Below are positions 1-32,066 of a stretch of 32,066 bases of DNA, piece after piece. The position numbers and the translations under genes were made by a program. Under the pieces are notes generated by a model. It was not told where the DNA came from and made no database searches. It worked only from the letters and a program-made list of their open reading frames with translations. Where the stretch lies: positions 1 to 32,066 of the forward strand of contig JAUXIB010000007.1 in assembly GCA_030621225.1 (NCBI GenBank). The letters run 5' to 3'. Numbering within the stretch: position 1 is the stretch's first letter; every line of letters starts with the position of its first letter. Source of the DNA: a candidate division FCPU426 bacterium (lineage in GTDB: Bacteria > Oederibacteriota > JAUXIB01).

Positions 1-270
1 GGGGGGTGCAGGGCAAGCCATTCACCTTTTTTACTACTACCTGCCTTAATCACCTGATTTGCTTATTGGAGGGGGACCCTACCACGGGCTCCCGGGCAGC
101 CGCAGTGGGCCGCCCCTACAGGCAATTGATGTTGGCCCAGGGGCTCTCGTTATTTTTAAAGGGTTGTTTATGAGGATATTTTTATTGTATTATGTGATGT
201 GCGATAAAGTAATTCAGCCACCTAAACTTTGACTCTGGAATTTTACTGTATTATTTAGAAAGGAACATCG

Positions 271-2637
271 ATGCAATACGGTCACTTTGGCAAGGGGGGC
301 AAGGAATATATAATTAAGGATCCTAACACTCCTCGACCATGGCATAATTATTTATTTAACGATAAATACCACGCGCTCGTGTCACAGAGCGGCGGCGGGT
401 TTAGTTACTTCATGGACCCCAAATACCATAGAGTCCTTCGATACGACGGCATATACACCGACCGGCCCGGCCGTTACGTGTTCATGCACGACCTTGATTC
501 TCATAAATACTGGTCGTTGAATTGGCAGCCTTTCCGTAAAAAAGGAAGTTTCAAATGCGTGCACGGACTAGGCTATACACGCCTTGAATCCAAAAACAAC
601 GGCATCTACGGAGAGATCACCTATTTCGTTCCGCGGAAAGAACCTTGTGAACTATGGTTGGTAAAACTACGTAACGATTCCAACAGAAAACGCCGCCTCC
701 GCGTTTTTCCATACGCTGATTTTATAGGCGGGGACATTATGGCGGAAACTAATATGCGTATGATCGCCATACTCTATAACCGCGCGGAATATGTCAAGAA
801 ATCCAATACGCTCTTTCTGGGGAAAGTTCCTTTCCCCGGACGCACAGACCTTAGCAGCGTTTGTTTTATGTCAACCAGCGCTAAGCCCGGCGCTGTAAAC
901 GTTGTTAAAGACGATTTTTTAGGACGGTACAACGACGTGCAAAGTCCTGAAGCAGTTATCCGGGGCAAAGCCGATCATTTCCCCAGCGCGCGAGGACGTG
1001 AAATGGTGGGCGCCTTCCAGTTGGACATAACGTTGCCTCCTGGTGCCGAGAAAACAGTAGCGGTCGTCCTCGGCTGTACCGATAATAAAACCGCATGCTC
1101 TCGTATAGTTCGCAAATATAACAAGGTGAAATCCGCGAAAGCGGAACTAGCCGCTGTATTGAGTTACTGGGACGATCAAGCCAAGCGTATCGAGGTAGAG
1201 ACTCCTGATGAGCGTTTCAACACCATGGTTAATTACTGGGGAAAATACCAACTCTTCGCGATAACCTACTGGCGCGGGACAAGTCATTACCACGGATCAG
1301 AAGGCGGGCAGGGATACCGTGATACCGCGCAAGATGTAGAAGCTCTCCTCACCACTAACTTGGAAGTAGCTCGTTCCAAGCTCGAGAAGCTCCTCTTTTA
1401 CCAATACAACAGCGGCCACGCTGTCTCGGGCTGGTCGGATATTGAGGGTCCCTGGTACAACGCCGGGGAGGGCGGTACCGGAGGCAAAGCTGACGTCGCC
1501 ATTTGGGTGCCATTCTCTGTTGTTTCCTACGTCAAAGAAACCGGAGACGTCAAATTCCTTAAGAAAAAGATCAAATACCACAACGGAGGAGACGACACAG
1601 TATTTAACCATATAATAAAAGCCGTCCGTTTTGTATACAATCGGAGTGGGGCCCACGGACTCCCGCTTATCGACCGGGCGGACTGGAACGACGCCTATGA
1701 CAGCGTCGGCACCGGCGGCAAGGGTGAAAGCGTGTGGTTGGCAATGGCAGTCGTCCGTGCCGCTAAAGCAGTAAAGGAATTGGCTGATCATATAAAGGAT
1801 AAGAAAATTTCGAAGGAAATGGACGATATTGCCCGGAAGCTGACCGTGATCATCAACCGGGTGGCCTGGGACGGCAAATGGTATGTAGCTGCTTTTAACG
1901 ACAAAGGGTTGCGTATAGGCTCACATAAGAACAAAGAGGGAAAATACCCATTAAATAGTCAGACCTGGGCCATCCTTTCCGGGGTAGTCCCGGAGAAACG
2001 TCTTTCTTCTATTCTTAAGGTAATAGACCGCGACCTGAATACTCCCTGGGGTCCGATGCTCTGTGACGCTTATACTGAGTATGATCCCGGTATAGGCAGG
2101 GTCACTTCTTTTGACCCAGGCACCAAGGAAAACGCCGCAGTCTTCTCTCACGCCTGCGCTTTCAAGGTGGTGGCTGACTGTATGTTGAAGAGGGGAGAGC
2201 AAGCGTATCAGACATTCTCCAGGCTGCTTCCTTGCAGTGAATGGAAGGATAAGAACATTGAGACATTTAAGGTTGAGCCTTATGTCTACAGCGAGTTCGT
2301 TGTGGGACCGGCAAACAAGCACAGCGCAGGTGAGGGTTCTTTTACCTGGAACACCGGGACCACTCCCTGGATGTGGATAGCAGCCATCGAATACATACTG
2401 GGAGCGCACAGGGACTTTGACGGTATCCGTATCGATCCCTGTCTGCCTAAGTCCTGGAAAAAAGTCCGTATAAAAAGGACTTTCCGGGGAGACGTCTATG
2501 ATATCCGCATCTCCAACCCCAAAGGTCTAGTCAGCGGTATAAAGGAGGTCAAGGTTGACGGTAAGATAATCGACGGCACGCTGATAAAACCCTTCAAGGA
2601 CGGAAAGACTCACCGGGTTGACGTTTTAATGGGATAG
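271..2637 (+). CDS. GH94-type glycoside phosphorylase (cellobiose/chitobiose phosphorylase-like)
   Basis: 788-aa ORF; C-terminal signature EFVVGPANKHSAGEGSFTWNTGTTPWMWIAAIEYILGAHRDFDGIRIDPCLPKSW and N-terminal GGFSYFMDPKYHRVLRYDG typical of GH94. Confidence 0.9.
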   Translation: MQYGHFGKGGKEYIIKDPNTPRPWHNYLFNDKYHALVSQSGGGFSYFMDPKYHRVLRYDGIYTDRPGRYVFMHDLDSHKYWSLNWQPFRKKGSFKCVHGLGYTRLESKNNGIYGEITYFVPRKEPCELWLVKLRNDSNRKRRLRVFPYADFIGGDIMAETNMRMIAILYNRAEYVKKSNTLFLGKVPFPGRTDLSSVCFMSTSAKPGAVNVVKDDFLGRYNDVQSPEAVIRGKADHFPSARGREMVGAFQLDITLPPGAEKTVAVVLGCTDNKTACSRIVRKYNKVKSAKAELAAVLSYWDDQAKRIEVETPDERFNTMVNYWGKYQLFAITYWRGTSHYHGSEGGQGYRDTAQDVEALLTTNLEVARSKLEKLLFYQYNSGHAVSGWSDIEGPWYNAGEGGTGGKADVAIWVPFSVVSYVKETGDVKFLKKKIKYHNGGDDTVFNHIIKAVRFVYNRSGAHGLPLIDRADWNDAYDSVGTGGKGESVWLAMAVVRAAKAVKELADHIKDKKISKEMDDIARKLTVIINRVAWDGKWYVAAFNDKGLRIGSHKNKEGKYPLNSQTWAILSGVVPEKRLSSILKVIDRDLNTPWGPMLCDAYTEYDPGIGRVTSFDPGTKENAAVFSHACAFKVVADCMLKRGEQAYQTFSRLLPCSEWKDKNIETFKVEPYVYSEFVVGPANKHSAGEGSFTWNTGTTPWMWIAAIEYILGAHRDFDGIRIDPCLPKSWKKVRIKRTFRGDVYDIRISNPKGLVSGIKEVKVDGKIIDGTLIKPFKDGKTHRVDVLMG

Positions 2638-2826
2638 TAAGTCTAAATCCTAAATTCATGCTTGCTCACGGCGTTGGCGTGCAGGTCATCGGCATGGCGG
2701 GAACAGGCGGATAGCAACCGTAGACGTTGTTGTCCCGTTTTTATTCGCACTGTCTTTGAAGAAAAAACCGGAGAAAGGGAACGGAATAGACATCATGACC
2801 CCCTTGCAAAAAAACAAAAGTCTTTT

Positions 2827-3140
2827 ACCACCAAGTCACCAAGACACCAAGGAACGGCTTTTTTGGATAACGACAGCGGTAGTTCTTCGTTAACAGGGAA
2901 GCATTCTTGGTCTTTGCGGAATGCTTGGGGGTGAGGCGAGGCACAAAGGGACAAGAGGCACCAAGAGAGCGAATTTAAAAGGATAGCGTGAGCCTTGGTG
3001 TCTCGATTTTCCTTCGTGCCTACCGTTTGCCTTCAAGCGTTCCTTTCAAGATTAACAAGTGCTCCCCTTCCATCGGAGAGTGGTCTCGCCGTTAACCAAG
3101 GGAATTTTTCTTGGTGACTTGGTGCCTTGGTGGTGAAGAG
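2827..3140. repeat. Intergenic block bounded by inverted ACCACCAAG(T)CACCAAGACACCAAGG-type repeats
   Basis: accaccaagtcaccaagacaccaagg at about 2827-2852 and its reverse-complement-like ttcttggtgacttggtgccttggtggtgaa at about 3109-3137; internal hairpin aagcattc...gaatgctt at about 2900. Confidence 0.75.
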
Positions 3141-3221
3141 CCGTTTTTAGCGCTTCCTTGGTTCCGCAGCGGGGTCACGATGTCCCTTCCTATTTCCAGA
3201 AAAAACCAGAGAAGCTATTGC

Positions 3222-3246
3222 ATTCTAATGTATTCTGTGGTATTCT
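3222..3246. promoter_or_regulatory. Three ATTCT iterons at exact 10-bp spacing upstream of the toxin-antitoxin operon
   Basis: ATTCT at 3222-3226, 3232-3236 and 3242-3246, about 40 bp upstream of the RHH antitoxin start; putative autoregulatory operator. Confidence 0.5.
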
Positions 3247-3287
3247 ATGCGTAGACAATGGAAAGCAATAAAACGGAGGTGCATTAT

Positions 3288-3527
3288 ATGTCCAAGACAA
3301 TAACCCTGCGGCTTGACGAGAAAATCTACCGGAAGTTCCGCAGCCTGGCCAAAAGCGACAATCGATCTCTTTCGAATTTTATTGAGACCGCCGCGCTCCG
3401 CTTCGTGGAGGGCAGCGAATACGCTGATGAGTTCGAGCTGAACGAAATAAGGAGCAACAAAGACTTGAACCGCAGCATTAAGCGCGGCGTTAAGGACGCT
3501 AAAGCGGGGCGAGGTCGCTTTGCCTGA
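3288..3527 (+). CDS. Ribbon-helix-helix (CopG-like) antitoxin
   Basis: MSKTITLRLDEKIYRKFRSLAKSDNRSLSNFIETAALRFV; RBS cggaggt upstream of ATG 3288; overlaps the downstream RelE-like ORF. Confidence 0.85.
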   Translation: MSKTITLRLDEKIYRKFRSLAKSDNRSLSNFIETAALRFVEGSEYADEFELNEIRSNKDLNRSIKRGVKDAKAGRGRFA

Positions 3528-3798
3528 TTTTCGTGTGTTTGAAACAGACGAGTTTTTGAAACAGCTCCAGAAGCTGACGCCTCGAGACACCGGGTTCCTT
3601 CGAAAAAAACTGGATGATTACGTGTATCCCCAGGTCAAGCGGCAGCCTTTCGCGGGAAGGAACATCAAGAAACTGAAGGGCTACTCACCTGATAGCTGGC
3701 GCTATAGGATCGGTAGGTTCAGATTGTTTTACGCTATTGACCAGCGGAGACACATCATCTTTTTTCTCACCGTTGATTTCCGAAAAGACGCCTACTGA
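3520..3798 (+). CDS. RelE/ParE-family toxin
   Basis: 92 aa; FRVFETDEFLKQLQKL...RRQ/KRQPFAGRNIKKLKGYSPDSWRYRIGRFRLFYAID; TTG start overlapping the antitoxin stop by 8 nt. Confidence 0.88.
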   Translation: MPDFRVFETDEFLKQLQKLTPRDTGFLRKKLDDYVYPQVKRQPFAGRNIKKLKGYSPDSWRYRIGRFRLFYAIDQRRHIIFFLTVDFRKDAY

Positions 3799-3871
3799 TT
3801 TTCGAGGGAGGTCTTTTCGCCACCGCTACCAAATACTAGCTACAAAACACCAAACAAGTTACAATGCTCTT

Positions 3872-5245
3872 ATGGAGCATAAACAATCATCGGCCGCGAA
3901 GAAAAACGCCGCTTTGCTGCGCAAGCCCATCCGTAACGCTGTCTTTTCGCTGGCCCTGCCGGTGATCATCAACCACCTCTTTATCATCGCGCTGGAATTG
4001 ACCGACGCTAAATTCGTCGGCTATCTGGGTACAGAGGCGCTGGCTGCGGTGACCCTGGCCGGGGTGATGGTTTTCTTCCTTTCTACCTTTGGCGCGGGCC
4101 TGGGCATCGGCGCGGTAGCGCTCGTCTCCCGCGCCTATGGCCGGGGGGACAGCGCGCGGGCGGAAAGATCCGGCGCCCAGGCCTTTCACCTCAGCCTGGC
4201 CCTGGGCATCGTTCTCGGCATCGTCGGTTATTACGCCTCGCCTCATCTACTCTCGTTTTTAGGCGCGGAGGGCGAAGTGCTGCGGGCCGCTGATAACTAC
4301 CTGAAGATACAGTTCGTCGGTCTATTCCTGATGTTCTTTATGTTCGTTGCCGGTTCGGTATTCCAGGGTATGGGCGACACCCTGACGCCGATGAAAGTCG
4401 GCGCCTTCACCTCGCTCCTGAACATCGCGCTAGACCCACTGTTGATCTTCGGCCTGCTGGGGTTGCCGCGCCTGGAAACAACCGGCGCCGCCCTGGCCAC
4501 ACTAATTTCACGCTTGGTCGGCAGCGCGCTGCTGCTGCTGATCCTGCAGCGCGGCAAACATAAAGTTAGGCTAAATCGAGAATCGCTGCGGCTGGACTGG
4601 CCGATAATCCGCGCCATCGTGCGCGTTGGCTTGCCCGGCTCACTGCAGATGCTGTTGAGGAGCTTCTCGGCGGTAGTGCTGATGAAGGTCGTCGCTTTTT
4701 TCGGCCCGGTGGTCATCGCTGCTTACGGCGTGGGCGGGCGCCTCTTTTACCTCTTTCTCTTTCCCGGCTTTGGCTTCAGTGCAGCGGCCGCTACCCTGGT
4801 CGGGCAAAACCTGGGCGCCGGCGACCCGGCCCGTGCGCAACGCAGCGCGCTCTGTGCCACCTGGTACTATTTTCTCTTCCTCTTGATAAGCGGCACTCTG
4901 GTTTTTATCTTCGCGCCGCAATTGGCCGCGGCCTTTAATACGGAAGCCGAATTCGTCAGGTCCGCTACTGTATTCTTCCGTTACACCGCGGTGGGCTGTC
5001 TGGCCCTGAGCACCGGACACGTCTTCTCCCGCGCCATGCAGGGGGCCGGCGAGACGGTATTGCCGATGATCATGACCGGGCTTTCGCTCTATCTGGTGCA
5101 GATACCGCTGGCCTACTACCTGGGGGTGAGTCTGGAAATCGGCGAGACCGGCATCTGGATCGGCAACCTTGTCGGAAACTACGCCAACGCCCTTTTGATG
5201 GCCTGGATATTTTTTAAGGGAAGTTGGAAACGAAAGGCTCTCTAA
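3872..5245 (+). CDS. MATE-family multidrug/Na+ efflux transporter
   Basis: Polytopic protein of about 457 aa; IRNAVFSLALPVIINHLFIIALELTDAKFVGYLG; the ORF-track start at 3737 overlaps the toxin, so ATG 3872 (MEHKQSS) is preferred. Confidence 0.9.
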   Translation: MEHKQSSAAKKNAALLRKPIRNAVFSLALPVIINHLFIIALELTDAKFVGYLGTEALAAVTLAGVMVFFLSTFGAGLGIGAVALVSRAYGRGDSARAERSGAQAFHLSLALGIVLGIVGYYASPHLLSFLGAEGEVLRAADNYLKIQFVGLFLMFFMFVAGSVFQGMGDTLTPMKVGAFTSLLNIALDPLLIFGLLGLPRLETTGAALATLISRLVGSALLLLILQRGKHKVRLNRESLRLDWPIIRAIVRVGLPGSLQMLLRSFSAVVLMKVVAFFGPVVIAAYGVGGRLFYLFLFPGFGFSAAAATLVGQNLGAGDPARAQRSALCATWYYFLFLLISGTLVFIFAPQLAAAFNTEAEFVRSATVFFRYTAVGCLALSTGHVFSRAMQGAGETVLPMIMTGLSLYLVQIPLAYYLGVSLEIGETGIWIGNLVGNYANALLMAWIFFKGSWKRKAL

Positions 5246-5271
5246 AAAACACGCGAACGACACCTTCGATG

Positions 5272-5337
5272 CCACAGAGGTCACAGAGAAACGACTTTAA
5301 CCACGACGACACGACGTTAACGGCTTTTTTTGATAAC
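5272..5337 (+). repeat. CCACAGAGGTCACAGAG / TTAACCACGACGACACGACG modular intergenic repeat
   Basis: Same two modules recur at 8385-8469 and 12597-12649, and inverted at 8803-8931, 11017-11110 and 12816-12909. Confidence 0.8.
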
Positions 5338-5400
5338 AGCAAAAGTAATTCTTCGCCAGCAGAGGTAACACTGATAAAATTAGTGCGCGTAAAATCATAA

Positions 5401-5445
5401 CCCCATAGGTGTAACACAGGAGGGCGTGTAGTTTCACCTCTGGGG
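5401..5445. repeat. Inverted repeat CCCCATAGGTG ... CACCTCTGGGG
   Basis: Imperfect stem-loop related to the CACCCCAGAGGTG/CACCTCTGGGGTG pair at 10818-10935. Confidence 0.7.
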
Positions 5446-5513
5446 TGGAGCATTTTATCTGCGTTACCGCAATTCATATCAGCGTAATCCGCGTGGAATC
5501 TGCGTAATCTGCG

Positions 5514-6224
5514 TTACAGCAATTCGTGGATACTATTGACGATGCGGTCGGGTTTTGCGCCGCAGTCAGGAGGTAGGCCTTTTTTCTTCCAGTCATTCCA
5601 TACCGTATAGATGCCTAATTCATTGGCGGGGCTGATATCGTAAGTCAGGCTGTCACCGACCATCCAGACGTCCGCTGCGTTTAGGCTCATTTTGTCCAAA
5701 GCCAGGCGGAAGACCCGGTGTTCCGGTTTGCCGAAGCCGAGCTCGCCTTCGAGCAGGATCAGGTCGAAGTATTTTTCCAGTTCAAAACGGGTCAGCTTTT
5801 CCCTTTGCAGGGCCGCCTCGCCGTTGGAGATCAGGGCCATCCTGACGTTTGCGTTTTGAAATTCTTCCAGGGTTTCTCTGGCTTGCGGGAAGAGTTCGAT
5901 CTCCTCTCGGCGTCTTTTGGAATATTCATCGGCCAGGGAGTCGGCGTCCGTGGTGTCCAGGTCCAGTTTGCCGAAAGTGGTGCGTACGATCTCTCGCCGC
6001 GCTTTCTTCATATCCTGCCGTCCGGTCTTATGCCGTTCTATGTCGCCCCAGTACCAGCGGCTGATCTCCATTATCTGTTGGAAAAGAACGTTGGCGTCGA
6101 CCGCCTTTGTTTTCGCGGCATAGGCGTCAGATAGCGTTTGCCAAATGGGCCGTACATTGCCGTCGTAGGCTACGATGGTGTCATCCAGGTCGAAAAAGAT
6201 CGCCGAGGGTAGTTTAGAAGTCAT
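5514..6224 (-). CDS. HAD-superfamily hydrolase
   Basis: IFFDLDDTIVAYDG motif I, LISNGE motif II, FGKPEHRVFRLALDK and VGDSLTYDISPANELG motif IV; start reassigned to the M of MTSKLPS because the upstream 77 codons of the ORF are repeat sequence. Confidence 0.88.
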   Translation of the reverse strand: MTSKLPSAIFFDLDDTIVAYDGNVRPIWQTLSDAYAAKTKAVDANVLFQQIMEISRWYWGDIERHKTGRQDMKKARREIVRTTFGKLDLDTTDADSLADEYSKRRREEIELFPQARETLEEFQNANVRMALISNGEAALQREKLTRFELEKYFDLILLEGELGFGKPEHRVFRLALDKMSLNAADVWMVGDSLTYDISPANELGIYTVWNDWKKKGLPPDCGAKPDRIVNSIHELL

Positions 6225-6360
6225 AAAAGTGTTTTCTTTAGTTTTGTTCTGAGTGCATAAAGAATTACGACAACGGCGGATAGGTCGTAAACTGCCCCCG
6301 CATAATGGATGGAATCTTAACACATCCGGGGGGCTAAACGCAAGATATTCCCGATTTTTT

Positions 6361-6470
6361 AATAACGGCCAAGAACAATCACTACCATACTTCTCCTCCC
6401 TTGAGGGAAGGAGACTAGGAGCGGAGCGACGAAGAGGAGGGTGAATTCTGCCCACAAATCCCTTTGGATA
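6361..6470 (+). repeat. Dispersed intergenic repeat, compact copy 1 (CTCCTCCCTTGAGGGAAGGAGACTAGGAGCGGAGCGACGAAGAGGAGGGTGAATTC)
   Basis: Near-identical over about 108 bp to 12657-12770; expanded version at 8470-8635. Confidence 0.9.
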
Positions 6471-6553
6471 ACCCTTCGATGGACTCAGGGCAGGCGGCTA
6501 TTTTTCTTGGTTAACGGCATAAGACAGTAAAAATAGTCGCCAGCAAAATGGAT

Positions 6554-6573
6554 TCCCGCCTTCGCGGGAATGA
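6554..6573. repeat. ATTCCCGCCTTCGCGGGAAT palindrome (dRS3-like core)
   Basis: gattcccgccttcgcgggaatgaca; second copy gattcccgctttcacgggaatgaca at about 8771-8795. Core ATTCCC-N8-GGGAAT. Confidence 0.85.
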
Positions 6574-6602
6574 CACAGTTAGCACAGGTAACCCAGGTCG
6601 GC

Positions 6603-6630
6603 GTAGGGGCGGTTTGCGAACCGCCCCTAC
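6603..6630. repeat. 28-bp palindrome GTAGGGGCGGTTTGCGAACCGCCCCTAC
   Basis: Near-perfect inverted repeat; same length and ends as the perfect palindrome at 27457-27484. Confidence 0.9.
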
Positions 6631-6689
6631 AGGCAATGCATGTTTGCGTAGGGGCATGGCCAGGTTCGGCATAAACCCGGAGAAAGCGC

Positions 6690-7043
6690 TGGGCATACGT
6701 ATTCCTGTGGAGTAGGCGGGAAGAAGAGTTTGAAAAGAGGGCGGGATTTGCGCTGATGGCTTGCCTTGCCTGGCATGATAAGCAGGCGCCTGATTCTAAG
6801 TTCCGGCCGTTTTTTAAACGCATCGAGGCCGAGTCGGGGGACGGTAGGAACTTCGTAAAAAAAGCAGTCAACTGGTCTTTGCGGCAGATAGGCAAGCGGA
6901 ACCTGAAACTGAATAAGCTGGCGATCATAAGCGCCAAGCGCATAGCGGAGCTGGATTCAAAGGCGGCCCGTTGGCTAGCAGCAGACGCGATCAAAGAACT
7001 GACGAGTCAAGCCATACAAAGCCGCTTGAATGATATGAAGTAG
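6690..7043 (+). pseudogene. 3' remnant of a DNA alkylation repair (AlkD-like, COG4912-type) gene
   Basis: FEKRAGFALMACLAWHDKQAPDSKFRPFFKRIEAESGDGRNFVKKAVNWSLRQIGKRNLKLNKLAIISAKRIAELDSKAARWLAADAIKEL matches the C-terminal part of AlkD-like proteins; the N-terminal portion is absent and replaced by repeat DNA. Confidence 0.75.
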
Positions 7044-7296
7044 GGGCGTAATTGGTACAGTGATAAGTCTCGTGTCCCGTGTCGCGCGTCTTGAGTCGCC
7101 TACTTTTCGTAGCTCGCTGTCTATTGACCACGGCGTTCGATGTATTTCCCCTTCTGTCCGGTATCCTGTTTCCGGTATTCCGTATCCCATGTGCTAAACG
7201 AGATACCAGATACGAGCCCCGAGCCCCAAATTTTACTACACCTCCGAGGTGAGGAACGTACCTCGTAACCGAAGGGAACGACACGCATTTTTCCCC

Positions 7297-7324
7297 TTGA
7301 CAACTTAGTGGCGGTTGTTATAAT
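7297..7324 (+). promoter_or_regulatory. Near-consensus sigma70-type promoter
   Basis: TTGACA (7297-7302), 16-bp spacer, TATAAT (7319-7324), upstream of the LacI-family gene. Confidence 0.85.
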
Positions 7325-7326
7325 CC

Positions 7327-7350
7327 ATAAATGTTAACGTTAACATTTAT
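7327..7350. promoter_or_regulatory. Perfect 24-bp palindromic operator ATAAATGTTAAC-GTTAACATTTAT
   Basis: Perfect dyad centred on CG, 2 bp downstream of the -10 box and 18 bp before the LacI start; central AACGTT is typical of LacI/PurR-family operators. Confidence 0.85.
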
Positions 7351-7368
7351 TGGGCGTTAAATTCGGCA

Positions 7369-8409
7369 ATGAAGGCGAAGTTAAAAGACATCGCAGAGAA
7401 GACCGGTCTTTCGCTGATGACCGTATCCCGCGCTCTAAACAGCCCCAAGAGCGTGAAGCAGCAGACGCGGCAAAGAGTCCTCAGGGTCGTCAAGCAACTG
7501 AATTACCATCCCAACCATATAGCCCGCAGCCTGGTCAAAGGCAGGACCCAGACCATTGGCTTATTGATCCCCGACATATCGAACAGGTTTTTCCCGGCTG
7601 TGGTACGCGGCGGCGAGGAGCTGGCGGACGAAAAAGGATACCACTTCTTACTGTGCCATACACGGGAGGAGCAGGACAAAGAAGCCGAGGAGATCGAGAC
7701 TCTTTTGGGCATGCGGGTGGACGGTCTGATCATTGCCCCCGCTAATTCCAACGACGCTAACGGAAATTATCAGCGGCTTAAAAGGTCTAAAGTCCCTTTT
7801 GTGCTTATCGATCGCTATTGGCAAGGGACGGATTGCAGTTACGTGGTCTGCCGGGATCGGCTAGGAGCGGAGCAGGCGACCTCGCACCTGATCGAGCTGG
7901 GACACAAGCGCATCGGGCACTTGGCCGGACCGTTTTGTATCAGCACGGCGGAAAACCGCCTCAAAGGCTACAAGCGTGCCCTTAAGCAGCATGGCATGCG
8001 GTCGGAACGCGAATTGATCGTTGAGGCGGGGGTGGACAAAGAAGCCGGTTATCAGGCCATGGGCAAGTTGCTGGCCTTAAAGAAACGGCCGAGCGCAGTT
8101 TTTGCCTTTAACGATGAGTTGGCTATGGGCGCTATTAAGGCCGCTGAAGCCAAGGGTTTGAAGCTGCCGCAGGACATCTCGTTGATCGGTTTCTCCGACC
8201 TGCCGGAGGCGGCCATGTTAAAGACGCCGCTTTCCACTGTTAGGCAGCCCAAGGAAGAGGTGGGCCGCCTGGCCATGGAGATTTTGCTGGCTAAGATAGA
8301 ATCCAAAGCAAAAGTAGAACAGCAGATCACGCTTGATACGGAGCTGGTGATACGCGGCTCATGTGCCGAACACGGGGGAATGGCTTTAACCACGACGACA
8401 CGACGTTAA
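7369..8409 (+). CDS. LacI-family transcriptional regulator
   Basis: MKAKLKDIAEKTGLSLMTVSRALNSPKSVKQQTRQRVLRVVKQLNYHPNHIARSL HTH plus periplasmic-binding-like domain. Confidence 0.95.
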   Translation: MKAKLKDIAEKTGLSLMTVSRALNSPKSVKQQTRQRVLRVVKQLNYHPNHIARSLVKGRTQTIGLLIPDISNRFFPAVVRGGEELADEKGYHFLLCHTREEQDKEAEEIETLLGMRVDGLIIAPANSNDANGNYQRLKRSKVPFVLIDRYWQGTDCSYVVCRDRLGAEQATSHLIELGHKRIGHLAGPFCISTAENRLKGYKRALKQHGMRSERELIVEAGVDKEAGYQAMGKLLALKKRPSAVFAFNDELAMGAIKAAEAKGLKLPQDISLIGFSDLPEAAMLKTPLSTVRQPKEEVGRLAMEILLAKIESKAKVEQQITLDTELVIRGSCAEHGGMALTTTTRR

Positions 8410-8412
8410 CGA
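8385..8412 (+). repeat. TTTAACCACGACGACACGACGTTAACGAC repeat overlapping the LacI stop codon
   Basis: Encodes the terminal residues LTTTTRR-stop of the regulator; also at 5295-5316 and 12621-12649. Confidence 0.85.
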
Positions 8413-8469
8413 CTCTTTCTTTAGATAACGGCTAAAGGCTATTTAGCCACAGAGGACACAGAGGAACGG

Positions 8470-8635
8470 CCAAGAACAATCATTACCATATATCTCCTCC
8501 CTTGAGGGGCTCCGGTCGCCAAAGGCGACCCCATGTCTTCCCTCCACCGAATGTGGAAAAAGAAGGCATCGGAGACCAGGAGCGGAGCGACGAAGAGGAG
8601 GGTGAATTCCATCAACAGATTATTTTGGATAACCC
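8470..8635 (+). repeat. Expanded copy of the 6361/12657 repeat with extra internal hairpins
   Basis: Between CTTGAGGG and GGAGAC it carries about 60 nt: GGTCGCCAAAGGCGACC hairpin plus ATGTCTTCC...GAAGGCAT stem. Confidence 0.8.
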
Positions 8636-8737
8636 TTCGGCTTGTAAATGACGCTTGCTTCCGCTTTCGTCAAGGGCTACGGCGGACATGCAGGGCAGGC
8701 GGCATAAGGTGGTAAAAGTAAGGGGTTGTTGCTTTGT

Positions 8738-8760
8738 CACACCTGCGAAAGCAGGTGTCC
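8738..8760. repeat. CACACCTGC-GAAA-GCAGGTGTCC hairpin (empty form)
   Basis: 8-bp stem ACACCTGC/GCAGGTGT with GAAA loop; the 27361-27414 copy has 38 nt in place of GAAA. Confidence 0.85.
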
Positions 8761-8973
8761 AGGTTAAATTGGATTCCCGCTTTCACGGGAATGACAGGCA
8801 ATAACGTCGTGACGTCGTGGTGAAAAAGCTTCGGCCATATTTTATTTAATATTGGAGTGCCCGTAGGGCGAACCGCAACGGCACGATACTGGTGTTTGAA
8901 AGAAAAGACGTTCCTCTGTGGTCTCTGTGGCAAAAAAATATTGTTAGTTTAATTTATTTATGGAGGAATAAGC

Positions 8974-10695
8974 ATGAGCAAGCAAGCGAAAAGATTATCG
9001 GATATCGGCAAGGCCAAGCCCGGCTTACCTGTGATCGGTGTATTTACCACCTGTGACCCGCGTATAGATAAGGCCTCGCGGCAGCGCGCGACGAATATCG
9101 TACAGATGTCAGCCGACGTCGTTGCCGCTGGTGTGAAGCTGCCGGACGGCAACTCACCCCAGGTGGTGTGGTCGCCGCTATTAGTGGACGGAGAAAAACA
9201 GGCGGATATCGTAGCCGGACAATTTAAGGAGGCGGGAGTAAACATACTCGTCTGTGTTCCTGATACCTGGGCTTTTCCCCAGCTCAGTTTGATCTCATTG
9301 CTGCAGCAGTTCCCGCGGGACACGCCATTGAACCTTACCTGCGGTAATAGTGGCCCCAAGCCGGGGGTGGTTTTTGTGCACGCCGCTGCAGGCGCTATCT
9401 CGCAGTACGGCCGCCTGGTGCATATCAACGTTGGCACCTGGCCTGATACCGGCCAGAATCCCAAGATGACTGATACTACTGCTGAAGCGCTGGTCGACTG
9501 GTGTTACGCTGCCGTTACCGTCCAGGCGCTCAAGGGTCGGCGGGTTGTCATTTTGGGCCACGATTCCATGGGTATGGAGACGGCGCTGGCGCACGTGATC
9601 GAGACGCGCAATACATTTGGCATAGAGATCACACGCTTGGATATGAAGCTTTTCTCTGATATGCTGCAAAAGGAAGCTTATGACAAGAAGGAGTTGAAGC
9701 GTTTGCGCGGTTGGTTAGACGGCCTGTGCGGTAAGAGAATAGAGATAAGGAACGCCGCGGACGATGAGCGCTTTAATAGAAGCCTGGCCATGTATCTGAT
9801 CAAGCGCGAGCTGATGGCCGACCTCAACGCCGTGGGCGGCGGCTTCATGAGCCAGTTGGAATGGGGGTCGGACAAACGCGGCATTCCCTTGCCGGTGGCC
9901 GACGCGATGGAGTCGCTATTTAATTCCAGCTTTGATCACAACGGTGCCAAGCCGCCTCTGCCTTATGCCACCGAGGCCGACGTGCAGGGACTCTTGACCA
10001 TGCTCTTTATGACTTATCTTAGCGGCGGCAACCCGCCGTTGTTCATGGATTTCCGCAAGGTCTGGGAGCCGTGGGAGATAAACGCTTTGGCCAAGAAGCT
10101 GAAGATACCGGGGCTAAAGGGCAAGACGATCTGGGAGAAGAAAGGTCTGGTGGACGGCGATAATTCCGGTAGCGCTTCTTTTGACTGGGCGGCAAAACCG
10201 GGCGCTAAGGTGAAAGACATTATGCAAGGCGTGTCTTTTCCGCTGGCCGACGAGGGCTATTTCCCGGGTATGGGGAATTCGGTCAACTTTGTCTCGCCGG
10301 GCGGCATTCAGGGCATCGCCGGGCGCTTGGCCTTCAGTTCGCTCTCCAACATGTTCTCGATGATCTGGGATCAGGCCGAAACGGTATCGCTGGCTAAAAA
10401 GTTGGAACAGGCGGTATGTAATACTTCCACGCCGACTTGGCCGCATACCTTTGTGGTGCCTAAATACGCAACAATGGGGGAATACAAGCAGTACGCGCCG
10501 GCCAACCATTTTCACATGACCTGGAATTTGAAACCGGCCCGCTTGCAGTACTGGATGGATCTTACTAACGTCCTCTCGGCAACGCCCTGGGCGGCTAGGC
10601 CCTCGTTAGTCGAGGGAGTAGATAGGCCGCTTCCTCTTCTATATATACAGAACGGGGGGGAGGACAAGGCGAAGATGATGCGGGCGGGGAGATAA
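8974..10695 (+). CDS. L-fucose isomerase-family protein (L-fucose/L-arabinose isomerase fold)
   Basis: 573 aa; SLFNSSFDHNGAKPPLPYATEADVQGLLTMLFMTYLSGGNPPLFMDFRKVW...DNSGSASFDW aligns by eye with FucI; RBS ggagg upstream. Confidence 0.85.
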   Translation: MSKQAKRLSDIGKAKPGLPVIGVFTTCDPRIDKASRQRATNIVQMSADVVAAGVKLPDGNSPQVVWSPLLVDGEKQADIVAGQFKEAGVNILVCVPDTWAFPQLSLISLLQQFPRDTPLNLTCGNSGPKPGVVFVHAAAGAISQYGRLVHINVGTWPDTGQNPKMTDTTAEALVDWCYAAVTVQALKGRRVVILGHDSMGMETALAHVIETRNTFGIEITRLDMKLFSDMLQKEAYDKKELKRLRGWLDGLCGKRIEIRNAADDERFNRSLAMYLIKRELMADLNAVGGGFMSQLEWGSDKRGIPLPVADAMESLFNSSFDHNGAKPPLPYATEADVQGLLTMLFMTYLSGGNPPLFMDFRKVWEPWEINALAKKLKIPGLKGKTIWEKKGLVDGDNSGSASFDWAAKPGAKVKDIMQGVSFPLADEGYFPGMGNSVNFVSPGGIQGIAGRLAFSSLSNMFSMIWDQAETVSLAKKLEQAVCNTSTPTWPHTFVVPKYATMGEYKQYAPANHFHMTWNLKPARLQYWMDLTNVLSATPWAARPSLVEGVDRPLPLLYIQNGGEDKAKMMRAGR

Positions 10696-10817
10696 GGAAT
10701 TCTGAATTTTGAGTTATGAATTATGAAAAGGTACACGGTACACGGGATACGGGATACGGGACACAGGGGGCTGAGTAGCCACTTGCTTGTAGCTAGTAGT
10801 TCGTAGCTCGTGCGTTC

Positions 10818-10935
10818 CACCCCAGAGGTGAAACTACGCTTGTCCCGCCGTAGCGAACGCTCTCTTCAGCTGCGATAATAACACGGAGAGCGTTAACGAA
10901 GGTGGATACTGCCCTGTTGTTACACCTCTGGGGTG
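10818..10935. repeat. Long inverted repeat CACCCCAGAGGTG ... CACCTCTGGGGTG with a second stem-loop inside
   Basis: Perfect 13-bp arms (10818-10830 and 10923-10935); internal CCGCC-GTA-GCGAACGCTCTC...GAGAGCGTTAAC-GAA-GGTGG at 10845-10905. Confidence 0.85.
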
Positions 10936-11171
10936 CAACGATAGTCTGTTTTTTGGGCGGATAGGCGATGGTAACGTTTTTTTAGATAACGACATAAGAC
11001 GGTAAAAAGACAGGCAAAAACGTCGTGTCGTCGTGGTGAAAAAACGGAGTGTTTTATTGGTGTTATCCAGGAAAAGACGTTCCTCTGTGTCCTTTGTGAC
11101 TTTGTGGTGAAGAGAAGAGGGTGAATTATAAATTTTCAACTAAGTACGGTAGGTTGTTGGTGAAAAAATCT

Positions 11172-11199
11172 GTCCTACTTCGCTAAAGCTTCGTAGGAC
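11172..11199 (-). repeat. GNA-loop hairpin element
   Basis: Minus strand: GTCCTAC-GAA-GCTTTAGC-GAA-GTAGGAC. Confidence 0.85.
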
Positions 11200-11202
11200 T
11201 GG

Positions 11203-11230
11203 ACCCTTCGTAGCCTTGGCGTAGTAGGGT
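11203..11230 (+). repeat. GNA-loop hairpin element
   Basis: ACCCTTC-GTA-GCCTTGGC-GTA-GTAGGGT. Confidence 0.85.
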
Positions 11231-11313
11231 GTAATCTGTGAAATCTGTGGATAAAGACGTTCCTCTGTGAACTCTGTGGCTTAGTATTATAAATTTCAAT
11301 GAAGAGGTAAAAA

Positions 11314-12579
11314 ATGGATCAGAAACAACGATTAAAATGGTTTCAAGAGGCGCGGTTCGGCATGTTTATCCACTGGGGATTATACGCCATCCCGGCGCGC
11401 GGCGAGTGGGTAAGAAGTCAGGAGCGGATAAGTGTGGAGGACTACCAGCAGTATTTTGATGAATTCAACCCGGTCGACTATGATCCCGCCGAGTGGGCAC
11501 GCATCGCTAAGGACGCGGGTATGAAGTACGCGGTGATGACAGCCAAGCACCATGACGGCTTCTGTCTCTTTGACAGTCAACTCACTGACTATAAGGCCAC
11601 CAATACCCCGGCTAAGCGCGATCTGGTTAAGGAATACGTCGAGGCCTTCCGCGCCGAGGGATTGAAGGTGGGTTTTTACTATTCGCTGCTTGACTGGCAC
11701 CATCCTGACTATCCGCACTATGGTGACAACTTCCATCCGATGCGCGAGAATATAAAGTTCAAAGGGAAGAAGCACAAATTCGAGCGTTACCAGGACTACT
11801 TGCACGGTCAAGTGCGTGAACTGCTGACCAACTACGGCAAGATAAACATCATCTGGTTTGACTTCTCCTATGACAAGATGAGCGGCGAGAAATGGCGCGC
11901 CAAGCAGTTGGTGAAGATGGTACGCGAGCTCCAGCCGCACATTATTATGGATAACCGCCTGGTGGCCGGGCATGAGGGCCCATCGACACAACAGGAGCAA
12001 CTGGGCGATTTTTCCACCCCCGAACAGCAAATACCGCCGGCCGGCCTGGTGGACAAGCAGGGAAAATCGGTACCCTGGGAGGCCTGTATGACGATGAATA
12101 ACCACTGGGGGTATTGCGCCAACGATGACGAGTGGAAAGACTCCCAACAGGTGGTACGCGGCCTGGTGGAGTGCGTCAGCAAGAATGGCAACATGCTGAT
12201 GAACGTCGGGCCTACGGCCAAGGGAGAAATACCCATGGAGTCACAGGAGATCCTGGAAGAGGTTGGGGACTGGATGCACGAGAACGGCGAGAGCATCTAT
12301 GGCTGCGCCGCGGTCAAGCTGCCCAAACCGGAATGGGGCCGCTATACGCAAAAGGGGAACAAACTCTATGCCCATATCTACGATCGCGGCATTGGCGGGC
12401 TGGTCCTTCAGGGACTAAAGAAGAAGCTGGTTAAGATCCGCTTGCTCTCGGACGGCTCGGAGATAACCAAGGCTTCGCCGTGGTATTCGGAGAAGTATAA
12501 AGGGCTGCAGTTTATTATGCTGCCGTCCGGGCCGCTGGTGGATGATTTTGATACGGTGGTTGAGTTGACTTTGGAATAA
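11314..12579 (+). CDS. GH29 alpha-L-fucosidase, no evident signal peptide
   Basis: LKWFQEARFGMFIHWGLYAIPARGEWV, YAVMTAKHHDGFCLFDS, INIIWFDFSYD; typical GH29. Confidence 0.96.
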   Translation: MDQKQRLKWFQEARFGMFIHWGLYAIPARGEWVRSQERISVEDYQQYFDEFNPVDYDPAEWARIAKDAGMKYAVMTAKHHDGFCLFDSQLTDYKATNTPAKRDLVKEYVEAFRAEGLKVGFYYSLLDWHHPDYPHYGDNFHPMRENIKFKGKKHKFERYQDYLHGQVRELLTNYGKINIIWFDFSYDKMSGEKWRAKQLVKMVRELQPHIIMDNRLVAGHEGPSTQQEQLGDFSTPEQQIPPAGLVDKQGKSVPWEACMTMNNHWGYCANDDEWKDSQQVVRGLVECVSKNGNMLMNVGPTAKGEIPMESQEILEEVGDWMHENGESIYGCAAVKLPKPEWGRYTQKGNKLYAHIYDRGIGGLVLQGLKKKLVKIRLLSDGSEITKASPWYSEKYKGLQFIMLPSGPLVDDFDTVVELTLE

Positions 12580-12596
12580 CGGCTAAAGGCGGGAAG

Positions 12597-12909
12597 CCAC
12601 AGAGGACACAGAGGAACGGCTTTAACCACGACGACACGACGCTAACGACTTTTTTTTGATAACGGCCAAGAACAATCACTACCATACTTCTCCTCCCTTG
12701 AGGGAAGGAGACTAGGAGCGGAGCGACGAAGAGGAGGGTGAATTCCGCCCACAAATTCCTTTTGGATAACGGCTAAAGGCAGTGGAAAAACAGATGGTGT
12801 TGGTGTTAGAAAAGAAAAACGTTGTGACGTTGTGGTGAAAAAACGGAATGTTTTGTTGGTGTTATCCAGGAAAAGACGTTCCTCTGTGTTCTCTGTGACC
12901 TCTGTGGCT
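12597..12909. repeat. Nested intergenic repeat array (CAGAG and ACGACG modules inverted around the 12657-12770 repeat)
   Basis: ccacagaggacacagaggaacgg 12597-12619; ttaaccacgacgacacgacg about 12622; inverted cgttgtgacgttgtggtgaa about 12820 and cgttcctctgtgttctctgtgacctctgtgg 12878-12908. Confidence 0.85.
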
Positions 12910-12925
12910 CAGTGATGAAAAAAAT

Positions 12926-14419
12926 ATGATCAATAAACCTGATGACGAGCAACGAGCAACAAGCAACGAGCAACGGTTCTTAGCTTTTGATCTCGGCGCT
13001 TCCAGCGGCCGGGCGGTACTGGGCATACTAGATGACGGTAAGCTTAAGCTGGAGGAGATCCACCGCTTCTCGAACGGGCCGCTTGAGCAGGGGGATAGCC
13101 TGCGCTGGGACACGGAGGCTATTTTCCAAGAGATGAAGCAAGGGCTGAAGGCCTACGCGGAGAAGTACGGGCCGGAGCTGGATGGTATCAGCGTAGATTC
13201 CTGGGGGGTAGATTATCTGCTGCTCGGCAAGGACGGTCGTGCCCTTGGTCTTCCCTATAACTATCGCGATAAAAGAACGGACGGGGTGCCGGAGCAGGTG
13301 TTTTCGGTGGTAAGTCGAGAAAAGGTTTTTGCACAGACCGGCAACCAGGATATCGCCATCAATACCCTGTACCAGCTTTACTCAGCCAGGGATTCAGAGG
13401 AGCTAAGATCCGCGGACAAGATGTTGCTGATCGCTGACTATTTTAATTACCTGCTCTGCGGCGAGATGAAAGGGGAGTATTCTCTGGTCAGCACCAGCCA
13501 GATGTATAATTCGCAAGAGGGAAGGTGGGCCGAGGACCTGCTAAAGGAGCTGAGAATACCCACGAATATCCTGCCGGATATTATCCCGCCCGGTACGATT
13601 ATTGGCAAGCTCAGGCCTGAGTTAGCCGAGGAGTGCGGCATAGCAAAAGAGACACAGGTGATCGCTTCGGCCTCGCATGATACCGCTTGCGCGGTGGCGG
13701 CCACGCCGTTGCAGCCGGGCTGGGCTTATGTCAGTTCCGGCACCTGGGCCTTGATCGGCGTGGAATTGGATAAGCCGCTGATAAACGATGATGTGTTGCA
13801 GGCTAACTTCACTAATGAGGGCGGGGCAGAGGATACCATTCGCTTTCTCAAGATTGCGGCCGGCCTGTGGCCGTTGCAGTGCTGCCAGAAGAAATGGGGC
13901 ATATCCTTTGACGAGATCACGGCGCTGGCGGAGGGCGCTAAACCATTTGCCGCGCGGCTCGATCTGGATGATCCGCGTTTTGTAAACCCGGAAGATATGG
14001 AAGCGGAGATATTGGCCGATTGCGCTGAAAATGGTCAGCAACTGGAAAATGAACGGGGCGCCATCGCCCGCTGCATCATGGAAAGCCTGGCCTTTAAATA
14101 CCGTAGCGTTATTGAAAGCATCGAAAAGCTTACCGGCAGTGAGGTAAAGGGCTTAAACATCGTGGGCGGCGGCGTGAAGAACAAGCTGCTCTGCCAGCTG
14201 GCGGCCAACGCCATCCAGCGGCCGGTAAAGGCCGGGCCAATAGAGGCTACTTCGATCGGCAACGTATTATTACAGGCCAAGGCCAGGGGCGCAATAACCA
14301 CGATGAAGGAGCTTAGAGGAGTAGTGGTCGATTCGTTTGTACCGGCCATATACGAGCCGAAGGAAATCGCCGCTTGGGACAAGGCATACGAGCGGTTCCG
14401 GGAGGAAGATAGCGGTTGA
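12926..14419 (+). CDS. FGGY-family carbohydrate kinase, rhamnulokinase (RhaB)-like
   Basis: FLAFDLGASSGRAVLG, ISVDSWGVDYLLLG, YNYRDKRTDG, QMYNSQEGRWAEDLL, ASHDTACAVAATP. Confidence 0.92.
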   Translation: MINKPDDEQRATSNEQRFLAFDLGASSGRAVLGILDDGKLKLEEIHRFSNGPLEQGDSLRWDTEAIFQEMKQGLKAYAEKYGPELDGISVDSWGVDYLLLGKDGRALGLPYNYRDKRTDGVPEQVFSVVSREKVFAQTGNQDIAINTLYQLYSARDSEELRSADKMLLIADYFNYLLCGEMKGEYSLVSTSQMYNSQEGRWAEDLLKELRIPTNILPDIIPPGTIIGKLRPELAEECGIAKETQVIASASHDTACAVAATPLQPGWAYVSSGTWALIGVELDKPLINDDVLQANFTNEGGAEDTIRFLKIAAGLWPLQCCQKKWGISFDEITALAEGAKPFAARLDLDDPRFVNPEDMEAEILADCAENGQQLENERGAIARCIMESLAFKYRSVIESIEKLTGSEVKGLNIVGGGVKNKLLCQLAANAIQRPVKAGPIEATSIGNVLLQAKARGAITTMKELRGVVVDSFVPAIYEPKEIAAWDKAYERFREEDSG

Positions 14420-14460
14420 CGCGATCGAGATGAAGGAGCAGAATTATTTTAATCCTTGTT

Positions 14461-15945
14461 TTGGGTGGGAGCATGGCGAGCAGAGCAGGAGTTGAGATGC
14501 GATGGTGTTTTTGGTTAAGGATCATCTTTGCCTTGGCAGTTTTGACGGGGACCGGTATTTTATTGGCGCCGGGATTTGCCGCGGGTGAGATCAGAGGGGC
14601 GTGGATGGAGGTGATACTTGACGATACTGGTGAAATATATGTTAACGGGAACATGGTCGCCGACCTTAAGGATAAAAGGTCATACGCTTCCATGCCGCCA
14701 ACGAGAATTGAGCTGTCCGCGGATGTTTTCCGCAACGGTGATAACGTGGTGTTGATAAGCTTAGTCAATAATGTTGGCGGGGATCTCGGGTTTCGCTATC
14801 GGCTGGTTGTTCCCGTTGATGACGGCAGAACCATTGAGGTTCTTAGCAACCCGGACGAGACTAGGTCTTGGTTCCATGGGTCCAGCCGGATGAAAGAAGC
14901 GAACATGGATTATCCGTCCGAAGGATGGCGGGGTATTGACTACAACGAACGCAAGAAAGAGAAGAACGGGAAATGGCGCAAATGCCGGCCTAGCTCCAAG
15001 AAAAAAAAGCTGGGCGACACAGGTTCGCTGAGTAAGGCGAAATGGGTGCTGCCGAATCTCGCTGAAAGCGAAAAAGATCTCGCCTACTCCTTTCGCCACC
15101 ATTTTGTGCTTAGCGATATAGTGACAGTTACACCGACACCGGAACCGACTGACACGCCGCGACCGACCGCAACACCCCGGCCGATGATTGCCACCCCGGA
15201 GCCTACCGCTACGCAATTTGCCGTTGTCCCCTCCGTAATGGTGATATACACGCCGACATCGTCCGTTGTCAGAACTCCTCGCTTCTCTCCTTCTGCAACG
15301 CATACCCCATCCAATACCTGTACCCGCACCGTGACACCAACCAGCACCGTGATGCCAACCAGCACCGCCGTGCCGACGTTAGTTGCGACCCCGCAACCGA
15401 TAGAACTGACGGCCAAGGCACGCGGGTTGATCATCTCACGTTATTTCCGTTTCAGAGTCGAAAGTAGCGTTTACGGGGCGCAGATTCGCGATACCGTTGG
15501 CGCTTTCCGCCGCATCGAGTTCCTGCCCGCGGCCGCGACGGAGAAGAAGTTCCCGGTTATGGTTAGTTATGCCGGCGGGACGACCACGACCGCGCGTTTC
15601 GATGATATCAGGCGGCTCGATTGGGAGGGTGGAAAGGAGTCGGCTGATATTCTGATACCACTGGATGATAACACCGATAATTTAGAGATTCTCCTGTATT
15701 ACGGGCGGGAGGTTACGCCCGCCAACTCGACCTATGGGAATTTCGTTCTGATACCGATGGACGCGGTGATCTTTCTGGAAGTGGATACTGATGCCCAGGC
15801 CGCGTATGTCCAAAATAACGTGGTGGAGATAAGGGTGAAATTGAAGGGCTGGCATGGAACGGGTCGCGGCGACGACCGACCGGCAACGGCGGCTGAAGAG
15901 GAAAGCAGGGAGAAGATAATCGTTAAGCCGAGCTTGCTGCATTAA
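14461..15945 (+). CDS. Putative exported/membrane-anchored protein with Thr/Pro-rich linker, unknown function
   Basis: N-terminal hydrophobic segment (FWLRIIFALAVLTGTGILLAPGFA), central VTPTPEPTDTPRPTATPRP...TPTSTVMPTSTAVPTLVATPQP linker, C-terminal beta-rich region. Confidence 0.75.
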   Translation: MGGSMASRAGVEMRWCFWLRIIFALAVLTGTGILLAPGFAAGEIRGAWMEVILDDTGEIYVNGNMVADLKDKRSYASMPPTRIELSADVFRNGDNVVLISLVNNVGGDLGFRYRLVVPVDDGRTIEVLSNPDETRSWFHGSSRMKEANMDYPSEGWRGIDYNERKKEKNGKWRKCRPSSKKKKLGDTGSLSKAKWVLPNLAESEKDLAYSFRHHFVLSDIVTVTPTPEPTDTPRPTATPRPMIATPEPTATQFAVVPSVMVIYTPTSSVVRTPRFSPSATHTPSNTCTRTVTPTSTVMPTSTAVPTLVATPQPIELTAKARGLIISRYFRFRVESSVYGAQIRDTVGAFRRIEFLPAAATEKKFPVMVSYAGGTTTTARFDDIRRLDWEGGKESADILIPLDDNTDNLEILLYYGREVTPANSTYGNFVLIPMDAVIFLEVDTDAQAAYVQNNVVEIRVKLKGWHGTGRGDDRPATAAEEESREKIIVKPSLLH

Positions 15946-16011
15946 AGGACGAAACTGAAGCGGTCACAGGACGTCGAGGGTTAGGATGAAACTTTGAAAG
16001 AAGGAGGGGAT

Positions 16012-17460
16012 ATGAAAAAGCTGCTGTTTTTTAACGATATTGGCAGGCGTATGATGAAGGCCAAGTGTTTAATGGTATGTTTAATCATTTTAATAGGAGG
16101 AGTTCCTGCGATGAGCGAAAAAGACGGTTATGTTGTGGATAAAGACCCCAAGGTACAGAAGAAGTTGGAATGGTGGCAGGATATTAAGTTTGGTTTTATT
16201 TCCCATTGGGGTGTAAACAGCCAGTGGGGCTGCGTGGAATCGTGGCTGCTGGTTGATGAAAAAATGGAGTGGCTTTTAAACTGCCGCAAGAACACGCCGC
16301 AGTGGGTGGAACGTGGCGGCGATCTGGCAAGGTTTAGCCGGGATTACTGGGACCTGAACAAGACCTTTAATCCGCGTCAGTTTGATCCACGGGAATGGGT
16401 GGACGCGGCCCAGGCCGCCGGCATGAAGTATTTTGTTTTTACCACCAAGCATCATGACGGCTTTTGTATGTATGACACCAAGCAGACGGACTATAAGATC
16501 ACCGACCCCTCTTGTCCGTTCTATGACCAGCCAAAAGCAGACGTAACGAAGGAACTCTTTAAAGCGTTCCGCAAGCAGGGCTTCGGCGTCGGCGCCTATT
16601 TTTCCAAGCATGACTGGCACTGTGAAGATTACTGGATGCCGGATCAGCCGCGACCCAACTCTACGGTGAATTATGATATTAAAAAGTATCCGGAGAAATA
16701 CGCTAATTTTTGGAAGTTCACCAAGAACCAGATCGAGGAGTTGATGAGCGACTATGGCTCGGTAGACATCCTCTGGCTGGATGGGGGCGGCCTACTCCCG
16801 GCTGTTGATAAGAATATGGGATTGCCGGGCATCGTAAAGATGGCGCGGAAAAAGCAGCCGGGGATCATCGTTGTCAACCGGGCCTGCGGCGGGCCGTACG
16901 AGAACTATAAGACTCCGGAGCATAAGATCCCGGAGGGAATTCTGCCTTATCCCTGGGAGACCTGTATGACGCTGGGGAATGGATGGGGGCACCGGACGGA
17001 CGATAGATTTAAACCGGCTAAGAAGATGATCCATACCCTGGTGGACATCGTATCAAAAGGCGGCAACCTGCTGCTGGGCTTTGGTCCGAACGGCGAGGGG
17101 GCGTTGCCTAAGCAAGCCATCAGTAGGTTGCGCGAGATCGGCGAGTGGCTCAAGGTGAACGGTGAGGGTATCTACAAGACCAGGGCTTGGACTGACTTCA
17201 AAGAAGGCGATGACATTCGCTTTACCCGCAGTAAGGACCGGCGCTATTTGTATGTGACCTGCCTGAAATGGCCGGGGGAGAAGCTGGAGCTTAAAACAGT
17301 TAAGGCCAAAAAAGGCGCGAAGATAAAGATGCTGGGGGTTAAAAAAGAATTCAAGTGGTCGCAGGATGATGGATCTCTGGTGATCGAGATCCCGGGCGCT
17401 CTGCAAAAGCCGGACGCGCGGCCCTGTAAGCACGCCTGGGTGTTTAAGGTGTCGGTATAG
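16012..17460 (+). CDS. GH29 alpha-L-fucosidase, predicted secreted
   Basis: Signal-like KCLMVCLIILIGGVPAMS; WWQDIKFGFISHWGVNSQWG, YFVFTTKHHDGFCMYDTKQTDYK, VDILWLDGGG. Upstream ATG at 15994 also possible. Confidence 0.92.
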   Translation: MKKLLFFNDIGRRMMKAKCLMVCLIILIGGVPAMSEKDGYVVDKDPKVQKKLEWWQDIKFGFISHWGVNSQWGCVESWLLVDEKMEWLLNCRKNTPQWVERGGDLARFSRDYWDLNKTFNPRQFDPREWVDAAQAAGMKYFVFTTKHHDGFCMYDTKQTDYKITDPSCPFYDQPKADVTKELFKAFRKQGFGVGAYFSKHDWHCEDYWMPDQPRPNSTVNYDIKKYPEKYANFWKFTKNQIEELMSDYGSVDILWLDGGGLLPAVDKNMGLPGIVKMARKKQPGIIVVNRACGGPYENYKTPEHKIPEGILPYPWETCMTLGNGWGHRTDDRFKPAKKMIHTLVDIVSKGGNLLLGFGPNGEGALPKQAISRLREIGEWLKVNGEGIYKTRAWTDFKEGDDIRFTRSKDRRYLYVTCLKWPGEKLELKTVKAKKGAKIKMLGVKKEFKWSQDDGSLVIEIPGALQKPDARPCKHAWVFKVSV

Positions 17461-17481
17461 AATGAATAAAACTGAGGAAAA

Positions 17482-18297
17482 ATGATGAGCAAAGGGATCA
17501 AGCTAGGCAAACGGCTGGAGAAAACCATCGAGGATGTAATGCTGGTGGCCGGTCAGCTTACGAGCAAGGGCTGGGCCGAACGTAACGCTGGAAATATTTC
17601 GCTGGATGTCACCGCGCAGTTAAGGCTCGCTTCGTCCGGTTTCAAGAGCTACAGCTTCACCCGAGATGCCGTGGTGCCGGCTTGCCTGGCGGGGCGCTGC
17701 TTGTTGGTCAGCGTTACCGGCTCGCATATGCGTCATCTGGCGTTAAAACCGGCGGAGAACGTCAGCATCGTGCGTCTGGAGAAAAACGGCTACCGTGTGT
17801 TATGGGGTAAGGGCGTCGGCGGTGATTTCCCGCCGACCAGTGAATTTAATTCTCACCTGGCTATTCACAAGCTGCTGCGCGAGCGGAAGAGCGACAAGCT
17901 TGCCGTGCTGCACACTCACCCAAATGAGCTTATCGCCCTGACCCATATGCCGGAATTCTCCGGTGGCAATAACTGCAACAAGCTGAACGGCCTTCTCTGG
18001 TCGATGCACCCCGAAGCGAAGATAGTCATCCCCCAGGGGGTAGGGATGGTGCCCTACCACTTGCCCGGCTCGCAGGAGATGGCCCGGGATACCGCGGCGG
18101 TCTTCAGACGGCACGAGATAGCGCTTTGGGAGAAGCACGGCTGTGTAGCGGTGGGCGAGGACGTCGACGCCGCTTTCGACCTTATCGATTGCCTGAATAA
18201 GTCGGCCGCACTTTACCTGCTCTGCCGCAGCGCCGGGTTCAAGCCTCGGGGCCTAAGCAAGGCCCAGCTGTCCCGCTTGGCTGATTTTCGCAAATGA
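17482..18297 (+). CDS. Class II aldolase, L-rhamnulose-1-phosphate aldolase (RhaD)-like
   Basis: AVLHTHPNELIALTH, ALWEKHGCVAVGEDVDAAFDLID; GNISLDV near the N-terminus. Confidence 0.88.
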   Translation: MMSKGIKLGKRLEKTIEDVMLVAGQLTSKGWAERNAGNISLDVTAQLRLASSGFKSYSFTRDAVVPACLAGRCLLVSVTGSHMRHLALKPAENVSIVRLEKNGYRVLWGKGVGGDFPPTSEFNSHLAIHKLLRERKSDKLAVLHTHPNELIALTHMPEFSGGNNCNKLNGLLWSMHPEAKIVIPQGVGMVPYHLPGSQEMARDTAAVFRRHEIALWEKHGCVAVGEDVDAAFDLIDCLNKSAALYLLCRSAGFKPRGLSKAQLSRLADFRK

Positions 18298-18299
18298 CG

Positions 18300-18329
18300 A
18301 AAAGGCGCTCGTACCGAGCGCCTTTTTTC
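18300..18329 (+). terminator. Rho-independent terminator
   Basis: AAAGGCGCTCG-TAC-CGAGCGCCTTTTTT directly after the aldolase stop. Confidence 0.92.
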
Positions 18330-18380
18330 TTGTCACGGGACGGCACTATGGCGGCTGACATAGTATTGTAGGCAAAAAGA

Positions 18381-18389
18381 TGGTATAAT
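18381..18389 (+). promoter_or_regulatory. Extended -10 promoter element TGGTATAAT
   Basis: TGnTATAAT between the terminator and the lsrF-like gene; no good -35 at standard spacing. Confidence 0.5.
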
Positions 18390-18441
18390 TTCTCTTTTGA
18401 TGGAACTTCGACTAAACTCGATAGCAAAACGGAGGATGATC

Positions 18442-19344
18442 ATGCCTGAAGCTGACAAGGGAAAAGAATCGGCGAAAAACTTTCACCTGGACAAGCCGCA
18501 GAAGACGCCCGGCTTCTTCCTCAAGGGCAGCGCTTCGCTGGACTGGGGGATGAAGGACCGCTTGTCCCGCATATTTAACCCCAAGACGGGCAAGACGGTG
18601 ATGCTGGCCATCGATCACGGCTACTTCCAGGGACCGACCACGGGCCTGGAGCGCGTGGACGTGAATATCCTGCCCCTGGTGCCGCAAGCGGACGCCCTGA
18701 TGCTCACGCGCGGCATGCTGCGCACTACCATTCCGCCCACCAGCAATACGCCCATCGTGATCAGGGCAAGTGGTGGTCCAAGTATTCTCAAGGAGCTCTC
18801 GGACGAGGAGCTCGCCGTTGATATCGAGGATGCGATCCGCATGAACGTCTCGGCGCTGGCGATCCAGGTGTTTATCGGCGGCAAGTTCGAGACGCGCTCC
18901 GTACACAACATGACCCGCCTGGTGGATATGGGCAACCGTTACGGCATCCCCGTGCTCGCGGTCACGGCGGTGGGCCAGGAGATGGTGCGGGACGCAAAGT
19001 ACTTCCGCCTCGCCTGCCGCATCTGTGCCGAGCTGGGCGCGCATATAGTCAAGACCTATTATGTGGAAGATGGTTTCGAAACGATCACGGCTTCCTGCCC
19101 GGTGCCTATTGTCATGGCGGGCGGCAAGAAGCAGGCGCCGCTTGACGCGCTGACGATGGCCGCCAAGGCTGTGCAGGAGGGTGCGTCGGGCGTGGATATG
19201 GGCCGCAATATCTTTCAGGAAGAAGACCCGGTGGCGATGATCAAGGCGGTGCGCAAGGTGGTGCATAACAAGGTTAAGCCCAAAGAAGCCTTGCAATACT
19301 ACGAGGCGAGTAAGAAAAAGCAGGGCATCGGGAGTAGCGGCTAA
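18442..19344 (+). CDS. lsrF: LsrF-like DeoC/LacD-family aldolase / 3-hydroxy-5-phosphonooxypentane-2,4-dione thiolase-like
   Basis: [82 protein letters not shown] closely match remembered E. coli LsrF; RBS ggagg upstream of ATG 18442. Confidence 0.88.
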
Positions 19345-19383
19345 AGGAGAAACGGCCTATACTCGAACCCTGATAAAAGGGCT

Positions 19384-20106
19384 GTGCGAAAGATGGCTGA
19401 CAACAGCATCACACAACTCTTGCGCGAAGCAACTCCTACAATAAGCGTCGGCATATTGACGGCTGACCAAGATAAGCTGAACGACGAGGCGCGATTGCTT
19501 GAAGACAACGGCGTGAAGCTCTTGCATTTTGACGTGATGGATGGCGTCTTCTGGCCAAAGCAGACCGTTGGCGCTGACTATGTCAAGGGAATCACCACTA
19601 ATCTGCTCAAAGACGTCCACCTATTGGTGGAGGAGCCCGGCCGCCTGCTGGATGATTTCATTGGCGCGGGCGCGGACGTGATCTCCCTGCACATGGAGTC
19701 GAAGGGAGATTTACTTGGGCTGTTAAAGAAGATCGGCGCGGCGGAGAACGCGAACGACGTCAGTCGCGGCATCGCGCGAGGTGTGGCGCTTAATCCGGGC
19801 ACGTCCCTGGATGCGTTGGCGCCGCTGCTCGGCGAGGTGGATCTTGTGACCCTGGTCACGGTGACGCCGGATTCCAAGACACCTGACGCGGCTACGGCGG
19901 AGCGAGTGGCACAGGCGCGTGCCATGGCAAAAGAAACGGGCCGGAATATCCTGCTGTGTATAGACGGCGGCATAAAGAAGGACAATCTTGCTGAGCTGGC
20001 GCGCTTGGGCGCGGAGATAATGGTGAGCGGCAGTGCGGTTTTCGACGGGGTGGACGCGGCGGGGAACGCGAAATTTATGCTCGATGCGATAGCGCAGGTT
20101 AAGTAG
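19384..20106 (+). CDS. Ribulose-phosphate 3-epimerase family, LsrE-like
   Basis: PTISVGIL, LLHFDVMDGVFWPKQTVGADYV, KDVHLLVEEP, VDLVTLVTVTP, LLCIDGGIKKDNL, VSGSAVFDG. Confidence 0.85.
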   Translation: MRKMADNSITQLLREATPTISVGILTADQDKLNDEARLLEDNGVKLLHFDVMDGVFWPKQTVGADYVKGITTNLLKDVHLLVEEPGRLLDDFIGAGADVISLHMESKGDLLGLLKKIGAAENANDVSRGIARGVALNPGTSLDALAPLLGEVDLVTLVTVTPDSKTPDAATAERVAQARAMAKETGRNILLCIDGGIKKDNLAELARLGAEIMVSGSAVFDGVDAAGNAKFMLDAIAQVK

Positions 20107-20187
20107 TCGCTCGTCGCTGGTTGACGAATATCTGGACATCGTTAACATATGCAAGTTTAAGTTACAGTTACAAAACGCAAGCAAGAA

Positions 20188-20350
20188 TCATCCTCCCCCT
20201 TGATGGGCTCCGGTCTCTAGGGGAGACCCCGTGCCTTCTCTCCACTAAAAATAGAGAAGGGAAGGCACCGAGGATAAAGGTGGGGGTGGTAACCCGTTGT
20301 TGGGGACCATTTCAAGGGAGCCTGGGAATTTCCCCCTCCCCTTTATCCCC
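20188..20350 (+). repeat. Structured leader-like element related to the 8470-8635 repeat
   Basis: GGGCTCC-GGTCTC...GAGACC hairpin, GTGCCTTC...GAAGGCAC stem, and GGATAAAGG (20272-20280) complementary to CCTTTATCC (20340-20348). Confidence 0.65.
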
Positions 20351-20424
20351 GGCCTTATTCTATTAATATTGGAGTGCACGTAGTGCCTCCCACTAGGGGC
20401 GGGGATAATTCAGGCAGTAATACC

Positions 20425-21504
20425 ATGAAAAAGCAGCTAAATAAGAGTCAGCTTCTCACTATCATCCGCGGGATCTTGGCGGGGAAATCAGCAGATGAAG
20501 ATGATCCGTTCCGCCGCGTGATCCTGCGGCCCCTCAAGGGCGTGCGCGCGGCGCTCGAGCTTGCGGGCGCGGCTAGCGGCGGTGTTGAAAAATACAGGAA
20601 GTACCTTGCCGCGAAGCTAAAGGCGAAAAGCGCGCCCGTTAGCGTCGGCATCAAGGGCCTCGGCGTTTTCGAGGTGACGCGGGACAGCGGCGCCGCGCCC
20701 CTGCTGAATAAGACGGCGCTGGTGACGGGAGCGGCGGGAGCGATCGGCGCGGGGATCTGCAAGGGATTGCTCGAGCAGGGTTGCCACCTGGCGGCGAGTG
20801 ACCTGGCGGGGGCCAGGCTGGACAAGCTGGTGAAGGGGTTAGGTGACGATTTCGGTGACAGGGTCATCGCGGTGCCTATCGATGTAACGGCCAAGGCGTC
20901 GGTAGCAGCGGGGTTTGACGCCGTGAGCCGCGCCTGGGGCGGCGTGGATATCGTCGTGGTCAACGCGGGTATCGCCCATGTCTGCTCGCTCGAGGAGCTG
21001 TCGCTCGAGGATTTTCGCAAGCTGGAGAAAGTAAACATAGAAGGGACACTGCTCACCCTGGCCGAGTCAGGTAGGCGCTTGCGCCTGCAGGGCACGGGCG
21101 GGGACATTGTTCTCATCTCTACCAAGAATGTCTTCGCGCCGGGCGCGCGGTTTGGCGCTTACAGCGCCAGCAAGGCGGCGGCGCATCAACTGGCGCGCAT
21201 CGCCAGTCAGGAACTGGCGGATTGCGGCGTGCGCGTGAACATGGTTTCGCCCGACGCGGTGTTCGGGGCGGGGGACTACAAGTCGGGGCTGTGGCAATCT
21301 GTAGGTCCAGACAGGATGAAGGGCCGCGGCATCAAGGATATGAAGGGATTACAGGAGTATTATCGCGGGCGTAACCTGCTAAAGGCAAAGGTAACAGCGC
21401 GCCACGTGGCTAACGCGGTCTTGTTCTTCGTTACGCGGCAGACACCCACCACGGGTGCGACGATACCGGTAGACGGGGGTTTGCCGGATTCTACGCCGAG
21501 GTGA
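20425..21504 (+). CDS. Short-chain dehydrogenase/reductase with about 95-aa N-terminal extension
   Basis: LLNKTALVTGAAGAIGAGICKGLLEQG Rossmann motif, VVNAGIA, YSASKAAAHQLAR, GATIPVDGGLP; resembles the SDR half of bifunctional rhamnulose-1-P aldolase/lactaldehyde dehydrogenases. Confidence 0.88.
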   Translation: MKKQLNKSQLLTIIRGILAGKSADEDDPFRRVILRPLKGVRAALELAGAASGGVEKYRKYLAAKLKAKSAPVSVGIKGLGVFEVTRDSGAAPLLNKTALVTGAAGAIGAGICKGLLEQGCHLAASDLAGARLDKLVKGLGDDFGDRVIAVPIDVTAKASVAAGFDAVSRAWGGVDIVVVNAGIAHVCSLEELSLEDFRKLEKVNIEGTLLTLAESGRRLRLQGTGGDIVLISTKNVFAPGARFGAYSASKAAAHQLARIASQELADCGVRVNMVSPDAVFGAGDYKSGLWQSVGPDRMKGRGIKDMKGLQEYYRGRNLLKAKVTARHVANAVLFFVTRQTPTTGATIPVDGGLPDSTPR

Positions 21505-21524
21505 GCGCTAGTAAGTACCAGCGA

Positions 21525-21550
21525 CCCTACTTCGCTAAAGCTACGTAGGG
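21525..21550 (-). repeat. GNA-loop hairpin element between SDR and aldolase genes
   Basis: Minus strand: CCCTAC-GTA-GCTTTAGC-GAA-GTAGGG. Confidence 0.85.
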
Positions 21551-21569
21551 CAAGCCAGCGACGAGATAT

Positions 21570-22205
21570 ATGGGACACAAACAGGACATCATAGAAGTCG
21601 GCAAGCGCGCCTGGCAGCGGGGTTGGTGCGCCGACAATAGCGGCAACTACTCGGTGCGCCTGGGCCGGGATCGTTTTCTCGTGACCCGCAGTGGTGTTTC
21701 CAAGGGATTCATGCAGGTAGGCGATATCGTTAGCTGCGATCTGCGGGGGAAGAAGCTGTCGGGACGCTTTGATCCTTCCGCCGAGGCGGTGATGCACGCC
21801 GCTATCTACAGGGCTCGCGCTGACGTGAAAGCTGTATTCCACGAGCACCCGCCTTTTGCCACGGGCTTTGCCCTGGCGGGCAAGGGGCTGGAGAAGCCGA
21901 GCTGGCCCGAGCTGATACTGAACCTGGGCGCCGTGCCCTGCCTGCCCTACCGCTTGCCGCTCTCGCCCGAGCTGACGCGCCAGGTGGGGCAGGCGATAGC
22001 GAAACACGACGCGCTGTTGCTGGGCAATCACGGCGCGGTGACGGTAGCCGCGGACATCCACAAGGCCTACTACCGTATGGAGCTGGTAGAGCAAGCGGCT
22101 CGGGTCACGCTGGTGGCGAGGGTACTCGGCGGGGAAAAGGCACTGAGTAGTAAGCAGGTGCAAGAGCTGAAGCAGGCGGCGAAACGGTCCAAGTACGCGG
22201 GATAA
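21570..22205 (+). CDS. Class II aldolase/adducin family, L-fuculose-phosphate aldolase-like
   Basis: ADNSGNYSVRL, FLVTRSGVSKGFMQ, PSAEAVMHAAIYRARADVKAVFHEHP, LLGNHGAVTVAADI. Confidence 0.88.
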   Translation: MGHKQDIIEVGKRAWQRGWCADNSGNYSVRLGRDRFLVTRSGVSKGFMQVGDIVSCDLRGKKLSGRFDPSAEAVMHAAIYRARADVKAVFHEHPPFATGFALAGKGLEKPSWPELILNLGAVPCLPYRLPLSPELTRQVGQAIAKHDALLLGNHGAVTVAADIHKAYYRMELVEQAARVTLVARVLGGEKALSSKQVQELKQAAKRSKYAG

Positions 22206-22286
22206 GATCTACTCACCTGGTATTTTCCTAAATTGAAACGCTTGAATATGTCTGATAATAATTCGGCCTTGTCGCGAGGAGATAAG

Positions 22287-23684
22287 ATGAAAGACATGCC
22301 CAATGTGGTTTTATGTATGACTGATGACCTGGGCTGGGGGGATGTTAGCTACAACGGCAACCGCGTAGCCAAGACACCGCACCTTGACCAAATGGCCAAA
22401 GACGGTCTATGCTTCGACCGTTTTTATTCAGCCGCACCGGTATGCTCACCCACACGAATGAGCTGCCTGACCGGACGCAACCCTTACCGCAGTGGAGTGT
22501 TCCACGCTAACCAGGGTATTCTGCGCCCGGAAGAGTTCAGCTTAATGGAATTCCTGAAAAAGAAGGAATACACCACCGGACATTTTGGCAAATGGCACCT
22601 GGGGACCATGACTCACAAGGAAAAGGATTCCAACCGCGGCCGGCCGGGAAACAAAAGAGAATACAACCCGCCCTGGTTGCATGGTTTTGACGTCTGTTTT
22701 TCCACCGAGGCCAGGGTGCCGACCTGGGACCCGATGCTCAAACCCAAAACCACGGAAAAACAAGCTGAACAATGCTGGCCGGCATTAAAGCCGGGTCAAG
22801 AGAGCCAGGCCTTTGGCACCCATTACTGGGACGCCAAAGGGGAAAAAGTCACTGGCAATCTGCGCGGTGATGATTCCCGGGTGATCATGGACCGAGCCCT
22901 CCCTTTTATTGAAGGGGCAACCAGGAATGATCAACCGTTTTTAGCGGTGATATGGTTTCACGCACCGCACCTCCCTTGTGTAGCCGGCGATGAGTATTTG
23001 AAACCATATAAAAACTTAAGTCCGGAGCAGGCCAGGTATTATGGGTGCATCACTGCCTTGGATGAACAGGTGGGACGTTTAAGAAAGCACTTAAAGGAAT
23101 TGAACGTTGAGGATAACACCATGCTGTTCTTTTGCAGTGACAACGGTCCGGAAGGTGAGGCTGGCCCAAATACAGGGTCTGCCGGTCCTTATAGAGGAAG
23201 AAAACGCGACTTATATGAAGGAGGCGTACGGGTACCGGGTATTCTGGTATGGCCGGACAAGATCAAAAAGGGCTGCCAGAGCAGCGAGCCAGTGGTGACC
23301 TCTGATTACCTGCCGACTATTATGGATGCGCTAGGGGCAAAGTGGCAGCAAAAGAAATTTGACGGAGAAAGTATCTTGCCTTTGATAAAAGGTGAAAAGT
23401 TTAAACGCAATAAAGCCATTGGCTTCGCTTTCAAGGAGCGCACCGCCCTGAACGGACGGGAATTTAAATTATATACTGACAAGTGGGGGAATAACGTTGA
23501 ACTTTATAATATTATTAATGACCCTGGTGAAAAGAATAATATCGCCGGTGAAAAACCTGAACTAGTCAAGGAACTGCTGGAACAATATCTGTCCTGGGAA
23601 ATCGATGTCAAGGACAGCTTTGAAGGCAAAGAATACGGGCGGAAATCGTTTGATCGTCTTAAACAGAGGTGGCCGGGAAGGTAA
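22287..23684 (+). CDS. S1-family sulfatase, no evident signal peptide
   Basis: PNVVLCMTDDLGWGDVSYNG, CSPTRMSCLTGR (CxPxR formylglycine motif), GHFGKWHLG, FFCSDNGPEG; RBS gaggag before ATG 22287. Confidence 0.93.
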   Translation: MKDMPNVVLCMTDDLGWGDVSYNGNRVAKTPHLDQMAKDGLCFDRFYSAAPVCSPTRMSCLTGRNPYRSGVFHANQGILRPEEFSLMEFLKKKEYTTGHFGKWHLGTMTHKEKDSNRGRPGNKREYNPPWLHGFDVCFSTEARVPTWDPMLKPKTTEKQAEQCWPALKPGQESQAFGTHYWDAKGEKVTGNLRGDDSRVIMDRALPFIEGATRNDQPFLAVIWFHAPHLPCVAGDEYLKPYKNLSPEQARYYGCITALDEQVGRLRKHLKELNVEDNTMLFFCSDNGPEGEAGPNTGSAGPYRGRKRDLYEGGVRVPGILVWPDKIKKGCQSSEPVVTSDYLPTIMDALGAKWQQKKFDGESILPLIKGEKFKRNKAIGFAFKERTALNGREFKLYTDKWGNNVELYNIINDPGEKNNIAGEKPELVKELLEQYLSWEIDVKDSFEGKEYGRKSFDRLKQRWPGR

Positions 23685-23731
23685 CAATAATAATTCAAAA
23701 TGCAAAATTATAAATTCAAAAAGGGCCGGAA

Positions 23732-25141
23732 GTGAATATATCAGGAGGCGGCAAAATAAATAAACAACCAAATATTTTATTCTTTTTCACGGATGACCAG
23801 CGATTTGACACCATAAGCGCTCTGGGCAACCCTGAGATCATCACCCCGAATATGGACAAATTGGTGGCGCGGGGCGTGAGTTTCCGCAATGCCTACATCA
23901 TGGGCGGCACCAGTTGCGCGGTGTGTATGCCCAGCCGCGCCATGCTGCACACCGGGCGGACACTGTTTCACATTCAGGAGGAAGGGCAGAATATCCCATC
24001 AGGGCATGCGCTTATGGGCGAAAGCTTCCGGCAGGCGGGTTATGCTACCTTTGGCACCGGCAAGTGGCATAATGGTCCGAACGCTTACGCGCGCAGTTTT
24101 ACCCACGGGGCTGAGATTTTTTTTGGCGGTATGGGAGATCATTGGAATGTGCAGGCCTGCGATTTCGATTCCAGCGGACGTTATAAGGGCAATCCTTATT
24201 GTAAGAGCGCCGGGTGTTCAAACGAACTTAAAACCAGAAATGTTGACCACATCAAAGCTGGGCATCATTCCTCTGAACTTTTTTGTGACGCCGCAATAGA
24301 CTTTCTGCAAAATTACCAGGAGGACCAGCCTTTTTTCATGTATGTCTCCTTTATGGCGCCGCACGACCCACGCACCATGCCAAAAAAATACCTCGACATG
24401 TATAACCCCGAGAAGATAAAACTACCTGAGAACTTCATGCTTGAACACCCCTTTGACATTGGCTGGTACGGACGCGATGAACAACTGGAAAAGACGCCGC
24501 GGCCCGAAGCGGCCATCCGCAAACACATCGCTGAATATTACGCGATGATAACCCACCTTGACGCCGAGATGGGGCGGGTGCTGGAGGCGCTGGACGAGAG
24601 CGGCCGGGCGGAGGACACGATCATTGTCTTTGCCGGTGACAACGGCCTGGCGGTGGGGCAGCACGGCTTGATGGGCAAACAGAGCGTCTACGAGCACAGC
24701 GTGCATGTGCCGCTGATCATGGCCGGGCCCAATATCCCCAGCGGAAAAGAAAGCAACGCCTTCTGCTATCTGATCGACATCTTTCCTACGTTGTGTGAGT
24801 TGACCGGTATGTCCATACCTGATTCGGTGGAGGGCAAGAGTCTGCTAGCGGCGATCAAAGGGGACGACCGCGTTCGCGATACACTCTATTTCGCTTATGA
24901 AAATTTACACCGCGGGGTGCGGGATCAGCGCTACAAGCTGATAGAATATGTGGTAAAAGGGGAGCGCCACACGCAGCTCTTTGACTTGCAGGACGACCCG
25001 CGTGAGATCAATAACCTTGCTGCTGACGCAAAATATGCAGAGGATATAAAGCGGCTGAGGAAAGAACTTCTCCGCTGGCGGGATGAGCTTGATGACTCCC
25101 GTCCCAAAGAAGCTGCTTTTTGGCAAGGCTACAGTAAATAA
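23732..25141 (+). CDS. S1-family sulfatase, no evident signal peptide
   Basis: NILFFFTDDQRFDTISALGN, CMPSRAMLHTGR (CxPxR), GTGKWHNG, VFAGDNGLAVGQHGLMGKQSVYEHSVHVPLI. Confidence 0.93.
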   Translation: MNISGGGKINKQPNILFFFTDDQRFDTISALGNPEIITPNMDKLVARGVSFRNAYIMGGTSCAVCMPSRAMLHTGRTLFHIQEEGQNIPSGHALMGESFRQAGYATFGTGKWHNGPNAYARSFTHGAEIFFGGMGDHWNVQACDFDSSGRYKGNPYCKSAGCSNELKTRNVDHIKAGHHSSELFCDAAIDFLQNYQEDQPFFMYVSFMAPHDPRTMPKKYLDMYNPEKIKLPENFMLEHPFDIGWYGRDEQLEKTPRPEAAIRKHIAEYYAMITHLDAEMGRVLEALDESGRAEDTIIVFAGDNGLAVGQHGLMGKQSVYEHSVHVPLIMAGPNIPSGKESNAFCYLIDIFPTLCELTGMSIPDSVEGKSLLAAIKGDDRVRDTLYFAYENLHRGVRDQRYKLIEYVVKGERHTQLFDLQDDPREINNLAADAKYAEDIKRLRKELLRWRDELDDSRPKEAAFWQGYSK

Positions 25142-25160
25142 ACATAAGGGAGTGAAAGAT

Positions 25161-26183
25161 ATGCATAATCCAATCCCAGCATACTTGAAAGAATACGAGA
25201 CAAAATACGCCCAAGCCCCGAGAGGTGCTGCAATAGAATGGTTTAAAGAAGCGCGTTTCGGCTTGTTCATGCACTACGGGCTCTATTCTTTGCTGGGCCG
25301 AGGGGAATGGGTCCAGCACGCTGAGAAGATCCCGGTGACTGAATACGCAAAGCTGAAAGACGATTTTACTGCTGAAAAATTCGACGCTGATTTCATCACC
25401 GACCTGGCACTGGCAGCAGGGATGAAATATGTCAACATAACCACCAAGCATCATGACGGCTTTTGCCTGTTCGAGACCAAGACCACCGACTTTTCCAGTG
25501 TGAACTCCCCTGCCAAGCGCGACCTGGTCGCTGAACTGGCTCAGGCTTGCGATGCCAAAGGGTTGGGGTTGTTCCTCTATTACTCGCACGGCCGCGAGTG
25601 GAAACACCCCCATGCACCCAACAATGATCAGTGGCGGCAGGCCAGGCCGGAATACGATCCGCCGGAACCGTCCTATAAATATGGCGAGGAACATGATCTT
25701 AATATCTACCTGGAATTTATGCACGAGCAATTAAAGGAATTGCTGACTCAGTACGGCCCAGTAGCCGGCATCTGGTTGGACGGCTGGTTTACGCCGGCCA
25801 GCGGTGATATTTCAAAGTGGCGGCTTTCCGAGAGCTATAAGCTGATCAGAAAACTCCAGCCTCAGACGCTGATATCCTATAAATGGGGAATCGGCGAGGA
25901 GGACTTCCGTGCCCCTGAACTGAGCTGGTTAAAAGAGAATCCCCCGGAAGCCAATGATCGTCCCATAGAGATCTGCCACCACCTGGGCGGCTGGGGATAC
26001 TGGGAGAAAGCGCAAGGCAAACATAGGGGGGTGGATGATGTAATGGCCATGTTCGAACAGATGCGCGAACTAAAGGCCAACCTGTTGTTAAACACCGGGC
26101 CCTTGCCCGACGGCTCGATAGATCCGGATGACGTTGAGACACTGCGTGAAGTAGGAAAAAGGAAAAGGCCTAGTGGAAATTAA
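25161..26183 (+). CDS. GH29 alpha-L-fucosidase, short form
   Basis: IEWFKEARFGLFMHYGLYSLLGRGEWVQ, YVNITTKHHDGFCLFETKTTDF, VAGIWLDGWFTP; start moved from 25083 (inside the sulfatase) to ATG 25161. Confidence 0.93.
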   Translation: MHNPIPAYLKEYETKYAQAPRGAAIEWFKEARFGLFMHYGLYSLLGRGEWVQHAEKIPVTEYAKLKDDFTAEKFDADFITDLALAAGMKYVNITTKHHDGFCLFETKTTDFSSVNSPAKRDLVAELAQACDAKGLGLFLYYSHGREWKHPHAPNNDQWRQARPEYDPPEPSYKYGEEHDLNIYLEFMHEQLKELLTQYGPVAGIWLDGWFTPASGDISKWRLSESYKLIRKLQPQTLISYKWGIGEEDFRAPELSWLKENPPEANDRPIEICHHLGGWGYWEKAQGKHRGVDDVMAMFEQMRELKANLLLNTGPLPDGSIDPDDVETLREVGKRKRPSGN

Positions 26184-27060
26184 ACCAAAAAAGATTCACC
26201 TTCTCATAATCGATGGCGCCAGCAATCACGACTGGCAGCGCATGACGACCTTTTTGCGGGGATTTCTGCAACACACCGGGCTATTCAGCATCCGTGTTTT
26301 CACGGTACCTCAGGCATGGTCTGCGACCCGCTTGGCTGAGTTGGACACTGCTCTGAATTCTGTTCAAGGCGTGTTGATGAATTACAATAACGGTCCGGGA
26401 AAAGATAGCCCCCATTGGCCACGTCAAGTTGAAGAACGTTTAGAGCAGTTCATATCCCAAGGCCAAGGCCTCTTTGTGCTTCACTCGGCTAACAACAGCT
26501 TTTGGAATTGGCCTGAATACGAAAAAATGATGGGCATGGGCTGGCGGCCATTAGATTCAGGCTATGAAGTCCGTGTTTCAAAAAACCGAGAGATCGTTAA
26601 ACTGCCGCCAGGGCAAGGACTGGCAACAGGCCATGGCGAGCGGGCCAACGCAGTGCTGGAGCTACTTAATGAAGATCACCCGATCAATCGTGATCTTCCG
26701 CCGCGGTTCTTAACAGCCGATCTGGAACTATACTATGGCCCACGTGGTCCGGCGGAGAACATCACGGTTCTTACTTACGGCTACGATGGGGATGAACTGG
26801 GCGGCACACAGCAATATTATCCGGTCAACTGGACGATCCAGTACGGACAAGGCCGCTGTTTCAATACCACCCTTGGCCATCTTTGGACCGGTGAAACTGA
26901 TCCGCAAGGTGTAAGAGATATTGCCTTTCAAACCTATCTGGTAAGAGCACTGGAATGGATAGCTACCGGCGAGGTAACCTGGCCGGTCCCGGGGAATTTC
27001 CCCAATACAACTGAAGCAAGCCTGTCAAGAATGGAATGGTTTAGGGAAGAAAAGGAATGA
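26173..27060 (+). CDS. ThuA-like (trehalose utilization/GATase-like fold) domain protein
   Basis: IHLLIIDGASNHDWQRMTTFLRGFLQHTGLF, GLFVLHSANNSFWNWPEYEKMMGMGWR, TTLGHLWTGETDPQG; GTG start overlaps the fucosidase stop by 11 nt. Confidence 0.85.
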   Translation: MEIKPKKIHLLIIDGASNHDWQRMTTFLRGFLQHTGLFSIRVFTVPQAWSATRLAELDTALNSVQGVLMNYNNGPGKDSPHWPRQVEERLEQFISQGQGLFVLHSANNSFWNWPEYEKMMGMGWRPLDSGYEVRVSKNREIVKLPPGQGLATGHGERANAVLELLNEDHPINRDLPPRFLTADLELYYGPRGPAENITVLTYGYDGDELGGTQQYYPVNWTIQYGQGRCFNTTLGHLWTGETDPQGVRDIAFQTYLVRALEWIATGEVTWPVPGNFPNTTEASLSRMEWFREEKE

Positions 27061-27193
27061 AACGCTGAAAGAACTAACCATCAGGGTTGGACGACTCACA
27101 TCCATGACGGAGTGACTGTCACCATGCCTGAAAAGGTCTAAGATCCATAGTTAAGTTGTTCAAAATAGTTTTCCTGCCCCCCCCATTTTTGCC

Positions 27194-27222
27194 TGCCCTA
27201 CGAAGCACTGCGTAGCAGGGCA
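27194..27222 (+). repeat. GNA-loop hairpin element
   Basis: TGCCCTAC-GAA-GCACTGC-GTA-GCAGGGCA. Confidence 0.75.
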
Positions 27223-27360
27223 TAGTAGTGTCAGGCCTGTCTCGCCGTAGTCTCTGACGACGGCGGAGGGCGGTGTTAGAATGTTATTGGGGGAATAGAG
27301 GCCGCGCGAAGCAAAAACAAGAAAAGATTGGAATAGAACATCCCCCCCTTGCCCGTTGTC

Positions 27361-27414
27361 ACACCTGCGGACCTGTCTCGCCATAGCTCAAAGAGCGATG
27401 GCGGAGGCAGGTGT
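27361..27414. repeat. ACACCTGC...GCAGGTGT palindrome with a second hairpin in its loop (filled form)
   Basis: Inner CGCC-ATA-GCTC-AAA-GAGC-GAT-GGCG at 27379-27403; empty form at 8738-8760. Confidence 0.85.
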
Positions 27415-27456
27415 CCAATACTGTCATGTGACTAACGACTAATTTGTATCCGCTTT

Positions 27457-27484
27457 GTAGGGGCGTATTGCAATACGCCCCTAC
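27457..27484. repeat. Perfect 28-bp palindrome GTAGGGGCGTATTGCAATACGCCCCTAC
   Basis: 14-bp arms, no mismatches. Confidence 0.95.
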
Positions 27485-28203
27485 ATGCCGCCTGCCCTGA
27501 GTTCCACCGAAGGGCTACCAAAAGAATAATCTGCGTAATTTTTGTGTCCAACCCCAACTTCAAACCATTAAAACCAAGAATGCTCCCCTGTTAGCGAAGA
27601 ATTTCCCTCGTCGTCATCAAGAGAACAATCTGTGTAATCTGTGTAATCTGTGGATAAAGCCTTTCCTCCGTGACCAGCGCCGTTCCCGGGATCCGCTTCT
27701 CCCCGTCGCCTTTCCTCCGTTTCGGATGTGTGTATCCGGTATCCTGCTTGCTCTACGTAGCCTCCATGTCTCCCTGCCTTTAGCCGCCTGCCCTGAGTCC
27801 ATCGAAGGGTTATCAAAAGGAATTTCTCTGTGACCTCTGTGTCCTCTGTGGCTAAAGCCTTTCCTCCGTTTCGGACGTGTGTATCCGGCATCCGTAATCC
27901 GCGTAATCTGCGATTAGAATCCGCGTAATCCGCGCCTAGAATGTGCCCTATAATTGTGCACTGCACTGATTTTGTACACCAAATCAGCGGTTTTCGCCAA
28001 ACGAGTCGGCCTTCGCATCTGCACGTATCAGCTTCCTATCCTCGAATATCAGCACATTTGTCATTTTTCTTACTTTTGGCATGAATAATGCGACCAAATT
28101 GTTTAGATGGTTGTGTCGTTACACACCGGGGGTGTGCTTGGTTTTTCTGCGGCTAACTTGATCAGCGCCGTTCCCGGTATCCGGTTTCCTGGAAGCGCCG
28201 TTA

Positions 28204-28240
28204 CACACCGGGTGTGCATGGTGTTTGCTCACCCGGTGTG
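28204..28240. repeat. Inverted repeat CACACCGGGTG ... CACCCGGTGTG
   Basis: Perfect 11-bp arms (28204-28214 and 28230-28240); related CACACCGGGGGTGTG at 28122-28136. Confidence 0.85.
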
Positions 28241-28302
28241 AACTTGGTTTTTTGATACTAACGATTAATTTGCATCCGCTTCGTAGGGGCGTCCCTGGAT
28301 AA

Positions 28303-28340
28303 CACCCTCTCCCCTCCGAGGGAGAGGGCCGGGGTGAGGG
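28303..28340. repeat. CACCCTCTCCCCTCCGAGGGAGAGGGCCGGGGTGAGGG hairpin repeat
   Basis: CCCTCTCCC.TCCGA.GGGAGAGGG stem; a frequently encountered dispersed bacterial palindrome type. Confidence 0.8.
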
Positions 28341-28649
28341 GGGATGATATCAAGGCGAGGGTGATATGCCCGGACGGTGAAGCGCCGTTCCCGGCTTGCC
28401 CTTCGTCTTGTCCGCCATAGCCGAAGACGACGGCGGAAGCCCCCCCTTCCCGTCTTCCGACAGAAGACAGGGGGGCGGAGTAGGGTATCCGGTTTCCTGT
28501 ATCCGGCATCCGCCTCAGAGCAGGGTATGTTCAGATGACTCAGCGAGACCTAGCCTAGGCGAAAAGAACAGCATAGTGCCCCCGCTGTTCCTGGTCTCGC
28601 TATTTTTTTAGAATATCGCTCAATCAGCCATAATATTGGCATGTTTTAG

Positions 28650-28862
28650 GGGCGAGGCGCACTTGGCAAAAATAGCCTGCCCTGCACCTGACCTTTTGGG
28701 AATGGTACAGGGTCAAATGCCTGCCCTACGAAGCTGGCCTGTCCTACGTAGCGCCTTGCGCGTAGTAGGAAGCGAAGTAGGGTCACTTGTCCGTCGTAGT
28801 CTAGCCGAAGACGGACTTGTCCTACGAAGTCTAACGGACGAAGACGGAAGCTCTGACCCCTT
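28650..28862 (+). repeat. Composite GNA-hairpin element, copy 1
   Basis: Starts ggggcgaggcgcacttggcaaaaatagcctgccc; contains nested hairpin 28724-28782 and GTCCGTC-GTA-GTCTAGCC-GAA-GACGGAC 28789-28816; ends gaagctctgacccc. Confidence 0.85.
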
Positions 28863-28993
28863 TGTTCATACGGAAGAAGCGCGGTTGATGGTGTCCCAAC
28901 TGGAGCAGATCGCCACTCTAGCCTAATATTGACTATTGTCAGGTAAGAGAGCATAATGTGCCCACTAGCTCACACTTAACAGGAGCACGGAAT

Positions 28994-29584
28994 ATGTCAG
29001 GAAAGCGGTCGTTGAAAAGGATTTCCCTAATAGGATTCTTGGGGGCACTCGTCATATTCCTCGTCATTGTTAGTTATGTCAATAACAGGGAGGGACGCGG
29101 CTCGGCAGCGAGCGGTGACATTGCCCACCGCGTTTACGCTCTTCTGGAGCAAGGTGATCTGGACGAAGCTAGGTCGATTCTTGTGAAGGCGCGATACGAT
29201 GAAGGATCGGCGTATAACGCATACTATTGGCTAGGAAATATCGAATTGCGCTACACTGATCCTCCGAACTTGGATCTGGCGAAAGATTGCTATCTCAAGG
29301 CTCTTGGGAACAAGCGGACAGCAGAAGTTCTGATGGATCTCGCCGACGTCTATTTCCGCGAAGGAAATGTCAAGAAGGCTGAAAGTCACTTCGAGGAAGC
29401 ATTGGAGAAAGAGCCAAATAATGAACGAGCACTGATGAATTACGCAGGCATGCTTTGGCGGCAGAAGAGACACGCCGAAGCCGCGGATATGTATGCCAGG
29501 GGTGTCAAGGTGAATCCCGAGAACTCATATGCGATCAAGTCTGAGCTGGCTTGCCGTGAATTAGCCGCAAGCAGTGTTGAATGA
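28994..29584 (+). CDS. Membrane-anchored TPR-repeat protein
   Basis: N-terminal TM (ISLIGFLGALVIFLVIVSYV) followed by TPR-like helices (AEVLMDLADVYFREGNVKKAESHFEEALEKEPNNERALMNYAGMLWRQKRHAEAADMYARGVKVNPEN). Confidence 0.88.
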   Translation: MSGKRSLKRISLIGFLGALVIFLVIVSYVNNREGRGSAASGDIAHRVYALLEQGDLDEARSILVKARYDEGSAYNAYYWLGNIELRYTDPPNLDLAKDCYLKALGNKRTAEVLMDLADVYFREGNVKKAESHFEEALEKEPNNERALMNYAGMLWRQKRHAEAADMYARGVKVNPENSYAIKSELACRELAASSVE

Positions 29585-29706
29585 CTTGTCATTATGCGTA
29601 TAGTTTTGCTCGTAGCGAGCGAGTCACCCCGGCTAGGACGAGGGGATCAGGTCCATGAACCATTCACGCTAGTGACGAAGGAACCGCGTCTAGAATTGTG
29701 ACTTTT

Positions 29707-29853
29707 GGAGGTGAGCGGCACTTGGCAAAAATAGCCTGCCCTACGAAGCTGGCCTGTCCTACGTAGCGCCTTGCGCGTAGTAGGAAGCGAAGTAGGGTCA
29801 CTTGTCCGTCGTAGTCTAGCCGAAGACGGAAGACCTGGCCCCCTTTTTTATGG
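29707..29853 (+). repeat. Composite GNA-hairpin element, copy 2
   Basis: cacttggcaaaaatagcctgccctacgaagc...; nested hairpin 29739-29797 identical to copy 1; hairpin 29805-29830; ends gaagacctggccccc. Confidence 0.88.
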
Positions 29854-29901
29854 CACCTCTGTTGAGACGAAGGGACCGCGTCTAGAATTGTGAATTTTTG
29901 G

Positions 29902-30122
29902 GTCGAGGCACACTTGGCAAAAATGCTTGCCCTACGACTTGTCCTTCGAAGCTTTCTTGTCCTACGTAGCGTAAAGCGCGAAGTAGGAAGCGAAGTAGGG
30001 TCAAATGCCTGCCCTTCGTAGCACGAAGTGCGAAGTAGGGTCACCTGTCCTACGAAGTCTAACGGACGAAGTAGGACTTGTCCTACGAAGCTCTTCAAGC
30101 GAAGTAGGAAGACCTGGCCCCC
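29902..30122 (+). repeat. Composite GNA-hairpin element, copy 3 (tandem hairpins)
   Basis: Hairpins at 29960-29988, 30012-30040, 30047-30077 and 30081-30109; ends gaagacctggccccc. Confidence 0.88.
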
Positions 30123-30198
30123 TCATATTCTATCCCCTTGCGGCACAGTCTGCATTTTTCCGGGGCGGTTGACATTTTTGATTTCGACTGGGATAATC

Positions 30199-31893
30199 AT
30201 GGGTATGCTTAAACGGTTCGGCAAAACGATCTTGAAGATAGTCGGTGTCTTCGTCATCCTCGAGCCCATTTGGATGCTCTTGCCTTTTGCCGGCTTTCTC
30301 TACGGCTCGGTGCTTCATCTCCAAACGCTGGCGCGCAATCCCGAGACGGCCTGGCTGACCCACTTCGTTTTTCCCGTGCTGACCCTGGGCCCGCTGGGGC
30401 CGGCCTTGGTGCTGCTGGGGCTGGCCCTCTTCCTGGCCGGAGCGGCGCAGGTCTACTGGGCCAAGCTGCGCAGGGCGGGGCTGGTGGTGGGCGGTCTTTA
30501 CCGTTTCGTGCGGCATCCCCAGTATGTTTCGCTGACGCTCTTTGGTGTCGGCATCCTGCTCACCTGGGGCCGGGCGATCACCTTTATCGCCTTCTTCCTG
30601 ATGATGTTCCTGTATTACTATCTCGCCAAAAACGAGGAAGCGAATTGCCGGCGGCTCTTCGGCAAGGAATACGAAAGTTATCGTCAGCGCACCTCGTTTA
30701 TTTTCCCGGGCGACAGGGCGCTACGGTCCCTGGCAAAGCGAATGCCAGGCGGCAAGTTGCCGGCGCCGTTGCGCGTCTCGCTGTCCTTGTTGTTGGCGGG
30801 CCTAGTTTGTTTCGGTACGATGTGGCTGATAATGGCGTGGAAAGGCGCTGTGATGACGGTGCCCTACCTAAGCGAGGAACTGGAGCTTTCGTCGGCGGTA
30901 ACGGACCGGGAAGGGGAGATAGCCGTTGCCTCGGGAACGGCCGGAGGGATAAGCTTCGCGCAAGCCGGTAGGACGGCCGTGATACGTGGACCGTGGCGCA
31001 GCGCCACCGCGCCGGGCTTTGCCGAACGAATATTAACGCGGCTGCCGTCTTCGACTGAGCTAAAGGGATTCCTGTCTTTTCTGGCTGAGCCGGAGGGAGA
31101 TACCGCTATTATCTTTTGTATTTCCTCGGCTGGATCCGGGCAACCGGGGCCGGAGCAGGGGCGCCGTGGCCCGCCGCCGGACCCGGCAGGGTCCGACCGG
31201 ATAAAGCTGGTCATTCTGCGCTGCACCTTGTTACCTGGCGCGTCGGTGGCTGACGCCCTGGTGGACAAGTCTAAGCGGCAGATCCGTAAGGCTTGCTTTG
31301 CGCCGATAGACCTGGGCCGTAGCACAAGCGAGGACATCGTTGATGGGAAACTGGTCACGCCTGGGCCGGGGTTCCCGGGCGAGGACAGGTGGGACTTCTG
31401 GCTAAAGCAACTGGCCGAGCGTCGCGGTGGTTCGCCCCTGCGGGACAGGGAAGCCAAGACGCCGAGCGTAGCTGATAGCGTTCGCCTGGTGATGGTCAAG
31501 GCGCCCATCTTGCGCACCCGCTTGCATGCTGAGTTTGCTGCGGAGATTTTCGAGCGCTTGACGATTTCGGCAAGTTTGCGCGAACAGCTTGCCAAGAGCA
31601 TGGCTGGTGGCGAGATAGTAGCCGTTGCCTTCCCTCGGCCCGGACCGAACTGGTACCAGGAGCATCATCGCAGGCCACAGATAAGCGTCTTTGTAGTGTT
31701 GGCGCGACTGGTCTCAGCGGACGCGCCGCTGGATTCCCTGTTTGACTTCGGCGAGCGTGAACTGCTGAGCGCTTTTACTATTGAGATGGATTTCAAAATG
31801 GAGCTTGCGGCAGATAGTACCGGCGAGATCGTGGTCATTGGCCCTCGCCGGGATTTGGAAGAACGCTGGCGGTTCTTCCTGAGTGGGTTGTAG
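30199..31893 (+). CDS. ICMT/PEMT-like integral membrane methyltransferase domain fused to an uncharacterized C-terminal domain
   Basis: Polytopic N-terminus with GLYRFVRHPQYVSLTLFGVGILLTWG and YLAKNEEANCRRLFGKEYESYRQRTSFIFPG; about 360-aa C-terminal region without a recognised family. Start moved to ATG 30199 because upstream codons are repeat. Confidence 0.8.
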   Translation: MGMLKRFGKTILKIVGVFVILEPIWMLLPFAGFLYGSVLHLQTLARNPETAWLTHFVFPVLTLGPLGPALVLLGLALFLAGAAQVYWAKLRRAGLVVGGLYRFVRHPQYVSLTLFGVGILLTWGRAITFIAFFLMMFLYYYLAKNEEANCRRLFGKEYESYRQRTSFIFPGDRALRSLAKRMPGGKLPAPLRVSLSLLLAGLVCFGTMWLIMAWKGAVMTVPYLSEELELSSAVTDREGEIAVASGTAGGISFAQAGRTAVIRGPWRSATAPGFAERILTRLPSSTELKGFLSFLAEPEGDTAIIFCISSAGSGQPGPEQGRRGPPPDPAGSDRIKLVILRCTLLPGASVADALVDKSKRQIRKACFAPIDLGRSTSEDIVDGKLVTPGPGFPGEDRWDFWLKQLAERRGGSPLRDREAKTPSVADSVRLVMVKAPILRTRLHAEFAAEIFERLTISASLREQLAKSMAGGEIVAVAFPRPGPNWYQEHHRRPQISVFVVLARLVSADAPLDSLFDFGERELLSAFTIEMDFKMELAADSTGEIVVIGPRRDLEERWRFFLSGL

Positions 31894-32066
31894 TTGGGAT
31901 GGGGGACAGGTCGTAGCTGGTAAAGCCCTGAGACCTTTGTGGGCCGGGGCATGGGGGTCACACTTGAGGTGTTAAAGTCAATATTAAGCCCAGAGCCAAT
32001 GGAGGGCACGGTTCAGGGCAGGCGCTGATTCGATAGGGGTGAATAGAGGAGGCGAAAAGGGCATAC

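Follow-up and report, generated by a model that had tools for sequence, protein, structure and literature searches.

A REP-like DNA hairpin with a CYTG tag and a GNA/GNA internal loop that probably moves, folded as a single strand, into loops of other palindromes

Hairpin copies in the window and their layout

The window is a stretch of 32,066 nucleotides at the start of contig JAUXIB010000007.1 from a candidate division FCPU426 bacterium (2.6 Mb; the own genome in what follows). The genes between positions 271 and 27060 are those of sugar catabolism and include a GH94 phosphorylase, a LacI regulator, a fucose isomerase, an alpha-L-fucosidase, an FGGY kinase, a short-chain dehydrogenase, a class II aldolase, and ThuA. 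A first-pass annotation of this DNA had described at least ten hairpins in which GNA trinucleotides face each other between an outer and an inner stem, and all eight copies listed there read as written (29960-29988, 30012-30040, 30047-30077, 30081-30109, 11172-11199, 21525-21550, 11203-11230, and 27194-27222). With the covariance model R1, built from an alignment (A1) of 92 sequences from many organisms and run with its filters off, 12 matches were obtained in the window at an E value of ≤0.0022, with weaker ones beyond. The copies and their relatives in the window are as follows.

11170..11202, minus strand: minus half of a head-to-head dimer (R1, 43.7 bits)
11200..11232, plus strand: plus half of the dimer with 11170..11202 (R1, 35.3 bits)
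21522..21554, minus strand: single hairpin, CTTG tag (R1, 48.6 bits, the top score in the window)
27192..27223, plus strand: single hairpin, CCTG tag (R1, 21.3 bits)
28407..28440, plus strand: diverged relative, tag CTTG, stem TCCGCC/GGCGGA, internal ATA/GAC (weak R1 match, E = 0.084)
28720..28782, plus strand: outer hairpin, tag CCTG, stem CCCTAC/GTAGGG, with the 28738-28770 unit in its loop (arms pair 6/6 around the inner unit)
28738..28773, plus strand: inner nested unit of CCTG tag, 29-nt hairpin, and host AGC (R1, 32.2 bits)
28786..28818, plus strand: hairpin, tag CTTG, stem TCCGTC/GACGGA (R1, 27.2 bits)
28816..28851, plus strand: hybrid copy, 5' arm TCCTAC, 3' arm GACGGA (weak R1 match, 22.5 bits in the genome search)
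29753..29788, plus strand: inner unit within outer hairpin 29739-29797, near-copy of 28738-28773 (R1, 32.2 bits)
29801..29833, plus strand: hairpin, tag CTTG, stem TCCGTC/GACGGA (R1, 29.2 bits)
29938..30000, plus strand: outer hairpin, tag CTTG, whose loop GCTTT^AGC contains unit 29956-29988 (taking out tag plus hairpin restores GCTTTAGC)
29956..29991, plus strand: inner unit of CTTG tag, 29-nt hairpin, and host AGC (R1, 35.8 bits)
30008..30043, plus strand: hairpin, tag CCTG, stem CCCTTC/GTAGGG (R1, 29.9 bits)
30044..30077, plus strand: hairpin, tag CCTG, inner stem GTC/GAC (R1, 20.2 bits over 30048-30076)
30077..30112, plus strand: hairpin, tag CTTG, inner stem GCT/AGC (R1, 37.0 bits)

The copies at 29960-29988, 28742, and 29757 are thus nested within a second hairpin of the GNA family. 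The stretch from 28715 to 28815 is 99% identical to the region of the 29753..29788 unit, and near-identical copies of hairpin 30008..30043 are present elsewhere in the genome. The window arrays at 29643-29842 and 29880-30123 lie within cassettes with GTCTAGAATTGTGA..CTTGGCAAAAAT in common and GACCTGGCCCCC at their end; the first of them (29643-29842) starts with GGGGATCAGGTCC.

The unit consists of an unpaired 5' tag of four bases, mostly CYTG, and an imperfect palindrome of about 26 to 33 nt, and its layout can be written as CYTG, TCCTNC-GNA-GC..loop..GC-GNA-GNAGGA. In the palindrome, the outer stem has 6 bp, the internal loop is C-GNA-G/C-GNA-G, and a GC inner stem, which varies, ends in a short loop. 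The tag, which the first-pass annotation had missed, was CYTG in 167 of 237 aligned matches. Outer 5' arms include TCCTAC, CCCTAC, TCCTCC, TCCTGC, TCCGCC, TCCGTC, TGCTCC, and GGCTGC, each of which pairs with its own 3' arm; the first pair of these stems is mostly T-A and the second C-G, and the 3' flank is AGC, TCG, TGG, or another sequence. A search that asked only for the tag, Watson-Crick pairing of the outer stem, and an inner stem gave 38 hairpins, 24 of them with GNA on both sides. At the N position, T or A prevails in the 5' trinucleotide and A in the 3' one; the N is therefore not free. Of 237 matches, 28 had ATA rather than GNA as the 5' trinucleotide. Related hairpins with an internal loop of ATA (5') and GAT or GAC (3') lie at 27367-27405 and 28407-28440 of the window.

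Covariation and occurrence of the hairpins

Two-sided changes in the stems of the 92 aligned sequences numbered 125, against a mean of 32.5 after shuffling (0 of 500 shuffles as high), and occurred in seven of the nine stem pairs. Of the stem cells, 98.1% were paired, a percentage that is partly circular because the rows had been picked for at least four of five outer pairs. Given this selection, the independent evidence comes from the collection scans, through their inner loop and their outer N/N position, which was left unconstrained and was C-G in 96, G-C in 55, A-T in 14, and T-A in 10 of 244. The pattern CCTACGNAGCN{3,20}GCGAAGTAGG had 33 exact matches in the 2.6 Mb of the own genome and 0 when reversed. 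CGNAG..CGNAG cores with at least five further contiguous outer pairs were counted in 1.87 Mb of loci, many of which had been fetched for holding the motif; there were about 298, and 5 after reversal of the sequence. A chance origin of the pattern is excluded. The single strand-specific architecture, the stem covariation, and the keeping of the G..A positions, all claimed earlier, are borne out by the collection scans, the covariation analysis, and the search that did not require GNA. Stem covariation and variability of the GNA positions had been named as tests of the original proposal, and both outcomes leave it standing.

The first-pass annotation had also proposed a covariance-model search of the source genome and its relatives. 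At R1 E values of ≤0.01, more than 100 GNA hairpins, a lower bound, were found in the own genome, where they are mostly intergenic and include dimers or clusters. Among 59 relatives not picked for the motif, 22 had matches and 13 had at least six (rich relatives). Several genomes within the phylum, and one from another, reached counts of 25 to 83; the richest relatives had 83, 48, and 41 matches, the 41 being in another phylum. The pattern used to scan the collection has 18 fixed bases and ten gap lengths, and dozens of chance matches are expected from it across genome contigs; we therefore argue the breadth of occurrence from tagged and paired matches and from R1 counts. Paired copies, most of them tagged, were found (by record titles and sequences) in Kiritimatiellia, Lentisphaerae, Verrucomicrobia, Planctomycetes, and Binatia and also in Deltaproteobacteria, alphaproteobacteria, Bacteroidetes, and several Patescibacteria. 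Phage contigs carry copies at gene borders, and the viral contig L217 has genes for a terminase, a portal, a maturation protease, and a major head protein. As phages and Patescibacteria with small genomes both carry GNA hairpins, the hairpins may travel with phages. A search of named phages and plasmids with one 35-base query hit no phage and gave two weak matches, both to Sinorhizobium.

Contigs L217, L172, and L249 hold 7 to 9 hairpins per 8 to 15 kb of phage contig, mostly at gene borders. In these and in L191, the 3' arm often abuts the stop codon (TCA) or overlaps ATGA, and at one orthologous phage gene border the inner stems differ yet remain paired. That copies beside start codons serve as translation signals is speculation.

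Insertion sites and the strand of the motif

Empty and filled versions of the same target were found side by side. In genome G052, where regions had been picked around filled copies (the ratio of empty to filled sites therefore means little, and the sharp lengths are unaffected), copies of the host palindrome GGACTGGTTTTAACCAGTCC and its covarying versions fall into three sizes of center: 22 have 1 nt there, 18 have 31 nt, and 2 have 32 nt. In the filled palindromes, the 30 or 31 nt gained are exactly tag plus hairpin, the target is not duplicated, and three host types were each seen both empty and filled. A CGTC-type repeat in the own genome has a loop of 4 to 6 nt when empty and of 37 (4 + 33) nt when filled, and in L173 a GNA unit lies within a CGTCATCCCGG..CCGGGATGACG palindrome. 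GNA hairpins also host one another: with tag plus hairpin taken out, GCTTTAGC, GCCTTGGC, or GCCTCGGC is restored, and such nesting was found in the own genome, in L153, and in the phage-collection contigs L229, L233, and L248. The flanks of units were complementary beyond shuffles, with a stem of at least 8 in 18 cases versus a mean of 1.1, and in 5 versus 0.2 in an independent set. Independent insertions are fewer than filled sites, since a composite, once filled, may have spread as a whole. At orthologous loci of the congeners G024, G028, and G038, presence/absence differences were seen, with edges blurred by other repeats.

Most GNA copies are monomers. Eight distinct head-to-head dimers, with a spacer of 4 to 5 nt, interrupt CTCTGTG-, CTTTGTG-, AATCTGTG-, or CTTGGTG-type repeats, the insertion point being CTG^TG in six, TTG^TG in one, and TGA^TG in one; in the same sequence, 14 CTCTGTG and 20 AATCTGTG repeats are uninterrupted. 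The window dimer (11170-11232) is one of the six CTG^TG cases and sits at TCTG^TG of a AATCTGTG repeat, an empty copy of which lies at window position 27628. Tandem-like short repeats CTCTGTGnnCTCTGTGnnCTCTGTGG and AATCTGTGnAATCTGTGnAATCTGTGG occur many times in the own genome (window 27628-27665, 27827-27860, and 11230-11260; loci L331-L390), in many cases with TAA or ATAAA after them, and are used by dimers as insertion sites. Dimers, nesting, and empty/filled sites had no place in the first-pass annotation; it is from them that the mobility of the DNA unit is evident.

Host replication and repair alone might duplicate or swap hairpins by template switching and slippage at palindromes, with no dedicated enzyme. 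Palindromes are prone to slippage, and tandem duplication or mixing of arms is seen in some arrays (window 28816-28851; G024 versus G028 near L443:13526). However, the tag, the GNA positions, and the unit length recur in unrelated phyla, inserted units differ in stem from their host palindromes, and filled minus empty is exactly one unit; we regard this explanation as quite unlikely.

The covariation could also reflect the folding of an RNA element, such as a stabilizer of transcript 3' ends, a terminator-like structure, or a protein-binding site. The predicted RNA fold is stable (−10.4 and −13.5 kcal/mol; z of about −2.2), as is expected of any such palindrome, and the phage copies lie at gene borders and sometimes overlap a start codon. 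Against this stands the orientation of the motif, which was on the same strand as flanking tandem genes in 52 cases and on the opposite strand in 48 over four genomes (28/29 in the own genome, 11/9 in G024, 11/9 in G052, and 2/1 in G020); counts of copies inside open reading frames, which rest on a crude caller, were left out. A further 12 copies in the own genome lie between divergent genes. At Rfam gathering scores the window had no match, and Rfam over the hairpin arrays gave one chance-level match (E = 2.8). Precise insertion into palindrome loops is, moreover, a DNA event. Because the strand of the motif is random relative to flanking genes, the GNA hairpin does not generally function as an RNA element, and we consider this origin of the covariation very unlikely, while an RNA role may arise at single places after insertion. 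The earlier proposal that the folded form is maintained as RNA or single-stranded DNA accordingly holds for the architecture, the covariation, and the conserved G..A positions and is not upheld for a general role at the RNA level. In a weak test on short contigs, the motif strand showed no bias relative to GC skew, such as transposition on the lagging strand might leave.

It is probable, in our judgment, that the GNA element is a REP-like mobile DNA hairpin, moved as a folded single strand into palindrome loops. The unit, read on one DNA strand, would act as a folded single strand and would be copied or moved as a monomer or a head-to-head dimer. Its targets would be sites prone to single-strandedness, mainly the apical loops that other palindromes form, and would be entered without duplication. 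A putative trans-acting single-strand nuclease or transposase would cut and join the unit. Loop insertion, strand specificity, and the absence of target duplication fit the cutting and joining of folded single strands, and a protein of the HUH type is our leading guess for the moving enzyme. Because the units are exact (30, 31, or 33 nt), the targets defined (palindrome loops or, for dimers, short tandem repeats at TG-flanked sites), and empty and filled sites available within one genome, the insertion mechanism becomes testable.

Relation to known repeats and to Y1 transposases

REP repeats are well known; the manner of their spread is not. The CYTG tag resembles what we take to be the CTTG target of IS91 elements. 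Cyanobacterial small dispersed repeats of 20-odd bp, reportedly described by Elhai and co-workers in 2008 as mobile and without a known transposase, are like the GNA hairpins, by description only, in tiny size and mobility.

GTAG-tagged REPs (GTAG-3 or group 2; Escherichia coli REP with TnpA-REP/RAYT; PMC3733652, PMC8266576, PMC6006769) are, as are the GNA hairpins, high-copy and mostly intergenic palindromes of 20 to 50 nt with an unpaired 5' tetranucleotide, dimers, clusters, and compensatory stem changes. The likeness to group-2 REPs extends to the stems, an outer one and an inner GC/GC one that varies in length, with two or three noncomplementary bases between them (PMC3733652, PMC8266576). 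Unlike GTAG REPs, the GNA hairpins carry a CYTG tag (GTRG in 0 of 237 matches) and a fixed C-GNA-G/C-GNA-G zone, are inserted in the loops of other palindromes, and had no RAYT linkage that we could find. REPs with GT[AG]G lie near five TnpA subclasses, and atypical structures lie near TnpA subclass 2.6 and class 3 (PMC6006769), beside which the GNA hairpins can be set by description only. CGTC-tagged REPs, including Neisseria dRS3 and rickettsial RPE-4/RPE-6, have no dedicated transposase (PMC3733652) and are likewise tagged palindromes with head-to-head dimers in several phyla. They differ in tag (CGTC, TGTC, or CCTC, found in 1 of 237 GNA matches), loop, and stem, the latter being of 8 to 9 bp, starting with AT pairs, and followed by a 3' CCA tail, whereas the GNA hairpin has a 6-bp stem and other flanks; both kinds occur in the own genome, where the CGTC type hosts GNA units. 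REPINs/BIMEs (REP doublets; PMC3116915, PMC8266576) share with the GNA dimers two inverted hairpins repeated as a unit, but GNA copies are mostly monomers, whose insertion is directly visible in the empty/filled sites. Elements of the IS200/IS605 type (TnpA Y1; PMC8266576, PMC6006769) have strand-specific hairpins, a 5' guide sequence, and single-stranded DNA action, the last presumed for GNA hairpins as well; insertion without target duplication and a tag as putative guide tetranucleotide match this type, but the GNA unit has about 30 nt in total and no open reading frame. As the GNA hairpin carries neither the GTAG nor the CGTC kind of tag, we place it among the REP kind, outside both superfamilies. 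Among the matches listed in a literature search with the 11-base core words of the repeat, which covered few subscription papers, all were unrelated, and GNA hairpins are apparently a widespread relative of REP repeats, undescribed so far.

Were the hairpins classical REPs, a TnpA-REP (Y1 HUH) transposase of the same genome would cut next to the tag. The layout of tag, outer stem, mismatch zone, and inner GC stem would suit this, and a search with PF01797 (Y1_Tnp) in the own genome, 50 motif-bearing genomes, and the 59 relatives found seven genes in the own genome and at least one in 42 of the 50 motif-bearing genomes and in 11 of the 13 rich relatives. However, Y1_Tnp was also present in 26 of the 37 relatives without matches, so that co-occurrence was not above background, and it was absent from G020 (99% complete, 25 matches) and G028 (98% complete, 6 matches). 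The strict pattern was within about 1.5 kb of 0 of the 7 own Y1 loci, and a GNA copy was within 1.5 kb at 1 of 30 Y1 loci of motif-bearing genomes, some loci being cut by contig ends. At that one locus (L265:1300-2130), the Y1_Tnp gene is flanked by different hairpins, TAGCCCCGGGCGTAAGCCCGGGG, with one GNA hairpin 160 bases past the stop codon. Together with the lack of GTRG tags, this makes cutting by a same-genome TnpA-REP unlikely. RAYT linkage was rejected as a candidate, none being found in the own genome, the 50 motif-bearing genomes, or the 59 relatives. Rich genomes without a Y1 transposase suggest that another enzyme can move such hairpins. That the CYTG, GNA/GNA hairpins of many phyla and phages form a third large REP-like superfamily, inserted into loops by an enzyme that is not one of the known REP transposases, is a possibility we put forward tentatively.

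Two further features of Y1 genes in the own genome were observed. The gene at L032:1140-2000 is bracketed by inverted repeats, AGTGACAGTCACGGTGACTGTCAC, of the TIR type and unrelated to GNA hairpins. Ends like those of the window cassettes also flank some Y1 transposase genes (L033, L035), and the array cassettes may thus be nonautonomous elements.
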